A stretch of 64,000 nt of DNA from Leucobacter tenebrionis. Lineage in GTDB: Bacteria; Actinomycetota; Actinomycetes; Actinomycetales; Microbacteriaceae. The notes under the pieces were generated by a model, which searched no databases, was not told where the DNA came from, and worked only from the letters and a program-made list of their open reading frames with translations. Numbering within the stretch: position 1 is the first letter of the stretch; each line of letters starts with the position of its first letter. A program made the translations under genes and the position numbers. Location: the NCBI RefSeq assembly GCF_019884725.1, contig NZ_CP082322.1:2914001-2978000 (forward strand), given 5' to 3'. Positions 1-64,000 of this stretch are shown here, one piece after another.

Positions 1-112
1 CGACGCCCCGCAGACCGATCCCGCCCAGGCCCGCCGGCGCGGGTTCGCTCTGGCTTTCGCCGCGCCGTCGACCACCGAACCCGCCCAGCAGAGGAGCCTC
101 GCACAATGCTGA
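1..112 (+). CDS. nadB: Probable C-terminal end of L-aspartate oxidase, cut by the window start
   Basis: Frame 2 is open from the window edge to a TGA at 110-112 and gives about 36 residues. The stretch DAPQTDPAQARR resembles the tail pattern of NadB proteins (D-x-P-x-TDP followed by a basic residue). The stop overlaps the first bases of nadC, the usual tight coupling of a nadABC operon. NadB oxidises L-aspartate to iminoaspartate for quinolinate synthesis in the cytoplasm. Only the tail is visible, so the name rests largely on position before nadC; another gene ending here cannot be excluded. Confidence 0.5.
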   Translation, partial: DAPQTDPAQARRRGFALAFAAPSTTEPAQQRSLAQC

Positions 113-954
113 CCCCCCGCATCATCGAGTCGGTCGTGCGCACCGCGCTCGCCGAAGACGCCCCCTGGGGCGACCTCACCGTCGAACTCGCGATCCCCGA
201 GGGGTTGTGCATCGACACTCGGCTTGTGGCCAGGGAGCCCGGAGTGTTCGCGGGCGGTCCCCTCGTCGTCGAGACCTTCCGGCAGCTCGACACACGGATC
301 GAGGTGACCGCGCTCGCAGCGGAGGGGGAGGCGTTCAGTGCGGGCCAGTCGCTCGCGCGCATCGCCGGACCCGCACGCGGCGTGCTGACGGGCGAGCGGG
401 TGGCGCTCAACCTCTGCCAGCGCCTGAGCGGTATCGCAGCGCTCACCGCGCGATACGTCGCCGCCGTCTCCCACACCGGTGCCCGCATCGCTGATACCCG
501 CAAGACGACGCCCGGGCTGCGCGCACTCGAGAAGCACGCGGTGCGGGCGGGCGGAGGAACGAACCACCGCTTCGGGCTCTCCGATGCGATCATGGTGAAG
601 GACAACCACCTCGCCGCTCTCGGTGCCATGGACGACGAATCGACCACGGCGGCGTTGCGGGAGCTGCGCAGTCGAGCGGGCCACACCGTCTCGATCGTGG
701 TCGAGGTGGATCGACTCGAACAGATTCCTCCGGTGCTCGCAGCTGCTCCGACCGGCATTCTGCTCGACAACTTCTCGATCGAGGACCTCCGCGAGGGGGT
801 GCGGATGATCGACGGTCGCGCGGTCGTCGAAGCCAGCGGGGGCGTGAGCCTCGAGACCGTCGCGCAGATCGCGGAGACCGGCGTCGACATCATCTCCGTC
901 GGCCGTCTGACGCACGGTGCGCAGGCGCTCGATCTCGGCCTGGACACCCCGTGA
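106..954 (+). CDS. nadC: Nicotinate-nucleotide pyrophosphorylase (carboxylating)
   Basis: This 282-residue protein converts quinolinate and PRPP to nicotinate mononucleotide, the step that joins de novo synthesis to the common NAD pathway. Family motifs run in the expected order: RLSGIAALT, TRKTTPGLR, EKHAVRAGGGTNHR (quinolinate and phosphate contacts), KDNH, VEVD, LLDNF and EASGGVS, ending with SVGRLTHG. The length is normal for the family. The ATG overlaps the stop of the upstream frame, and its own TGA overlaps the GTG of the cysteine desulfurase (GTGA), so the three genes are probably translated as one operon. Confidence 0.96.
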   Translation: MLTPRIIESVVRTALAEDAPWGDLTVELAIPEGLCIDTRLVAREPGVFAGGPLVVETFRQLDTRIEVTALAAEGEAFSAGQSLARIAGPARGVLTGERVALNLCQRLSGIAALTARYVAAVSHTGARIADTRKTTPGLRALEKHAVRAGGGTNHRFGLSDAIMVKDNHLAALGAMDDESTTAALRELRSRAGHTVSIVVEVDRLEQIPPVLAAAPTGILLDNFSIEDLREGVRMIDGRAVVEASGGVSLETVAQIAETGVDIISVGRLTHGAQALDLGLDTP

Positions 955-2141
955 ACCTCGACGAATCGCACTCGCGATACCTCGATGCCGCGGCCACCGC
1001 GCTGTTGCGCCCGGAAGCCCGCGCGGCGATGCTCTCGGCTCTCGACGCGGGTCAGGCCAACCCGTCGAGCGTGCATCAGGCCGGATACCGCGCGCAGCAG
1101 GCCCTGGACGCCGCTCGCGCGGCGATCGCGAAAGCCCTCGGCGCGCGCACGGATGAGGTGGTGCTCACCTCTGGCGGTACGGAGGCCAACAACCTCGCGG
1201 TGATCGGGCTCGCGCTCGCCGACCCGCGCGGCCGCCACATCGTGACCACGCCGATCGAGCACCCCTCCGTGCTCGAGAGCTGCCGCTTCCTGCAGCGGCT
1301 GCACGGGTTCGAGCTGAGCCTGGTGCCCGTCGATGCCGAGGGGCGCGTCGATCCGGCGGATGTCGCCGCCGCTCTCCGGGAGGACACGACGCTGCTCACG
1401 GTGGGCCTCGCGAACGCCGAGGTGGGCACGGTGCAGCCGCTGCCGGAGATCGCGGCGCATGCCCGAGCTCTCGGGGTGCGGGTGCACACCGACGCGGTGC
1501 AGGCCGCCGCGTCTCTGCCCGTATCGTTCGCGAGCGACGGCGGCTCCGGTGCCGACCGCAGCCCCGCCTGGCCCGGCTCCGCGGTCGACGCGATGAGCGT
1601 GGCCTCGCACAAGTTCGGCGGGCCGCAGGGCGCCGGCGCACTGCTCGTGCGCGCGCGCCTCCCTCTCGAGCCGCTGCTGCACGGAGGCGGGCAGGAGAGC
1701 GGGCGGCGTTCGGGAACGGAGAACGTGGTCGCGGCGGTCGGTTTCGCCGCTGCCGCCGAGTCCACTGCCGCCGAGATCGGCACCCGCGCTCTGGCTCTGG
1801 TCGAGAGCAGGGACCGCCTGGTCGAGCGGGTGCTCGCAGAGGTGCCGGGGGCGCGTCTGACCGGCCACCCGAGCGAACGACTGCCGGGCCACGCCTCGTT
1901 CGTAATCGCTTCCGCGAGCGGAGAGTCGCTGCTGGTCGCGCTCGATGCCGCGGGTTTCGCGGTCTCTTCGGGCTCGGCCTGCGCGGCGGGACGGGATGAG
2001 GCCTCGCCGACGCTGCTCGCGATGGGGTTCTCTGCCGAGCTCGCGCAGACGGCGATCCGATTCACTCTCGCGTCGCCCCTCGACGAGGGTGCTATCGATC
2101 GCATCGTCGCGGTGCTCCGATCCGAGGTCCGGGTGCGCTGA
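951..2141 (+). CDS. Cysteine desulfurase, NifS/IscS type, in the nad operon
   Basis: This 396-residue PLP-dependent enzyme removes sulfur from L-cysteine. SHKFGG carries the PLP lysine (about residue 221) and SSGSACAAG the persulfide cysteine (about residue 344); TSGGTEANN and HTDAVQA are further family motifs. The GTG start overlaps the nadC stop. Quinolinate synthase NadA needs a 4Fe-4S cluster, and dedicated NifS-like proteins are often encoded with nad genes, so the likely job is NadA maturation; this is inferred from context. It is distinct from the SufS protein at 7682-8989. It ends convergently with the DUF4192 gene. Confidence 0.93.
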   Translation: MNLDESHSRYLDAAATALLRPEARAAMLSALDAGQANPSSVHQAGYRAQQALDAARAAIAKALGARTDEVVLTSGGTEANNLAVIGLALADPRGRHIVTTPIEHPSVLESCRFLQRLHGFELSLVPVDAEGRVDPADVAAALREDTTLLTVGLANAEVGTVQPLPEIAAHARALGVRVHTDAVQAAASLPVSFASDGGSGADRSPAWPGSAVDAMSVASHKFGGPQGAGALLVRARLPLEPLLHGGGQESGRRSGTENVVAAVGFAAAAESTAAEIGTRALALVESRDRLVERVLAEVPGARLTGHPSERLPGHASFVIASASGESLLVALDAAGFAVSSGSACAAGRDEASPTLLAMGFSAELAQTAIRFTLASPLDEGAIDRIVAVLRSEVRVR

Positions 2142-2179
2142 AACCGCGCTCCGGTGGAACGCGCCCGTCTTGCGGTGCA

Positions 2180-3448
2180 TCAGGCCGCGCTCGCAAGGAG
2201 AGCCGGGCGGATCGAGCTGAGATTCGAGACGAGATGCCGTGCCATGAGCGCGAGCTCGTTTCCAGGTTCGATCTCGAGCGCCTCGTCCAATTGACGCAGA
2301 GCAATGCTTTGCGAACCGCTCAACCACCACAGCCAGGCGCTGAGAGCGAAGAGCGCCGGCTTCAGCGGCGGCGGCGTCTCGGCCAGCACCTCGAGCAGCC
2401 GTTCGCGCAGCGGGCCCAGGCGGTCTCGCTCGGTGAAATCCGGGCAGATGGTGGCGAGGACGCGCCACACCGACCATCCGGGAGCGAGGGCGGGCTCCGG
2501 GCCGGAGTCGAGATCGATCGGAATGTCGACGAACTGCGACGGTCCGATCTCCTCAGCGAGCTCGACGGGGAAGAGCGGTCGAGTGAGTATTCCCAGAGCG
2601 AGCAGCAACCAGCGGTCGGGGAGCTGAGCGCAGCGGATCAGACGTGCCGACATGTCGGGTGCGAGGGCCTGAGCGGTGTTCCGCAGCGCCTCGGTCACCT
2701 CCGCTGTATCGAGCATCCAGGAGTACGCCTCGGGCGGCGCCGGGTGCCTCGCCTGCTCGGCCATGATCGTCTCGAAGTCGCGGCGGCCGAGAGCGCTGCT
2801 CTTCCGAAGCTTCGGAGATTTCAACCTGAACGTCGAAGGGACCCGGGCCGGAGCGAAGGGCGGTATCTCGTCGAGCGCCTTCCGCACCTCCTCGCATCGA
2901 TCCTGATCCGCTTCGGGCACCACGCCGAATTCGGCCAGATCGCGCGGAACCTCGCCGCGCAGCTGGGCATCCAGCCTGATGGGGCTCTCCGCGATCTCGC
3001 TGAGCGGGCGTCCCTCTCGTGGGGCGGCGGGATCGAGGAAGCCGATCCATCCGTCGGGTGCGAGGCAGCACAGCTCTCGCAGGCCGATCTCCTCGTCGAT
3101 CAGACGGTGTTCGATCCGCCGGGCGAGGGCACTCCACGGAGGGCCGCCGCACTCGGCGAAGGTGCGGGAGCAGGTGATCGCGATCGCGGGCGCCGATTCG
3201 CTCGTGACATCGAGCTCGTGGAGGATGTCGCAGATGAAGTCGAGCAGAGGGTCGACCTGCTCGGCACTCTCGTCCTGCGGGAGATCGATGCGTATCGCCC
3301 GGCCGGTGCGCGAGCCAGAGAACAGGACGACGAAGAGGCTGTCGGTGGCCGTGTACCCGATGAAGTGCGGCAGAGCTGCCAGGAAGTCTGCGGTGCTGCG
3401 GCACTTGAGCACACGGGGCGAATCGGAGGGTGAGTGGGTTCGGTTCAT
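2180..3448 (-). CDS. DUF4192 family protein
   Basis: The predicted 422-residue protein starts with MNRTHSPSDSPRVLKCRS and then TADFLAALPHFIGYTATDSLFVVLFSG, the N-terminal pattern I associate with actinobacterial DUF4192 proteins (an LxxxPxxxGFxPxxSLVxxxL-like opening). No catalytic motif is recognised. An upstream ATG would add 61 residues, but that stretch is arginine- and proline-rich and crosses a perfect hairpin at 3501-3535, so the internal ATG at 3448 is preferred. The C-terminal third is leucine- and alanine-rich with a tetratricopeptide-like LRQLDEALEIEPGNELALMA segment. The function of the family is unknown. Confidence 0.75.
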   Translation of the reverse strand: MNRTHSPSDSPRVLKCRSTADFLAALPHFIGYTATDSLFVVLFSGSRTGRAIRIDLPQDESAEQVDPLLDFICDILHELDVTSESAPAIAITCSRTFAECGGPPWSALARRIEHRLIDEEIGLRELCCLAPDGWIGFLDPAAPREGRPLSEIAESPIRLDAQLRGEVPRDLAEFGVVPEADQDRCEEVRKALDEIPPFAPARVPSTFRLKSPKLRKSSALGRRDFETIMAEQARHPAPPEAYSWMLDTAEVTEALRNTAQALAPDMSARLIRCAQLPDRWLLLALGILTRPLFPVELAEEIGPSQFVDIPIDLDSGPEPALAPGWSVWRVLATICPDFTERDRLGPLRERLLEVLAETPPPLKPALFALSAWLWWLSGSQSIALRQLDEALEIEPGNELALMARHLVSNLSSIRPALLASAA

Positions 3449-3500
3449 GCACCGATCATGCGCCGCGGGGAGCGGAGGAATCGGGTTATGCACAGGCGCA

Positions 3501-3535
3501 CGGCCGATTCGGGTGAGATTCACCCGAATCGGCCG
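3501..3535. repeat. Perfect 16-bp inverted repeat, 3-base loop
   Basis: The arms 3501-3516 and 3520-3535 are exact reverse complements around GAT. The hairpin lies between the flavoprotein gene and the DUF4192 gene, both on the minus strand, so it could end the first transcript or sit in the leader of the second. No T-run follows on the minus strand. Confidence 0.85.
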
Positions 3536-3579
3536 ATTGTGAGCGAAGTTCCTATCCGTCCTCCGGCGCGGAGCGCGTG

Positions 3580-3665
3580 TCCCCTCTTTCGGATGCTGCC
3601 ACTCATTCGGATCGGATCGTTGGAGTTTCATCCGAAAAACGGGTGAGATCCGAACGAAGGGACGG
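3580..3665. repeat. Intergenic structured element, family E copy 1
   Basis: An outer GTCCC/GGGAC pair flanks an inner TTCGGAT (3606-3612) / ATCCGAA (3630-3636) stem, followed by an ACGGGTGAGATCCGAA stretch. The same order of motifs recurs at 52115-52203, with the loop ending GTTTC or TTTTC directly before ATCCGAA. It is non-coding as far as can be seen. The remainder of 3449-3738 shows only this element, the hairpin at 3501-3535 and a short tandem repeat. Confidence 0.6.
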
Positions 3666-3680
3666 GGACGAGGAGCATCG

Positions 3681-3713
3681 AGAGACCAGACAGAGACCAG
3701 ACAGAGACCAGAA
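3681..3713. repeat. 11-bp tandem repeat, three units
   Basis: AGAGACCAGAC occurs twice exactly and a third time with a final A instead of C. It lies 26 bases beyond the stop of the minus-strand flavoprotein gene and has no open frame of interest. Confidence 0.85.
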
Positions 3714-3738
3714 GAGGAGCGGAGCGCCTGCTCCCCAG

Positions 3739-5532
3739 CTACTCCACGAGCTTGCCCTCGACCGAGGTGTCGATGTTGTCGTAGGCGAGACTGCGGAACG
3801 AATCAGGTGCCTCGGCCACGCGCTCGAAGGTCACGCCGCCCTCGGGGGTCCAGACGAAGCTGCCGCGCAGCGCCTCGTCCTGCTCCGGGAAATCGGACCG
3901 GTTGTGGCAGCCCCGGGTCTCGCGGCGCTCGATCGCGCACTCGAGGGTGGCGCGGGCGGCCAGCAGCGAACCGTAGAGATCGAACGCGTGGGCGAGGTCG
4001 TCGAAGCCCGCGATATCGGGGTGCACCCCGAGACCGGAGGCGCGATCCTCGATCGCCCCCAGCTTCTCGAGGCCCTCGCGCAGCCCCGCCTCGCTTCGCA
4101 CCACACCCGCGTGCTCGGTCATGAGGTCGCGCACGGCCCGCTGCAGCAGGCGCGGAGTCTCGGTGCCCTTGCTCGAGAGCAGCGCCCGCATCTCGGCCCG
4201 CGCCTCGGCCACGGCCTCTGCCGAGCGGGTCACCCTCGTGAGCCCCGAGACGTACTCGGCCGCGTCGGTGCCGGTGATGCGCCCGTACACGAGCAGTTCG
4301 ATGAGCGAGTTGCCGCCGAGACGGTTCGCGCCGTGCAGACCAGAGGACGCCTCCCCGATGGCGTAGAAGCCGTCGACGCCGGTGCTGTGGCTCTCGGCGT
4401 CGACCCAGACGCCGCCCATCGAGTAGTGCGCCGTGGGAGCGATCTCGATCGGCTCCTCGGTGATGTCGAGCATCTGCAGGTCGATGAGCGTGCGGTAGAC
4501 CCGGGGCAGCTTCTCGAAGATGGTTTCGCGCGGCAGGTGCGAGACGTCGAGGTAGACGCCGCCGTTCGTCGTGCCGCGCCCCTCGATGATCTCGGTGTAG
4601 CTCGCGAGTGCGACGCGATCGCGGGTCGAGAGCTCCATCCGCTCGGGGTCGTAGCGCTCCATGTAGCGCTCGCCCAGGGCGTTGCGCAGGATGCCGCCCT
4701 CTCCGCGCGCCGCCTCGGAGACGAGGGTTCCGGCGGCGTCGGCGGGTTCGAGGATGCCCGAGGGGTGGAACTGCACGAGCTCGGCATCGCGGATCCTGGC
4801 ACCCGCGAGGGCGGCGAGACGGAAGGAGTCGCCGGTGTTCTCGTCGCGTCGGGAGGAGGTGTTGCGCCAGATGCGGTTGTGCCCGCCCGCTGCGAGGATC
4901 ACGGCGTCGGCGTGGATGAGCACGGGGGTGCCGTCGACGACGTCGAAGCCGTAGGCGCCGAAGATCCTGCCGTCCGCGGCCAGCAGGCGGGTGATGTAGA
5001 TCGTGTCGACGATCGGCACCTCGAGCTCGCGGGCGCGGCGCAGCAGCGTGCGCTGGATCTCGAGGCCGGTGTAGTCGCCCGCGTAGCAGGTGCGGCGGTA
5101 CTTGTGCGCTCCGAAGAAGCGCTGGCTGATCCGCCCGTCCGCCTCGCGCGCGAAGGGCATGCCCCAGCGCTCGAGATCCTCGATGCCGCGGGCCGCGTTC
5201 TTGGCGACGACCTCGATGATCGCGGGATCGCCGAGGAAGTACGACTCGCGCAGGGTATCGGCGGCGTGCTGCTGCCAGCTGTCCTCGGGATCGATCGTGC
5301 CGAGGGCCGCGTTGATCCCGCCGGCTGCGAGCGTCGTGTGGGCGTCGTGCTTGCGGCGCTTGCCGACCGCGAGCACCTGTACGCCCCGCTCGGCGAGCTC
5401 GATCGAGGCTCGCAGGCCGGCGCCCCCGGTGCCGATGACGAGCACGGAGGTCGAGAGCAGGCGCTCGGAGCGCGCGGAAGCAGGAATGTCGGTGGTTGCT
5501 GCGATGGTGTTCATGCGGACCACGCTAGGCAT
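3739..5532 (-). CDS. Orphan SdhA/FrdA-like FAD flavoprotein (fumarate reductase / succinate dehydrogenase family)
   Basis: The 597-residue protein has an N-terminal dinucleotide site (VLVIGTGGAGLRASIE), HTTLAAGGINAALG, QFHPSGI, the active-site region STRDRVALA, TAHYSMGGVWVD and ANRLGGNSLIELLVYGR. The histidine before TTLAAGG matches the residue that binds FAD covalently in SdhA/FrdA and is absent from NadB, so I prefer this family over L-aspartate oxidase. No iron-sulfur or membrane subunit gene is adjacent, so the electron partner is unknown. A divergent LysR gene shares the 60-base promoter region. The start at 5532 follows a TAATCG box by 7 bases; a second ATG at 5514 is possible. Confidence 0.75.
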   Translation of the reverse strand: MPSVVRMNTIAATTDIPASARSERLLSTSVLVIGTGGAGLRASIELAERGVQVLAVGKRRKHDAHTTLAAGGINAALGTIDPEDSWQQHAADTLRESYFLGDPAIIEVVAKNAARGIEDLERWGMPFAREADGRISQRFFGAHKYRRTCYAGDYTGLEIQRTLLRRARELEVPIVDTIYITRLLAADGRIFGAYGFDVVDGTPVLIHADAVILAAGGHNRIWRNTSSRRDENTGDSFRLAALAGARIRDAELVQFHPSGILEPADAAGTLVSEAARGEGGILRNALGERYMERYDPERMELSTRDRVALASYTEIIEGRGTTNGGVYLDVSHLPRETIFEKLPRVYRTLIDLQMLDITEEPIEIAPTAHYSMGGVWVDAESHSTGVDGFYAIGEASSGLHGANRLGGNSLIELLVYGRITGTDAAEYVSGLTRVTRSAEAVAEARAEMRALLSSKGTETPRLLQRAVRDLMTEHAGVVRSEAGLREGLEKLGAIEDRASGLGVHPDIAGFDDLAHAFDLYGSLLAARATLECAIERRETRGCHNRSDFPEQDEALRGSFVWTPEGGVTFERVAEAPDSFRSLAYDNIDTSVEGKLVE

Positions 5533-5592
5533 CCGCGCTCGATTACTCCAATGAATAGATCGGATAATAATGATGCGGATAAGCTATGAAGT
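5533..5592. promoter_or_regulatory. Divergent promoter/operator region of the flavoprotein and LysR genes
   Basis: This 60-base spacer is markedly AT-rich compared with its surroundings (for example ATAGATCGGATAATAATG). It contains GGATAATAATGATGCGGATAA with two GGATAA repeats that could be a LysR-type operator. Divergence of a LysR gene from its target with a shared operator is the usual arrangement; the exact promoter boxes are not certain. Confidence 0.5.
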
Positions 5593-6525
5593 GTGAATCT
5601 CGACCAGTTGCGCGGCTTCGCGGAGGTCGCCCGCACCGGGCACTTCACGCGCGCCGCCGAGCGCCTCCACCTCGCTCAGCCGTCGCTGAGCCGCCAGATC
5701 GCCGGCCTCGAGCAAGAGTTCGGGGTGGAACTGTTCCATCGCGCTCGCGGTAACGTCGCGCTGACCGCCGCGGGGGAGCGCCTGCTGCCGTTCGCGCGGC
5801 GCATGCTCGCAGACGCGGACACGGCGCGCGGCGAGATGGCCGAGCTCGCGGGTCTCAAACGCGGTCGTATCCGGCTGGGAGCGACCCCGACGCTGTGCAC
5901 GAGCCTCGTGGCGGAGGTGCTCGCCGAGTTCCGAGGGAGATACCCCGGCGTCGACATCGAGATTCTGGAGCGCGGATCGCGCAGTCTCATCACCGAGCTC
6001 ATGGAGGGCGGGCTCGACCTCGCACTCATCGTGACGAGCGTCTCCTCGGGGGCGGCGCGCGCGGTGCTGGAGCGGGAGCCGATCCTGCGGGAGCGATTGG
6101 TCGCGGTCTCGGCCGTGGACGGGCCGGATCCGTTCGCCGGTGCTGCTCCCGTGAACCTGGAAGCGCTGGCCGGCGTGCCGCAGATCGTGTTCCCCGAGAG
6201 CTACGACCTGCGTGCGGCGACCGACGCCGCTTTTCGGGATGCGGGGGTCGAACCGCTCGTGGCCGTGGAGGGCGCCGAGATGGACGCGGCTCTGAGCTTC
6301 GCGGAGCGGGGCGTCGGGGCCGCCGTGGTCCCGGCGATGGTGGCGGCGGATCGCGCCAAGCTGCGCGTCACGACCCTGGAGGGCGACGGCCTCACCCGCA
6401 CGATCAGCATCGCGCGTCGCAGCGACATGGCGCCCACGCATGCTGCCGCTGCCATGCAGGCCATCATCCGTCAGGTCGCGGACCGGCTCGCCGACGCCGA
6501 GGGGGATCTCCTGGCCCGTGCGTGA
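5593..6525 (+). CDS. LysR-family transcriptional regulator
   Basis: The 310-residue protein has the LysR winged helix-turn-helix at residues 1-60 (LDQLRGFAEVARTGHFTRAAERLHL, then QPSLSRQIAGLE) and a periplasmic-binding-like effector domain from about residue 90 (GRIRLGATPTL). The GTG start at 5593 places the conserved LDQL at residues 3-6. It is divergent from the SdhA-like flavoprotein gene and probably controls it, which is inferred from orientation. The effector is unknown. It ends ten bases before the convergent alkD-like gene. Confidence 0.92.
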   Translation: MNLDQLRGFAEVARTGHFTRAAERLHLAQPSLSRQIAGLEQEFGVELFHRARGNVALTAAGERLLPFARRMLADADTARGEMAELAGLKRGRIRLGATPTLCTSLVAEVLAEFRGRYPGVDIEILERGSRSLITELMEGGLDLALIVTSVSSGAARAVLEREPILRERLVAVSAVDGPDPFAGAAPVNLEALAGVPQIVFPESYDLRAATDAAFRDAGVEPLVAVEGAEMDAALSFAERGVGAAVVPAMVAADRAKLRVTTLEGDGLTRTISIARRSDMAPTHAAAAMQAIIRQVADRLADAEGDLLARA

Positions 6526-6534
6526 GGCTCGGGA

Positions 6535-7218
6535 TCACCCCTCCCGGCGCGACACGAGTTCGGCGATCGCGAGGGGAGCGTACGGCGACGTGCAGCCGGG
6601 CGGGGTGGGGTAGTCCTTGAGCACCTCCAGGCGCTCGGCGATCGAAACGGCCCGTTCGCGGTACTCCTCGTGACAGACGCCGATCTGCGTGAGGCACCAG
6701 TTCATCGCCCACTGCAGCCGATCCGGAGCGCTGCCCATGCCGAGTTCGATCACGTTCAGCAGCCCCGGTAGATCCACGCCCTCGGGCTGCTTCATGACGC
6801 GCTCGGTCGTGAGATCCCAACCGGCGCTCGCGACCACGGGGTCGTCGTCCATGAGCCAGATCAGGCGCAGCGCCTCGGCGTGCGGACTCTTCTTGACGAT
6901 GTAGTTCACGAGCCAGCCGTGCACCTTCGGAACATATGCCTCGCGCAGCATGGAGTCGAGCTGAGCCTGCGTGAACACTCGGGGCTTGCCGATGAGGGTG
7001 GCGACGAGCCGGGCGGGGGTGTATCCCGTGGCCCACAACTCGAGGGCGAGATCCTGGTTCTTCTTCAGCGGCTTGGCCACCTCGCGCAGCCGGGTGAGGT
7101 TCACCCCGTGGTCGTCGCCGTGCTTCTCGTTGACGGCGCGCACCTTCGGATCCTCGAGCGCCTCGAGCGCCGCGACCACCTCCGCGGCGGTGCTGTCGAT
7201 CGTGACGGGGGTGCTCAC
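6535..7218 (-). CDS. DNA alkylation repair protein (AlkD-like, HEAT-like repeats)
   Basis: The 227-residue protein shows an AlkD-like pattern: KVRAVNEKHGDDHGVNLTRLREVAKPLKK near the N-terminus and helical repeats such as TGYTPARLVATLIG, WLVNYIVKKSPHAEALRLIWLMDDDPVVASAGWDLT. AlkD enzymes excise alkylated purines. The GTG start overlaps the sufU stop (GTGA), so it is the third gene of sufS-sufU-alkD; the joining of Fe-S assembly and alkylation repair is not explained by the sequence. A longer frame exists upstream but lies inside sufU. Confidence 0.75.
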   Translation of the reverse strand: MSTPVTIDSTAAEVVAALEALEDPKVRAVNEKHGDDHGVNLTRLREVAKPLKKNQDLALELWATGYTPARLVATLIGKPRVFTQAQLDSMLREAYVPKVHGWLVNYIVKKSPHAEALRLIWLMDDDPVVASAGWDLTTERVMKQPEGVDLPGLLNVIELGMGSAPDRLQWAMNWCLTQIGVCHEEYRERAVSIAERLEVLKDYPTPPGCTSPYAPLAIAELVSRREG

Positions 7219-7685
7219 GCCCGCTGTCCCTCGACCTGGCGCAGATCGGCCTCGAGCGCGACCCAGCCGAGCATGGCGCACTTCACCCGCATCACGAACT
7301 TCGCGACGCCCTGCAGTGCGACGGCGTCGCCCAGCAACTCCTCGTCGGGCTCACCCTCGCCGCGGGCCTGGATCATCTCCCTGAACGCGGCGATGCGCTC
7401 CTGCGCATCCTCGATCGTCAGCTGCTCGTCGCGCACCAGCTGAGACAGGATCGACGCAGAGGCCATCGAGATGGAGCAGCCCTGGCCCTCCCAGGCGAGT
7501 CGCTCGATGCGGCCGCTCTCGGGGTCGACCGCGATCGAGAGATCGATCTCGTCGCCGCAGCTCGGGTTGAACTCGTGGTGCGAGGCGGTGAGGGCGCCCT
7601 CGGGGGCATCGAGTGCGCCCTTGCCCACGGGCCGCTTCGAATGATCGAGGATCAGTTCCTGGTACAGTCCGTCGAGCGCGCTCAC
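7215..7685 (-). CDS. sufU: SufU-type Fe-S assembly sulfur-transfer protein
   Basis: The 156-residue protein has the three conserved cysteines of SufU/IscU proteins: NPSCGDE (C43), GQGCSIS (C70) and RVKCAMLGW (C136), with the aspartate of CGDE as the fourth zinc ligand. SufU accepts persulfide sulfur from SufS through a zinc-ligand swap and feeds the SufBCD scaffold. The GTG start overlaps the sufS stop by four bases, as does its own stop with the next gene. sufBCD are not in this window. Confidence 0.93.
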   Translation of the reverse strand: MSALDGLYQELILDHSKRPVGKGALDAPEGALTASHHEFNPSCGDEIDLSIAVDPESGRIERLAWEGQGCSISMASASILSQLVRDEQLTIEDAQERIAAFREMIQARGEGEPDEELLGDAVALQGVAKFVMRVKCAMLGWVALEADLRQVEGQRA

Positions 7686-8989
7686 GCCGCAACCTCCACT
7701 CCGAAGTACCGCTGGGCGCCGCGGAGCGCGTCGAGGAAGCGATCGATCTCGTCCTCGGTCGTGGTCAGATGCACGCTTGCGCGGGTCGACGAGGCGATGC
7801 CGAACGCCCGGTGCAGCGGCTGCGCGCAGTGGTGCCCGACTCTCACGAGCACCCCCTGCTCGTCGAGGAACTGGCCCACGTCGTGCGCGTGCAGACCCTC
7901 GACCGACACGGAGGCGAGCGCGATCCGCCGCGCCGGATCCTGCGGTCCGAGCAGGCGCACGCCGGGCGTCGCCTCGATCCCGTCGACGAGTCGCCCGATG
8001 AGCTCGTGCTCGCGCGCCGCGGCCCGCTCCATGCCCGCTTCGGTCAGGAAGTCGACCGCCGCGCCCAGGCCGACCGCCTGCGAAACCGGCTGCGTGCCGG
8101 GCTCGAAGCGCATCGGCGGCGGCATGAACTGCGCGGATTCCATCGTCACCCGGGTGATCGCGGATCCACCGGTGCGGGACGGCGGCAGCGCAGCGAGCAG
8201 TTCGGGTCGTCCGTAGAGCACGCCGATGCCGTTCGGGCCGAGCATCTTGTGGCCCGAGAAGGCCGCGAAATCGACCCCGAGCGCGTCGAGATCGACCGGG
8301 ATGTGCGGCACCGACTGGCAGGCGTCGAGCACCGTGATCGCGCCGACGCCGCGAGCCAGGTCGGCGAGCTCGGCGACCGGGGCGACGAAGCCGGTGACGT
8401 TGGAGACGTGCGCGAAGGCGAATACGCGGGTGCGCTCGTTCAGGGCCTCGCGCGCGTCGTCGACGGTCCAGGTGCCGTCCTCGCGCACGGGGATGTAGCG
8501 GAAGGACGCCCCGGTGCGGGCGGCGAGCCGCTGCCACGGAATGAGGTTGGCGTGGTGCTCGGCCTCGGTGACGAGGATCTCGTCGCCGGGTCCGATCGCG
8601 AATCGGTCGCTGCCCGGCACCCCGAGTTCGGGGCTCGCGCTGGCCTCGCCGATCCCGAGGGCCACGATGTTCAGCGCGTCGGTCGCGTTCTCCGCCCACA
8701 CGATCTGCTCGGGGGTCGCCGCGCCCACGAAGCGCGCGACCGCGGCGCGCGCACCCTCGAAGACCTCGGTGGCGGCCCCGACGGCGCCGCTCGTACCGCG
8801 GTGCACCGCGGCGTTCGCGGTCTCGAGGAAGCGCCGTTCGGCGTCGAGCACCGCAGTCGGGCGCTGCGAGGTGGCGGCGGCGTCGAGGTAGGCGGGCGGC
8901 CGCGCGCTCCCCGCCTGCAGCGCGAAGTAGGGGAAGGCCGCGCGCAACTCGGCGACCTCCGCGGGAGTGAGAGCAGACATGTTCTCCAT
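7682..8989 (-). CDS. sufS: Cysteine desulfurase SufS
   Basis: This 435-residue class II PLP enzyme releases sulfur from cysteine for Fe-S clusters. AYLDAAATSQRP, EAEHHANLIPW and HVSNVTG are typical of SufS; GHKMLGP carries the PLP lysine (about residue 248) and VGHHCAQPLH the persulfide cysteine (about residue 388). The start is either 8989 (MENMSAL) or 8980 (MSAL). It is first in a three-gene operon with sufU and an alkD-like gene joined by GTGA overlaps. Its promoter lies in 8990-9118, shared with the divergent TRIC gene. Confidence 0.95.
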   Translation of the reverse strand: MENMSALTPAEVAELRAAFPYFALQAGSARPPAYLDAAATSQRPTAVLDAERRFLETANAAVHRGTSGAVGAATEVFEGARAAVARFVGAATPEQIVWAENATDALNIVALGIGEASASPELGVPGSDRFAIGPGDEILVTEAEHHANLIPWQRLAARTGASFRYIPVREDGTWTVDDAREALNERTRVFAFAHVSNVTGFVAPVAELADLARGVGAITVLDACQSVPHIPVDLDALGVDFAAFSGHKMLGPNGIGVLYGRPELLAALPPSRTGGSAITRVTMESAQFMPPPMRFEPGTQPVSQAVGLGAAVDFLTEAGMERAAAREHELIGRLVDGIEATPGVRLLGPQDPARRIALASVSVEGLHAHDVGQFLDEQGVLVRVGHHCAQPLHRAFGIASSTRASVHLTTTEDEIDRFLDALRGAQRYFGVEVAA

Positions 8990-9106
8990 TCTTCCACCCG
9001 GGCTCCTGCCCGTGGAACCGGTACAACGTCGACGCCCGATCCGATATTCCGTCCGACGGGCTCGCGGCCGGCAGACGCGAGCCGACGGCCCAACCGTGTT
9101 CGCCGG

Positions 9107-9112
9107 TAGAAT
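9107..9112 (+). promoter_or_regulatory. -10 box of the TRIC gene (leaderless type)
   Basis: TAGAAT lies six bases before the GTG at 9119, so transcription should start at or beside the start codon. Confidence 0.6.
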
Positions 9113-9118
9113 CGGCCC

Positions 9119-9781
9119 GTGCTGAGCGACGCCGTCTACGAGATACTGCAGCTTTCCGGCATTCTCGCATTCGCGATCTCGGGCGCCCTCGTCGGCGTGC
9201 GGCGACGACTCGACATCCTCGGCGTGGTGGTGGTCGGCTCGTTCACCGGCGTCGGCGGCGGGATCGTGCGCGACATGCTGCTGGGCGTGCACCCGCCCGT
9301 GTCGTTCACGCACTGGCCGAACCTCGCGGTCGCCGTTGCGGGTTCGCTCGCGGTCTTCTTCATCCACCCCGGCATCACGCGCATCCGCCACTTCGAGGTC
9401 GTGTTCGACGCGTTCGGTCTGGGCCTGTTCTCCGCGAACGGAGCCGCAACCGCGCTCGCCGCGGGCCAGACCCCGCTCACCGCGATCCTCGTCGGCACGA
9501 TCACCGCGATCGGCGGCGGCGTGATCCGCGACGTGCTCGTCAACACCGTGCCCGGCGTGCTCACGCGCGAGCTCTACGCCGTGTCGGCTCTGCTCGGGGC
9601 GGGGATCGCGGTGGCGATCATGGCGCTCGGCGGCGGGAACGGCCTGGCGTCCCTGGTGGGAGGAGCCGGGGCGATCCTCCTGCGTCTCACCTCGGTCGCG
9701 CGCGGGTGGCACCTGCCCAAACCGCGCATCGGCCGGGAGCGGAGCCCTGGTGACTCGCAGGAGGCTCCCGGGGAGGGCTGA
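9119..9781 (+). CDS. TRIC-type cation channel family protein (UPF0126)
   Basis: The 220-residue membrane protein contains two internal repeats, each with a glycine-rich turn followed by arginine-aspartate: GVGGGIVRDMLLG and IGGGVIRDVLVN. This duplication of three-helix units is the hallmark of bacterial TRIC/UPF0126 proteins, which form trimeric cation (or anion) channels. About seven hydrophobic segments are present; the last ~30 residues are polar and cytoplasmic. It is divergent from sufS and convergent with an MFS gene. The ion specificity cannot be told. Confidence 0.88.
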   Translation: MLSDAVYEILQLSGILAFAISGALVGVRRRLDILGVVVVGSFTGVGGGIVRDMLLGVHPPVSFTHWPNLAVAVAGSLAVFFIHPGITRIRHFEVVFDAFGLGLFSANGAATALAAGQTPLTAILVGTITAIGGGVIRDVLVNTVPGVLTRELYAVSALLGAGIAVAIMALGGGNGLASLVGGAGAILLRLTSVARGWHLPKPRIGRERSPGDSQEAPGEG

Positions 9782-9828
9782 GCCGCACTGAGGACCGCGG
9801 GACCGGCGCCTCAGCGGCCGACGGAGGC

Positions 9829-11100
9829 TCAGTCGAGGTCGACGGGACCGGTGCTCAGCGAGGGCTCGGGCCCGGCGGGTGTGAGCATCCAGTTCACCGC
9901 ACCGGCGACCACGGCGAGCACCGCCGAGATGAGCGGCAGCAGCAGCGCGGCCCGCGTGCCGGCCTCCGCTGAGACGACCCCCGTCACCGCCGCCGCGATG
10001 GACTGGCCCACCATCAGCCCGGATCCGAGCATGGTCATCACCGTCGCCGAGCGGCCCTCGGGGCTGCGCCGCGCGCCGAAGCTGTAGAGGGTGACGAGCA
10101 GCGGGCCGATCCCGATTCCCATCATCGCGAGGCTCAGCAGCATGCGCGGCAGGTCCTCCGCGGTCTGCAGCAGAGCGGTGCCGGCCAGAATCATCAGCGC
10201 GAAGACCAACCAGCGCGCTCGCAGCGTGAAGCGCGGGGGCAGCAGCGCCACGCCGATGGCGAAGATCGCGGATCCGATGCCCATCACGCCGTACACGAGG
10301 CCGGCGCTCTCGGCGTCGCCGCGATCCTGCATGAACGACGTGAGCGATGTCAGCATCGAGCCGAAGAAGAAGCCCACGGTGACGATCCCGAACACCGTGA
10401 TGAGCAGCGCCGGCCGCCACAGCTCCGAGACGGGACCGAGGGTGGCGGCGCGCTCCTCGGCAGTCTTCGCGGGGGCGCTCGTGCGGTGCACGGCGAAGGC
10501 GGTGACGAAGCAGAGGGTGAGGATCGCGGCTCCGGCGATCGGGGCCCACGCCCCCAGCGTGGTGGCGAGTGCTCCGACGGCGACGGGGCCGAACACGAAG
10601 ATGACCTCGTCGGCGGCCGACTCGTATGCGAGCACCGTCGAGAACAGGCGGGGCCGACGCTCGCGCGGCAGGTCGTTCGAGATGATCGTGACGAGCCTGG
10701 AGCGCGACATCGGGGAGATCTGCGGCACGGTCGCACCGACGGCGAACGAGGTGAGGAACAGCACCCAGGTCGGGGCGGGGCTGAACGCGACCCAGGCGAG
10801 CGCGCCGAGCATGACGCTGTTCACGGCTCCGGCGATGAGCAGCGTGGGGCGCTGCCCGAAGCGGTCCGCGGCGGCGCCGATCAGGGGGCCGATCACGGCG
10901 ATGCCGAGGCCGACCATCGCCGAGTTGAGACCGCCGAGCTCGACGGAACCGCGCGCGGACACGACGAGGGTGAGCACGCCGATCACCATCATGGCGAAGG
11001 GCAGCCTCGCCACCAGCGCGACCGGGTAGTAGAGGATGCCGGTGCGCGAGGTCAGCGTGGGAGCGGGCTGCGGAGGGCTCTGCCGAGGGGGTGCATGCAT
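9829..11100 (-). CDS. MFS transporter, substrate unknown
   Basis: The 423-residue protein has about twelve hydrophobic segments and an MFS loop 2-3 signature (GAAADRFGQRP). The N-terminus is proline-rich and cytoplasmic. The family moves small solutes or drugs with proton coupling; nothing nearby identifies the substrate, though the RSRLVTIISNDLP segment resembles efflux-type members. It follows the DsbA-like gene on the same strand by 22 bases and may be co-transcribed. Confidence 0.85.
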   Translation of the reverse strand: MHAPPRQSPPQPAPTLTSRTGILYYPVALVARLPFAMMVIGVLTLVVSARGSVELGGLNSAMVGLGIAVIGPLIGAAADRFGQRPTLLIAGAVNSVMLGALAWVAFSPAPTWVLFLTSFAVGATVPQISPMSRSRLVTIISNDLPRERRPRLFSTVLAYESAADEVIFVFGPVAVGALATTLGAWAPIAGAAILTLCFVTAFAVHRTSAPAKTAEERAATLGPVSELWRPALLITVFGIVTVGFFFGSMLTSLTSFMQDRGDAESAGLVYGVMGIGSAIFAIGVALLPPRFTLRARWLVFALMILAGTALLQTAEDLPRMLLSLAMMGIGIGPLLVTLYSFGARRSPEGRSATVMTMLGSGLMVGQSIAAAVTGVVSAEAGTRAALLLPLISAVLAVVAGAVNWMLTPAGPEPSLSTGPVDLD

Positions 11101-11122
11101 AGCCGACCGAGTCTAGCAGCGG

Positions 11123-12136
11123 TCAGCCGAGTTCGACGCCCTGCTGCTCGAGGAACGCCCGGAAACTCGCGCTGTCGCCCGGATCGCCCGGGTACGGCAC
11201 ACCATCGACCAGCACGAGCGGGGTGCCGGTAACCATGAGCTCGGGATCCACCGCTCCCGGCACCGGGTTCGCGAACACCCAGTCGTTGAGGGCCTGCGTG
11301 AACGGCACGAAGCGCTCCTGCTCGATGCACGAGCTCGCATCGCCGTTCAGGCCGCCGGTCGCGCGGTCGAGTTCGTCGAGGATCGCCGCGTTGTCGTGCC
11401 CCGGTCCGTTCTCTGCGGGCTGGAAATCGGGATCGATCAGCGCGCTGTGCGCCCGCCACGCCACCTCCGGCTGCGCATCGGCTACGCACGCGAGGGCGCC
11501 GGCGGCCCGCGAGGAGTAGTAGCTGCCCTGGGACACCCGATCCAGGAAGGTCAGCGGGTGCAGCTCGAGCACCGCACCGCCTCCCTGCACGGCCTGCTCG
11601 AGCGTGTCCGCGTTCGCGTCCTCGAAGCGCGCGCAGAAGGGGCAGCGGTAGTCGAGGTAGACGCGGATGTGGTGCTGCGCCCCGATCTCCGAGGCGTCGA
11701 GCGGCACGGGCAGCGCGTTGTCCTCGGGCGCCTGGGAAGCGATGACGCCGATCCCGTCGCCCTCATCGTCCCCCGAGAACAGCACGCCGCCCGTGACCAT
11801 GTTCGCCGGCCACTCGACCGCCCCGCTCTCCGACGAATCGCCGCCCGGGGCCTCGGCGCGCGAGTCGTCTTCCTCGAGCGGCGCGGCGGCCGGCCGGTCG
11901 CCGCCCGCGTCCGACCCCAGCTTCGCCGAGACGTACCAGACCATGAGCCCCGTGAACAGCAGAGCGACGAGCGCGGCGGCGATCCAGATCATCACGCGCT
12001 TCTGCCCGCGATCCCCTCGGCCGGCCGCCTCCGCGTCAGCGAAGGGGTTCGCCGGCGGGGCGCTGAGGCGCTCGGCATCCCGAGGGTCGAGGGGATTCTG
12101 GGAGCCCTGAGGGTCCGGGGCAGACGTTTCGCTCAT
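11123..12136 (-). CDS. Membrane-anchored DsbA-family thiol oxidoreductase
   Basis: The 337-residue protein has a disordered acidic N-terminus, one membrane segment at residues 48-71 (VMIWIAAALVALLFTGLMVW), a linker, and an extracytoplasmic thioredoxin-like domain with the active site CPFC at 165-168 (VYLDYRCPFC). TGTPLVLVDG near the C-terminus supplies the cis-proline loop. These traits match actinobacterial DsbA/DSBA-like thioredoxin-domain proteins, which form or isomerise disulfides in exported proteins. The ATG at 12136 is chosen over one three codons upstream. Two further cysteines (ALACVAD and SSCIEQ) may form a structural disulfide. Confidence 0.88.
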   Translation of the reverse strand: MSETSAPDPQGSQNPLDPRDAERLSAPPANPFADAEAAGRGDRGQKRVMIWIAAALVALLFTGLMVWYVSAKLGSDAGGDRPAAAPLEEDDSRAEAPGGDSSESGAVEWPANMVTGGVLFSGDDEGDGIGVIASQAPEDNALPVPLDASEIGAQHHIRVYLDYRCPFCARFEDANADTLEQAVQGGGAVLELHPLTFLDRVSQGSYYSSRAAGALACVADAQPEVAWRAHSALIDPDFQPAENGPGHDNAAILDELDRATGGLNGDASSCIEQERFVPFTQALNDWVFANPVPGAVDPELMVTGTPLVLVDGVPYPGDPGDSASFRAFLEQQGVELG

Positions 12137-12193
12137 GCCCCACATTCTGGCAGCACCCCCTGACAGCGGCGCCCCGCGTCAATCCGGCGGGGC

Positions 12194-12199
12194 TACGAT
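12194..12199 (+). promoter_or_regulatory. -10 box of rsmI (leaderless type)
   Basis: TACGAT lies six bases before the ATG at 12206. Confidence 0.55.
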
Positions 12200-12205
12200 T
12201 GACGC

Positions 12206-13039
12206 ATGATCCTCCTCGCGGCAACGCCCATCGGCAACCTGGGGGACGCATCAGCCCGCCTCCGCGAAACGCTCGAGACAGCGACCGTGATCGCGGCCGA
12301 GGACACGCGCCACACCGCTCAGCTGCTGCGCCTGCTCGGTATCGGCAACCGCCCCGAGCTGCTCGCGCTGCACGACCACAACGAGCACGAGAAGGCCGCG
12401 GCCCTCGTGGAGCGGGCGGCAGGCGAGGACGTCGTACTCGTGAGCGACGCGGGCATGCCGACCGTGTCGGATCCCGGTTTCCGAGTGGTGCAGCTCGCGG
12501 CCGAGCAGGGTGTCGAGGTCAGCGCGATCCCCGGCCCCAGCGCGGTCATCACCGCGCTCGCCGTTGCCGGGCTGCCCACCGATCGCTTCGCGTTCGAAGG
12601 GTTCCTGCCGCGCAAGGCGGGGGAGCGATCCCGCGCGCTCGCGGCGCTCGCAGCCGAGCGCCGCACGCTGGTGTTCTTCGAGGCGCCGACCCGGCTCGCG
12701 GCCTCACTCTCCGACCTCGCCGCCGCCTTCGGGGCGGAGCGCCCCGCCGCCGTCTGCCGTGAACTCACCAAGCTGCACGAGGAGGTGCGCCGGGGATCGC
12801 TCGGAGAGCTCGCCGAATGGGCCTCTGAGGGCGTGCGCGGCGAGATCGTGGTGGTGGTCGGCGGCGCACCCGACGTGGCGGTGTCGGCCGAGACGGCACT
12901 CGCCGAGGTGCAGCAGCGCGTCGAGGAGGGCGAGCGGCTCAAAGACGCGACCCGCGCCGTCGCCGAGGCGACCGGGCTCTCGGCGCGCGAACTGTACGCT
13001 GCGGCGCTCGACGCCCGCGCTGAAGGAGGACGGGCATGA
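12206..13039 (+). CDS. rsmI: 16S rRNA (cytidine(1402)-2'-O)-methyltransferase
   Basis: The 277-residue protein opens with ILLAATPIGNLGD and contains AAEDTRHT, LVSDAGMPTVSDPG, IPGPSAVITAL, FEGFLPRK and FFEAPTRL, the motif series of RsmI in the tetrapyrrole-methylase fold. It transfers a methyl group from SAM to the ribose of C1402 in the ribosomal decoding centre. The length is normal. Its stop overlaps the ATG of the next membrane-protein gene (ATGA), so the two are coupled. Confidence 0.96.
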   Translation: MILLAATPIGNLGDASARLRETLETATVIAAEDTRHTAQLLRLLGIGNRPELLALHDHNEHEKAAALVERAAGEDVVLVSDAGMPTVSDPGFRVVQLAAEQGVEVSAIPGPSAVITALAVAGLPTDRFAFEGFLPRKAGERSRALAALAAERRTLVFFEAPTRLAASLSDLAAAFGAERPAAVCRELTKLHEEVRRGSLGELAEWASEGVRGEIVVVVGGAPDVAVSAETALAEVQQRVEEGERLKDATRAVAEATGLSARELYAAALDARAEGGRA

Positions 13040-13524
13040 ACCGGGAGACGGTGACCGAGCGCGGCCGGATGACGATCGAGCTATGGCGGATCGTGCTGCC
13101 CGTGCTGTGGTTCGGCATGGTCGCGGCGATCTCGTTCATCGAGGCTCCGCTCAAGTTCCAGGCGCCCGGCATCACGATTCCGCTGGGGCTCGGGATCGGG
13201 CGGCTCGTGTTCGCGGTGCTGAACATCGTCGAGGCCGCGATCCTGCTCGCCTACACCCTGCTCTGCTTCTGGCCGGCAGCGACCCGCATCGCGGGAGCCC
13301 GCCTCTGGACATGGATCGCTCTGCTGCTCGTCTTCGTGTTCAAGCTCACGGTCGTGCGGCCGCCGCTGAACGCGCGCACCGATCTCGTGCTGCAGGGGGC
13401 GGATCCGGGGCAGTCGCCGTGGCACTACGTCTACATCGTGTGCGATCTCGCCACCATGGTGCTGCTCGTCGTGGTCGCGATGGGCGCGGTCCGGGCGCTG
13501 CTGCCTCCGAAGCCGACGCGCTGA
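13036..13524 (+). CDS. Small four-helix membrane protein of unknown function
   Basis: The 162-residue protein has four hydrophobic segments, at roughly 15-35, 50-75, 90-108 and 132-152. Polar marks are SFIEAPLKFQAPG in the first extracytoplasmic or cytoplasmic loop and KLTVVRPPLNARTD near the third helix; the conserved-looking E-A-P-L-K-F and R-P-P-L-N-x-R pieces recall DUF4149-like proteins, but I cannot assign it firmly. It overlaps rsmI by four bases and may start at MTIELWR twelve codons in. Confidence 0.7.
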   Translation: MNRETVTERGRMTIELWRIVLPVLWFGMVAAISFIEAPLKFQAPGITIPLGLGIGRLVFAVLNIVEAAILLAYTLLCFWPAATRIAGARLWTWIALLLVFVFKLTVVRPPLNARTDLVLQGADPGQSPWHYVYIVCDLATMVLLVVVAMGAVRALLPPKPTR

Positions 13525-13629
13525 GCGGCGCCCCGCTCCGGTCGTCGCTCTCAGGTGACGGGCAGCCGGGTGCGAAATACTGAACCGGTTGCGCCAATAC
13601 CTCATCAGGTGTCAGGAAGTCAGGTACTC

Positions 13630-14661
13630 GTGAAGCTCTCCTCCGTTCTCCTGCCCGCGGCTCTCGCCGGGGCTCTGCTCTTGTCGGGCTGCGCGGGGGG
13701 TGGTGCCGGGAAGGACTCCTCGGGAGCCGACTGCGTGCCCGCCGGCGAGGCGAGCAAGAGCATCGCGGTGAAGGGCGATGTGGGTACGGACCTGGAGCTG
13801 ACCTCGAAGACTCCCGTCTCCGCCGATGAAATGCAGCGGTCGGTGCTCAAGGAGGGCGAGGGCGACGTCGTCGAGAACGGGCAGAGCATCGGCGTCGCGA
13901 TGACGATGTTCAACGGCTCGGACGGGTCCGTGCTGCAGCAGTTCCCCGAGACCGCCGTGCCGTTCGACGAGGGACAGCTCATGCCCTGGGCGAACGAGGG
14001 CATTCGCTGCGCGGTGCCGGGCGAGCAGGCCGCCATCGTGGCGCCCTACGCCGATGTGCTCGGCAATGTGCCGCCCGAGCAGAGCGGAAACGAGAACCTG
14101 AGCGAGGACGATTCGATCGTCATCGTCATGCAGTTCGGCGAGGTCACGGCGGGCGAGCCGGGCGAACTCAAGCCCGATGAGCTGCTGAAGAAGGCGGAGG
14201 GCAAGGCGAAGAAGGCCCCCGAGGGGTTCCCCAGCGTGAAGCTCGCCGAGGACGGATCCCCGACCATCACCATGCCCGAGGGCGTCGAGGCGCCCTCGGA
14301 GCTCGAAGTCGCCACGCTCATCGAGGGAGACGGCGAAGAGGTGCAGCCCGGCGATCGGGTCTACGTGCACTACCGCGGTGTGATCTGGCGCACCGGCGAG
14401 GAGTTCGACTCGAGCTGGAAGGGCGGGCAGCCCGTCCCGTTCCTCACGAACGAGGTGATTCCCGGGTTCACGAAGGCGCTCGAGGGACAGAAGGTCGGCT
14501 CGCAGATCATCTCGGTCGTGCCGCCCGCCGAGGGCTACGGTGATCAGACCGAGGCGAGCCTCAAGCGCTCGAACCCCGACTTCGACGTCACGAACGACGA
14601 CACCCTGGTCTTCGTGCTCGACATCCTCGGCACCGTGCACGCCGACGACTCGGCGAAGTAA
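13630..14661 (+). CDS. FKBP-type peptidyl-prolyl isomerase lipoprotein
   Basis: The 343-residue precursor begins at GTG 13630 with a signal peptide and lipobox LLLSGC (cysteine 21), so it is anchored outside the membrane. The C-terminal ~100 residues form an FKBP domain ([52 protein letters not shown]). Residues of about 60-150 look like a second, degenerate FKBP unit ([33 protein letters not shown]). It would assist folding of exported proteins. An upstream ATG at 13555 is rejected because it would place 25 residues before the signal peptide. Confidence 0.9.
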
Positions 14662-14756
14662 CCGGGTATCCGCTCGCAGCCCCGCCCGCTCCCTTCGACG
14701 ATCTCGGGGAGCCTGCGGGGCTGCGTCGTCTCCGGCGAACCGACAGAATGGGAGTC

Positions 14757-15848
14757 ATGAAGCGCATCGTCATCCTCGGGTCCACCGGTTCGATCGGAGA
14801 GCAGGCGCTCGACGTCGTCCGCAAGAACCCCTCGAAGTTCCAGGTCGTCGGTCTGGTCGCGGGGTCGCAGGCGGATCGGGTTCGGGATCAGGCCGACGAG
14901 TTCAACGTCGAGCACACCGCGCTCGGCGCCGACGACGCGGCGAGGCTGATCCGCGACGTGCCCGCCGACGTCGTGCTCAACGGCATCACCGGCTCCATCG
15001 GCCTCGGCCCCACCATCGCCGCGCTCGAGGCCGGTCGCACGCTCGCTCTCGCCAACAAGGAGTCCCTCATCGTCGGCGGCGACCTCGTCACCGGCCTCGC
15101 GAAACCCGGGCAGATCGTGCCCGTCGACTCCGAGCACTCGGCGCTCGCCCAGGCGCTGCGGTCGGGCAGCTCCGACGAGGTGCGGCGGCTCGTGCTCACC
15201 GCGTCCGGCGGGCCCTTCCGCGGTCGCAGCCGCGAATCGCTGCGCGACGTGACCCCGGAGCAGGCCCTCGCGCACCCCACCTGGAACATGGGGCGCGTCG
15301 TCACCACCAACTCGGCCACCCTCGTCAACAAGGGGCTCGAGGTGATCGAGGCGCACCTGCTCTTCGGCGTCTCCTACGGCGACATCGACGTGGTCGTGCA
15401 CCCGCAGTCGATCGTGCACTCCATGGTCGAGTTCATCGACGGCTCGACGATCGCGCAGGCCTCCCCGCCCGATATGCGGCTGCCGATCGCGCTCGGCCTC
15501 AGCTGGCCGAATCGGGTCGGCAACGTCGGGGCGCCGCTCGACTGGACCCGCGCGACCTCCTGGGAGTTCGAGCCGCTCGACACCGAGGCGTTCCCCGCGG
15601 TCGATCTCGCGAAGGAGGTCGGCCGGGCGCGGCGCACCTACCCGGCGGTCTACAACGCCGCGAACGAGGAAGCGGTCGAGGCGTTCCACGCGGGCCGCAT
15701 CGGCTTCCTCGACATCGTCGACACGGTGCGCGACGTGCTCGAGGCGCACACCGCGCCCGAGCAGCTCACCCTCGAGTCGCTCGCGGAGGCGGAGCGCTGG
15801 GCGCGCGAGCGAGCCGAGAAGGTGATCGCGGCCCGATCCTCGCGCTGA
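14757..15848 (+). CDS. dxr: 1-deoxy-D-xylulose-5-phosphate reductoisomerase
   Basis: The 363-residue enzyme rearranges and reduces DXP to 2-C-methyl-D-erythritol 4-phosphate with NADPH, the second step of the MEP isoprenoid pathway. The NADPH site [11 protein letters not shown] is at the N-terminus, followed by [21 protein letters not shown] (metal and substrate ligands), [27 protein letters not shown] and [14 protein letters not shown] 14757 is preferred over the ATG three codons earlier. ispG of the same pathway lies about 3.4 kb downstream, with rseP between them, a common actinobacterial order. Confidence 0.97.
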
Positions 15849-15910
15849 TCCCGCCCGACTCCGGTTCGCGGCTCTGCCCCGCGCGGCTGCGCCCGCTTTG
15901 CTTCCCAACG

Positions 15911-15973
15911 GCACCGATCGACGTTCAAGCACCGATTCCGTGGAAATCGAGGTGCTTGAGGCTCGATCGGTGC
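15911..15973. repeat. Intergenic hairpin, family A copy 1
   Basis: Stem GCACCGATCGA (15911-15921) with TCGATCGGTGC (15963-15973), a 4-by-4 internal loop, then CAAGCACC (15926-15933) with GGTGCTTG (15951-15958). The left 20 bases AACGGCACCGATCGACGTT recur at 35726. It lies 62 bases after the dxr stop and before the separate promoter of rseP, a position that suits a terminator, but no T-run follows. Confidence 0.8.
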
Positions 15974-16053
15974 GTCGAGGCGGAGCCGGCGGCGCCGAGG
16001 CGGAGCCGGGCGGTCGTGGAGGGACCTCCCCGAGATTCCACAGCGCGGCGCAG

Positions 16054-16059
16054 TAGCCT
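16054..16059 (+). promoter_or_regulatory. -10 box of rseP (leaderless type)
   Basis: TAGCCT lies six bases before the GTG at 16066. Confidence 0.5.
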
Positions 16060-16065
16060 GAGCTG

Positions 16066-17553
16066 GTGATTGAGGTGCTGCTGTACGTGCTCGGGATCCT
16101 GATCGTGCTGGTCGGGCTCGCGGTCTCGATCGGCCTGCACGAGATCGGCCACCTGCTGCCCGCGAAGCTGTTTGGCGTGAAGGTGACGCAGTACATGGTC
16201 GGCTTCGGCAAGACCCTGTGGTCGCGCAAGAAGGGCGAGACGGAGTACGGAGTCAAAGCGATCCCGCTCGGCGGCTATGTCGCGATGATCGGCATGTATC
16301 CGCCTCAGAAGCCGGGGGAGGCACCACGCGAATCGACGACGGGCTTCCTCAACACCGTGGTGGAGGAGCGGCCGGCGCTCGGTCATCGATCCGGTACGAG
16401 CGATGCGATCGCGGAGATCGAGCGGATCGGGGATCCCGAGCCCGCCGCGACGACCACCACCGAGACGCCCGCCGACTCCGTCCCGGGCGAGGCGCGTCGC
16501 GGTATTGCAGGGATGGTCGACGACGCCCGGATCGCGAGCGGTGAGACGATCGCCGAGGGCGAGGATCACCGCTCCTTCTACCGCCTGCCGGTCTGGAAGA
16601 AGATCGTGATCATGCTCGGCGGACCCCTCATGAACCTCGTGCTGGCGTTCGTGTTCTTCGGCATCGTGCTCGTGGGATTCGGCGTGCCGCAGTCGAGCAC
16701 CACGCTCGGCAGCGTGAGCGAGTGCCTGGTGCCCGCGGGCAGCACCGCGACCTCGTGCGGGCAGGGAGACCCGGCGGCCCCCGCGGCCGCTGCGGGGATG
16801 CTGCCCGGCGACCGGATCCTGGAGGTGAACGGGACGGACATCGACAGCTGGGAGCAGTTCCGCGGTATTGTCGCGGACGCTCCGGGGCAGAGCCTCCGCG
16901 TGCTGATCGAGCGCGACGGGGCCGAACGCGCACTCTCCCTGACGCCGCAGCCGAACGCCCGCATCGTCGTCGATGGAGCGGGGCAGCCGGTGGTCGACGC
17001 GCAGGGCGACCCGGTCACCGAGACGGTCGGCATGATCGGAGCCGTCGCCGCGACCGAGACCGTCTCGCAACCCATCACTGCCGTGCCCGCGTTCGTCGGC
17101 GAGAATGTGCAGCAGGTCGCCGGGGTGATCGTGCGATTGCCGCAGCGCATGGTCGACATCTGGAACGCCGCGTTCGGAGCGGAAGAGCGAGACCCGAACG
17201 GGCCCATGAGCGTGGTCGGCGTCGGTCGGCTCGCGGGTGAGATCGTGAGCCTCGACGAGGCCCCGATCGCCACGCGCGCATCGGGCGTCATCGGGCTGCT
17301 GGGATCCCTCAACGTCGCCCTCTTCGTCTTCAACCTGGTGCCGCTCATGCCGCTCGACGGCGGTCACGTCGCCGGCGCGCTGTACGAGGGGGCGAAGCGC
17401 GGGATCGCGCGGATCCGGCGCAAACCGGACCCGGGCCCCGTCGACACCGCTCGTATGGTTCCGGTGACCTTCGTGGTGGTGGTCGCGCTCGGCGCCATGT
17501 CGCTGCTGCTCATGTACGCCGACATCGTGAAACCGGTCTCGTTCTTCGGGTGA
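16066..17553 (+). CDS. rseP: Site-2 intramembrane metalloprotease, RseP/Rip1 type (M50)
   Basis: The 495-residue membrane protein carries the zinc motif HEIGH at about residues 25-29 in the first helix, a PDZ domain at about 230-300 (AGMLPGDRILEVNGTDI), and the C-terminal MPLDGGH motif with the third metal ligand. A GTG start gives the expected short N-terminus before the first helix. Such proteases cut anti-sigma factors and other membrane proteins after a first cleavage. A ~90-residue insert rich in E, A and T (about 88-160) lies between the first helices and the PDZ domain and is longer than in E. coli RseP. The dxr-rseP-ispG neighbourhood is conserved in actinobacteria. Confidence 0.93.
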   Translation: MIEVLLYVLGILIVLVGLAVSIGLHEIGHLLPAKLFGVKVTQYMVGFGKTLWSRKKGETEYGVKAIPLGGYVAMIGMYPPQKPGEAPRESTTGFLNTVVEERPALGHRSGTSDAIAEIERIGDPEPAATTTTETPADSVPGEARRGIAGMVDDARIASGETIAEGEDHRSFYRLPVWKKIVIMLGGPLMNLVLAFVFFGIVLVGFGVPQSSTTLGSVSECLVPAGSTATSCGQGDPAAPAAAAGMLPGDRILEVNGTDIDSWEQFRGIVADAPGQSLRVLIERDGAERALSLTPQPNARIVVDGAGQPVVDAQGDPVTETVGMIGAVAATETVSQPITAVPAFVGENVQQVAGVIVRLPQRMVDIWNAAFGAEERDPNGPMSVVGVGRLAGEIVSLDEAPIATRASGVIGLLGSLNVALFVFNLVPLMPLDGGHVAGALYEGAKRGIARIRRKPDPGPVDTARMVPVTFVVVVALGAMSLLLMYADIVKPVSFFG

Positions 17554-17618
17554 GGGCGCCCGGGGGGAGCGGGTGCGGCCCCCGGTGCCATAACCGTCAC
17601 CCTCCCCGGTGCCGTCGA

Positions 17619-17675
17619 CGAGATGACGCTCGATGCCCCCGGAACCTTCGAAGAGGGGCCGCACGCGTCATCTCG
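17619..17675. repeat. Intergenic hairpin, family B copy 1
   Basis: Perfect 11-bp arms CGAGATGACGC (17619-17629) and GCGTCATCTCG (17665-17675) with an inner GCCCC/GGGGC stem. The same outer and inner stems recur at 36089-36145. It lies between rseP and the M15 peptidase gene, both on the plus strand. Confidence 0.8.
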
Positions 17676-17727
17676 ATCGAGACCGGACCCGGCCGACACG
17701 GTCCATGGGCCTGTCAGAGGCTGCTCT

Positions 17728-17733
17728 TAGACT
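17728..17733 (+). promoter_or_regulatory. -10 box of the M15 peptidase gene (leaderless type)
   Basis: TAGACT lies seven bases before the GTG at 17741. Confidence 0.6.
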
Positions 17734-17740
17734 GGATCGC

Positions 17741-19141
17741 GTGAACGAGCAGAGCAACACCCCGTCCGTGCTCGACCCCGGGGCGCAGCCACGCCCGCGC
17801 CGGAACAGACGGCGGAACTGGGTCTGGGGCCTCGCGACGCTCGCCGCCGTACTCGTCGTGGCGGTGGGGGTCGCCGGGACGATCCGCTGGATCGACGAGC
17901 GAGGCGCCCGAGAGGAGTATCGAGCGGCGGTCGAGCGCTGGGACGCGTCGTCCGAGGATGCTGCCCATGCTCGTCTGAGTAAAGCACTCGACGGCCTCGA
18001 CGGTGAGACGGCCGCGGCGCAGGCGCTCGCCGAGGCGCTGCCCGAGCCTCTGGTCGGAACGGAGGCGAAGACCGCGCTCGCCGGGGCCGTGGCCTCGGCG
18101 CGTGAGGCCGCCGAGCAGCACGGCGCCGCGGTCGAGAGCGAAAGCCCGGTGCGGAGCGGCGATCGCCGGAGCCCCGACGAGCTCAGGGCCGCCGCTCAGG
18201 AAATCGAAGCGGCGCTCAAGGAGCGCGCAGATGAGGAGCGCGCCGCCGAGGCCTCGCTCGCCGTCGTGGCCGAGCAGCGGTCGGCGGTCGTGAGTGCCGC
18301 CGACGCCGCAGTGGAGGCACTGGCCGCGTCGGCGGCCCAGCAGGCGGAGCCGTTGACGGAGGCCTCGCCGGAGGCCAAACAGGCACTCGAAGAGGCGAGC
18401 GGCGCCGTGGTCGAGGCCCCGCTCCCGGACGCAGCCTCCTCTGCGACGGCGCTCACCGCGGCGCTCGAGACGGTGAGGGCCGAGCACGACGCCGCCGCTG
18501 CCGAGGAAGCAGAGAAAGCGCAGGAGGAAGCCCGAAAGGAAGCCCGAGCAGGAGCGGACTCCGGCGATCCGGCTTCGATCACGGTCGTGGTGAACAAGCA
18601 GCGGCCGCTGAACCCGATCTCCTGGGAGCCGGGCGACCTGCGCATGCCCGCCGGGATCCCGAACACCAACGGTCAGCCGGTGCGCGCCGAAGCCGCGACC
18701 GCGCTCGAATCGATGTACGCGGAGGCCTCGGCTGCGGGGCTGCCGTTCACGATCACGAGCGCCTACCGCAGCTACAGCCTGCAGGTGTCGCTGTTCGAGA
18801 GCTACGCCGCGCGCGACGGCGTGGCGGCCGCCGAGACCTATTCGGCGAGGCCGGGGCACTCCGAACATCAGACGGGGCTGGCCGTCGATCTCGACGACGG
18901 CTCAGGATGCGCGTTCGAGAGCTGCTTCGGTGAGACGGCGACGGGGCAGTGGCTGCGTGAGAACGCGCACCGCTTCGGCTTCATCCTGCGCTACGACGCC
19001 GGTCAGGAGCCGGTGGTCGGCTTCATCTACGAGCCGTGGCACTTCCGATACGTCGGTACGCAGGTGGCGGGCGATATGCATGAGCGCGGGATCAAGAATC
19101 TCGAGGAGTACTTCGGGTTGCCCGCCGCGCCGAGCTACTGA
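17741..19141 (+). CDS. M15 family D-alanyl-D-alanine carboxypeptidase (VanY-like), membrane-anchored
   Basis: The 466-residue protein has a basic cytoplasmic tail, one membrane segment at about residues 27-47 ([19 protein letters not shown]), a ~230-residue alanine- and glutamate-rich helical region that is probably coiled coil, and a C-terminal M15B domain. The zinc site is seen as [18 protein letters not shown] and [17 protein letters not shown] is the usual upstream motif. It would trim D-Ala from peptidoglycan stem peptides. The GTG at 17741 is chosen since the longer frame adds arginine-rich residues upstream of the -10 box. The long stalk could hold the enzyme away from the membrane. 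Confidence 0.92.
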
Positions 19142-19199
19142 GGCTCGCGGGGCCCGCCCGGTTCGGGCTCATCATCGGGCGGCGCACAGCGGGCAGCGG

Positions 19200-19205
19200 T
19201 AGACT
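19200..19205 (+). promoter_or_regulatory. -10 box of ispG (leaderless type)
   Basis: TAGACT lies seven bases before the GTG at 19213. Confidence 0.6.
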
Positions 19206-19212
19206 CTCGTGC

Positions 19213-20364
19213 GTGGCAGCAGTGAATCTAGGAATGCCGAAGGTCCCCGAGGTCCTCGCCCCCCGGCGCAAGTCCCGGCAGATCAAGGTCGGTTCGGTGA
19301 TGGTGGGCGGCGACGCCCCCGTCTCGGTGCAGTCGATGACCACGACGCCCACCACCGATATCAACGCGACCCTGCAGCAGATCGCCGAGCTGACGGCGTC
19401 GGGATGCGACATCGTGCGTGTGGCCTGCCCCTCGCGCGACGACGCCGAGGCGCTGCCCATCATCGCGAAGAAGAGCCAGATCCCGGTGATCGCGGACATC
19501 CACTTCCAGCCGAACTACGTCTACGCGGCCATCGACGCCGGCTGCGCGGCGGTGCGCGTCAACCCGGGTAACATCCGCAAGTTCGACGATCAGGTCGGTG
19601 AGATCGCGAGGCGCGCCAAGGCCGCGGGCGTTTCGATCCGCATCGGCGTGAACGCCGGCTCGCTCGATCCTCGTCTGCTGCAGAAGTACGGCAAGGCCAC
19701 CCCCGAGGCGCTCGTCGAGAGCGCGATCTGGGAGGCATCGCTCTTCGAGGAGCACGACTTCCACGACTTCAAGATCTCGGTCAAGCACAACGACCCGATC
19801 GTCATGGTGAAGGCCTACCGTCAGCTCGCCGAGCGCGGCGACTGGCCGCTGCACCTCGGTGTGACGGAGGCCGGCCCCGCCTTCCAGGGCACCATCAAGA
19901 GCGCCACCGCGTTTGGCATCCTGCTCTCCGAGGGTATCGGCGACACGATCCGCGTCTCGCTCTCGGCGCCCCCGGTCGAAGAGGTGAAGGTGGGCCTTCA
20001 GATCCTGCAGTCGCTCAACCTCCGCGAGCGCAAGCTCGAGATCGTGTCGTGCCCCTCCTGCGGCCGCGCTCAGGTCGATGTGTACACGCTCGCCGATGAG
20101 GTCACGAAGGGCCTCGAGGGCATGAGCGTGCCGCTGCGCGTGGCGGTGATGGGCTGCGTCGTCAACGGTCCAGGTGAGGCGCGCGAGGCCGATCTCGGTG
20201 TCGCGAGCGGCAACGGCAAGGGTCAGATCTTCGTGAAGGGCGAGGTCATCAAGACCGTCCCCGAGAGCGAGATCGTCGCTACGCTCATCGAGGAGGCGAA
20301 CCGGATCGCCGACGAGATGGGCCACACGGCCGGCACGGGCGCGCCCGAGGTCATCACGGTCTGA
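19213..20364 (+). CDS. ispG: 4-hydroxy-3-methylbut-2-en-1-yl diphosphate synthase
   Basis: The 383-residue enzyme converts MEcPP to HMBPP in the MEP isoprenoid pathway with a 4Fe-4S cluster. [30 protein letters not shown] and RVNPGNI mark the TIM barrel; [11 protein letters not shown] and [10 protein letters not shown] supply the cluster cysteines and glutamate. The length is normal for the actinobacterial two-domain form. Its cluster would be supplied by the Suf system, two genes of which lie upstream in this window. No ribosome binding site precedes the GTG, in keeping with a leaderless transcript. Confidence 0.97.
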
Positions 20365-20374
20365 GGCCCGCATC

Positions 20375-20845
20375 ATGCCGCGCACAGACACCGCCGCTCG
20401 CGAGGTCGCCGCTGCGCCGGACAGCGTCTACGCCGCGTTCGTCGACCCCGACGCACTGCTCGTCTGGCTGCCGCCGGCCGGCATGCGCGCCGCTTTCGAG
20501 CGGTTCGACGCGCGGCCGGGCGGCTCGTACCGGATGGTGCTGAGCTATGAGGATCCCGCCGCTTCGCCCGGCAAGCGCGGGGACGGCACCGATGCGGTGG
20601 AGGCGCGCTTCGTCGAGCTCGTTCCGGGCGAGCGCGTGGTGCAGGATATCGACTTCGAGTCGCCCGATCCGGCTTACCGCGGCACCATGCGCATGACGTG
20701 GCGAGTGTCGGCCGGAACCGGAGGCCCGAACAGCAGCCGGGTCGAGATCCGGGCGGAGAACGTGCCGTCGGGGATCTCTGCGGCGGAGCACGCGGTCGGC
20801 CTCGCATCGTCGCTCGCCAATCTCGCGAGGATGCTCGAGACCTGA
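20375..20845 (+). CDS. SRPBCC (AHSA1/START-like) domain protein
   Basis: The 156-residue protein shows the AHSA1-type pattern: an opening strand and helix (AAPDSVYAAFVDPDALLVWLPP), a central FDARPGGSYRMVLSYEDP, VELVPGERVVQDIDFES, and a long C-terminal helix (SAAEHAVGLASSLANLARMLE). The fold binds hydrophobic ligands in a deep cavity; the ligand here is unknown. It begins 10 bases after ispG and is probably read with it. The ATG at 20375 is the only sensible start. Confidence 0.85.
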   Translation: MPRTDTAAREVAAAPDSVYAAFVDPDALLVWLPPAGMRAAFERFDARPGGSYRMVLSYEDPAASPGKRGDGTDAVEARFVELVPGERVVQDIDFESPDPAYRGTMRMTWRVSAGTGGPNSSRVEIRAENVPSGISAAEHAVGLASSLANLARMLET

Positions 20846-20863
20846 GCCGCGCCCCGCGACCTC

Positions 20864-20869
20864 TAGACT
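20864..20869 (+). promoter_or_regulatory. -10 box of the LOG-family gene (leaderless type)
   Basis: TAGACT lies seven bases before the ATG at 20877. Confidence 0.6.
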
Positions 20870-20876
20870 CGAGGGC

Positions 20877-21995
20877 ATGAGTGAGGGGCGAGCGGAAGAG
20901 GAACTGGACGCGCTGCGGGGGCGGATCGCCGAGCTGCTCGACGAGGCCGGAGTGCGAGGGCAGCGCAAGCTGATCACCCAGCTCGTCGAGACGAGTGTCG
21001 GCCTCGGGCAGGACGGCACGAACCGTGCGAATCTCAAGCTGTCGGCGGCGGCCCTGACGGAGATGCGGCGCGCATTCCGCATCTTCGCGGCACACGACGG
21101 CACCCCCAAGGTCACGATCTTCGGCTCGGCCCGCACGCGACTCGGGGATCCGCTCTGGGAGCAGGCCGAGGCCGTGGCGGAAGGCCTCGCCGCACTCGGC
21201 TGGATGCTGGTCACCGGCGCGGGGCCCGGCATCATGGAGGCCGCGGCGAGGGGTGCGGGCCCGGCGCAATCGCTGGGTGTCTCGATCCGGCTGCCCTTCG
21301 AGGAGAAGCCGAACGACATGATCAACCAGGACGGCAATCACGTCGCGATGAAGTACTTCTTCACGCGCAAGCTCATGCTGGTCAAGGAGTCGAGCGGTTT
21401 CGTCTGCCTGCCGGGCGGGTTCGGCACGCTCGATGAGACCTTCGAGCTGCTGACGCTGCAGCAGACGGGCAAGATGGCGCCCACGCCGATCGTGCTGCTC
21501 GACCGCCCGGGAGGCACGTTCTGGCGCGGATTCGAGGGGTTCGTGCGGGAGCAGCTCGCCGAGTACGGCATGGTGTCGGCGGGTGATCTCGACCGGGTGC
21601 TCATCACCGACTCGGTCGATGCCGCGGTGTCGGAGATCGCGGGATTCTGGAGCAACTACGATTCGCTGCGCTGGGTGCCGGATCGCGGCCCGGCCGGGGC
21701 GGGCCCCGGCAGGCCTGCGCCGCCTGCGGCAGAGGTGCGGTACGACCGTCTCGTGCTGCGGCTCCGCACGGCTCCGAACGAGCAGCAGATCGCGGAGCTG
21801 AACCAGCGCTTCGCCGACCTGATCGCGAGCGGACGCATCGAGCTCGCCGATCCTGCGCCCGAGGAGGTGGCGGATCGGGATCGCCTCGAGCTCGCACGGA
21901 TCTCGTTCGTGCCGCAACCGCGTGCGATCGGATCTCTGCATACTCTGATCCGCGCGTGCAATGAACTCGCCGCGAAGAAGCAAGGGGACGCATAG
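20877..21995 (+). CDS. LOG/TIGR00730-family Rossmann protein
   Basis: The 372-residue protein has a LOG core from about residue 80: VTIFGSARTR, VTGAGPGIMEAA, the nucleotide-binding PGGFGTLDE motif, and a TRKLMLVKESSGFV segment. LOG proteins are phosphoribohydrolases that release bases, including cytokinins, from nucleoside monophosphates, although the physiological substrate in most bacteria is unknown. This is a longer form with ~75 residues before the core and ~110 after it (RTAPNEQQIAELNQRFADLI), a C-terminal part I do not recognise. Confidence 0.86.
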   Translation: MSEGRAEEELDALRGRIAELLDEAGVRGQRKLITQLVETSVGLGQDGTNRANLKLSAAALTEMRRAFRIFAAHDGTPKVTIFGSARTRLGDPLWEQAEAVAEGLAALGWMLVTGAGPGIMEAAARGAGPAQSLGVSIRLPFEEKPNDMINQDGNHVAMKYFFTRKLMLVKESSGFVCLPGGFGTLDETFELLTLQQTGKMAPTPIVLLDRPGGTFWRGFEGFVREQLAEYGMVSAGDLDRVLITDSVDAAVSEIAGFWSNYDSLRWVPDRGPAGAGPGRPAPPAAEVRYDRLVLRLRTAPNEQQIAELNQRFADLIASGRIELADPAPEEVADRDRLELARISFVPQPRAIGSLHTLIRACNELAAKKQGDA

Positions 21996-22024
21996 ACTGG
22001 AGTTGATACACAGCTGTGTGAGGG

Positions 22025-23020
22025 GTGCGGGTGGTCAGATCGGGAGATGCTGAAGGCGTGCTCGCGTGGATTCGCAAGCGGAGCACGATGTACTCGGTTG
22101 CCACCGCGACCCTCTGCGTCGTGTTCACCGTGCTGCTGTTCTCCGATCTGTTCCTGCCGGGAGGCCCGCGGCTCGGCTATCCGATAGCGGTCGCGCTCAT
22201 GCTCCTGTCGGCCGTCGCCGCCTTCGTGTTTCTCGTGCTCGGCGACAGGCTCGGATTTTGGCCGGCCCTCGCGGTCGCCACCGCCAACGGCGTCATGATG
22301 GTGCTCGACTTCACCCTGCTGCGCGTGCCGACCAACACCATCGGGTCCTTGATCCAGCTGCCGGTGCTGGCGCTCTACCTCGGCGTCTTCCTGCGCCCGC
22401 TCGCGGCGCGGGTCATGGAGGCCGGTGTGCTGCTGGCCGTGCTCTCCGCCGCCGTGCTGGGGCACGCGGGAACCGACGTCTTCTACGGCGGGAGGAACCT
22501 GCTCAAGACCATGGTCTTCGTCTGGGTCTGTCTCGAAGCCGGGATCTACGCTCGGAAACGATTCAGGCGCGAGACCCATGTCGACAGCCTGACCGGCCTG
22601 CTGAACCGGCAGGGCCTCCTCGACCGCGCCTACGCCGAGCGGGCGCGCGCCAGCCGGAGTGAGCGCCCGATCAGCGTTGCGATGATCGATCTCGATCGTT
22701 TCAAGCAGATCAACGACACCCGGGGTCACAGCGCGGGCGACTACGTGCTGCGCGGTCTGGCGGGGCAGTGGAAGACGCAGTTGCGCGAGAGCGACATCAT
22801 CGCGCGGCTCGGCGGCGATGAGTTCGTGGTCGTGCTGCCCGACACCGACGCCGAGACCGGGCGCGGCGTCATGGAACGCCTCAACGGGCACTCGTCGCAC
22901 CCCTGGTCGTGGGGCCTCGTCGAGTGGCGGGCCGACGAGAAGCTCTCCCACGCGATCGCCAACGCCGACGGCGAGATGTACCGAGACAAAGCATCGCGTC
23001 GGGATCCGACCGAGCGATAA
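22025..23020 (+). CDS. Membrane-bound diguanylate cyclase (GGDEF)
   Basis: The 331-residue protein has five or six membrane helices in residues 20-180 with no recognised sensor family, then a GGDEF domain from about 185 (DSLTGLLNRQGL). The active site GGDEF is intact at 263-267, and an RxxD inhibitory site (RESD, 254-257) lies exactly five residues before it, so product feedback by c-di-GMP is expected. No EAL domain is present. The start is uncertain: GTG 22025 or ATG 22088 (MYSVATATLCV). Its signal is unknown. Confidence 0.9.
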   Translation: MRVVRSGDAEGVLAWIRKRSTMYSVATATLCVVFTVLLFSDLFLPGGPRLGYPIAVALMLLSAVAAFVFLVLGDRLGFWPALAVATANGVMMVLDFTLLRVPTNTIGSLIQLPVLALYLGVFLRPLAARVMEAGVLLAVLSAAVLGHAGTDVFYGGRNLLKTMVFVWVCLEAGIYARKRFRRETHVDSLTGLLNRQGLLDRAYAERARASRSERPISVAMIDLDRFKQINDTRGHSAGDYVLRGLAGQWKTQLRESDIIARLGGDEFVVVLPDTDAETGRGVMERLNGHSSHPWSWGLVEWRADEKLSHAIANADGEMYRDKASRRDPTER

Positions 23021-23057
23021 CCCGCCCGAGCGGGAGGGCCGCGGTTAACCGGATGAT

Positions 23058-23240
23058 TCAACCGATAAGCGAGGGGATATCCCGTCGTGCGTGCAGCAAG
23101 CGGATGATTTCGATTCGATCCGTTTGCTCACGATAGAGCATCAGGTAGGGGAATCCCGGAGTTGCACGATGGCGCAGCTGCTCGAAGTTGAGGATCTGGG
23201 CGTAGCGTTGGGAACCGAGCGAAGGATGTTCGGCGATTTC
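23058..23240 (-). pseudogene. C-terminal remnant of a ParE/RelE-type toxin
   Basis: Sixty codons in the frame ending at 23058 read EIAEHPSLGSQRYAQIL... FPYLMLYREQTD.IEIIRLLHARRDIP, the C-terminal half of a ParE toxin (HP-LGS-RY, FPYL-x-x-YR, LHxxRDIP). A TGA closes the frame ten codons upstream of residue E1 and no start codon lies between, so the N-terminal ~40 residues and the start are gone. It overlaps the 3' end of the parD-like gene in another frame, as if a deletion fused the antitoxin end to the toxin middle. The product is probably not made. Confidence 0.8.
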
Positions 23241-23458
23241 CCCTGCTGTCTCATGCGCTCCATGACTTCGTCATGCGACATCCCGGAATCCCCGGAGTCG
23301 ATGCCCTCCTGAAGAAGATCACGGAGCTGCTGCTTCGCCTGCTCCTGCTCGAGCAGGGCGTGCAGGTACTCGACGACCGTTCCGTAGCCGCCTTCAGCGA
23401 CCTTGCGATCGACGAACGCCTGCGCGTCTTCGCTCAATGAAACGGTGATCTCGCTCAT
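23141..23458 (-). CDS. ParD-like antitoxin with an aberrant C-terminal tail
   Basis: The first ~72 residues match ParD antitoxins: MSEITVSLSEDAQAFVDRKV (ribbon-helix-helix), GGYGTVVEYLHALLEQEQAK and SGMSHDEVMERMRQ. The last ~30 residues are serine- and threonine-rich and are simply toxin-gene DNA read out of frame, so the natural stop has been lost. ParD normally represses its operon and neutralises ParE; here the partner toxin is a fragment. The gene may persist as a lone DNA-binding protein or an anti-addiction antitoxin. It stands between a diguanylate cyclase and a uvrA-like gene. Confidence 0.8.
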   Translation of the reverse strand: MSEITVSLSEDAQAFVDRKVAEGGYGTVVEYLHALLEQEQAKQQLRDLLQEGIDSGDSGMSHDEVMERMRQQGKSPNILRSVPNATPRSSTSSSCAIVQLRDSPT

Positions 23459-23529
23459 GCGCTGATTCTATGCCGCCCTGATCGAGTCGTGTCAACCGGT
23501 CGTCGCCTGAACGAAAAACAGCGGTTCGG

Positions 23530-25923
23530 TCAGCCCGCCACGTACTCGGCCAGGTGCTCGCCCGTGAGCGTCGACCTCGCCTCGACCAGCTCGCGCGGCG
23601 AACCCTCGAACACGATCGTGCCGCCCTGCTGGCCGGCGCCGGGTCCGATGTCGATGATCCAGTCGGCGTGCGCCATGACGGCCTGGTGATGCTCGATCAC
23701 GATCACGCTCTTGCCCGCGTCGACGAGGCGGTCGAGCAGTTCGAGCAGCTGCTCGACGTCCGCGAGATGCAGGCCGGTGGTGGGCTCGTCGAGCACGTAG
23801 ACGTCGGCGTCGTCGATCATGTGGATGGCGAGCTTGAGGCGCTGCCGCTCGCCGCCCGAGAGGGTCGAGAGCGGCTGCCCGAGCTTCAGGTAGCCGATGC
23901 CGACGTCGACGAGGCGGTCGAGGATCTTGGCGGCCTTCGGGATCTTCGCCTCAGCCCCGGCGTCGGAGCGTCCCGAGAAGAACTCGCGCGCCTCCGACAT
24001 CGACAGGTCGAGCACCTCGGCGATGTTCTTGCCGCCGAGGGTGTACTGCAGCACCTCGGAATCGTAGCGCTTGCCGTCGCAGACCTGGCAGACGCTCTCC
24101 ATCGTGGCCATCATGCCGAGATCGGTGTAGATGATGCCCGCGCCCTTGCACTCGGGGCATGCGCCTTCGGAGTTGGCGCTGAAGAGCGCGGGTTTGACGC
24201 CGTTCGCCTTCGCGAAGGCGGTGCGCACGGGATCGAGCAGGCCCGTGTACGTGGCGGGGTTGGAACGGCGCGAACCCTTGATCGCACCCTGATCGACGGC
24301 GACGACCCCCTCGCGGTTCGAGACGTAGCCGTGGATGAGCGAGCTCTTGCCCGAACCGGCGACGCCCGTGATCGCGCACAGCACGCCGAGCGGCACGTCC
24401 ACGTCGACGTTCTGCAGGTTGTGGCGATCCGCCCCGCGCACCTCGATGGAGCCGTTCGCCGAGCGCACGCTCTCCTTGAGCTTCGCCCGGTCGTCGAGGT
24501 GCTTGCCGGTGAGGGTCTCCGAGGCGCGCAGCGCCTCGACCGTGCCCTCGAAGCAGATCTCGCCGCCGTTCGTGCCGGCCCGGGGGCCGAGGTCGACGAC
24601 GTGGTCGGCGATCGCGATCATCTCGGGCTTGTGCTCGACGACCAGCACCGTGTTGCCCTTGTCGCGCAGCTTGAGCAGCAGCTGGTTCATGCGCTGGATG
24701 TCGTGGGGGTGCAGGCCGACGGAGGGCTCGTCGAACACGTAGGTGGCGTCGGTGATGGGGGATCCGAGGTGGCGGATCATCTTGGTGCGCTGGGACTCGC
24801 CGCCCGAGAGCGTGCCCGTCGGCCGATCGAGGCTGAGGTAGCCGAGACCGATCTGCACGAAGGAGTCGAGCGTATCGCTGAGCTTGCCGATGAGCGGCGC
24901 CATGCCCGGATCGTCGATGCCCCGCACCCACTCGGCCAGGTCCGAGATCTGCATCGCGCACACGTCGGCGATCGACCGGCCGTCGATCTTCGAGGATCGG
25001 GCCGTGGCGTTGAGACGCGTGCCGTCGCACTCGGGGCAGGGGCGGAAGACGATCGCGCGATCCACGAACGCCCGGATATGAGGCTGCATGGCCTCGCGAT
25101 CCTTCGAGAGCATCGACTTCTGAATGCGGGGGATGAGGCCCTCGTAGGTGAGGTTCACCCCCTCGACCTTGATCTTCGTCGGTTCCTTGCGCAGCAGATC
25201 GTCGAGCTCCTGCTCGGTGAAGTCGCGGATCGGCTTGTCCATGTCGAAGAGATCGGAGAAGAGGCGCCCCCACCAGCCGTCCATGCTGTAGCCGGGCACC
25301 TTCAGCGCGCCCTCCGACAGCGACTTGTCGGCGTCGTAGAGCTCGTCGAGCGCGAAGTCGCTCACGGTGCCCCGCCCCTCGCAGGTCGCGCACATGCCGC
25401 CCAGCACCTCGAAGCTGCGGCGCTCCTTGACCTTCTTGCCGCCCTTCTCGAGCGTGACGGCCCCCGCCCCGCTCACCGACGCCACATTGAAGGAGAACGC
25501 GTTGGGAGAGCCGATGTGCGGCTGCCCGAGCCGCGAGAAGACGATGCGGAGCATCGCGTTCACGTCGGTCGCGGTGCCCACGGTCGAGCGGGGGTTCGCC
25601 CCCATGCGCTCCTGGTCGACGATGATCGCGGTCGTGAGCCCCTCGAGCACGTCGACGTCGGGTCGCGACTGCGAGGGCATGAACCCCTGCACGAATGCGC
25701 TGTACGTCTCATTGATAAGGCGCTGGGACTCGGCGGCGATCGTGCTGAACACGAGCGAGCTCTTGCCGGAGCCGGAGACACCGGTGAAGACGGTGAGCCT
25801 GCGCTTCGGCAGGTCGACGCTGACGTTCTTCAGGTTGTGCTCGCGGGCGCCCTGCACGCGGATGCGATCGTGGCTGTCGGCGGGGTGGGTCGAAGGCTGC
25901 GGTGCGGCGTGCTCGTCGGTCAT
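23530..25923 (-). CDS. UvrA-like ABC ATPase (UvrA2/DrrC type)
   Basis: The 797-residue protein has two UvrA-type ABC modules: Walker A GVSGSGKSS near residue 48 and GVAGSGKSS in the second half, signatures LSGGESQR and LSGGERQR, and zinc-finger cysteine pairs CATCEGRG, CPECDGTRLN, CPECKGAG and CQVCDGKRY. It is ~150 residues shorter than UvrA and seems to lack the UvrB-binding insertion after the first Walker A. Such UvrA2/DrrC proteins are linked to resistance to DNA-binding drugs and damage. No drug-synthesis genes are nearby; the genuine uvrA must be elsewhere. Confidence 0.92.
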   Translation of the reverse strand: MTDEHAAPQPSTHPADSHDRIRVQGAREHNLKNVSVDLPKRRLTVFTGVSGSGKSSLVFSTIAAESQRLINETYSAFVQGFMPSQSRPDVDVLEGLTTAIIVDQERMGANPRSTVGTATDVNAMLRIVFSRLGQPHIGSPNAFSFNVASVSGAGAVTLEKGGKKVKERRSFEVLGGMCATCEGRGTVSDFALDELYDADKSLSEGALKVPGYSMDGWWGRLFSDLFDMDKPIRDFTEQELDDLLRKEPTKIKVEGVNLTYEGLIPRIQKSMLSKDREAMQPHIRAFVDRAIVFRPCPECDGTRLNATARSSKIDGRSIADVCAMQISDLAEWVRGIDDPGMAPLIGKLSDTLDSFVQIGLGYLSLDRPTGTLSGGESQRTKMIRHLGSPITDATYVFDEPSVGLHPHDIQRMNQLLLKLRDKGNTVLVVEHKPEMIAIADHVVDLGPRAGTNGGEICFEGTVEALRASETLTGKHLDDRAKLKESVRSANGSIEVRGADRHNLQNVDVDVPLGVLCAITGVAGSGKSSLIHGYVSNREGVVAVDQGAIKGSRRSNPATYTGLLDPVRTAFAKANGVKPALFSANSEGACPECKGAGIIYTDLGMMATMESVCQVCDGKRYDSEVLQYTLGGKNIAEVLDLSMSEAREFFSGRSDAGAEAKIPKAAKILDRLVDVGIGYLKLGQPLSTLSGGERQRLKLAIHMIDDADVYVLDEPTTGLHLADVEQLLELLDRLVDAGKSVIVIEHHQAVMAHADWIIDIGPGAGQQGGTIVFEGSPRELVEARSTLTGEHLAEYVAG

Positions 25924-25961
25924 GGGGAAAGATTAGCGCGAGCCGCCGACATCGCACTTCT

Positions 25962-26744
25962 TCATTCCTGATCGCCGCCGGCGGGGGACGGGGCCAGCCG
26001 GTAGAGCACCTCCGGCCGACCGCGCTTGCCGTAGCGGTGCGCCAGATCGATGGTGCCCTCCGAGACGAGGTAGTCGAGGTAGCGCCGCGCGGTCGCCCGG
26101 GAGATCGTGCAGCGCTCGGCGAGCTCCGCGGCCGAGATCGTGGAGACGGGGTCGAGGGCGTCGACGACGCGCGCGAGCGTCACCTCGGAGAGCCCCTTCG
26201 GCAGTCTGGGCGGGGTCGTCGAGGGCAGGGGAGGCGCGGATCCGGCGGCTCTCCGCCAGTTTCGCGCCGATGCGGCCGGCAGCCGGATCCTGCCCGTCGA
26301 GAGCAGCCGGTCGATCTCGCCCTGGCCGAGGGGCCGCTCCCGCTCGTTGTGCTCGCGCGCCCGCCGTTCGGCACGGTAGACCCGCAACCGCTCCTGCAGG
26401 GCCTCCTGAGTGAAGGGCTTCACCAGATACCCGACGACGTGCGCCGCGAGCGCCTGGCGCACGGTGATCTGATCCCGGGACGAACTGATCACGAGTACAT
26501 CGGGGGACCGCGATCCGAATGTGCGCAGCTGGTGCAGCACCTCGATGCCGCTGATGTCGGGGAGGCGCATATCGAGCAGGATCAGATCGACGCCCCCGCG
26601 CAATCCGCGGTCGATCGCGGCCTCGCCCAGCCCGACCGTGCCGGCCAGCGCGAATCCGGGCGTGCCCGAGACGAAGCGCCCGTGCAGGGAGCGTGCGCCC
26701 GGGTCGTCGTCGACGACGAGCACGCGGATCGGCTTATCGGCCAT
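25962..26744 (-). CDS. Response regulator, CitB/DcuR/DctR type
   Basis: The 260-residue protein has a receiver domain (VLVVDDD, phospho-acceptor aspartate 58 in DLILLDMRLPD, GYLVKPF lysine near 109) and a C-terminal helix-turn-helix (TISAAELAERCTISRATARRYLDYL). A ~60-residue linker rich in R, A and P joins them. The architecture is that of CitB/DcuR regulators of di- and tricarboxylate transport. It overlaps the kinase gene by 11 bases and lies divergent from tctCBA, its probable target. The operator is not identified. Confidence 0.93.
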   Translation of the reverse strand: MADKPIRVLVVDDDPGARSLHGRFVSGTPGFALAGTVGLGEAAIDRGLRGGVDLILLDMRLPDISGIEVLHQLRTFGSRSPDVLVISSSRDQITVRQALAAHVVGYLVKPFTQEALQERLRVYRAERRAREHNERERPLGQGEIDRLLSTGRIRLPAASARNWRRAAGSAPPLPSTTPPRLPKGLSEVTLARVVDALDPVSTISAAELAERCTISRATARRYLDYLVSEGTIDLAHRYGKRGRPEVLYRLAPSPAGGDQE

Positions 26745-28017
26745 CGTCGTGCCCTCCGCCCTCGATCATGTCCATCTCGAACGAGAAGCGGGCGCCGCCC
26801 CACTCCGACCTGCCGAGCTCGACCGATCCGCCCCGCGAGGCGACCGTTCGCCGCACGAGGTCCAGCCCGAGCCCCCGGCCGACCCCCGAAGGGTCGGGCT
26901 TCGAGGAGTACCCGCGGGTGAAGATCCGCTCCGCGGCCCGGGGGTCCACGCCCGGACCGTCGTCCTCCACCACGCCGAACAGGCGCCGGGAGCGCTGCAC
27001 GAGCGAGCAGCGCACGCGTGAGGCGCCCGCCTCGCCGGCATTGCGGCAGAGATTCGCGATCACGAGCACCGCATCGCGATCGATCTCGTCGGAGACCTCG
27101 ATCCGCGTCTCGATCCGCGCCCCGAGCGCCCCGAGTTCGGCCCGCAGCGCCTCGACGGTCGCGCGCAGCAGCGGCTGCCCGGGCAGCACTCCGTCGCCAC
27201 CGCCCTCGGTGAGCACGGGGGCCGCGTCATCGATGTAGTCGAGCGCCTCCTGCACGTCGCCGTGCGAGACGAGGCCGTGGATCACGTGCAGCCGCGTGTG
27301 GAACTCGTGGGTCTGCTCGCGGAGCGCCGCCGCCGTGCGCCGCACCCGCTCGTGCTCGCGGGCGGCGTCGGCGAGACGGCGGAAACGTCGTTCCAGGCCC
27401 GCCGCGAGCAGCGAGCTCGCCAGAGTCCCCAGCACCAGCGCGCCGAGCGCCCACGGCAGCAGCTGTCCCAGGGACTCGTCGTGCTCGGCCGAGATGTGCG
27501 ACTCGAGGATGCCCACCGAGAGGGTGCCGATCACCCGGCTCCCGTCTCCGCCCTCGCGCACCGGCACCTTCGCGCGCAGCGTCGTTCCGAGGGTTCCGGT
27601 CTCGGTTCCGAGGAACTCCTCGCCCGCGAGCACCCTGGACGAGTCCGTCGACACGGGCTTTCCGCGCTCGGCGGGGGTGGGGTGGGTGATCCGGATCCCC
27701 GATGCGTCGGTGATGACGACGTAGTCGACGCCCGAGGCGTGCTCCACCACATCGGCCAGCGGCTGCAGCTCCGCCGTGGCGCGCTCACGGCCGCCCTCGG
27801 CATCGGCCGCCGCGATCCTCAGCGCCTCCCGCACCTGGCTCAGCTCCGCGAGCGTGATCGCCACCTCCCTCACGCGCTCGCCCGTCGCGGTGCGCAGGCT
27901 GCGCTCCTGCACCGACACGGCGATGGCCGTGGTGACGCCCACCGAAGCGAGCACGATGAGGCTCGGCAGCAGCAGGATCGCGAGACGCATCGCGACGGGC
28001 CTCACCCGTGTCGCCAC
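26734..28017 (-). CDS. Sensor histidine kinase, CitA/DcuS family
   Basis: The 427-residue kinase has membrane helices at about 10-37 and 187-208 enclosing an extracytoplasmic sensor domain (VDYVVITDASGIRITHPTP, GTLSVG) of the PAS-like citrate/C4-dicarboxylate type. The phospho-acceptor box is QTHEFHTRLHVIHGL (histidine 237), and the ATPase has NLCRNAGEAG and GVGRGLGLDLVRR. The H-box form is that of CitA/DcuS. With the divergent tctCBA genes this suggests sensing of citrate or a related carboxylate outside the cell and induction of its uptake; the ligand is inferred. Confidence 0.93.
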   Translation of the reverse strand: MATRVRPVAMRLAILLLPSLIVLASVGVTTAIAVSVQERSLRTATGERVREVAITLAELSQVREALRIAAADAEGGRERATAELQPLADVVEHASGVDYVVITDASGIRITHPTPAERGKPVSTDSSRVLAGEEFLGTETGTLGTTLRAKVPVREGGDGSRVIGTLSVGILESHISAEHDESLGQLLPWALGALVLGTLASSLLAAGLERRFRRLADAAREHERVRRTAAALREQTHEFHTRLHVIHGLVSHGDVQEALDYIDDAAPVLTEGGGDGVLPGQPLLRATVEALRAELGALGARIETRIEVSDEIDRDAVLVIANLCRNAGEAGASRVRCSLVQRSRRLFGVVEDDGPGVDPRAAERIFTRGYSSKPDPSGVGRGLGLDLVRRTVASRGGSVELGRSEWGGARFSFEMDMIEGGGHDDGR

Positions 28018-28155
28018 CAGGCCACCCCCTCGGAGTCCGGATCGTGAGCATCAATGAGCACAAAGGCCCGGCACCGGGGTGAACCGGCCGGACCGTCTGT
28101 ACATTCTAGTGACTACGTCAGATGACAACGGAGTCTGCACAGAGGAGTGAAATCA
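28018..28155. promoter_or_regulatory. Divergent control region between citAB-like genes and tctCBA
   Basis: This spacer is more AT-rich toward tctC and holds the short palindrome GTCA-GA-TGAC inside GACTACGTCAGATGACAACG (28110-28129), a candidate operator for the response regulator. AGAGGAG at 28141-28147 is a strong ribosome binding site that selects the ATG at 28156 rather than the GTG at 28147. Exact promoter boxes are not clear. Confidence 0.45.
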
Positions 28156-29196
28156 ATGACGGCAGCATCAGCGGAGCCTGCTCAGGCACCGCCCCCGGAA
28201 CAGCGGACGGGGAAGCGCACGGGCAGAATCATCGGGCGCGTGATCGGCGGGGCCATCGCGGTGGCCGCCGTCGGCTTCGCCTCGTACGGGTCGATCAGCT
28301 CGGCGGCGCTCGGATCCGACATCCGCAATTCGATGACCGTCATCGCACCCGCGGCCGCCGGTGGCGGATGGGACGGCGTGGCCCGCGAGATGCAGCAGGC
28401 CATGAAGGCGAACGGCATCGTGAACAACGTGCAGGTGGTCAACATGCCCGGAGCCGGCGGCACCATCGCGCTCGGAAACCTGTCGGTGCTCTCGGGGCAG
28501 CCCAACAACATCCTCGTGGGCGGCACCGGCCTCCTCGCGGCGACCATCCAGTTCGATTCGGCAGCCACGCTCGACGACGTCACGGCGCTCGCGACCATCG
28601 TCGAGGAGTACGACGTCATCGTCGTGCCGGCCGACTCGCCCTACCAGACGCTCGACGACCTGGTCGAGGCGTGGCGCGCCGATCCGAAAGCCCTGCCCTG
28701 GTCGGGCGGCGGATCCTTCGACCAGCTCGTGATCACCGATCTCGCGCTCGCCGCGGGCATCGATCCGGTCGACCTCACCTACATCCCGTCCGACGGCGGC
28801 GGCGAGGCGATCCAGGCCATGCTCAACGGCACCGTCGCGGCAGCAGCCGGCGGTTACCCCGACAACATCGATCAGATCGAGTCGGGCCGGCTCCGAGCGC
28901 TCGCGCTGGTCGCCCCCGAGCGGGTCGACGGCATCGACATCCCGACCGCCCGCGAGCAGGGGTACGACATCACCCTCACCAACTGGCGCTCGCTCTCCGC
29001 GCCGGCGGGCTTGAGCGACGACGACCGCGAGGCCCTCGTCGACCTGGTGCTCGAGACCGTCGAGACCCCCGAGTGGGACGACGCGATGGAGCGCTACCAC
29101 TGGACCGAGAAAGTGCTCACCGGCGACGAACTCGAAGAGTTCCTCGGGGAGGAGCACGAACGCATCGCGCAGCTGTACAGGGAGATGGGGCAATGA
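28156..29196 (+). CDS. tctC: Tripartite tricarboxylate transporter substrate-binding protein
   Basis: The 346-residue protein belongs to the TctC/Bug family: VIAPAAAGGGWDGVAREMQQAM (ligand-loop glycine cluster), VNMPGAGGTIALGNL, and VPADSPYQTLDDLVEAW. An N-terminal basic stretch and hydrophobic segment (GRVIGGAIAVAAVGFASYG) form an export signal or anchor; there is no lipobox cysteine, so it is either secreted or membrane-tethered. It captures a carboxylate outside the cell for TctAB. Its stop overlaps the tctB start (ATGA). Confidence 0.94.
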   Translation: MTAASAEPAQAPPPEQRTGKRTGRIIGRVIGGAIAVAAVGFASYGSISSAALGSDIRNSMTVIAPAAAGGGWDGVAREMQQAMKANGIVNNVQVVNMPGAGGTIALGNLSVLSGQPNNILVGGTGLLAATIQFDSAATLDDVTALATIVEEYDVIVVPADSPYQTLDDLVEAWRADPKALPWSGGGSFDQLVITDLALAAGIDPVDLTYIPSDGGGEAIQAMLNGTVAAAAGGYPDNIDQIESGRLRALALVAPERVDGIDIPTAREQGYDITLTNWRSLSAPAGLSDDDREALVDLVLETVETPEWDDAMERYHWTEKVLTGDELEEFLGEEHERIAQLYREMGQ

Positions 29197-29807
29197 CGCA
29201 CTCGAACAATCCCACCGCCGTCTCGGCGGTCATGGGCGAAGAGCTCGAGATCGGGAGGGAGAACCCCGGCGCCGCGCTGCTCAAGCAGCTCGTCATGCCC
29301 GCGATCCTCGTCGCCTTCGCCACCTATTTGCTCATCGGCATCCTCACGATGCGCGTGCCCGAGGGCGTCGTGTTCCCCGGGCCCCAGTTCTTCCCGTCGA
29401 TCATCGCCGCCGGGCTCTACCTGTTCGCGGTACTGCTGGTCGTGCGGGCGGTGAGGGATCGCGCCGAGGCTGCAGCGGCGGCCGAGCGATCGGCCGCGGA
29501 GATCGAGCTGCTCACCGACGAGGAGGTCGCCGCGCTCGAAGCGGAGGCCGCGAAACGAGTCGGCATCGACTGGCGCTCCATGGCGTGGATCGTCGGCTCG
29601 TTCATCGGATTCGCGCTGCTGCTGCCCGTCCTGGGGTGGATCGTCGCGGCCGCGCTGCTGTTCTGGTGCGTGGCACGCGCCTTCGGATCCGAACGACCGA
29701 TCTTCAACCTCGTCGTCGGTCTGACCGCGAGCTCGCTCGCCTACATCGCGTTCGACATGCTGCTCGGCCTCACGCTGCCGTCCGGCATCCTCGGTTGGGG
29801 GTTCTGA
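29193..29807 (+). CDS. tctB: Tripartite tricarboxylate transporter small membrane subunit
   Basis: The 204-residue protein has four hydrophobic segments, the second following FPGPQFFPSIIAAGLYLFA, a typical TctB P-x-FFP motif. A ~60-residue acidic helical loop (RAEAAAAAERSAAEIELLTDEEVAALEAEA) separates the two helix pairs. TctB is the poorly conserved partner of TctA. It starts at the ATG overlapping the tctC stop; the tctA ATG follows after one base. Confidence 0.92.
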   Translation: MTHSNNPTAVSAVMGEELEIGRENPGAALLKQLVMPAILVAFATYLLIGILTMRVPEGVVFPGPQFFPSIIAAGLYLFAVLLVVRAVRDRAEAAAAAERSAAEIELLTDEEVAALEAEAAKRVGIDWRSMAWIVGSFIGFALLLPVLGWIVAAALLFWCVARAFGSERPIFNLVVGLTASSLAYIAFDMLLGLTLPSGILGWGF

Positions 29808-29808
29808 C

Positions 29809-31329
29809 ATGGATACGCTGCAACTCCTGGCAGAGGGCTTCGCGGGAGCCCTCACCTGGCAGAACCTGCTCTGGGTGGTGATCGGCTGTCTGCTCGGCAC
29901 CGCGGTCGGCGTCATGCCCGGCCTCGGATCGTCGATGGCGGTCGCGCTGCTGCTGCCCATGACCTTCGCACTCGAGCCCACGGCGGCCTTCATCATGTTC
30001 TCCGGCGTGTACTTCGGCGGGCTCTTCGGAGACTCGACGATGAGCATCCTCATGAACATGCCCGGGCAGGCCTCGGCGATCGCCTCGACGTTCGAGGGGC
30101 ACAAGATGGCGCTCAACGGCAGAGCCGCCCAAGCGCTCGCCACCGCGGCGATCGGCGCGTTCGTCGGAGGCTTTCTCGCGTCGATCGCGGTCGTCTTCAT
30201 GGCGCCCGCGCTCGCCGACTTCTCGACGCAGTTCGGCCCCGCCGAGTTCTTCGCGCTCGCGCTCTTCGCCTTCGTCGCGACCTCCTCGGTGGTCACCGAC
30301 AACCCCGTGAAGGGCCTCTCGTCGCTCTTCATCGGGCTCGGGATCGCGGTGATCGGCGTCGACGGCATCTCGGGTGCGCCGCGCTTCACGATGGACTCGC
30401 CCAACCTCTTCGACGGCGTCTCCCTCGTCACGGTGACGGTGGCGGTGCTGGCTCTCGGCGAGGTCATCTACGTCGCCTGCCTCGAACGGCACATCGGCGG
30501 CGGCAAGCTCATCAGGCCCAAGGGCCGCCCGTGGCTGTCGGGCCGCGAGTTCCGCGAAGCGCTGCCGGCCTGGCTGCGCGGTACGGCGATCGGCATGCCC
30601 TTCGGCGTCGTGCCCGCCGGCGGATCGGAGATCCCGACCTTCCTGGCCTTCGGCCTCGAGAAGAAGCTCGACGCGCGCCGCAAGAACCCGCAGTTCGGCA
30701 AGGGCGCGATCCGCGGTCTCGCAGCCCCCGAGGCCGCGGGCAACTCGACGACGGGCATGGCGATGGGCGCGCTGCTCGCCCTCGGCCTGCCGATCTCGGC
30801 GACCGCCGCCATCATGCTCGCGGCCTTCCGCCAGTACGGGCTGCAGCCGGGGCCGCTGCTCTTCGAGCGATCCTCCGAACTCGTGTGGGCGCTGCTCGCC
30901 AGCTTCTTCATCGCGATGATCGTGCTGCTGATCCTCAACCTGCCGTTCGCGATGGTGTGGGCGAAGCTGCTGCTGATCCCGCGGCCGTACCTGTACGCGG
31001 GCATCACGATGGTCTGCGCCCTCGGCATCTACGCCACGTCGGGCAAGACCTTCGACCTCATGCTGCTGCTCGTCGTCGGACTCGTCGGCTTCGTGATGCG
31101 CGCCGTCGACTTCCCGCTCGCGCCGCTCATCATCGGCATGGTGCTCGGCCCGCTCGCCGAGACGAGCCTGCGGGACGCCGCCATGAGCGCGAACGGCGAC
31201 TTCTCGGTGCTCGTGCAGGGGCCGATCCCGCTCACCCTCTATTCCCTGCTGCTGCTCGTGATCGCGTTCGCCGTGCGCGGCAAGATCGTGGAGCGGAGGC
31301 GCGCGAAGGCGCTCGCCCCCGTCGGCTGA
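29809..31329 (+). CDS. tctA: Tripartite tricarboxylate transporter large membrane subunit
   Basis: The 506-residue permease has about eleven helices and the TctA hallmarks GVMPGLGSSMAVALLLPMTF, MSILMNMPGQASAIASTFEGHKMA, PFGVVPAGGSEIPTF and APEAAGNSTTG. It carries tri- or dicarboxylates across the membrane with an ion gradient. It is the last gene of tctCBA. A 380-base intergenic region with two long hairpins follows. Confidence 0.96.
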   Translation: MDTLQLLAEGFAGALTWQNLLWVVIGCLLGTAVGVMPGLGSSMAVALLLPMTFALEPTAAFIMFSGVYFGGLFGDSTMSILMNMPGQASAIASTFEGHKMALNGRAAQALATAAIGAFVGGFLASIAVVFMAPALADFSTQFGPAEFFALALFAFVATSSVVTDNPVKGLSSLFIGLGIAVIGVDGISGAPRFTMDSPNLFDGVSLVTVTVAVLALGEVIYVACLERHIGGGKLIRPKGRPWLSGREFREALPAWLRGTAIGMPFGVVPAGGSEIPTFLAFGLEKKLDARRKNPQFGKGAIRGLAAPEAAGNSTTGMAMGALLALGLPISATAAIMLAAFRQYGLQPGPLLFERSSELVWALLASFFIAMIVLLILNLPFAMVWAKLLLIPRPYLYAGITMVCALGIYATSGKTFDLMLLLVVGLVGFVMRAVDFPLAPLIIGMVLGPLAETSLRDAAMSANGDFSVLVQGPIPLTLYSLLLLVIAFAVRGKIVERRRAKALAPVG

Positions 31330-31441
31330 GCGGCGGGCTGCGGGCTGCCTGCTACGGCGGCCCGGGGCAGGCTGCTGCGGCGCTGCGGGGCCTGCGTGCT
31401 ACGGCGGCGCGGCGGGTTGCGGCGCGGCGGGGCCATCCCCT

Positions 31442-31497
31442 CGAAAGGTCGAAAAGGGCTCCGATCCACGTGGATCAGAGCCCTTTTCGACCTTTCG
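31442..31497. repeat. 56-bp palindrome, family D copy 1
   Basis: Two 28-bp arms meet at CCACGTGG with no loop and one mismatched pair (31462 and 31477). Outer ends CGAAAGG/CCTTTCG and a central GATCC...GTGGATC are shared with the palindrome at 63569-63628. The right arm contains CCCTTTT, giving a short T-run inside the stem only. Confidence 0.88.
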
Positions 31498-31529
31498 GCG
31501 CGGCCTCTCGAGAGGTGGATCGATCGTAC

Positions 31530-31546
31530 CCTGAGCTTGTCGAAGC
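31530..31546. repeat. CCCTGAGCTTGTCGAAG motif
   Basis: This 17-base motif resembles CTGAGTCCGTCGAAGGGG near 51859 and GACCCTGTCGAAGCGCG near 35030. It looks like a dispersed REP-like sequence; the copies here are few and diverged. Confidence 0.4.
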
Positions 31547-31572
31547 GAGCGCAGGATCCGGCCCCGATCCTC

Positions 31573-31632
31573 CTCGAGATACGAATTTCGCACCCATGGA
31601 CGCGGAAGGAGCTGCGAGATCCGTATCTCGAG
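31573..31632. repeat. Intergenic hairpin, family C copy 1
   Basis: The 20-bp arms 31573-31592 and 31613-31632 begin and end with CTCGAGATACG/CGTATCTCGAG and contain two mismatches. The related copy is 51909-51964. Confidence 0.78.
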
Positions 31633-31698
31633 CAGGGTGCCCGGGTCTCGGGCGAGCCGGCGACGTGACCGCGACACGACCCCTGGGCGGAGCGCCGT

Positions 31699-31704
31699 TA
31701 CGCT
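31699..31704 (+). promoter_or_regulatory. -10 box of the CPBP-like gene (leaderless type)
   Basis: TACGCT lies six bases before the GTG at 31711. Confidence 0.5.
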
Positions 31705-31710
31705 GGGAGG

Positions 31711-32778
31711 GTGAACGCAGGGGGAGGATCGGCGCAGCCGCCACGCCCGCAGCCGGCACGCCCGCGGGCGATCGAGCCGCTGAGCCTGGCCGCCGCGCTC
31801 CTCGTTGTGCTCGCGGCCCCGGCGTTCTTCGTGCTCGAACTGCCGCTGCTCGGCTTCGCCCTGCTGGCCGGAGGGCTGCTTGTCGCGTGGGCGGGGTCGC
31901 GGGGTGCGGCGGTCGCGGGCGCTGAGCGAGGATCGGCTGCGGGATCGGGGTCGTGGGCGGGGCCCGCCGCGGGCGCCGCGTCGGGATTGGGATCGGGATC
32001 CGGATCAGGATCCCGATCCGCGCCGCGCCCGCCCAGCCTGCTGCGCGACCTCTCGCTCATCGCGATCGGGCTCGCGATCGTGCGCAGCATCCCGCTCGCA
32101 GCCGAGCTCGACGACTGGTCGATGGTGAAGTTCACGCTCGCCCTCGGCGGTGCCGTCGCGGTGCCGTACGTCGTCTCAAGGTGGGTGTACCGGGATCGCG
32201 CGACCGGGTTCCCATGGCGCGGGCGCGCCGAGGAGACGCGGAGCGTCGACTGCGCCCGCGGTGCCGCACACGGCGGCAGCCTACGGAGCGAAGCGAGAGG
32301 TGGCGCGGGCAAGCGATGGGGCCTGCTGCACTGGACGTGGCTCGCGGCGGTGCTCGTGCTGGGCTGGCTGATCCTGCCCTGGTACTTCATCAGCTCGGGG
32401 GTATACCTCAATTGGCCCGACGTCGACGACGCCGACCTCATCGCCCGGCTCTTCGTCGGCGTCGGAGCGGTCGGCATCTGGGACGAGCTCTTCTTCATCT
32501 GCACCGTGTTCGCCGTGCTGCTACGGCACTTCCCCGCGTGGGCCGCGAACCTGCTGCAGGCGGTGGTCTTCGTGTCGTTCCTCTGGGAGCTCGGCTACCG
32601 CGCCTGGGGGCCGCTGCTCACGATCCCGTTCGCGCTCGTGCAGGGGTACATCTTCCTGCGCACGCACTCGCTCGCCTACGTCGTGACCGTGCACCTGCTG
32701 TTCGACGCGGTCGTGTTCGCGGTGCTGGTCCACGCCCACAATCCGCAGCTGTTCGACGTGTTCTTGACGGCGCCGTAG
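31711..32778 (+). CDS. CPBP/CAAX-like membrane protein with altered motif and low-complexity inserts
   Basis: The 355-residue protein has about eight hydrophobic segments. The C-terminal half resembles the CPBP (CAAX prenyl protease-like) family: GIWDELFFICTVFAVL in place of EExxxR, FVSFLWELGYRAWG, and VTVHLLFDAVVFA with the second-motif histidine. The first glutamate is aspartate and the arginine is missing, so protease activity is doubtful. Two polar inserts split the helices: a glycine-serine stretch built on GGGATC/GGATCC repeats (31935-32030) and an arginine-rich one (about 32195-32320). A leaderless GTG start is inferred. Confidence 0.65.
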   Translation: MNAGGGSAQPPRPQPARPRAIEPLSLAAALLVVLAAPAFFVLELPLLGFALLAGGLLVAWAGSRGAAVAGAERGSAAGSGSWAGPAAGAASGLGSGSGSGSRSAPRPPSLLRDLSLIAIGLAIVRSIPLAAELDDWSMVKFTLALGGAVAVPYVVSRWVYRDRATGFPWRGRAEETRSVDCARGAAHGGSLRSEARGGAGKRWGLLHWTWLAAVLVLGWLILPWYFISSGVYLNWPDVDDADLIARLFVGVGAVGIWDELFFICTVFAVLLRHFPAWAANLLQAVVFVSFLWELGYRAWGPLLTIPFALVQGYIFLRTHSLAYVVTVHLLFDAVVFAVLVHAHNPQLFDVFLTAP

Positions 32779-32831
32779 CGGATTCCGGGCGCGATCCCGC
32801 TGCGCGCTCGAGTGAGACAGCCCATTCTTGA

Positions 32832-32871
32832 CGAGCCGGCCTATGATTCACGCAACTTTCGGCCTGGCTCG
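32832..32871. terminator. Hairpin between convergent genes
   Basis: CGAGCCGGCC (32832-32841) pairs with GGCCTGGCTCG (32861-32871) with one bulged base and a 19-base loop. It lies between the convergent CPBP-like and aroQ genes and could end both transcripts. The rest of 32779-32927 shows nothing else. Confidence 0.5.
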
Positions 32872-32927
32872 ATAGGAATAGGCTGCCTCGATCCTCAGCC
32901 ATCACCCGCGCGCGGGCGACGCCCGGA

Positions 32928-33368
32928 TCAGCCCGCCGTCAGCGCCGCCAGACGGCGTACCGCGAACTCGTAGCCCTGCACCCCGCAGCCCACGATCACG
33001 CACTGCGCGATGCCCGAGATGTAGGAGTGGCTGCGGAACTCCTCGCGCGCGTGCACGTTCGAGATGTGCACCTCTGCGACGGGAAGCGCGACCCCCGTCA
33101 GCGCGTCGCGCAGCGCGATCGAGGTGTGGGTGAAGGCTCCGGGGTTGATGATGATCGCGGCGCAGTCCTCGCGGGCCGCGTGGATGGCGTCGATGAGCTC
33201 GCCCTCGTGGTTGCTCTGCACGGCGCGCACCCCGAAGCCGAAGTCGGACGCGATGCGCGAGACGAGCGCCTCGACGTCTTCGAGGGTCTCCTCGCCGTAG
33301 ATCTCGGGTTCGCGCGTGCCGAGCAGGTTGAGGTTCGGGCCGTTCACCAGGAGAAGTCGTCTGGACAT
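32928..33368 (-). CDS. aroQ: Type II 3-dehydroquinate dehydratase
   Basis: The 146-residue protein dehydrates 3-dehydroquinate in the shikimate pathway as a dodecamer. [16 protein letters not shown] contains the active-site arginine and tyrosine of the flexible lid, NPGAFTHTS the substrate loop, and [16 protein letters not shown] the catalytic histidine region. The length is typical. It stands alone with no other aro gene nearby and is divergent from trmB. Confidence 0.97.
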
Positions 33369-33483
33369 GGGTCGTTCCCTCCGCTTCGAAGTGTTCTACC
33401 CATGGTACCGCCGCAGGGCTGCTCGCGGTCAGTCGTTCTCGCGATGCGGACGCGGGGAGAGTTCGGGATCGCCGACCGTGGGC

Positions 33484-33489
33484 TACCGT
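33484..33489 (+). promoter_or_regulatory. -10 box of trmB (leaderless type)
   Basis: TACCGT lies six bases before the GTG at 33496. Confidence 0.5.
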
Positions 33490-33495
33490 AGACGG

Positions 33496-34242
33496 GTGAC
33501 CGACCAGCAGCCCCTGCCTCACAAGAATTTCGACCCCACCACGTTCCGCGACAAGCCGGTATCTTTCGTGCGCCGCAGCGGGCGCATGACGCCCTCGCAG
33601 ACGCGGGCGTGGGAGGAGCATCGCGAGAAGTACGTGCTCGACATCGCGCACGGCCCCGCCGCGACGAGCGTGGCCGACGGGGCGACGGGCGATCCCGAGC
33701 AGATCTTCGGCAGGAAGGCGCCGCTCGTGGTCGAGGTCGGCTCCGGACAGGGCCACGCGATCCTGCACGCCGCCGAGCATCGTCGCGATACCGACTTCCT
33801 CGCCATCGAGGTGTTCCGCGCCGGGCTCGCCCGCACCATGATCCGCGCCGAGCTCGCGAAGCTCGACAACCTCCGCCTCGCCGAGGTCAACGCGCCCGAG
33901 CTGCTCGAGAAGTATCTGCCGGCGGGTTCGGTCGACGAGATCTGGGTGTTCTTCCCCGATCCCTGGAAGAAGGAGCGCCACAAGAAGCGGCGACTCGTGA
34001 GTGCCGACTTCGCGCGCATCGCGCACCGCGCGCTGAAGCCCGGGGGCGTGCTGCGGCTCGCGACCGACTGGGAGGACTACGCCGAGCAGATGCGCGAGGT
34101 GCTCGATGCCGCCGACGGTTTCGAGCGCGGCTTCGAGGGGGAGTGGGCGGATCGCTTCGACGGCCGCGTGCTCACCGCCTTCGAGCAGAAGGGCGCTGAG
34201 AAGGGGCGTCAGATCCGGGACTTGAACTACCTTCGCGTATGA
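33496..34242 (+). CDS. trmB: tRNA (guanine(46)-N7)-methyltransferase
   Basis: The 248-residue SAM-dependent enzyme methylates G46 in the variable loop of tRNA. EVGSGQGHAILHAA is the SAM site, FLAIEVFRAGLARTM and DEIWVFFPDPWKKERHKKRRL are strongly diagnostic of TrmB, and RLATDWEDYAEQM and DLNYLRV close the protein. The GTG at 33496 is used; an in-frame extension to 33316 lies upstream of the -10 box and is rejected. A tRNA gene and argS lie 2 kb downstream. Confidence 0.95.
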   Translation: MTDQQPLPHKNFDPTTFRDKPVSFVRRSGRMTPSQTRAWEEHREKYVLDIAHGPAATSVADGATGDPEQIFGRKAPLVVEVGSGQGHAILHAAEHRRDTDFLAIEVFRAGLARTMIRAELAKLDNLRLAEVNAPELLEKYLPAGSVDEIWVFFPDPWKKERHKKRRLVSADFARIAHRALKPGGVLRLATDWEDYAEQMREVLDAADGFERGFEGEWADRFDGRVLTAFEQKGAEKGRQIRDLNYLRV

Positions 34243-34282
34243 ATGTCCGGGGCCGGCTCCCATGAATGTCCGAGCCCCGCTC

Positions 34283-34288
34283 TAACAT
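34283..34288 (+). promoter_or_regulatory. -10 box of the MFS gene (leaderless type)
   Basis: TAACAT lies seven bases before the ATG at 34296. Confidence 0.5.
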
Positions 34289-34295
34289 GTGAACC

Positions 34296-35672
34296 ATGAG
34301 CGAAACCCACCCCTCCCTGTCGCAGCGTCTCGATGCGCTGCCCTTCACCCGCAAGCACGGGCGCGTGCTCACGGGGTCCGGGCTCGGGTGGGCCCTCGAC
34401 GCCATGGACGTCGGCCTCATCTCGTTCATCATCGCGGCGCTGGTCGAGCACTGGGGCATCTCGAAGGGCGAGAGCGGCCTCATCGCCTCGATCGGCTTCC
34501 TGGGCATGGCGATCGGTGCGAGCCTCGGCGGCCTGCTCGCCGACCGGTTCGGGCGGCGCCAGGTGTTCGCGCTCACGCTGCTGGTCTACGGCGCGGCTAC
34601 GGGGGCGAGCGCGCTCGTAGGCGGTATCGCTCTGCTGCTCGTACTGCGATTCTTCGTCGGGCTGGGGCTCGGCGCCGAGCTGCCCGTGGCCTCGACATAC
34701 GTGAGCGAGTTCGCGCCGGCGCGCATCCGCGGCCGGCTCATCGTGATCCTCGAGGCCTTCTGGGCGGTGGGGTGGACCGCTGCGGCGCTGATCGGCTACT
34801 TCGTGGTGCCCGCCTCGGAGAACGGGTGGCGCTGGGCCTTCGCGCTCGGGGCGATCCCCGCCGTGTATGCGCTCATCGTGCGCTGGGGCCTGCCCGAGTC
34901 CCCTCGGTGGCTGGCCGGGCGCGGGCGCACCGCCGAAGCCGAGCGGATCGTGGGCGAGTTCGAGTCGTCCGCGGTCAGGGCCGGTCAGGCTGTCGAACCC
35001 GGTTCGCATGCCGAGCCCGGTTCGCATGTCGACCCTGTCGAAGCGCGCGAACCGGCCCACCGGCTCGGCGCCCGCTCCAGGCTCGGCGGACTCTGGTCGG
35101 CGGAGTTCCGACTGCGCACGGCCTCGATCTGGCTGGTGTGGTTCTGCGTGAACTTCGCCTACTACGGCGCATTCATCTGGATCCCGAGCATCCTCGTCGA
35201 CGCGGGCTTCGACCTCGTGCGCTCGTTCGGATTCACGCTGATCATCACGCTCGCGCAGCTCCCCGGTTACGCGGTCGCGGCGTGGCTCATCGAGGTGTGG
35301 GGCCGGCGGCTGACGCTGTCGCTCTTCCTCATGGGGTCAGCGGTCTCGGCCGTGATCTTCGGCACGGTCCACGCCGAGGGTGCGACCATCGCCTCGGGCA
35401 TGGCGCTCTCCTTCTTCAACCTCGGCGCCTGGGGTGCGCTCTACGCGGTCACCCCCGAGATCTACCCGACCTCGCTACGGGGTACGGGGGCGGGGTGGGC
35501 CGCGGGTGTGGGGCGCATCGCCTCGATCGTCGCTCCGCTGCTGGTGCCGCTCATGCTGGCTGCGGGCGGAGCGGGTCTCACCTTCGCGGTGTTCGCGGTG
35601 TTCTTCGTGGTCGCGGCCGGGGCGACCTGGGGCCTCGTGGATCGCCGGGGCGAGGCGCTCGACGATCGGTAG
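34296..35672 (+). CDS. MFS transporter, sugar-porter/NiaP-like
   Basis: The 458-residue protein has twelve predicted helices and MFS signatures GLLADRFGRRQVF (loop 2-3), ELPVASTYVSEFAPARIRGRL (loop 4-5) and the matching AAWLIEVWGRRLT and TPEIYPTSLRGTGAGWAAGVGR in the second half. These resemble the NiaP/AAHS and sugar-porter groups, which carry nicotinate, aromatic acids or sugars. The central loop is expanded by EPGSHAEPGSHVDPVEARE, encoded by two CCCGGTTCGCATG direct repeats. No neighbour identifies the substrate. Confidence 0.88.
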   Translation: MSETHPSLSQRLDALPFTRKHGRVLTGSGLGWALDAMDVGLISFIIAALVEHWGISKGESGLIASIGFLGMAIGASLGGLLADRFGRRQVFALTLLVYGAATGASALVGGIALLLVLRFFVGLGLGAELPVASTYVSEFAPARIRGRLIVILEAFWAVGWTAAALIGYFVVPASENGWRWAFALGAIPAVYALIVRWGLPESPRWLAGRGRTAEAERIVGEFESSAVRAGQAVEPGSHAEPGSHVDPVEAREPAHRLGARSRLGGLWSAEFRLRTASIWLVWFCVNFAYYGAFIWIPSILVDAGFDLVRSFGFTLIITLAQLPGYAVAAWLIEVWGRRLTLSLFLMGSAVSAVIFGTVHAEGATIASGMALSFFNLGAWGALYAVTPEIYPTSLRGTGAGWAAGVGRIASIVAPLLVPLMLAAGGAGLTFAVFAVFFVVAAGATWGLVDRRGEALDDR

Positions 35673-35728
35673 TCGGCGAGCGTCGCGTCCCCGACCGAGT
35701 GCGCCGTCGTCAACCCCCGCATGCAACG

Positions 35729-35791
35729 GCACCGATCGACGTTGGAGCACCCCGAGTTTCGGAATCGGGGTGCTCCAACGTCGATCGGTGC
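35729..35791. repeat. Perfect 27-bp inverted repeat, family A copy 2
   Basis: Arms 35729-35755 and 35765-35791 are exact reverse complements with a nine-base loop GTTTCGGAA. The first 20 bases (from AACGGCACCGATC) match the hairpin after dxr. It sits 56 bases past the MFS stop and before the convergent 39-residue gene. Confidence 0.9.
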
Positions 35792-35854
35792 TGTCAGAGG
35801 TGCAGCGCGGGCGCCTCAATCAGCCAGCGCCGCGGAGGACGCCGGGCGCCGCGA

Positions 35855-35974
35855 TCAGTCGCTGCAGCGGCAACGCTCGGCCTGGGGCACCCCGGCCAGG
35901 GCCTCCTCGACGTGCTCGCCGCAGCCCACCCAGGTCGGCTTGTTGCAGCTCTGGCAGGTCACTCGCTGGCACAT
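35855..35974 (-). CDS. Conserved 39-residue cysteine-rich small protein
   Basis: The frame from ATG 35974 encodes MCQRVTCQSCNKPTWVGCGE followed by HVEEALAGVPQAERCRCSD. Six cysteines (2, 7, 10, 18, 35, 37) in CxxC-like spacings suggest a zinc-binding knuckle. A strong AAGGAG ribosome binding site lies seven bases before the ATG. I recognise the TCxxCxKPTWxGCGxHVExxLxGVPxxxRCxC pattern as a small hypothetical protein widespread in actinobacteria; its role is unknown. It is too short for most gene finders. Confidence 0.8.
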   Translation of the reverse strand: MCQRVTCQSCNKPTWVGCGEHVEEALAGVPQAERCRCSD

Positions 35975-36088
35975 GGTGGTTCTCCTTCGGGGTTTCGATC
36001 GACGTTCTCGCGATCGATCCGGATCGCAGATTCCATTGTGCCGGGTGAAGATGCGTGCCGGCTGCTCGCGGCGTCCTTCGTCCACGAC

Positions 36089-36145
36089 CGAGATGACGCT
36101 TACGGCCCCTAGGTCGGCGTTCTCGGGGCGACAAGCGTCATCTCG
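36089..36145. repeat. Intergenic hairpin, family B copy 2
   Basis: Perfect 13-bp arms 36089-36101 and 36133-36145 (CGAGATGACGCTT type) enclose an inner GCCCC/GGGGC stem. The outer 11 and inner 5 base pairs are those of 17619-17675. Confidence 0.82.
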
Positions 36146-36249
36146 ACCGCGGGACGGAGGTCCTCGCTGCCCCTCTCCCGGAGGGGAGAAGCTGAGAGCA
36201 GAAGGCCGACCGGCCGGGAGGTAGGCGCAGGGCGAGCCAAGATTCGACG

Positions 36250-36309
36250 GCCGAAGGAGACCTCGTTGAAGAAGACCCCGCCGAAGGAGACCTCGTTGAA
36301 GGAGACGCC
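36250..36309. repeat. 30-bp direct repeat, two units
   Basis: Two 30-base units begin with GCCGAAGGAGACCTCGTTGAAG (identical over 22 bases at 36250 and 36280) and differ at two of the last eight. They lie just before tRNA-Arg. Only two units exist and there is no spacer, so this is a tandem duplication. Confidence 0.85.
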
Positions 36310-36366
36310 GGGGTGGCACGGCGCACCCCCGGAAGTGCGCTAGGCTAGTCGGCGTTGCCAGTGCTC

Positions 36367-36439
36367 GCCTCCGTAGCTCAGGGGATAGAGCGCCGGTTTC
36401 CGGTACCGTAGGTCGGGGGTTCGAATCCCTCCGGGGGCA
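36367..36439 (+). tRNA. tRNA-Arg (anticodon CCG)
   Basis: The 73-base sequence folds as a tRNA: acceptor GCCTCCG/CGGGGGC, D-arm GCTC/GAGC, anticodon stem CCGGT/ACCGT with loop TTCCGGT (anticodon CCG, codon CGG), and T-arm GGGGG/CCCTC with TTCGAAT. The first anticodon-stem pair is a C-T mismatch. CCA is not encoded. It lies 103 bases before argS, the synthetase that charges it. Confidence 0.93.
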
Positions 36440-36455
36440 CGAAAGCAACCGAGAA

Positions 36456-36486
36456 GGCCCGGTCAGAACGAGTTTCTGGCCGGGCC
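36456..36486 (+). terminator. Hairpin after tRNA-Arg
   Basis: GGCCCGGTCAGAA (36456-36468) pairs with TTCTGGCCGGGCC (36474-36486) with one mismatch and a five-base loop. It separates the tRNA from argS. The stem is strong; only CTCC follows, with no T-run. Confidence 0.65.
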
Positions 36487-36528
36487 CTCCGCATTTCTCA
36501 GCGAATTCGCCCCCGCAGGCGGGCGGAG

Positions 36529-36534
36529 TAGACT
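36529..36534 (+). promoter_or_regulatory. -10 box of argS
   Basis: TAGACT lies eight bases before the GTG at 36543, again with no room for a ribosome binding site. Confidence 0.6.
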
Positions 36535-36542
36535 GGTCGTTT

Positions 36543-38213
36543 GTGACGCCACAAGAACTCGCCCTCGCCCTCGCCCGCATCCTGACCGACATCGTCGCCG
36601 CTCGCGGTGCCGATATCGAGGTCACCGAGCAGGACACGCAGGTGGAGCGCCCGAAGAACCGGGATCACGGCGATTGGGCCTCGAACGCCGCGATGAAGTT
36701 CGCGAAGCGGATCGGCACGAACCCTCGTGAACTCGCCGAGGAGATCGTCGAGCGCGCTGCGGCGATCGAGGGTGTGGCGAAGGCGGAGGTCGCCGGCCCC
36801 GGCTTCATCAACATCACCCTCGACGCCGCGAGCGCGGGTGAGACCGCTCGCCGCGTGGTCGAGCAGGGCGAGGCCTACGGTCGCAGCGATGTGCTCGCGG
36901 GGCAGCGGATCAACCTCGAGTTCGTGAGCGCCAACCCCACCGGCCCGCTGCACATGGGGCACACCCGCTGGGCGGCTCTCGGCGACTCGACGGCGCGGGT
37001 GCTGCGTGCCGCGGGCGCGGATGTGACGAGCGAGTACTACATCAACGACGCGGGCGCGCAGATGAACAAGTTCGGTCGCTCCGTGCTGGCGGCCGCCCTC
37101 GGCGAGGAGGCCCCGGAAGACGCATACCCCGGCGAGTACATCCAGTCGCTCGGCGCGCAGGTGCGCGAGCGGATCCCGAATCTCGCCGAACTCGCCGAGA
37201 GCGACCGTGAGGCCGCTCTCGAGCAGGCCCAGGAGCTCGCCTACCAGTTGCAGCTCGCCGAGATCAAGGATTCGCTCGAGCGCTTCAACGTGCATTTCGA
37301 CGTGTTCTTCTCGGAGCGCACGCTGCACGCACAGGGCGAGAACGGCGAACCGAGCCCCATCGAAGCCGCGATCGACCGGCTGCGCGAGCAGGGCCACGTC
37401 TACGACGAGGACGACGCGGTGTGGGTGCGCACGACCGCATTCGGCGACGACAAGGATCGCGTGTTCACCCGCGGCAACGGGGTCTACACCTACTTCGCCG
37501 CCGACGCCGCCTACTACCTCTCGAAGATGGACCGCGGCTTCGGCGAGAAGATCTACCTGCTGGGTGCCGACCACCACGGCTACATCGGGCGCCTCACCGC
37601 GATCGCCGGCGCCGCGGGCGACAACATCGAGACCGACGTCACCGTGCTCATCGGTCAGCTCGTCAACCTCAACGGCGCGCGCCTCTCGAAGCGGGCGGGC
37701 AACATCATCGAGCTCGACGATCTGCTCGAGTGGCTGGGCAGCGACGCGCTGCGCTACTGGCTCGCGCGCTATCCCGCCGACTCGCCGCTCTCCCTCGACG
37801 GCGAGAAGCTGCGCAGCCGCACCAACGACAACCCGGTCTTCTACGTGCAGTACGCGCACGCCCGCACCTGCGCGGTCGACCGCAACGCGGCCGCGGCCGG
37901 TGTGGATCGCAGCGCCTTCGCACCCGAGCTGCTCACGCACCAGACCGAGACCGACCTGCTCGGCAAGCTGCAGCAGTACCCGGGCATCGTGGCCGGCGCC
38001 GCCGAGCTGCGCGAGCCGCATCGCGTGGCGCGCTTCCTCGAGGAGCTCGCCGCCGCGTACCACCGCTGGTACGACAACTGCCGCGTGATCCCGATGGGCG
38101 AGGAGCCCGTCGAGGATCTGCACCGCACCCGGCTGTGGCTGAACGACGCGGCCGGCCAGGTGCTGCGCAACGGCCTCGATCTGCTCGGCGTCTCCGCTCC
38201 CGAGCGACTGTAG
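36543..38213 (+). CDS. argS: Arginyl-tRNA synthetase
   Basis: The 556-residue class I synthetase has an N-terminal Add-1 domain (RPKNRDHGDWASNAAM), the signature SANPTGPLHMGHTR with HMGH as HIGH box, a KMSKS-equivalent LSKRAGNIIELDDL, and the DALR anticodon-binding domain at the C-terminus (VQYAHARTCAV, EPHRVARFLEEL). The length is normal. It opens the conserved argS-lysA-hom-thrB-rho block and is directly preceded by a tRNA-Arg gene. Confidence 0.97.
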   Translation: MTPQELALALARILTDIVAARGADIEVTEQDTQVERPKNRDHGDWASNAAMKFAKRIGTNPRELAEEIVERAAAIEGVAKAEVAGPGFINITLDAASAGETARRVVEQGEAYGRSDVLAGQRINLEFVSANPTGPLHMGHTRWAALGDSTARVLRAAGADVTSEYYINDAGAQMNKFGRSVLAAALGEEAPEDAYPGEYIQSLGAQVRERIPNLAELAESDREAALEQAQELAYQLQLAEIKDSLERFNVHFDVFFSERTLHAQGENGEPSPIEAAIDRLREQGHVYDEDDAVWVRTTAFGDDKDRVFTRGNGVYTYFAADAAYYLSKMDRGFGEKIYLLGADHHGYIGRLTAIAGAAGDNIETDVTVLIGQLVNLNGARLSKRAGNIIELDDLLEWLGSDALRYWLARYPADSPLSLDGEKLRSRTNDNPVFYVQYAHARTCAVDRNAAAAGVDRSAFAPELLTHQTETDLLGKLQQYPGIVAGAAELREPHRVARFLEELAAAYHRWYDNCRVIPMGEEPVEDLHRTRLWLNDAAGQVLRNGLDLLGVSAPERL

Positions 38214-38226
38214 GCGCGCGATCGAC

Positions 38227-38994
38227 GTGAAGGCCGAACGCAAGCCCCGGTGGTGGCTCCGGATCCTCAGCGCGATCCTCGCGATCGCGGTGCTGGGCGG
38301 TGCGGTGGAGCTGGTGCTGCGCGCGATCTCGCCCGGGATCGTCGCGGACTCGGTGCGCGAGGGGCTCGGTCTCACGCCGGATCACCCGGTCGAGGTGTCC
38401 CTGTCGGGCTCTTCGCTGCTGAACGCCTTGCGCGGAGGGATCGGCGGGGTGACCGTCACGGTTCCCGACGCGCCTCTGCTCGAGGGCGTCTCCGCCGACG
38501 GGACGGTGCGGGCGAGCTTCGTGCCGTTCGATCCGACCCAGGGTGAGATCCGGGACGGTACCGCGGAGCTGAGGGTCGACAAGGAGCAGCTCGGATCGGT
38601 GGTGAGCCTGCTCACGCAGGGCGTCGCGCAGACGGGAGAGGTGCGCGACGGCTCGCTCGTCGTCGGCCGCACGCTCGAACTGTTCGGTCAGCAGGTGCCG
38701 ATCACCGCGTCTCTCGGTCTCAGGGTCACCGAGGACGGCGAGGTCGAGGTGGAGCCGCGCGGTGCCGCGGCTGCGGGGTTCGACCTGAACGCCGATCAGC
38801 TCGCGGATGTCGGCGGCGGCATCTTGCGCCCGCTGCTCGAGACGCAGACGGTCTGCGTGCGGGGCAATCTGCCCGCGGGCGTGGAACTCACGGGGATCTC
38901 GCTGTCGAGCACGGGATCCGCATCCATCACCGCGGATCTCTCTCCGCGCATCCTCTCCGACCCCGCCGAGCAGCAGCCCGGCAGCTGCGAGTAG
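38227..38994 (+). CDS. DUF2993 (LmeA-like) family protein
   Basis: The 255-residue protein has a basic N-terminus and one membrane segment (ILSAILAIAVLGGAVELVL, residues 13-31), then an extracytoplasmic beta-rich domain with repeated VTVTVPDAPLLEG and DGTVRASF strands, the pattern of DUF2993. The mycobacterial member LmeA binds phosphoinositides and supports lipomannan elongation; whether this applies here is unknown. It begins 13 bases after argS with GTG and is likely co-transcribed. Its place between argS and lysA is recurrent in this group of actinobacteria as far as I recall. Confidence 0.75.
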   Translation: MKAERKPRWWLRILSAILAIAVLGGAVELVLRAISPGIVADSVREGLGLTPDHPVEVSLSGSSLLNALRGGIGGVTVTVPDAPLLEGVSADGTVRASFVPFDPTQGEIRDGTAELRVDKEQLGSVVSLLTQGVAQTGEVRDGSLVVGRTLELFGQQVPITASLGLRVTEDGEVEVEPRGAAAAGFDLNADQLADVGGGILRPLLETQTVCVRGNLPAGVELTGISLSSTGSASITADLSPRILSDPAEQQPGSCE

Positions 38995-39053
38995 CGGGCG
39001 GTCCGCCGCCGCGTCGATCCCGGTCGCATACAGCATCGGCACTGTCGTCCCGC

Positions 39054-39184
39054 TAAACTGGAGCGGTCCGTTCCGAGGTGTTCCTCCGTTCGCAGGCTTC
39101 AGGGGCCAATCCGGGTCCGCTCGCCGGTTGCCGTCAGGCTGATCGAGCGTCGACGGATCCGCAAGAATCCCTGAGGAGTGAAGC
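39054..39184 (+). promoter_or_regulatory. lysA promoter and 5' leader with a possible leader ORF
   Basis: TAAACT (39054-39059) is a good -10 box, giving a leader of about 120 bases, long for this genome. A GTG at 39078 opens a 36-codon frame whose TGA (39186-39188) overlaps the lysA ATG as ATGA. GAGGAGTG at 39173-39180 is the lysA ribosome binding site. No known lysine riboswitch is recognisable. Confidence 0.5.
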
Positions 39185-40606
39185 ATGACCACAGCCGCAC
39201 CAGGCAGCGACCTCAACGCCGTCGACGCTCGGGTGTTCCCCCCGTCGGCACGCCGCGGGAGCCGGTGCGGTGAATTGAAGCTCGCCGGGATCCCCGCCAC
39301 CGAGCTCACTGCGAAGCACGGCTCGCCGCTGTACGTGGTCGATGAGCAAGCGGCTCGGGATCGCGCTCGTGAGGTGCGCGAGGCGCTGCAGCGCGAGGCC
39401 GCGCGCGTCGGCACGGAGGCCACCGTTTACTACGCAGGGAAGGCCTTCCTCTGCGTCGAGGTGGCCCGCTGGATGGACGAGGAGGGCCTCGCGGTCGATG
39501 TCGCGAGCGGGGGCGAGCTCGCCGTCGCGCTCGCAGCGGGCGTCGATCCCTCGCGGATCGGCTTCCACGGCAATAACAAGTCCGAGCGCGAGATCGCGCG
39601 CGCCGTCGAAGCAGGCGTCGGCACGATCATCATCGACAGCGAGATCGAGACGGAGCGGATCGCCGCGGCCGCGAGCGCGGCCGGTCGGCGACAGCGGGTG
39701 CGTCTGCGGGTCAACAGCGGAGTGCACGCCTCCACTCACGACTTCCTCGCGACCTCGCACGAGGATCAGAAGTTCGGCCAGCCGCTCGGCGAGGCGCCTC
39801 GCCTGGTGGAGGCGATCCTCGCTCACGAGAGCCTCGAATTCGTCGGCCTGCACTGCCACATCGGCTCCCAGATCTTCGCGACCGACGGCTTCCGCGAGTC
39901 GGCTCGGCGGCTGCTCGGCGTCTATCCCGAGCTCGAGCGGCTCGTCGGTGCCCCGATCCCCGAGCTGAACCTCGGCGGCGGCTTCGGCATCGCCTACACG
40001 AGCGAGCAGGCCGATGAGGCGCCGAGGATCGCCGATATCGCGCGGGAGCTGGCCGACATCGTCGCCGAGAGCGCCCGGGAGTTCGGCGTCGCGGTGCCGA
40101 AGCTCGCGTTCGAGCCGGGGCGCTCGATCATCGGTCAGTCGGGGGTGACGCTCTACACCGTCGGCACGACCAAGGAGGTGGCGCTCGCCGGTTCGGACGC
40201 GGCTGCCGATCCCGCGGACCTCGGCTACTCCTCGCGCCTCTACGTGAGCGTCGACGGCGGCATGAGCGACAACGCCCGCCCCGCCCTCTACGGCGCCGAC
40301 TACCAGGTGCGCCTGGCGAATCGGTCGAGCGACGCCGAACCGGCGCTCGTGCGCGTGGTCGGCAAGCACTGCGAATCGGGCGACATCGTGGTGCAGCGCG
40401 ACGTGCTGCCCGGCGATGTGCGGCCGGGAGACACGCTTGCCGTGGCGGCCACGGGAGCCTACTGCTGGTCGCTCGCGAGCAACTACAACTACGTGCCGCG
40501 ACCCCCGGTGGTGGCGGTGCGCGAGGGAGCATCGCGCATCATCGTGCGCGGTGAGACCGAGGACGAGCTGCTCGCGAAGAGCGTGGTCGCGACCCTCTCG
40601 CCATGA
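39185..40606 (+). CDS. lysA: Diaminopimelate decarboxylase
   Basis: The 473-residue PLP enzyme decarboxylates meso-diaminopimelate to lysine. TPLYVVDE-like SPLYVVDEQ, YYAGKAFL (PLP lysine), GFHGNNKS, GLHCHIGSQI, NLGGGFGIAY, EPGRSIIG, VGKHCESGD and the C-terminal AYCWSLASNYNYVPRPPVV are all typical. DAP is also a cell-wall component in many actinobacteria. It lies ahead of hom and thrB in the aspartate-family block. Confidence 0.97.
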   Translation: MTTAAPGSDLNAVDARVFPPSARRGSRCGELKLAGIPATELTAKHGSPLYVVDEQAARDRAREVREALQREAARVGTEATVYYAGKAFLCVEVARWMDEEGLAVDVASGGELAVALAAGVDPSRIGFHGNNKSEREIARAVEAGVGTIIIDSEIETERIAAAASAAGRRQRVRLRVNSGVHASTHDFLATSHEDQKFGQPLGEAPRLVEAILAHESLEFVGLHCHIGSQIFATDGFRESARRLLGVYPELERLVGAPIPELNLGGGFGIAYTSEQADEAPRIADIARELADIVAESAREFGVAVPKLAFEPGRSIIGQSGVTLYTVGTTKEVALAGSDAAADPADLGYSSRLYVSVDGGMSDNARPALYGADYQVRLANRSSDAEPALVRVVGKHCESGDIVVQRDVLPGDVRPGDTLAVAATGAYCWSLASNYNYVPRPPVVAVREGASRIIVRGETEDELLAKSVVATLSP

Positions 40607-40702
40607 ATGTCGGAGGTCGCCCGCAGACTGTTCTCACGGGCAGGCGGCCTCCGAACCTTGACAGTCGAACAGAAGCATTCTCGAACGAAACGGAGATACG
40701 AA

Positions 40703-42022
40703 GTGAACGAGTACCGTGATCTGAGGGTCGCGCTGCTGGGCTGCGGCTCGGTCGGCGCACAGGTGGCCCGGCTCATCCTCGAGCACGGCGACGAGCTCGC
40801 CGCGCGCGTCGGCGCGCGCCTCGTTCTGGCCGGGATCGCAGTGCGCAGCATCGAAGCGAAGCGCGACGTCGAACTCCCCGCGGAGCTCTTCACCACCGAC
40901 GCAGAGCGCCTCGTGCAGGGCGCCGACATCGTGATCGAGCTCATGGGTGGCATCGAACCGGCGCGATCCCTGATCCTGCAGGCGCTGCAGGGCGGCGCCG
41001 ACGTGGTCACCGCCAACAAGGCGCTGATCGCCGCCCACGGGCCCGAACTCTCCGACGCCGCCGAGCAGGTCGGCGCGCAGCTGTCGTACGAGGCTGCGGT
41101 CGCCGCGGCGATCCCGATCCTGCGCCCGCTGCGCGAGAGCCTCGCCGGCGACCACATCACGAGCGTGCTCGGGATCGTCAACGGCTCGACCAACTACATC
41201 CTCGACCGCATGGATCGCTTCGGAGACAGTGCGGAGGACGCGGCGCGCGTCGCGAGCGAGCTCGGCTACCTCGAGGCGGATCCGACCCTCGACGTCGAGG
41301 GCTACGACGCGGCGCAGAAGGCGACGATCCTTGCGAGCATCGCCTTCCACACCGAGGTGCCCGTCGAAGCCGTGTACCGCGAAGGCATCACGGGCATCAC
41401 AGCCGAGCAGATCGAGGCCGCGAAGAACGCGGGCTACGTGATCAAGCTGCTCGCGATCGCCGAGCGGCTCACCTCCTCTGAGGGCGTCGACGGTGTCTCG
41501 GCGCGCGTCTACCCGGCGCTCATCCGCCGAGACCACCCGCTCGCCGCCGTTCACGAGGGCAAGAACGCGGTGTTCGTCGAAGCCGAGGCCGCGGGTGAGC
41601 TCATGTTCTACGGTGCCGGCGCCGGGGGCGCGGAGACCGCGTCGGCCGTGCTGGGTGACCTCGTCTCCGCTGCCCGGCGCCACGTCGCGGGCGGTCCGGG
41701 CATTGCCGGATCGCAGCACGCCGACCTCCCGATCCTCCCCGTGGGTGAGGTCAATACCGCCTATCAGGTGATGCTCGAGGTGCGCGATGAGCCGGGCGTG
41801 CTCGCGGCGATCGCCGGCATTCTCGCCGAGCACGGCGTGTCGGCCGCGAGCGTCGAGCAGACCGCAGCGCAGGGCGCAGGCGATGAGGCGGCTCGAGCCG
41901 CGCTCGTCATCGGCACTCACATCGCCCGGGAGGCCGACCTCGCGGCGACCGTGGAAGCGCTTCGCTCCTCCGACATGGTCATCGAGGTCACCAGCGTGCT
42001 GCGTCTCGAGGGCAACGCGTGA
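40703..42022 (+). CDS. hom: Homoserine dehydrogenase
   Basis: The 439-residue protein has an N-terminal NAD(P) site (VALLGCGSVGAQVARL), the catalytic domain with VTANKALIA, GIVNGSTNYIL and DPTLDVEGYDAAQKA, and a C-terminal ACT domain (QVMLEVRDEPGVLAAIAGILAEHGVS) that usually gives feedback control by threonine. It reduces aspartate semialdehyde to homoserine. The GTG at 40703 follows a GGAG site by seven bases; a longer frame to 40607 is rejected. Its stop overlaps thrB (GTGA). Confidence 0.97.
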   Translation: MNEYRDLRVALLGCGSVGAQVARLILEHGDELAARVGARLVLAGIAVRSIEAKRDVELPAELFTTDAERLVQGADIVIELMGGIEPARSLILQALQGGADVVTANKALIAAHGPELSDAAEQVGAQLSYEAAVAAAIPILRPLRESLAGDHITSVLGIVNGSTNYILDRMDRFGDSAEDAARVASELGYLEADPTLDVEGYDAAQKATILASIAFHTEVPVEAVYREGITGITAEQIEAAKNAGYVIKLLAIAERLTSSEGVDGVSARVYPALIRRDHPLAAVHEGKNAVFVEAEAAGELMFYGAGAGGAETASAVLGDLVSAARRHVAGGPGIAGSQHADLPILPVGEVNTAYQVMLEVRDEPGVLAAIAGILAEHGVSAASVEQTAAQGAGDEAARAALVIGTHIAREADLAATVEALRSSDMVIEVTSVLRLEGNA

Positions 42023-42957
42023 GCGGCGCGAGCGCTCAGCGCGCCGTGCGCGTCCGCGTGCCGGCGACCAGCGCGAACCTGGGTCCGGGCTTCGACACCC
42101 TGGGCATCGCCCTCGCCTACGGCGACGAGCTGACCGCCGTGACTCGCGAGGAGCCGGGCGCCACGGTGCACGTCACCGGCGTCGGCGAGGGGGAGGTGCC
42201 GACCGATGCCTCCAACCTGGTCGTGCGCTCGGCGGCGCACGTCTTCGAGCGGCTGGGCCGTGCCGTGCCCGGCCTCGAGGTCACCGCGCACAACCGCATT
42301 CCGCACGGTCGCGGCATGGGCTCTTCGGGCTCGGCGATCGTCGCCGGTGTGATGATCGCCGCGGGGCTGCTGCAGAGCGACCCCGTCGACCCGATCGAGC
42401 TGAGCGAGGAGCAGTTGCTCGCGTTCGCGACCGAGCTCGAGGGGCACCCCGACAATGTCGCACCCGCGCTCTTCGGCGGTCTCACCATCGCGTGGACCAC
42501 CCCGGAGGGGCCGCGGTTCAAGAGGCTCATGGTGCACCGCGGTGTGGCACCGCTGGTGCTCGTGCCCAGCTTCACGATGTCGACCGAGCTCGCGCGCAGC
42601 CTGCAGCCGAAGCAGGTGCCTCACGAGGACGCGGTGTTCAACGTCTCGCGCTCCGCGCTGCTGATCGCCGCGCTCACGCAGAGCCCCGAGCTGCTGCTCG
42701 AGGCGACCGAGGATCGCCTGCACCAGAACTACCGGGGCGATGCGATGCCCGCGACCCGGGATCTGATCGGCGAGCTGCGCGAGGCGGGGCACCCGGCGGT
42801 CGTGTCGGGAGCGGGGCCCTCGATCCTGGTGCTCTCGAACGGGCCGGCGGATCGACTGCGAGCCGTCGACCTCGTCGAAGCGGAGCACAGCGATTGGCAG
42901 GCGCTGATCCTCGCCGTCGACACGAAGGGTGCTACAGTGGAGGCGATCCCCGCCTAG
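42019..42957 (+). CDS. thrB: Homoserine kinase
   Basis: The 312-residue GHMP kinase phosphorylates homoserine. VPATSANLGPGFDTLGIAL and PHGRGMGSSGSA (ATP loop), GHPDNVAPALFGG and VSGAGPSILVL are the three GHMP motifs. It overlaps hom by four bases. Many actinobacteria carry thrC between hom and thrB, but here the two genes touch, so threonine synthase must be elsewhere. Confidence 0.96.
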   Translation: MSGASAQRAVRVRVPATSANLGPGFDTLGIALAYGDELTAVTREEPGATVHVTGVGEGEVPTDASNLVVRSAAHVFERLGRAVPGLEVTAHNRIPHGRGMGSSGSAIVAGVMIAAGLLQSDPVDPIELSEEQLLAFATELEGHPDNVAPALFGGLTIAWTTPEGPRFKRLMVHRGVAPLVLVPSFTMSTELARSLQPKQVPHEDAVFNVSRSALLIAALTQSPELLLEATEDRLHQNYRGDAMPATRDLIGELREAGHPAVVSGAGPSILVLSNGPADRLRAVDLVEAEHSDWQALILAVDTKGATVEAIPA

Positions 42958-43129
42958 CAATCATGCGGGCGAGCAGTCGGCGCGCATCGCGTTCTCGCTC
43001 CTCGCTCGTGGCCGGTGGATCATTCCCTCACCGAGACGACAGGTCCGGTGATCCCGAAGCACAGTCTGTGCACCACCGCGGGAGGGCCGTTTGCGCCCGC
43101 TGAACCCGCGCGTTCCGAGAGGAAGAACG

Positions 43130-45298
43130 ATGGAATCGAACGTCGAAGAGACGAACTCTGCCCCCGCAGCTGAGGAGACCGCGCCCGTGCGGCGCCGCGC
43201 CTCGCGTCGCGTGAGCACCGCTGCGGGAACCGTCAGCGAGGCCGCCCCCGCGGAGACGCAGGCGGCGGGTGCCGCTGCTCCTGCCGAGGCCGCTGCCGCC
43301 CCTGCTGAGGCCGCCGCCGCTCCTGCTGAAGCTGGTGCTCCTGCCGAGGCCGCTCCCGCTGCCGAGGCTGCTGCCGAGGCGCCGAAGAAGCGTGCTTCGC
43401 GCAGCCGGAAGAAGGCCGCAGAGGAGGCGCCCGCTGAGGCGCCGGCCGCCGACGCGTCTGCGGAGCCTGCGGCTGCGAAGACCCCCGCGGAGTCTGCCTC
43501 GGATGCAGCGGACCCCGGAGAGGTTCCTGCCGAGGCGCCGAAGAAGCGTGCTTCGCGCAGCCGGAAGAAGGCCGCGGAAGAAGCTCCGGCCGAGGCGGCC
43601 GCTGAGGTGCCCGCTACCGATGCCCCGGTCGCTGCCGAGGCCCCCGCGGGCGAGAGCGATACCTCGGCCGCTGAGAACGCCGAGACCGCTGCGGCTCCCG
43701 CCAAGCGCGGTCGTTCGCGCCGTGCGCAGGCCGAGTCGAAGCCTCAGGCGGAGACCGAGGCAACGGAGGATCAGCCCGCCGAGAAGAGCGCGGAGCAGGC
43801 TTCGGGCGGCAAGGCGAAGGCCAAGGGGCGCGGCAAGCAGTCCCAGAACGAAGCTCCCCAGAACGAGTCGGCCGAGGAGCCGGCCAAGGACGAGGCCGCC
43901 AAGGCGGACGCTGCGAAGTCCGATGCTGCGAAGTCCGACGCCGAGGGCGAGGGCAACGGCCGCGGCCGCGGCCGTCGCACCCGCGGGCAGAAGAACGAGA
44001 ACGGCGAGGCGGCGGACGCGGCCGAGCAGAACGATGACTCCAAGGGGCGCGGCCAGAGCCAGGGCGGCGACAAGAACGGTCAGGGCAAGGGCGAGAACGC
44101 GTCGCGCTCCACCCGCACCCGCCAGCGCGATCGCAAGCGCCGCGGCCAGAACGACGATCTCGAGCCCGAGATCACCGAGGACGACGTGCTGCTGCCCGTC
44201 GCGGGAATCCTCGACGTGCTCGATAACTACGCCTTCGTGCGCACGAGCGGTTACCTTCCGGGCACGAGCGACGTCTACGTCTCGCTCGGCCAGGTGAAGA
44301 AATACGGCCTGCGCCGCGGCGACGCGGTCGTCGGCGCGATCCGTCAGCCCCGTGAGGGCGAGGGCGGCGGCCGCCAGAAGTACAACGCCATCGTGAAGGT
44401 CGACACCGTCAACGGGCGCACCGTCGATGAGAACGAGAAGCGCGTCGACATCGCCGACCTCACCCCGGTGTTCCCCCAGGAGCGCCTGTCGCTCGAAACC
44501 ACGCCGGATCGGCTGCTCGGGCGCGCCATCGACATCGCGGCGCCCATCGGCCTCGGCCAGCGCGGTCTGCTGGTGCTGCCGGCCTCCGCCCACGGCGTCG
44601 GAGTGCTCTCGGAACTCGCGCAGGCGATCAGCGCCAACCGGCCCGACGCTCACCTGATGGTCGTGCTCGCGAACGCGCAGCCCGAGGAGATCACCCACCT
44701 GCAGCGCACGATCTCGGGCGAGGTCGTCGCTGCGAGCTTCGATCGTCCCGCCGAGGACCAGGCCACCGTCGCCGAGCTCGCCATCGACCGCGCGAAGCGC
44801 CTCGTCGAGCTCGGGCACGACGTCGTGGTGCTCGTGGACTCACTCAACCGCTTCGCGCGGGCTTACGCGCAGGCGCAGCACGCCTCGGCGCGCCCCGCCT
44901 TCGACGAGATCGACGAGTTCGCGCTCGGCCAGATCAAGCGTCTGCTCGCAGCGGCCCGCAACGTCGAGAACGGCGGATCCCTCACCGTGCTCGCCACGGC
45001 GCAGACGAAGACCGGCGTCGACGCCGACAAGCTGCTGCTGCGCGAGGTGCGCGCCGTCGCCAACAGCGAGGTCCGTTTCGAGAAGAGCCTGCCCGGCACG
45101 GTCCCCGCCGTGGATCTCGAGGCCTCGCTCACCCGCAACGCCGAGGCGATGCTCGGCGCGGCAGAGGCCGCGGCACTCTCCGCGCTGCGGGAGCGCATCG
45201 CGTCCGATGACGACGCGGTCGACGAGATCGCTGCGCGCCTGCGCGCCACCGCCTCCAACGCCGCACTGCTCGCAGAGGTCCAGCGGAGCCGCGCCTGA
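43130..45298 (+). CDS. rho: Rho-family protein with degenerate ATPase motifs, at the rho locus
   Basis: The 722-residue protein has a ~350-residue disordered N-terminus rich in A, E, K and R, then the Rho primary RNA-binding domain ([38 protein letters not shown]) and a RecA-like domain ([12 protein letters not shown]). The Walker A position reads LPASAHGVG (483-491) instead of APPKAGKT; IDER with the catalytic glutamate is ANAQ (514-517); the Q-loop reads [12 protein letters not shown] and the R-loop region has no K-G-T-G. Walker B aspartate 570 ([12 protein letters not shown]) and the arginine-finger position R669 remain. ATP-driven termination is therefore unlikely. AGAGGAAG before ATG 43130 sets the start. 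prfA overlaps its stop. Confidence 0.85.
43371..43575 (+). repeat. Exact 49-bp duplication inside the rho N-terminal extension
   Basis: The bases 43371-43419 and 43527-43575 are identical (each encodes [16 protein letters not shown]) and are 156 bases apart, a whole number of codons. Identity at third positions points to recent duplication or conversion. Confidence 0.9.
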
Positions 45299-46371
45299 TG
45301 TTCGAACAGGTGGAGGCGCTGCTCTCCGAGCACGCCAGACTGCAGGAGGAGCTGGCCGATCCCGCGCTGCACGCCGATGCGGGTCGCGCCAAGCGCGTCA
45401 ATCGGCGCTACGCGGAGCTCAGCAAGATCAAGGCCGCCTACGAGCAGTGGCAGCAGCTCGGCGACGATCTGCAGGCCGCACGCGAGCTGGCGAAGGAGGA
45501 CGACGCCTTCGCCGAGGAGATCCCGGGTCTCGAGGAGGGCCTCGCAGAGGCCCAGGAGAAGGTTCGCCGACTGCTGATTCCGCGCGACCCCGACGACGCC
45601 CGCGACGTGATCCTCGAGATCAAGGGCGGCGAGGGCGGTGCGGAGTCGGCGCTCTTCGGCGCCGATCTGCTGCGCATGTACATGCACTACGCGGAGTCGA
45701 AGGGGTGGAAGAGCGAGATCCTCGAGAAGGACGAGAGCGACCTCGGCGGATACAAGAACGTGCAGGTCGCGATCAAGTCGAACGCGAGCGATCCCTCGCA
45801 GGGCGTGTGGGCGCACCTCAAGTACGAGGGCGGCGTGCACCGCGTGCAGCGCGTGCCGGTCACCGAGTCCCAGGGGCGCATCCACACCTCCACCACGGGC
45901 GTGCTCGTGTACCCCGAGGTCGACGAGCCCGAAGAGGTCGAGATCAACCAGAACGACCTCAAGATCGACGTGTACCGCTCATCCGGCCCCGGCGGGCAGT
46001 CGGTGAACACCACCGACTCCGCGGTGCGCATCACGCACCTGCCCACCGGCATCGTGGTCGCCATGCAGAACGAGAAGTCGCAGCTGCAGAACCGCGAGGC
46101 AGCCATGCGCGTGCTGCGCGCCCGCCTGCTCGCCAAGCAGGCGGAAGAGGCTGCGGCGGAGGCGTCGGCGCATCGATCCAGCCAGATCCGCACCATGGAC
46201 CGCTCGGAGCGCATCCGCACGTACAACTTCCCCGAGAACCGCATCGCCGATCACCGCACGGGCTACAAGGCGTACAACCTCGACCACGTCATGAACGGCG
46301 CGCTCGATCCTGTGATCGAGTCGTGCATCCGCATGGACGAGGAAGACCGGCTGAAGCAGCTCGGGCAGTAG
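45298..46371 (+). CDS. prfA: Peptide chain release factor 1
   Basis: The 357-residue factor ends translation at UAA and UAG. It has the PVT-type stop-codon motif ([15 protein letters not shown]) and GGQ in [19 protein letters not shown] at about residue 230. The ATG overlaps the last base of the rho stop (TGATG), so it is translationally coupled to it. The modifying enzyme PrmC, which methylates the GGQ glutamine, is usually the next gene but is here 4.5 kb downstream. Confidence 0.97.
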
Positions 46372-46387
46372 CAGCCGGTCCGGCAGC

Positions 46388-46413
46388 AGCGCCGCTCGAG
46401 CGGCCGCGGCGCT
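46388..46413. terminator. Short GC hairpin after prfA
   Basis: AGCGCCGC (46388-46395) pairs with GCGGCGCT (46406-46413), ten-base loop, 17 bases past the prfA stop. There is no T-run. Confidence 0.4.
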
Positions 46414-46435
46414 CCGACGGCCGTGACGGGCGGGC

Positions 46436-46441
46436 TACGCT
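46436..46441 (+). promoter_or_regulatory. -10 box of the GNAT gene (leaderless type)
   Basis: TACGCT lies six bases before the ATG at 46448. Confidence 0.5.
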
Positions 46442-46447
46442 GAGAGC

Positions 46448-46993
46448 ATGACATCCGCTATCGCGATCACTGCTCCCATCGTAGGCCCGCTCGTCACGCT
46501 GCGGGCGCCGCAGAGTTCCGACGCCGATCCGCTCCTCGCGATCCTGCGGGAACCCGAGGTGGCCGAGTGGTGGGTCGGCTACACCCCCGAGCGCGTGCGC
46601 GAGGAGTTCATCGAGGCCGCCGCGACCCGCATCATCGAGGTCGGGGGAGTGTGCGCCGGCGCGATGTACGTGCTGCGCGGCGAGGATCCCGAGTACCCGA
46701 CCACTGTCATTCACCTCTTCATCGGTACGCGCTTCCGCGGTCGGCGCATCGGCGAGGAAGCGCTCGCCCTGGCGATCCGCGAGGAGTTCGCGGCGGGGAT
46801 CAGCCGCGTCACGCTCGATCCCAATGTGCATAACGAGGGCGCGATCCGCAGCTACGAGCGGCTCGGCTTCCGGCGTGTCGGAGTGCTGCGCGACTACCAG
46901 GTGCGGCCCGGCGGGCACCTCGAAGACGGGCTCCTCCTCGACCTCACCCGCAGCGACTTCCCGGAGGGGCCGCCGCTGCCTCCGCGCGACTGA
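46448..46993 (+). CDS. GNAT-family N-acetyltransferase (RimJ/RimL-like)
   Basis: The 181-residue protein has the GNAT pattern: an opening LVTLRAPQSSDADPLLAIL, the acetyl-CoA loop IGTRFRGRRIGEEALALAI (R-x-x-G-x-G/A-like), and ITLDPNVHNEGAIRSYERLGFRRVGVLRDYQ at the end, typical of RimJ/RimL and aminoglycoside 6'-like acetyltransferases. The substrate is unknown. It is the first of five genes lying between prfA and prmC. Confidence 0.87.
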   Translation: MTSAIAITAPIVGPLVTLRAPQSSDADPLLAILREPEVAEWWVGYTPERVREEFIEAAATRIIEVGGVCAGAMYVLRGEDPEYPTTVIHLFIGTRFRGRRIGEEALALAIREEFAAGISRVTLDPNVHNEGAIRSYERLGFRRVGVLRDYQVRPGGHLEDGLLLDLTRSDFPEGPPLPPRD

Positions 46994-47051
46994 CCCGCGA
47001 CGGCGAGACGATGCGCTCGGCTTGCCGGGTGATCGCACAACTCTCGGCGGG

Positions 47052-47057
47052 TAATCT
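47052..47057 (+). promoter_or_regulatory. -10 box of the VanZ-like gene (leaderless type)
   Basis: TAATCT lies eight bases before the GTG at 47066. Confidence 0.5.
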
Positions 47058-47065
47058 CGACGGTC

Positions 47066-47728
47066 GTGAGCGATCCTTTCGAGCAGGTGCCCGTGCTGCC
47101 AGTCGTCATTCCTCTGGGGGCGGTGATCTTCGCGCTGCTGGTGCGGCGTCTCGTGGCGAAGCGCCGTTTCACCGTCCCGCGTGCCGCGGTGGCGGCGGCG
47201 CTCGGAGTGTATGCGGCTGGGATCGCGGCGAACACCGTGTTCCCGATCTACGTCCACGTCACCCCGGGCGCGCAGCCGTGGACCGCCGGCGTCGTGTTCG
47301 TCCCGTTCGTCAACTACGAGCTCGAGGATGCGGTGACCAATGTGCTGGTCTTCGTGCCGCTCGGGATCCTCTTCGCGCTGATGTTCGCGAAGCCGTCATG
47401 GTGGAGGGCGCTGATCGCGGTCACGGCCACGAGTCTCGGCATCGAGGTGACGCAGTTCGCGGTGCAGGAGCTCTTCGGCGGAGGGCACATCGCCGATACC
47501 AGCGATCTCCTCTCCAACGTGGTGGGAGGCCTGCTCGGCTACCTGCTGTTCGCGACCCTGACCCGCATGCCGGGGTTCGCGCGCTTCGCCGAGCGTTTCC
47601 GCTGGGCGGCGGCCGAAACGACCGATGCACGCGCACGGCCGGACGTCGCATCGGAGCCCTGCGCTCTCGATGCGGGCGGGCCTCGGGTTTCAGCGCCGGC
47701 CAGGTACCGAGCACCCCGGGAAGAGTAG
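47066..47728 (+). CDS. VanZ-like family membrane protein
   Basis: The 220-residue protein has about five membrane segments with the VanZ pattern: NTVFPIYV, VFVPFVNYELEDAVTNVLVFVPLGILFALM, and the H/D-containing IEVTQFAVQELFGGGHIADTSDLLSNVVGGLLGYL. Some VanZ proteins raise tolerance to teicoplanin or lipoglycopeptides, but the general role is unknown. The polar C-terminus lacks features. A leaderless GTG start is inferred. Confidence 0.86.
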   Translation: MSDPFEQVPVLPVVIPLGAVIFALLVRRLVAKRRFTVPRAAVAAALGVYAAGIAANTVFPIYVHVTPGAQPWTAGVVFVPFVNYELEDAVTNVLVFVPLGILFALMFAKPSWWRALIAVTATSLGIEVTQFAVQELFGGGHIADTSDLLSNVVGGLLGYLLFATLTRMPGFARFAERFRWAAAETTDARARPDVASEPCALDAGGPRVSAPARYRAPREE

Positions 47729-47731
47729 AGT
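47726..47731 (+). promoter_or_regulatory. -10 box of the MFS gene (leaderless type)
   Basis: TAGAGT lies seven bases before the ATG at 47739 and overlaps the stop of the VanZ-like gene. Confidence 0.55.
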
Positions 47732-47738
47732 TGAGCCT

Positions 47739-49130
47739 ATGCGCACGGCACGGCCACTTCTCCCATGGGTGGTGTGGGGCGTGGCCGCGCTGGCCTATGC
47801 TGTCGCGATCATCAACCGTTCCTCGCTCGCGGCGCTCGGCCCCGCCGCCCAGCACCACTTCGACATCGACGCGACCACCCTGTCGGCGTTCCCGGTGATC
47901 CAGCTCATCGTCTACGCCGGTCTGCAGATCCCGGTCGGCACGCTGCTCGATCGCTTCGGTGCGACGGCGATGATCCTCAGCGGGGGCCTGCTCATGGTCG
48001 TGGGGCAGAGCATCATGGCGACCGTCTCGGATGTGTGGCTCGCGATCCTCGCCCGCGTGTTCGTGGGTGCGGGCGACGCCTGCACCTTCATCAGCGTGAT
48101 GCGCGTGCTGCCGGAGTGGTTCTCGGTGCGGCAGCTGCCCGTCGTGAGCCAGCTGACGGGCCTCATCGGTCAGGCCGGTCAGCTGGTGTCGGTGACCCCG
48201 CTCGCGCTCGTCGTCGCGGGATTCGGGTGGATGACGGGGTTCCTCGGCGTGGCCGCGGTCGGCCTGCTCGTCATGATCCTCGGCTGCTTCGTGCTGCGGA
48301 ACGCGCCGGGGGAGGGCACGCCGGTCGAGCGGCTCACCGGGCGTCTAGGTCGACTGAGTCGCGAAGCGCGCTCGCTGGGCGCGGGTGAGGCGACCGGCGC
48401 GTTCGCGATGCCGCCGCCGGAGACCGGGATGCTTCCCGTCATCACCGAGACGCGGGTGCCAGGCCTGGGGTTCTGGCGCAAGCTGCGTCGCCTGCTCGCG
48501 CTGCCGGGGGTGCGGCTCGCGTTCTGGGTGCACTTCTCGTCGCCGTTCGCCCTGAACGCGTTCATCCTGCTGTGGGGCACGCCGTTCCTCACGGGAGGCG
48601 CAGGGCTCGACGGGGCTACCGCGAGCGGCCTGCTCAATATCGTCGTGCTCGCCTCGATGACGGCCGGCCTGCTGCTCGGTCCGCTGAGCTCGCGCTTCGT
48701 CGAGCGCCGCGTCTACATGAACGTCGGCATCACCGCGGCCATCATGACGGTCTGGGTCGCCGTGCTGCTGTGGTCGGGGCCGCCGCCGATGTGGCTGCTG
48801 GTCGCGCTGATGATCGTGATGCCGTTCGGCGGCCCGGCGTCGATGATCGCCTTCGAGGTCGCCCGCTCGCATACGCCCCGCAGCTTCGCCGGTTTCAGCA
48901 CCGGCCTCGTGAACATGGGCGGATTCATCGCCTCGCTGTTCGTGATCCTGCTCATCGGCTTCGTGCTCGATCTGCAGGGCGCAGGATCGCCCGACCACTA
49001 CTCCCTGGGCGCCTTCAAGGTGGCGTTCGCCGTGCAGATCCCGTTCTGGGTCGGCGGGATCGCCATGATCTTCATCGAGCAGCGCCGCACCAAACGGTGG
49101 ATGGAGGAGCACGGGCGCCGACTGCGGTGA
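47739..49130 (+). CDS. MFS transporter, NarK/anion-symporter-like or unknown
   Basis: The 463-residue protein has twelve helices and MFS motifs (YAVAIINRSSLAALGPAAQHHFDI at the start; VGTLLDRFGATAMIL; RVFVGAGDACTFISVMRVLPEWF). The central cytoplasmic loop of ~70 residues (VERLTGRLGRLSREARSLGAGE) is long. The opening NRSSLAALGP pattern occurs in several actinobacterial MFS proteins of unknown substrate. ATG 47739 follows a -10 box directly; a longer frame to 47625 lies inside the VanZ-like gene. Confidence 0.88.
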   Translation: MRTARPLLPWVVWGVAALAYAVAIINRSSLAALGPAAQHHFDIDATTLSAFPVIQLIVYAGLQIPVGTLLDRFGATAMILSGGLLMVVGQSIMATVSDVWLAILARVFVGAGDACTFISVMRVLPEWFSVRQLPVVSQLTGLIGQAGQLVSVTPLALVVAGFGWMTGFLGVAAVGLLVMILGCFVLRNAPGEGTPVERLTGRLGRLSREARSLGAGEATGAFAMPPPETGMLPVITETRVPGLGFWRKLRRLLALPGVRLAFWVHFSSPFALNAFILLWGTPFLTGGAGLDGATASGLLNIVVLASMTAGLLLGPLSSRFVERRVYMNVGITAAIMTVWVAVLLWSGPPPMWLLVALMIVMPFGGPASMIAFEVARSHTPRSFAGFSTGLVNMGGFIASLFVILLIGFVLDLQGAGSPDHYSLGAFKVAFAVQIPFWVGGIAMIFIEQRRTKRWMEEHGRRLR

Positions 49131-49156
49131 ACGGACCCGCTCCGGTGCCGACCGGC

Positions 49157-49726
49157 TCAGATCACGTAGAAGTCGGCGAGATCCGGGGTCTCGGCGACGG
49201 GCGCGCCGCGCCGCGGGCGCCCCTGGGCCGGGATGCCCGTGAGCGTGGTCCACGGCGGCGCGGAGTGCACGACGACGGCGTTCGACCCCACCGCGCTGTC
49301 GTGGCCGAGCTCGATATCGCCGAGCACCTTCGCCCCGGCGCCGATGACCACGCGGTCGCCGATGGTGGGGTGCCGCTTGCCGCGGCTGTGCCCGGTGCCG
49401 CCGAGGGTGACGCCGTGGTAGATGAGCACATCGTCGCCCACGACCGCGGTCTCCCCGATCACGACGCCCATGCCGTGGTCGATGAAGAGGCGTCGGCCGA
49501 TCGTCGCGCCGGGGTGGATCTCGATCCCGGTGAAGAAGCGCGCGAGCTGGGAGAGGGCGCGGGGGAGGAAGCGCATACCCCGGAGCCACATCGCATGCGA
49601 GGCTCGGTGCCACCAGACGGCGTGCAGACCGGAGTAGATGAGGAACACCGAGATGCCGCTGCGGGCGGCGGGGTCGCCGGCCTTGGCGGCTCGGATGTCC
49701 TCGCGGATGCGGCCGAAGAAGCTCAC
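49157..49726 (-). CDS. cysE: Serine O-acetyltransferase
   Basis: The 189-residue protein acetylates serine with acetyl-CoA, the first step of cysteine synthesis. It shows [22 protein letters not shown] N-terminal helix, then left-handed beta-helix hexapeptides ([60 protein letters not shown]). HPGA and DHGMG hold the catalytic histidine-aspartate pair. The GTG at 49726 follows GGAGG at good spacing, so the longer frame to 49771 (which would enter a hairpin) is rejected. The C-terminus ends in isoleucine (FYVI), as needed for binding CysK. Confidence 0.95.
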
Positions 49727-49770
49727 TGGCGTCCCTCCTGGTCGGGCTGGTCGGCTGCTGGGATACAACA

Positions 49771-49805
49771 CCGGGCCCGCGCGGTTGATTCCCGCGCGGG
49801 CCCGG
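49771..49805 (-). terminator. Perfect 14-bp hairpin between cysK and cysE
   Basis: CCGGGCCCGCGCGG (49771-49784) pairs exactly with CCGCGCGGGCCCGG (49792-49805), seven-base loop. It lies just past the cysK stop on the minus strand, before cysE. It could reduce read-through into cysE or protect the cysK 3' end. No T-run is seen. Confidence 0.7.
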
Positions 49806-49816
49806 CCTGGTGGAGA

Positions 49817-50752
49817 TCAGACGTTCAGATCCTCGTAGAGCACGGTCGAGAAGTAGCGCTCGCCGAAGTCGGGCACCACGACCACGATCTTCTTGCCGGC
49901 GTTCTCGGGGCGCTTCGCGACCTGGGTCGCTGCCCACACCGCCGCGCCGCCGGAGATGCCGGCGAGGATGCCCTCGTCGGTGCCGAGCGCGCGGGCCTTC
50001 GCGATCGAGTCGGCGAGAGTCACGTCGATCACCTCGTCGTAGACCTCGCGGTCGAGGATGTCGGGCACGAAGTTCGCTCCGAGGCCCTGGATCTTGTGGG
50101 GGCCCGCCTTGCCCTCGGTGAGCAGCGGAGAGTCGATGGGCTCGACCGCGACGACCTTGATCTCCGGGTTCTGCTCCTTGAGGTAGCCGCCGGCGCCGGT
50201 GATCGTACCGCCGGTGCCGATGCCGGAGACGAGGATGTCGACCTGGCCGTCGGTGTCGTTCCAGATCTCGGGGCCGGTGGTCGTGCGGTGGATGGCGGGG
50301 TTCGCGGGGTTCGCGAACTGCTGGGCCAGCACGGCGCCCGGGGTCGAGGCGGCGATCTCCTCGGCCTTCGCGACGGCGCCCTTCATGCCGAGGGGCCCCT
50401 CGGTGAGTACGATCTCGGCGCCGTAGGCGGCGAGCAGCTTGCGGCGCTCGATGCTCATGGTCTCCGGCATGGTGAGGATCACGCGGTAGCCGCGCGCTGC
50501 GCCCACGAAGGCGAGCGCGATGCCGGTGTTGCCGCTCGTGCCCTCGACGATGGTGCCGCCGGGCTGCAGGGCGCCGGACTCCTCGGCCGCGTCGATGATC
50601 GCGATGCCGATCCGGTCCTTGACGCTGCCGGCGGGGTTGTAGAACTCGAGCTTGGCGTAGACCTCGGCCTCGGCGCCGTCGGTGACGCGGTTGAGGCGCA
50701 CGAGGGGGGTATTGCCGAAGGCTTGAGTGATGTTGTCGTAGGTGCGTGCCAT
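49817..50752 (-). CDS. cysK: Cysteine synthase A (O-acetylserine sulfhydrylase)
   Basis: The 311-residue PLP enzyme makes cysteine from O-acetylserine and sulfide. [23 protein letters not shown] (PLP lysine), [26 protein letters not shown] and the C-terminal [11 protein letters not shown] are diagnostic. The ATG at 50752 follows GGAGGAG and matches the usual N-terminus ([12 protein letters not shown]); 13 extra codons upstream are rejected. It is first in a cysK-cysE pair. Confidence 0.96.
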
Positions 50753-50797
50753 GAGTGTGATCTCCTCCAGGGGGTCGGGGGACGAAGCCACCCAAAA

Positions 50798-50803
50798 CTA
50801 TAG
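50798..50803 (-). promoter_or_regulatory. -10 box of cysK
   Basis: TATAGT on the minus strand gives a leader of about 40 bases with the GGAGGAG site. This gene is an exception to the leaderless pattern. Confidence 0.5.
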
Positions 50804-50864
50804 CGTGCAGTTATCCGAGGATGTGCAGAGCGTTATGGATGCGTCGCTCTGTTACGGCGGCGGT

Positions 50865-50870
50865 TAGGGT
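50865..50870 (+). promoter_or_regulatory. -10 box of prmC (leaderless type)
   Basis: TAGGGT lies six bases before the GTG at 50877. Confidence 0.5.
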
Positions 50871-50876
50871 TGGGGA

Positions 50877-51839
50877 GTGAGTGAGGCGAGGAACGAGCCG
50901 CGGGGGATCCGCGGGGTGCTGGACGAGCTGCGGGAGCGATTCGCGGCGGCGGGGATCGAGGATCCGGCGACCGATGCCGAGCTGCTCGTCGGGCACGTGC
51001 TCGGGGTGTCACGAGGGCGGGTGCAAGCGCTTGCCGTGATGGGGCGGGATCTCGCTCCGGATGAACTCGCCGCGCTGTCCGAGCTCGCAGGGGAGCGAGC
51101 CCGCCGCGTGCCGTTGCAGCACCTCACCGGACGAGCGCCCTTCCGGGGCATCGAGCTCTCAGTGGGGCCCGGGGTGTTCGTGCCGCGCCCCGAGACCGAG
51201 ACGGTGGCGCAGTTCGCCATCGACGAGCTGCGGCGGCTGTCCGATCCGGAGCCCCTGGCCGTCGACCTCTGCACCGGCAGCGGAGCGCTCGCGCTCGCGC
51301 TGGTGCACGAGGTGAGCGAGGTGCGGGTCTGGGCGGTCGAGAAGAGCGCTGAGGCGCATGCCTGGGCGGACCGCAATGTACGCGAGTGGGGCGAGGATCG
51401 CGTCGAGCTGCTGCGCGGCGACGTCACCGAGCTCGATCCGATCCGCCCCGAGCCGCGCGATGGCGATCCCGAATCGCCCGAGGGGATCGAGCCGGGCGGA
51501 TCCGAGCTCCGCCGCGTCTTCGCACCCCTGGCCGGCCGGGTCGCGGTGCTCGTCTCCAATCCGCCCTACGTGCCGCGCGACATGGTGCCCCGGGATCCCG
51601 AGGTGCGCGATCACGACCCCGAGCTCGCCCTCTACAGCGGTGCGGACGGCCTCGACCTGATCCGCGTGATCAGCAGGATCGGCCGCGACCTGCTGCGCCC
51701 GGATGGCCTGCTCGTGCTGGAGCACGCCGAGATGCAGGGGTCGGCGATCCGGCAGCTGCTGACGGCCGACGGCTGGCGCGAGGCTGTCACCCGCCCCGAT
51801 CTCACGGGCCGGGACCGCGCGACGCTGGCCCGCCGCTGA
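50877..51839 (+). CDS. prmC: Release factor glutamine methyltransferase
   Basis: The 320-residue SAM enzyme methylates the GGQ glutamine of release factors. The N-terminal helical domain contains LLVGHVLGVSRGRVQAL and LQHLTGRAPFRGIELSVGPGVFVPRPETE; the methyltransferase has AVDLCTGSGALALAL and the catalytic NPPYVPRD. A ~25-residue insert (PRDGDPESPEGIEPGGSE) precedes NPPY. Its normal partner prfA is separated from it by five unrelated genes. Confidence 0.95.
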   Translation: MSEARNEPRGIRGVLDELRERFAAAGIEDPATDAELLVGHVLGVSRGRVQALAVMGRDLAPDELAALSELAGERARRVPLQHLTGRAPFRGIELSVGPGVFVPRPETETVAQFAIDELRRLSDPEPLAVDLCTGSGALALALVHEVSEVRVWAVEKSAEAHAWADRNVREWGEDRVELLRGDVTELDPIRPEPRDGDPESPEGIEPGGSELRRVFAPLAGRVAVLVSNPPYVPRDMVPRDPEVRDHDPELALYSGADGLDLIRVISRIGRDLLRPDGLLVLEHAEMQGSAIRQLLTADGWREAVTRPDLTGRDRATLARR

Positions 51840-51908
51840 CCGGGCGAGGCTCCGTCCACTGAGTCCGTCGAAGGGGCGGAGGCGCCGGGGATCTTTCTTT
51901 ATGCCCGC

Positions 51909-51964
51909 CGAGGTACGGCTTTCGCAGGTCCGATCGCGATTCGGCCTGCGATATCCGTATCTCG
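51909..51964. repeat. Intergenic hairpin, family C copy 2
   Basis: Arms 51909-51928 and 51945-51964 (CGAGGTACGG.../...CCGTATCTCG) pair over 20 bases with three mismatches. The right arm closely matches the right arm at 31613-31632. Confidence 0.72.
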
Positions 51965-52114
51965 AGGGGTGAGGATCCCGCCGGGTTCGATCTTCCCGAC
52001 ACCGCCTCGGCGCTGCGCCCCGAGAAGGACCCCGGCGCCTCGCCGCCGCCGCGACCATGGCCAGGCCGCGAGGGCTCGTGCGCCGCGCGCTCGATTGACC
52101 GGCGCCTCGGTTCG

Positions 52115-52203
52115 GTGTCCCCGTAACTCGGGCCGCGCCGTTGTTTCGGATGGAATGCCGCGTTTTCATCCGAATTACGGGAGAGATCCGAAACTCGGGA
52201 CAC
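52115..52203. repeat. Nested structured element, family E copy 2
   Basis: Three nested stems are visible: GTGTCCC/GGGACAC (outer), CCGTAA (52121-52126) with TTACGG (52175-52180), and TTCGGAT (52145-52151) with ATCCGAA (52168-52174). The TTTTCATCCGAA...GAGATCCGAA section matches 3624-3655. Confidence 0.65.
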
Positions 52204-52274
52204 GGGGTACGGGAACGCGGACCCCGCGAGCCTGTCGGGCGCGCGGGCGCACAGGCTCCGGGGAAGGCGCGGAG

Positions 52275-52280
52275 TAAGAT
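52275..52280 (+). promoter_or_regulatory. -10 box of sua5 (leaderless type)
   Basis: TAAGAT lies eight bases before the ATG at 52289. Confidence 0.5.
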
Positions 52281-52288
52281 GGTGGGTT

Positions 52289-52954
52289 ATGGCCGAGGTG
52301 TTCGATTGTTCCGATAGCTCCCAACTGCTGACCGGCACGCGCACGGCGCGTCGCGCGCTCGGCAGCGGGCAGCTCGTCGTGCTGCCCACCGATACCGTCT
52401 ACGGCGTCGCCGCCGACGCGTTCACGCCGGAGGCCGTTCAGCGCCTGCTCGACGCGAAGGGTCGCGGCAGGCAGTCGCCCCCGCCCGTGCTGATCCCGAA
52501 CACGAGCACGCTCTCCGCCCTCGCGGCGGAGGTCACGGCGCCGCTGACGGCGCTCGCGGAGGCCTTCTGGCCCGGTCCGCTCACCATCATCACGCAGGCG
52601 AACCCCTCGCTGAGCTGGGATCTCGGGGAGACGAGGGGCACGGTCGCGCTGCGCATTCCGGATCAGCCGCTCGCCCTCGAGCTGCTGCAGGAGACGGGCC
52701 CGCTGGCGGTCTCATCGGCGAACCTCACCGGTCAGCCCGCGGCCCGCACCGCCGCGGCCGCGCACGAGATGCTCGGCGACTCGGTGGAGGTCTACCTGGA
52801 AGCCGGCGAGACGCCCGGCGACGGCATAGCGTCCACGATCATCGACGCCACCGGTCTCACGGAGGAGGGCGGGCAGCTGCGCATCCTGAGAGAGGGCGGG
52901 GTGAGTCGAGAGGCGCTCGCCGAGGTGCTGCCGCAGGCGACCTTCGCCGACTGA
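52289..52954 (+). CDS. L-threonylcarbamoyladenylate synthase (Sua5/YwlC/YrdC)
   Basis: The 221-residue protein forms threonylcarbamoyl-AMP, the activated precursor for the t6A modification of tRNA position 37. LGSGQLVVLPTDTVYGVAADAF is the substrate-cleft signature; KGRGRQSPPPVLI, FWPGPLTII and GTVALRIPDQP follow, and VSSANLTGQPAA with ASTIIDAT ends the catalytic domain. It is the short form without the C-terminal Sua5 domain. It follows prmC and precedes wecA, the conserved actinobacterial order. Confidence 0.94.
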   Translation: MAEVFDCSDSSQLLTGTRTARRALGSGQLVVLPTDTVYGVAADAFTPEAVQRLLDAKGRGRQSPPPVLIPNTSTLSALAAEVTAPLTALAEAFWPGPLTIITQANPSLSWDLGETRGTVALRIPDQPLALELLQETGPLAVSSANLTGQPAARTAAAAHEMLGDSVEVYLEAGETPGDGIASTIIDATGLTEEGGQLRILREGGVSREALAEVLPQATFAD

Positions 52955-52967
52955 ACCGGGGATCGAA

Positions 52968-54173
52968 ATGGCGCCCTACCTCGTAGTCGCCGCCGTCGCC
53001 GTGCTCGTGACGGCGGCGGCGTCGTACGCGGTGCTGCGGCTGAGCAGGCGCTACCGACTCGCCCCCGAGGTGCGCGAGCGCGACGTGCATCGCACGCCGA
53101 CACCGCGTCTCGGCGGGATCGCGATGTTCATCGGCATCCTCGCCTCCTTCGCCGTGGCGGGTGCGCAGCCCGAGTTCTCGGGGCTGTTCACGCGCGGTCC
53201 GGAGATGTGGGCCCTCCTGGGAGCGTGCGCGCTGATCGCCGCCGTCGGGATCCTCGACGATCTGCTCGACCTCGACTGGATGGTGAAGCTCGCAGCGCAG
53301 CTCGCCGCGGCCGGGCTGCTCGCGTGGAACGGGGTGCAGATCGTCTCGCTGCCCTTCGGCGACACCCTGGTGGTCGGTTCGCCCGCGGCCAACTTCGTGA
53401 TCACAGTGTTCCTGATCACGCTGGTGATGAACGCGGTCAACTTCGTGGACGGCCTCGACGGGCTCGTGGCGGGCGTCGCCATCATCGCCAACTCGCTTTT
53501 CTTCATCTACACACGTCTGCTGAACGAGCAGAGCGGCCGTGTCGACTCCGTGGTCTTCGCGAGTTTCATCGGCATCGTGGTGGTCGGGATCTGCGTCGGC
53601 TTCCTACCGTTCAACTGGCATCGCGCACGCATGTTCATGGGCGACACGGGGGCCCTGCTCGTCGGGCTGCTCATGGCGACCTCGACCGTGTCGGTGACCG
53701 GGCAGATCAACCCGGCGGCGCTCGATCAGAAGCTCGTGCTGGCGAGCTACATCCCGATCATCCTCCCCATCGCGGTGCTGGCGCTGCCGCTCGCCGATTT
53801 CTCGCTGGCGGTCGTGCGGCGCCTGAAGGCGGGCAAGAGCCCGTTCACCGCGGATCGGCAGCACCTGCACCACCGGCTGCTCGACATGGGGCACTCGCCG
53901 CTGCAGGCGGTGTTCATCTTCTACCTCGGCACAGCGGTGCTGTCGGTCGCCGTGCTGCTGGTGTTCACGCTGCAGAGCTGGGTGCTGCCGGTCGTGGTGC
54001 TCGTGGTGGGCGGGATCGCCTGCGTGCTGCTGCTGCTCTTCCCCGCGGTGCGCGTGCGCGCACGATTCGCACAGCGCGACTTGATAGCGTTGCCGGGGCG
54101 GGGAACACCCGTCGACGCCCCGAGCACCGAGCGCACGGCCGGGACGGAACCGGATGAGAGGATCCCCGAGTGA
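52968..54173 (+). CDS. wecA: Undecaprenyl-phosphate sugar-1-phosphate transferase (WecA/TagO family)
   Basis: The 401-residue membrane protein has about eleven helices and the MraY/WecA motifs: VHRTPTPRLGGIAMFIG, ILDDLLDLDW (aspartate pair), NFVDGLDGLVAG, FNWHRARMFMGDTGA and the cytoplasmic DRQHLHHRLLDMGHSPLQA. It would transfer GlcNAc-1-phosphate or a related sugar phosphate to the lipid carrier for cell-wall glycopolymer linkage units. It overlaps the atpI-like start by four bases. Confidence 0.93.
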   Translation: MAPYLVVAAVAVLVTAAASYAVLRLSRRYRLAPEVRERDVHRTPTPRLGGIAMFIGILASFAVAGAQPEFSGLFTRGPEMWALLGACALIAAVGILDDLLDLDWMVKLAAQLAAAGLLAWNGVQIVSLPFGDTLVVGSPAANFVITVFLITLVMNAVNFVDGLDGLVAGVAIIANSLFFIYTRLLNEQSGRVDSVVFASFIGIVVVGICVGFLPFNWHRARMFMGDTGALLVGLLMATSTVSVTGQINPAALDQKLVLASYIPIILPIAVLALPLADFSLAVVRRLKAGKSPFTADRQHLHHRLLDMGHSPLQAVFIFYLGTAVLSVAVLLVFTLQSWVLPVVVLVVGGIACVLLLLFPAVRVRARFAQRDLIALPGRGTPVDAPSTERTAGTEPDERIPE

Positions 54174-54649
54174 GCGACGCAATCCAGCCCGAGCCGCAGG
54201 AGACGCCCGACCAGGGCCCCCGGCCCATGCCGGCATCGCAGCCGGTTCTGCTGCGGGCGCTGCGGTGGGGGATCATCGCGACGATTGTGCTCATGGCGGT
54301 CTTCGCGGGTATCGGCTGGCTGGTCTCCGGGGGAGAGGGCGTCGTCGGCGGGCTCATCGGCACGGCGATGGGCGGGTTCTTCCTGCTGCTGACGATCGGC
54401 AGCATCGCCTTCGCCAACCGTTTCGTCGAGAGCCCCGTGTACATCGGAATCTTCTTCGGGATCGTGCTGGGCTGCTGGCTGCTGAAGTTCATCGCGTTCA
54501 TCGTGTCCGTGCTGCTGCTGCGCGGGCAGCCCTGGCTCGATACGAACGTCCTCTTCTTCGGGCTGATCGCCAGCGTGCTGGCATCGCTCGTGCTGGATGT
54601 GATCGTGGTGACCCGCTCCCGCATCCCGATCATCTCCGAATCGGCGTGA
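54170..54649 (+). CDS. AtpI-like four-helix membrane protein ahead of the atp operon
   Basis: The 159-residue protein has a polar proline-rich N-terminus and four hydrophobic helices (about 30-52, 55-78, 84-108 and 122-145). Its place between wecA and atpB is that of atpI, and the helix layout fits, but sequence similarity to known AtpI is weak. AtpI helps assemble the c-ring in some bacteria. The GTG start overlaps the wecA stop. Confidence 0.65.
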   Translation: MSDAIQPEPQETPDQGPRPMPASQPVLLRALRWGIIATIVLMAVFAGIGWLVSGGEGVVGGLIGTAMGGFFLLLTIGSIAFANRFVESPVYIGIFFGIVLGCWLLKFIAFIVSVLLLRGQPWLDTNVLFFGLIASVLASLVLDVIVVTRSRIPIISESA

Positions 54650-54681
54650 GGCTGCGGCGGCCGTAGAGCTGCCCGTTCGGT

Positions 54682-54710
54682 TTCACCTGAGTCAAAAACC
54701 TTGCTAGGAT
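54682..54710 (+). promoter_or_regulatory. Promoter of the ATP synthase operon
   Basis: TTCACC (54682-54687), a 17-base spacer and TAGGAT (54705-54710) make a sigma-70-like promoter. Transcription from about 54717 gives a ~100-base leader, in which the hairpin GTGCAGTT-TCG-AACTGCAC (54783-54801) lies directly before the atpB ribosome site. Confidence 0.6.
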
Positions 54711-54782
54711 TGAAGAGTTCCCAGCCTGGACGCGCTATGCGTATGCCTGCGGGCCCTGGGGGCACGACCATCGTTCGCCGCT

Positions 54783-54801
54783 GTGCAGTTTCGAACTGCA
54801 C
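54783..54801 (+). promoter_or_regulatory. 8-bp hairpin in the atpB leader
   Basis: GTGCAGTT and AACTGCAC pair perfectly around TCG, ending 9 bases before GGAGA and 14 before the ATG at 54816. It could affect ribosome access to atpB. Confidence 0.6.
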
Positions 54802-54815
54802 CCCGAATCAGGAGA

Positions 54816-55640
54816 ATGGCGCTGTTCGCTAACGCTGTGCAACTCGTGGCCCCTACTGTCTTTACCGCGGAAGAGGGTGAATTCCATCCGCCGTCGATCG
54901 CGGAGTTCTTCCCCGACGCCGTGCTCTTCGAGGGCACCCCCTTCGAGATGAACCGCATCATGATCATCCGCGTGATCATGGCGCTCCTCGTGCTGCTGCT
55001 CTTCTGGCTGGGCACGCGCAAGATGCGCGTGATCCCGACCCGCGGTCAGTCGCTCACCGAGATGGCGCTCGACTTCGTGCGCGTCAACATCGCCGAGGAT
55101 CTGCTCGGCAAGGTTGACGGTCGTCGCTTCCTGCCGATCCTGTGCGCGATGTTCTTCATGATCCTGGCGTTCAACGTCACCGGCATCGTGCCCGGCCTCA
55201 ACGTCGCCGGCACCGCCGTGATCGGCACGCCGCTCGTGCTCGCCGTCGTCTCCTACGTGACCTTCATCTACGCGGGCATCAAGAAGAGCCCGAAGAACTT
55301 CTTCAAGAACTCGCTCTTCCCTGCAGGCGTGCCCAAGCCGATCTACATCATCGTCACGCCCATCGAGTTCATCTCGACCTTCGTGATCCGCCCCGTCACG
55401 CTCACGCTGCGTCTGCTGATGAACATGATGGTCGGCCACATGCTGCTCGTGCTCTTCTTCGCGGCGACCAACTTCTTCATCCTCTACGCCGGCGGGTTCT
55501 TCCCGGTGCTCGGCGTCTTCACCTTCGGCTTCGGCTTCGCGTTCACGCTCTTCGAGATCCTCGTCGCCGTGCTGCAGGCCTACGTCTTCACGCTTCTCAC
55601 CGCTGTCTACATCCAGCTCGCGCTGGCTGAAGAGCACTAA
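54816..55640 (+). CDS. atpB: F1Fo ATP synthase subunit a
   Basis: The 274-residue membrane protein forms the proton half-channels against the c-ring. FHPPSIAEFFP precedes the first helix; PLILxIRP-like FVIRPVTLTLRLLMNMMVGHML carries the essential arginine, and VLQAYVFTLLTAVYIQLALAEEH closes the protein. GGAG is only one base from ATG 54816, closer than normal; GTG 54783 would add 11 residues and begins in the hairpin. The start is therefore not certain. Confidence 0.94.
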   Translation: MALFANAVQLVAPTVFTAEEGEFHPPSIAEFFPDAVLFEGTPFEMNRIMIIRVIMALLVLLLFWLGTRKMRVIPTRGQSLTEMALDFVRVNIAEDLLGKVDGRRFLPILCAMFFMILAFNVTGIVPGLNVAGTAVIGTPLVLAVVSYVTFIYAGIKKSPKNFFKNSLFPAGVPKPIYIIVTPIEFISTFVIRPVTLTLRLLMNMMVGHMLLVLFFAATNFFILYAGGFFPVLGVFTFGFGFAFTLFEILVAVLQAYVFTLLTAVYIQLALAEEH

Positions 55641-55922
<282 letters not shown>

Positions 55923-55972
55923 GAAACGTTCTTCTACAACACGTTTCGTAACTGACATGAGAGGAGGCAGCG

Positions 55973-56521
55973 ATGATCAACACAATCGTTGTTGCTGCTG
56001 AGACCGCGGACCACAACCCGCTGCTCCCCGCGACGTACGACATCGTATGGTCGGCAGTCATCTTCGTCATCCTGCTCATCGCATTCTGGAAGGTCTTCCT
56101 TCCCAAGATGCAGGCGATGCTCGATGCCCGCGCAGAGGCCATCGAGGGCAACATCGCCAAGGCCGATGAGGCCCAGGCGAAGGCGGAGGCCGCGCTGCAG
56201 GAGTACACCGCGCAGCTCGCCAGCGCTCGCGAAGAGGCCGGTGTGATCCGCGAGGACGCCCGCGCCGACGGCGACAAGATCCGCGCCAAGGCCCGCGAAG
56301 AGGCCATCGCCGAGCAGGCCCGCATCGCGCAGGCGGCTCAGGCGCAGATCGAGGCGGAGCGCCAGAGCGCGGTCGTCTCGCTGCGCAAGGACGTCGGCTC
56401 GCTGGCCCTCGGTCTCGCTTCCAGCGTGGTCGGTGAGAGCCTCGCCGACGACCAGAAGGCGTCGGCGCTCGTCGATCGCTTCCTCGCTGACCTCGAAGCA
56501 TCCGAGAAGGCGGCGAACTGA
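55973..56521 (+). CDS. atpF: F1Fo ATP synthase subunit b
   Basis: The 182-residue protein has one membrane helix (DIVWSAVIFVILLIAFWKVFLPKM, about residues 22-45) and a long alanine- and glutamate-rich helix that forms the peripheral stalk. GAGGAGG lies seven bases before the ATG. The last base of its stop is the first of the atpH start. Confidence 0.95.
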   Translation: MINTIVVAAETADHNPLLPATYDIVWSAVIFVILLIAFWKVFLPKMQAMLDARAEAIEGNIAKADEAQAKAEAALQEYTAQLASAREEAGVIREDARADGDKIRAKAREEAIAEQARIAQAAQAQIEAERQSAVVSLRKDVGSLALGLASSVVGESLADDQKASALVDRFLADLEASEKAAN

Positions 56522-57297
56522 TGGGAAGCGCGTCACGCGAAGCACTGGCCCAGGCGCGCACCGCGCTGCGGGCGGGAATCGACCCGGCCACCGGCGGCGA
56601 ACTGCTGCTGGCGGCGGATCGGATCGCCGAGAGCCCCGCACTCGCCTCGGCGCTCGGCGACGCCTCGGCGAGCGCCGAGGGCAAGGGGCAGATCGTCGCA
56701 CGGCTCTTCGGCGGGCTGACCGCTGACGCGCGCTCCGTGCTCACCGCCGCCGTCCAGGCGCGCTGGTCGAACGTCGACGAGTTCGTCTCGGGCGTCGAGG
56801 AGCTCGGCCTCCGCGCCGAGGGCCTCGCCAACCCGGCGCTCTCCGACGAACTGCTCGCGGTCGCCGATCTGGTCGACCGCAACCATGAGCTGCAGCTCAG
56901 CCTGGGCAGCAAGCTCGTCGATCCGACGGGCAAGGTCGCGCTCGTGCAGCGCCTGCTCGCCGGCAAGACCTCGGCCTCCGCGGTCTCGGTCGTCAGCCAC
57001 CTCGTCGCGAACCCGCGCGGCCGCAGGCTCGACGCCTCGCTCCGCAGCGCCGCTCGTATTGCCGCCGACCAGAACGGCAGTGATCTCGCAACCGTCACGG
57101 TTGCGGCACCGCTCTCGGCTGCGCAGCAGGAGCGGCTCGCTCGGGCACTCGAGCAGTCCGCCGGTCGTCCGGTGAAGATCACCACCGTCATCGATCCCGA
57201 GCTCATCGGCGGTGTGCGCATCCAGATCGCCGACGACGTGATCGACGGCAGCGTTCGCGCTCGCCTCGACGACCTTCGACAGCAGCTCGCAGCATAG
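56521..57297 (+). CDS. atpH: F1Fo ATP synthase subunit delta
   Basis: The 258-residue protein links the b stalk to F1. It shows an N-terminal helical domain and the conserved C-terminal part (SVVSHLVANPRGRRLDASL, ATVTVAAPLSAAQQERLARAL, VIDPELIGGVRIQIADDVIDGSVRARLDDLR). It is longer than the E. coli subunit (177 residues), as usual in actinobacteria. TGATG couples it to atpF. Confidence 0.95.
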   Translation: MGSASREALAQARTALRAGIDPATGGELLLAADRIAESPALASALGDASASAEGKGQIVARLFGGLTADARSVLTAAVQARWSNVDEFVSGVEELGLRAEGLANPALSDELLAVADLVDRNHELQLSLGSKLVDPTGKVALVQRLLAGKTSASAVSVVSHLVANPRGRRLDASLRSAARIAADQNGSDLATVTVAAPLSAAQQERLARALEQSAGRPVKITTVIDPELIGGVRIQIADDVIDGSVRARLDDLRQQLAA

Positions 57298-57351
57298 GGC
57301 ACAACTTTTCACCCCGGGGGCGGCGCTTCCGGATCAGACAGAGGAAACGAA

Positions 57352-58977
57352 ATGGCAGAACTCTCAATCAGCCCGGACGAGATCCGCGACGCGCTGAATG
57401 ACTTCGCAGCGTCGTACGAGCCGGCCCAGGCGGAGAAGACCGAGGTCGGCACGGTGGTCGATGCCGCAGACGGCATCGCCCACGTCGAGGGCCTCCCCGG
57501 CGTAATGGCGAACGAGCTGGTGCGCTTCGCAGACGGCACCCTGGGCCTCGCCCAGAATCTCGAGGAGAACGAGATCGGTGTCATCGTGCTCGGCGAGTTC
57601 ACCGGCATCGAAGAGGGCCAGCAGGTCACCCGCACCGGCGAGGTGCTCTCGGTGCCCGTGGGCGAGGGCTACCTCGGCCGCGTGGTCGACCCGCTCGGCA
57701 ACCCGATCGACGGTCTCGGCGAGATCGCCGGTATCGAGGGCCGTCGCGCTCTCGAGCTGCAGGCGCCCGGCGTCATGCAGCGCAAGTCGGTGCACGAGCC
57801 GCTGCAGACCGGCATCAAGGCGATCGACGCCATGATCCCCGTCGGCCGCGGCCAGCGCCAGCTCATCATCGGCGACCGCCAGACCGGCAAGACCGCGATC
57901 GCGATCGACACCATCATCAACCAGAAGGCCAACTGGGAGTCGGGCGACAAGACGAAGCAGGTCCGCTGCATCTACGTCGCGATCGGCCAGAAGGGCTCGA
58001 CCATCGCCTCGGTGAAGGGTGCGCTCGAGGACGCGGGTGCGATGGAGTACACCACCATCGTCGCGTCGCCGGCCTCCGATCCCGCAGGCTTCAAGTACCT
58101 GGCGCCCTACACCGGCTCGGCTATCGGCCAGCACTGGATGTACGACGGCAAGCACGTGCTCATCATCTTCGACGATCTGTCGAAGCAGGCCGAGGCCTAC
58201 CGCGCCGTGTCGCTGCTGCTCCGCCGCCCGCCGGGGCGCGAGGCCTACCCGGGCGACGTCTTCTACCTGCACTCCCGTCTGCTGGAGCGCTGCGCGAAGC
58301 TCTCGGACGAGCTGGGCGCGGGGTCGATGACCGGTCTGCCGATCATCGAGACGAAGGCGAACGACGTCTCGGCCTACATCCCGACCAACGTGATCTCGAT
58401 CACCGACGGCCAGATCTTCCTCCAGTCCGACCTCTTCAACGCGAACCAGCGCCCCGCGGTCGACGTGGGCATCTCGGTCTCGCGAGTCGGCGGCGACGCC
58501 CAGGTGAAGTCGATCAAGAAGGTCTCCGGTACCCTCAAGCTCGAGCTCGCCCAGTACCGTGCACTCGAGGCGTTCGCGATGTTCGCATCCGATCTCGACG
58601 CGGCCAGCCGCCGCCAGCTCGAGCGAGGCGCCCGCCTCACCGAGCTGCTCAAGCAGCCGCAGTACACCCCGTACCCGGTCGAGGAGCAGACCGTGTCGAT
58701 CTGGGCCGGTACCAACGGGTTCCTCGACGAGGTTCCGGTGGAGGACATCCTGCGCTTCGAGCGCGAGTTCCTCGACTACCTCGGCCGCAACTCCGAGGCG
58801 CTGAACACGCTCCGCGCGACCAACGTGCTCGACGACGACACCGTTGCCGAGATCACCGCGCAGATCGAGAAGTTCAAGAGCGAGTTCCGCACCTCGGCCG
58901 GCAAGAGCCTGAACGAGCAGTTCGACGCGCTCGACGAGGCAGAGATCAAGCAGGAGCAGCTGGTCGTCAAGAAGTAG
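57352..58977 (+). CDS. atpA: F1Fo ATP synthase subunit alpha
   Basis: The 541-residue subunit contains the P-loop GDRQTGKTA, the Walker B region [12 protein letters not shown] and the signature [13 protein letters not shown] with the arginine contributed to the beta active site. [24 protein letters not shown] is strongly conserved. AGAGGAAA precedes the ATG. It forms the non-catalytic nucleotide sites of F1. Confidence 0.98.
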
Positions 58978-59058
58978 CGACGGATCCAGGCGGGGGCGCA
59001 AGCCCCCGCCGATCCCGAACTATCTCGACCAGCCAGCCCCGACCAGTACAGGAGAGAC

Positions 59059-59949
59059 ATGGGAGCGCAACTTCGGGTCTACCGGCAGAAGATTCGTTCT
59101 GCCCAGACGACCAAGAAGATCACCCGTGCGATGGAGCTGATCGCAGCCTCTCGCATTCAGAAGGCGAAGGCCCGCGCCGAGGCGTCGACGCCGTACGCCA
59201 CCGCGATCACCCGGGCGGTGTCCGCCGTCGCCACGCACTCGAACACCGCCCACCCGCTGCTCGTCGAGGCCGACAAGGTCGAGCGCGCCGCAGTGGTGAT
59301 CTTCACCTCCGACCGCGGTCTTGCGGGCGCCTTCAACTCGCAGGTGCTGCGCGAGGCGGAGGAGCTCACCGAGCTGCTCCACGACGAGGGCAAGGAAGTC
59401 GTGTACTACCTGATCGGCCGCAAGGCCCAGGGGTACTTCTCCTTCCGTCGTCGTCCGTCGGAGCGCGTGTGGACCGGTGACACCGAGAACCCCGCCTTCG
59501 AGACGGCGAAGGAGGTCGCGGAGTCTCTGCTCGAGATCTTCGCCCGCCCCGCCGAAGAGGGCGGCGCGCAGGAGATCCACCTCGTCTACAACCGGCTCAT
59601 CAGCATGGTGAGCCAGGTTCCCGAGGTGCACCGCCTGCTCCCGCTGCAGGTCGTCGAGGGCGTCGCGGAGGCGACGGACGCACCCGAGGCGCTGTACGAG
59701 TTCGAGCCCGACGCAGACACGGTGCTCGACCAGCTGCTGCCGGCCTACATCGAGTCGCGCATCTTCAACGCCATGCTGGAGTCGGCCGCCGCCAAGCACG
59801 CGGCCACGCAGAAGGCGATGAAGTCGGCGAGCGACAACGCCGACGCGCTGATCCGCGATTACACGCGCCTCGCGAACAACGCTCGCCAGGCCGAGATCAC
59901 CCAGCAGATTTCCGAGATCGTAGGCGGCGCCGACGCGCTGTCGAGCTAG
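59059..59949 (+). CDS. atpG: F1Fo ATP synthase subunit gamma
   Basis: The 296-residue subunit is the rotor shaft. The N-terminal coiled coil ([27 protein letters not shown]), the central [20 protein letters not shown] and the C-terminal helix ([30 protein letters not shown]) are typical. A GGAGAG site precedes the ATG. Confidence 0.97.
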
Positions 59950-61434
<1,485 letters not shown>

Positions 61435-61437
61435 GCC

Positions 61438-61695
61438 ATGGCGCTCAACGTGAGTGTCGTCTCGGCCGATAGTGAGGTCTGGGCCGGCGAGGCAGCCCAG
61501 GTCGTCGCGAAGACGGTCGAGGGCGAGATCGGCATCCTCGGTGGGCACGAGCCGCTGCTCGCCCTGCTCGCGCAGGGCGAGGTGCGGGTCACCACCGCCG
61601 GCGGCGAGAAGATCGCGGTCGATGCCGAGGGGGGTTTCCTCTCGGTCGATCACGACACCGTGACCATCGTCGCGGGAAGGGCAGCGCTCGTCTAG
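61438..61695 (+). CDS. atpC: F1Fo ATP synthase subunit epsilon
   Basis: The 85-residue subunit consists only of the N-terminal beta-sandwich (LNVSVVSADSEVWAGEAAQVVAKTVEGEIGILGGHEPLLALL). The C-terminal helical hairpin of E. coli epsilon (139 residues), which can inhibit ATP hydrolysis, is absent; short forms are known in actinobacteria. It starts three bases after atpD. Confidence 0.94.
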   Translation: MALNVSVVSADSEVWAGEAAQVVAKTVEGEIGILGGHEPLLALLAQGEVRVTTAGGEKIAVDAEGGFLSVDHDTVTIVAGRAALV

Positions 61696-61716
61696 TCCCG
61701 CCCTCCCTCCGACGTC

Positions 61717-61761
61717 GAGGCCGGATCCGCTCTTCGTGAGCGGCTCCGGCCTCTCGTCTTT
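61717..61761 (+). terminator. Terminator of the atp operon
   Basis: GAGGCCGGATCCGCTC (61717-61732) pairs with GAGCGGCTCCGGCCTC (61738-61753) with one mismatch and loop TTCGT, followed by TCGTCTTT. It is the most conventional intrinsic terminator in the window. Confidence 0.8.
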
Positions 61762-61839
61762 CCCCACCCGTCCCCGTCCCGACTCCGATTCGCGCCGGAG
61801 CCTCCGCCATGCCCGTGCGAATCAGAACAGGAGACCTTC

Positions 61840-62691
61840 ATGCTGATTCTGCTGCCGCCCTCCGAGACGAAGCGCGTCGGCGGCGAGGGAGTGCTGCAGC
61901 CGGAGACCCTGCACGGGCACCAGCACGAGGAGATGCGCCTGGTGCGACGCAGGGTGCGCGAGGCCCTCGAGGAGCTGAGCCGCGGTGACGAGGAGACCGC
62001 GGCGAAGGCGCTCAAACTGGGCGTGAAGAACCGCTCTGAACTGCAGCACAACCTGCGCCTGGACGAGAGCGGCGTGATGCCCGCGATCGAGCGCTACACG
62101 GGGGTGCTCTACGACGCGCTCGACGTGGCCTCGCTCGATGCCTCGGCGCGCGAGTGGCTCTCGAAGCACGTGCTCGTGCAATCGGCGCTGCTCGGCCTGG
62201 TGGGGGCGGGTGATCCGATCCCCGCGTATCGTCTTTCCGCCGGCTCGCGCCTGCCCGCCCTCGGTGCACCGCTCAAGCGCCTCTGGGCGGAGGCCCACGC
62301 GCGACTCGGGTGGAACCGGGCGGGGTTCGTGCTCGATCTCCGGTCGAAGGACTACGTCGCGCTCGCGCCGCTGCCGTCCGGCACGGGCCTCTTACTGCAT
62401 GTCGTGCAGCGCGGCGCCGACGGCGAGGTGCGTGCCCTCAATCACTTCAACAAGGCCGCGAAGGGCGACCTCGTGCGTCGTCTGGCCCGATCCGGAGCCG
62501 ACATCGACTCCGCGGACGACCTTCTCGCCTGGGCCGCCGACGAGAAGCTCGAGATGACTCTCGACGCGGGCTCGGGCGTCGTCACGCTGGTCACGGAGCT
62601 CGGGCCCCGGCTCCAGGGTCGTCGGCGGTCACCGGAGCGCGGTAGGATACTCGGGTGTCTCGGAGGTGGAAGCAGTGACCGCGCGCGGTGA
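61840..62691 (+). CDS. yaaA: YaaA family (DUF328) peroxide-stress protein
   Basis: The 283-residue protein starts with LILLPPSETKR and contains RYTGVLYDALD, RLWAEAHARLG and NHFNKAAKGDLVRRLARSG, all typical of YaaA. In E. coli YaaA lowers intracellular iron during peroxide stress and binds DNA; the role in actinobacteria is untested. The 3' end overlaps the probable start of the PP2C gene by 17 bases. The ATG follows GGAG by 12 bases. Confidence 0.92.
   Translation: MLILLPPSETKRVGGEGVLQPETLHGHQHEEMRLVRRRVREALEELSRGDEETAAKALKLGVKNRSELQHNLRLDESGVMPAIERYTGVLYDALDVASLDASAREWLSKHVLVQSALLGLVGAGDPIPAYRLSAGSRLPALGAPLKRLWAEAHARLGWNRAGFVLDLRSKDYVALAPLPSGTGLLLHVVQRGADGEVRALNHFNKAAKGDLVRRLARSGADIDSADDLLAWAADEKLEMTLDAGSGVVTLVTELGPRLQGRRRSPERGRILGCLGGGSSDRAR
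62643..62648 (+). promoter_or_regulatory. -10 box of the PP2C gene
   Basis: TAGGAT lies inside the 3' end of yaaA, 26 bases before GTG 62675, leaving room for the GGAGG site at 62662-62666. Confidence 0.5.
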
Positions 62692-63508
62692 GAATGCATC
62701 GCGGCGCCGTCTGCGCTACCGCAAAGACTGCGACCTCGAGATCGAGCTCTCGTGGTTCGGACTGACGGACGTCGGGCGACGACGCGACACGAATCAGGAC
62801 AGCTACGTCACGATCCCGCCCATCTTCGCCGTCGCCGACGGGATGGGCGGTCACTCGGCCGGCGAGATCGCCTCGGCGGCCGTGGTACGGCGCCTCGCGG
62901 AGCTCGGGGGCACTGCGAACGTCACTGAGCGCGACATCGATGAGGTGCTCGGCGACGCCGTCGACGACATCGAACTCGATGCGGGGGAGACCGAGCTGGG
63001 CGCGGGCACGACCGTGACGGGCGTGTGCCTGAGCACCGAGGACGAGCCGACCTGGCGGGTCTTCAACATCGGCGACTCACGTGTCTACCAGTATTTCAAG
63101 GGCGCTCTCAGCCAGATCACCGTGGATCACTCCGTCGTGCAGCACCTCATCGACACGGGTGCGATCAGCGAGGAGGAGGCGGAGGTGCACCCTCACGCCA
63201 ACGTGATCACCCGGGCTGTCGGGTTCAATGAGGCGCCCATCCCCGACTACACCTCGCTCGCCCTCATCCCCGGCCAGCGACTCCTCATCTGCTCCGACGG
63301 GCTCACCAAGGAGCTCACGGATATCGGCATCCAGCACTATCTGGCGTCGCAGCCGACAGCGGAGGAGGCGGCCCGCACGCTCGTGCAGCAGGCGCTCGAC
63401 AACGCGGGACGCGACAACGTGACCGTGATCGTGATCGACGTGCACGCCGTGGGCGACGTGGTGGATACCGGCAGCTTCGAGGCGTCGGGCCTCGAGATCA
63501 CGGCGTAG
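62675..63508 (+). CDS. PP2C-family protein serine/threonine phosphatase
   Basis: The 277-residue metal-dependent phosphatase has the PP2C motifs RRDTNQDSY, FAVADGMGGHSAGEIAS, LLICSDGLTKEL and GRDNVTVIVIDV; the aspartates bind the two metal ions. There is no membrane segment or sensor domain, so it is soluble and general. Bacterial members reverse PknB-type kinases. GTG 62675 is preferred over GTG 62666 because GGAGG is eight bases upstream of the former. Confidence 0.93.
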   Translation: MTARGENASRRRLRYRKDCDLEIELSWFGLTDVGRRRDTNQDSYVTIPPIFAVADGMGGHSAGEIASAAVVRRLAELGGTANVTERDIDEVLGDAVDDIELDAGETELGAGTTVTGVCLSTEDEPTWRVFNIGDSRVYQYFKGALSQITVDHSVVQHLIDTGAISEEEAEVHPHANVITRAVGFNEAPIPDYTSLALIPGQRLLICSDGLTKELTDIGIQHYLASQPTAEEAARTLVQQALDNAGRDNVTVIVIDVHAVGDVVDTGSFEASGLEITA

Positions 63509-63568
63509 GGCCTGGCGGGTCGGCCCGCTCCTCGCCCGGTTTCTCGCCCGGGCCGGAGCCCCATCACG

Positions 63569-63628
63569 CTCGAAAGGCGGATATTGCATGAGGATCCGTG
63601 GATCCTCATGCAATATCCGCCTTTCGAG
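63569..63628. repeat. 60-bp palindrome, family D copy 2
   Basis: Two perfect 29-bp arms (63569-63597 and 63600-63628) flank GT. The ends CTCGAAAGG/CCTTTCGAG and the centre match the palindrome at 31442-31497. It lies between the convergent PP2C and gabT genes and could stop both transcripts. Confidence 0.92.
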
Positions 63629-63657
63629 GTGAAGAACGAAGCCCTCTGGGGCCGGAG

Positions 63658-64000
63658 TTACGCGGCTGCGAAGGCCTCGTCGAGCACGCCGATGACGTCC
63701 TCGATGAGTTCATCGGTCATCTTCAGCGAGGGCAGGAAGCGGATGCCCTGGTTGTAGATGCCGGTGCTCAGCAGCACGACCCCCTGTTTCGCAGCGAAGT
63801 CGATGACGTGCGAGACGAGCGCGGCGTCGGGCTCGAGGGTGCCGGGCTTCACGAGCTCGATCGCGAGCATCGCACCGCGGCCGCGCACCTCGGCGATGCT
63901 GTCGTACTTCTGCGCGAGCTGGTTCAGGCCCGCGGTGAAGGTGGCCTCGATCCGCTTCGCCTCGGCGAGCAGACCCTCCTGCTCGATCTGCTCGAACACC
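63658..64000 (-). CDS. gabT: C-terminal part of 4-aminobutyrate aminotransferase, cut by the window end
   Basis: The 114 visible residues (EQIEQEGLLAEAKRIEATF, EVRGRGAMLAIELVKPGTLEPDA, QGVVLLSTGIYNQGIRFLPSLKMTDELIEDVIGVLDEAF) match the end of class III PLP aminotransferases, closest to GabT by the YNQGIRFLPSL motif. The enzyme passes the amino group of GABA to 2-oxoglutarate. The gene continues beyond base 64000, so the frame has no true start here. Confidence 0.85.
   Translation of the reverse strand, partial: VFEQIEQEGLLAEAKRIEATFTAGLNQLAQKYDSIAEVRGRGAMLAIELVKPGTLEPDAALVSHVIDFAAKQGVVLLSTGIYNQGIRFLPSLKMTDELIEDVIGVLDEAFAAA

Follow-up and report, generated by a model that had tools for sequence, protein, structure and literature searches.

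The window, as we call the whole stretch of Leucobacter tenebrionis DNA that was analysed (64,000 nucleotides), carries on its minus strand an ORF for a ParD antitoxin that runs, in the wrong frame, into DNA of the partner toxin gene, parE, of which the C-terminal part can still be read in another frame (Table 1). This parDE remnant sits between a uvrA-like gene, which matches ABC_tran (Pfam), and a GGDEF gene. The GGDEF (diguanylate cyclase) gene occupies positions 22025-23020 of the window and lies between the remnant and a further gene that we read as LOG-like; both this name and uvrA-like are our own.

Table 1. Features at the parDE remnant, in window coordinates.
Feature	Position	Strand	Remarks
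Promoter-like TTGACA (23490-23495) and TAGAAT (23465-23470)	23465..23495	-	spacer 19; predicted, picked by eye
parD ORF with foreign tail	23141..23458	-	105 aa, ATG start
ParD-homologous part (RHH region and most of the C-terminal region)	23237..23458	-	codons 1 to ~72-74
Estimated deletion junction zone	23237..23249	-	putative; ~150 bp missing relative to full-length relatives
parE DNA read in the parD frame	23144..23236	-	~31 codons; predicted unstructured tail
ParE C-terminal remnant	23061..23243	-	61 codons, without start codon; stop codon 23058-23060

The C-terminal region is the toxin-binding part of antitoxins of the ParD family. A preliminary description of this DNA, made from its letters alone, had taken the antitoxin to be complete through this region, and this proved right as far as about residue 72. 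Two profiles recognise the 105-aa ORF as ParD, namely TIGR02606 (antidote_CC2985; residues 4-66, E=3.2e-13, 49.5 bits with a cut-off of 46.2) and PF03693 (residues 5-71, E=1.8e-7, 31.9 bits with a cut-off of 21), and the solved structures closest to it in sequence are also of ParD antitoxins (3kxe_C, E=1.2e-4; 7b22_A, E=1.7e-4). The homology stops near residue 72, short of a full native C-terminal region, and the 37 related ParDs that we collected are 74-91 aa long, so that the window ParD is not quite whole: its last few residues have been swapped for out-of-frame parE sequence. The AlphaFold model (105-aa ORF with 18 relatives as input, monomer; mean pLDDT 74.5, pTM 0.41) predicts helices at residues 10-23, 28-55 and 62-73, with a mean pLDDT >90 over residues 11-50, and an unstructured chain afterwards, the pLDDT block means being 52-63 from residue 71 onward. 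The end of the predicted structure, at about residue 73, agrees with the junction estimate.

The ParE remnant lies in the -1 frame relative to parD, within a stretch that is open from 23061 to 23267 (minus strand). This stretch matches PF05016 (E=3.1e-6, 28.1 bits with a cut-off of 23) over profile positions 34-88 of 89, finds no NCBIfam family at E<=1, and has ParE chains as its nearest solved relatives, weakly (5cw7_B, E=0.0074). It does not amount to a full ParE gene: the first 33 of the 89 profile positions are absent, a TGA at 23271-23273 stands directly upstream in the ParE frame, and none of the codons between this TGA and the homologous part is ATG, GTG or TTG. Since both these 33 positions and the start codon are missing, production of a toxin from the remnant is very unlikely. 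The profile matches thus bear out, coordinates included, the earlier account of a ParD antitoxin joined to a start-less ParE remnant that lies in another frame after a TGA.

The length of what is missing can be estimated from full-length relatives. As a reference set we took 37 parD-parE pairs of full length found in other bacteria: a scan of genome contigs supplied 28, and genomes from the family of L. tenebrionis supplied 9; L054 and the loci without the start motif M..MN[IV]SL (L021, L022, L024, L030, L034 and L048) were excluded, and L011-L019, which are the same places as L056-L064, were counted once. As landmarks we used the position of R70 of the window ParD and, in ParE, the glycine within the HP..GS stretch; their spacing was measured in 35 of the 37 pairs, L023 and L037 being omitted because the motif filter picked no ParE there. 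The landmarks are 35 bp apart in the window and 177-224 bp apart in 35/35 pairs; the window is therefore shorter by 142-189 bp (median 150), although some of these pairs are near-identical and do not count as 35 independent observations. In 23 of the 35 the ParE-to-ParD frame relation is that of the window, and for these a loss of ~150 bp, a multiple of 3, gives exactly the out-of-frame join seen, whereas the other 12 have a different relation. A difference in frame between parD and parE is natural, and the join would thus reproduce their usual offset. That one internal deletion joined the end of parD to the middle of parE, as had been proposed beforehand, is well supported by the additional 142-189 bp in all the pairs measured, and one deletion would be the simplest account of the locus. 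Since the relatives are distant (best identity 42% for ParD and 50-53% for ParE), the junction is given as a zone rather than as an exact base, and how many events took place is a deduction.

The two parts of the locus are not equally well preserved. In the ParE remnant 15 of 22 strongly conserved columns are intact (0.68), and in a leave-one-out comparison the lowest of 27 non-redundant full-length ParE rows kept 0.67, 0.71, 0.71 and 0.72, with a median of 0.92. The ParD part keeps 15 of 32 conserved columns (0.47), and the lowest of 25 non-redundant reference rows is at 0.84, these rows having been collected mostly through ParE similarity; the window ParD would be either a diverged subtype or a protein in which decay has begun, and the figure fits both alike. 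Base composition also sets the locus apart: its GC content is 0.575-0.62 against 0.635-0.715 in the surroundings, and GC3, which is 0.87-0.94 in three neighbouring genes, falls to 0.78 in the ParD part and to 0.59 in the ParE remnant. The lower GC3 would fit foreign DNA.

In the own genome, PF03693 and PF05016 each have a single match at E<=0.01, and both matches fall within the parDE remnant. Across the genus (54 genomes including the own one, threshold 0.001), the ParD query matches only two others, G033 and G356, and the ParE query no other genome. The ParE search is not exhaustive, since it missed a full-length ParE in G033, and PF03693 at 0.001 fails to recognise the ParDs of G033 and G356, so that divergent copies, in the own genome too, could be overlooked. 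A uvrA-like match is present in 51 of the 54 genomes; G002 and G364 were excluded because their matches are partial, and 49 sites (the own one and 48 congeners) were examined over ~1500-2500 bp downstream of the uvrA-like gene, or less in L128. Profile searches place parDE downstream of this gene in the own genome and G033 only, the G033 score arising by construction because its proteins were in the profile, and 47 of the 48 congener sites are without it. In L067 (genome G029), which has the same uvrA-like and GGDEF neighbours, 195 bp separate the aligned blocks against 517 bp in the window. A gene related to the GGDEF gene occurs only at L067, L068 and L083 among the 48 congener sites, within the sequence examined; in L068 (genome G025) the same uvrA-like/GGDEF gap holds a 333-aa ORF (3934-4935, minus strand) that by eye looks like a transposase.

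A DNA search of 60 related genomes yielded, besides the locus itself, nothing but short matches of 27-54 bp, spread over 8 genomes. At the family level (n=299 including the own genome), ParE was detected in 9 other genomes (E<=1e-6) and ParD in the same 9 (E<=1e-5), and at the level of the phylum (396 genomes) 11 others had a ParD match (E<=1e-6); one scan of genome contigs with ParE yielded 35 loci, the best at 53% identity. The deletion had also been called recent, which would fit the frame of the remnant, still open, and the lack of any closely similar copy among the congeners sampled.

In G033 (L110/L129), one of the two congeners with ParD matches, the uvrA-like gene is followed immediately downstream by a full-length parDE, which shares its site and strand with the window remnant. 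The ParE of this pair matches PF05016 at 1.7e-11; the ParD matches no Pfam family at 0.001, yet it matches the window ParD at 5.7e-10, and SHEEV in its C-terminal stretch resembles, by eye, the SHDEV of the window ParD. We considered whether this pair is the orthologue of the window locus and judge it unlikely: in similarity to the window, the G033 ParE ranks last of 36, although its ParD ranks 5th of 38. The low rank of the ParE suggests that the G033 parDE is probably a separate, independent insertion at the same spot, and the site downstream of the uvrA-like gene may be used repeatedly. The other congener, G356 (L111, ~1492-1803, reverse complement), has a ParD-like ORF that stands alone: it is extended at its C-terminal end, and no ParE precedes the gene that follows. 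Its match to the window ParD is at 1.2e-6, and it has none to a Pfam family at 0.001.

Upstream of the window parD, only 6 bp separate the end of the promoter-like TAGAAT from the start codon. The predicted TTGACA/TAGAAT promoter could drive transcription of the antitoxin and, given this short distance, the transcript is possibly leaderless; a consensus scan for promoters (spacer 16-18) and terminators found none at the locus, the pair picked by eye having a spacer of 19. All 37 relatives with an M..MN[IV]SL start (L020-L053 and L056-L064), which span actinobacterial and proteobacterial loci, have two TGNCA half-sites 5 bp apart, starting 33-36 bp before parD, mostly in the inverted form TGRCA..TGYCA and in 7/37 with TGCCA in both halves. 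This pair is probably the ParD operator. It is absent before parD in the window and in G033, and a different operator at the window parD is possible.

Taken together, these observations are best explained, with a probability of roughly 86%, by a type II parDE locus, probably acquired horizontally, that was hit by one internal deletion of ~150 bp and left with an orphan, tail-altered antitoxin. The module would have been placed between the uvrA-like gene and the GGDEF gene, and the deletion, which we infer to be a single and later event, would have taken the last few parD codons, the short parD/parE overlap or spacer and, as estimated by eye, about the first 40-45 parE codons. The toxin could then no longer be produced, and toxicity would have been lost with it. 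A 105-aa antitoxin with an unrelated tail may still be produced; at most, it would be able to bind the promoter of its own gene, and it is probably drifting. Such an event is ordinary, a common kind of genetic decay, and simple decay of the parDE locus is in our judgement the most likely course.

Other readings share part of this evidence. The fused ORF might be retained as a working orphan antitoxin, either repressing its own promoter or, in an anti-addiction role, neutralising ParE that comes in from outside. An open ParD part with confidently predicted helices and a promoter-like TAGAAT close to the ATG would suit such a role, as would the lone ParD-like ORF of G356; orphan antitoxins are a reported class in which, according to the part of the source available, ParD1_3_4 is among the prevalent ones (PMC12654330), and anti-addiction is a use proposed for them in the available part of another (PMC7354431). 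Several points make it improbable here: (i) the C-terminal end of ParD is partly lost; (ii) the ParD query has no match in plasmids at 1e-5 or in phages at 0.01, and no confirmed match in viral contigs; (iii) the ParE relatives found in 101 plasmid records are all <60% identical; and (iv) the paired TGNCA of 37/37 relatives is absent, though another operator could take its place. The suggestion of the preliminary description that the antitoxin is kept for anti-addiction or regulation found nothing positive at this locus. Somewhat less probable still is that the deletion gave rise to a new short protein, in which an RHH antitoxin carries an alien tail of 31 residues, and that this protein is expressed from a leaderless promoter and retained as a regulator in its own right or for anti-addiction.

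An assembly or sequencing error that lost ~150 bp could account for the gap, the loss being explicable as one block, but we hold it to be very improbable: the genome, 99.52% complete, is assembled in one contig, and a block loss where the surrounding repeats are only short ones (9-15 nt) is, in our judgement, unlike a homopolymer error. A frameshift yielding a functional ParD-ParE(C-terminal) fusion protein is scarcely credible, because, although the parD frame and the -1 frame of ParE are both open across ~42 codons, a strict X XXY YYZ heptamer is found nowhere in the parD frame of the ORF, the product would lack the same 33 profile positions, and no relative among the loci examined has such an arrangement.

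With decay by one deletion as the preferred reading, the locus is one more toxin-antitoxin locus with a lost toxin, in which comparison with full-length relatives gives an estimate of how much is missing; were selection to act on the antitoxin, the locus would show clearly how one deletion can give rise to an orphan antitoxin. Like the ParD/ParE type II systems described by TIGR02606, PF03693 and PF05016, it has both genes on one strand, close or overlapping, with the antitoxin first and profile matches to both parts. However, it differs from them in having no complete toxin gene and in the 3' end of parD, which is swapped for out-of-frame parE DNA. Orphan antitoxins have been reported and are explained partly as remnants of degraded systems, as regulators or as anti-addiction modules (available parts of PMC7354431 and PMC12654330), many of them being proposed as such remnants (PMC7354431, likewise in part). 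The window locus resembles the orphan antitoxins of degraded loci in that its antitoxin ORF has no cognate toxin and adjoins the remnant of one, and differs from them only in that its missing length is measurable against full-length relatives.
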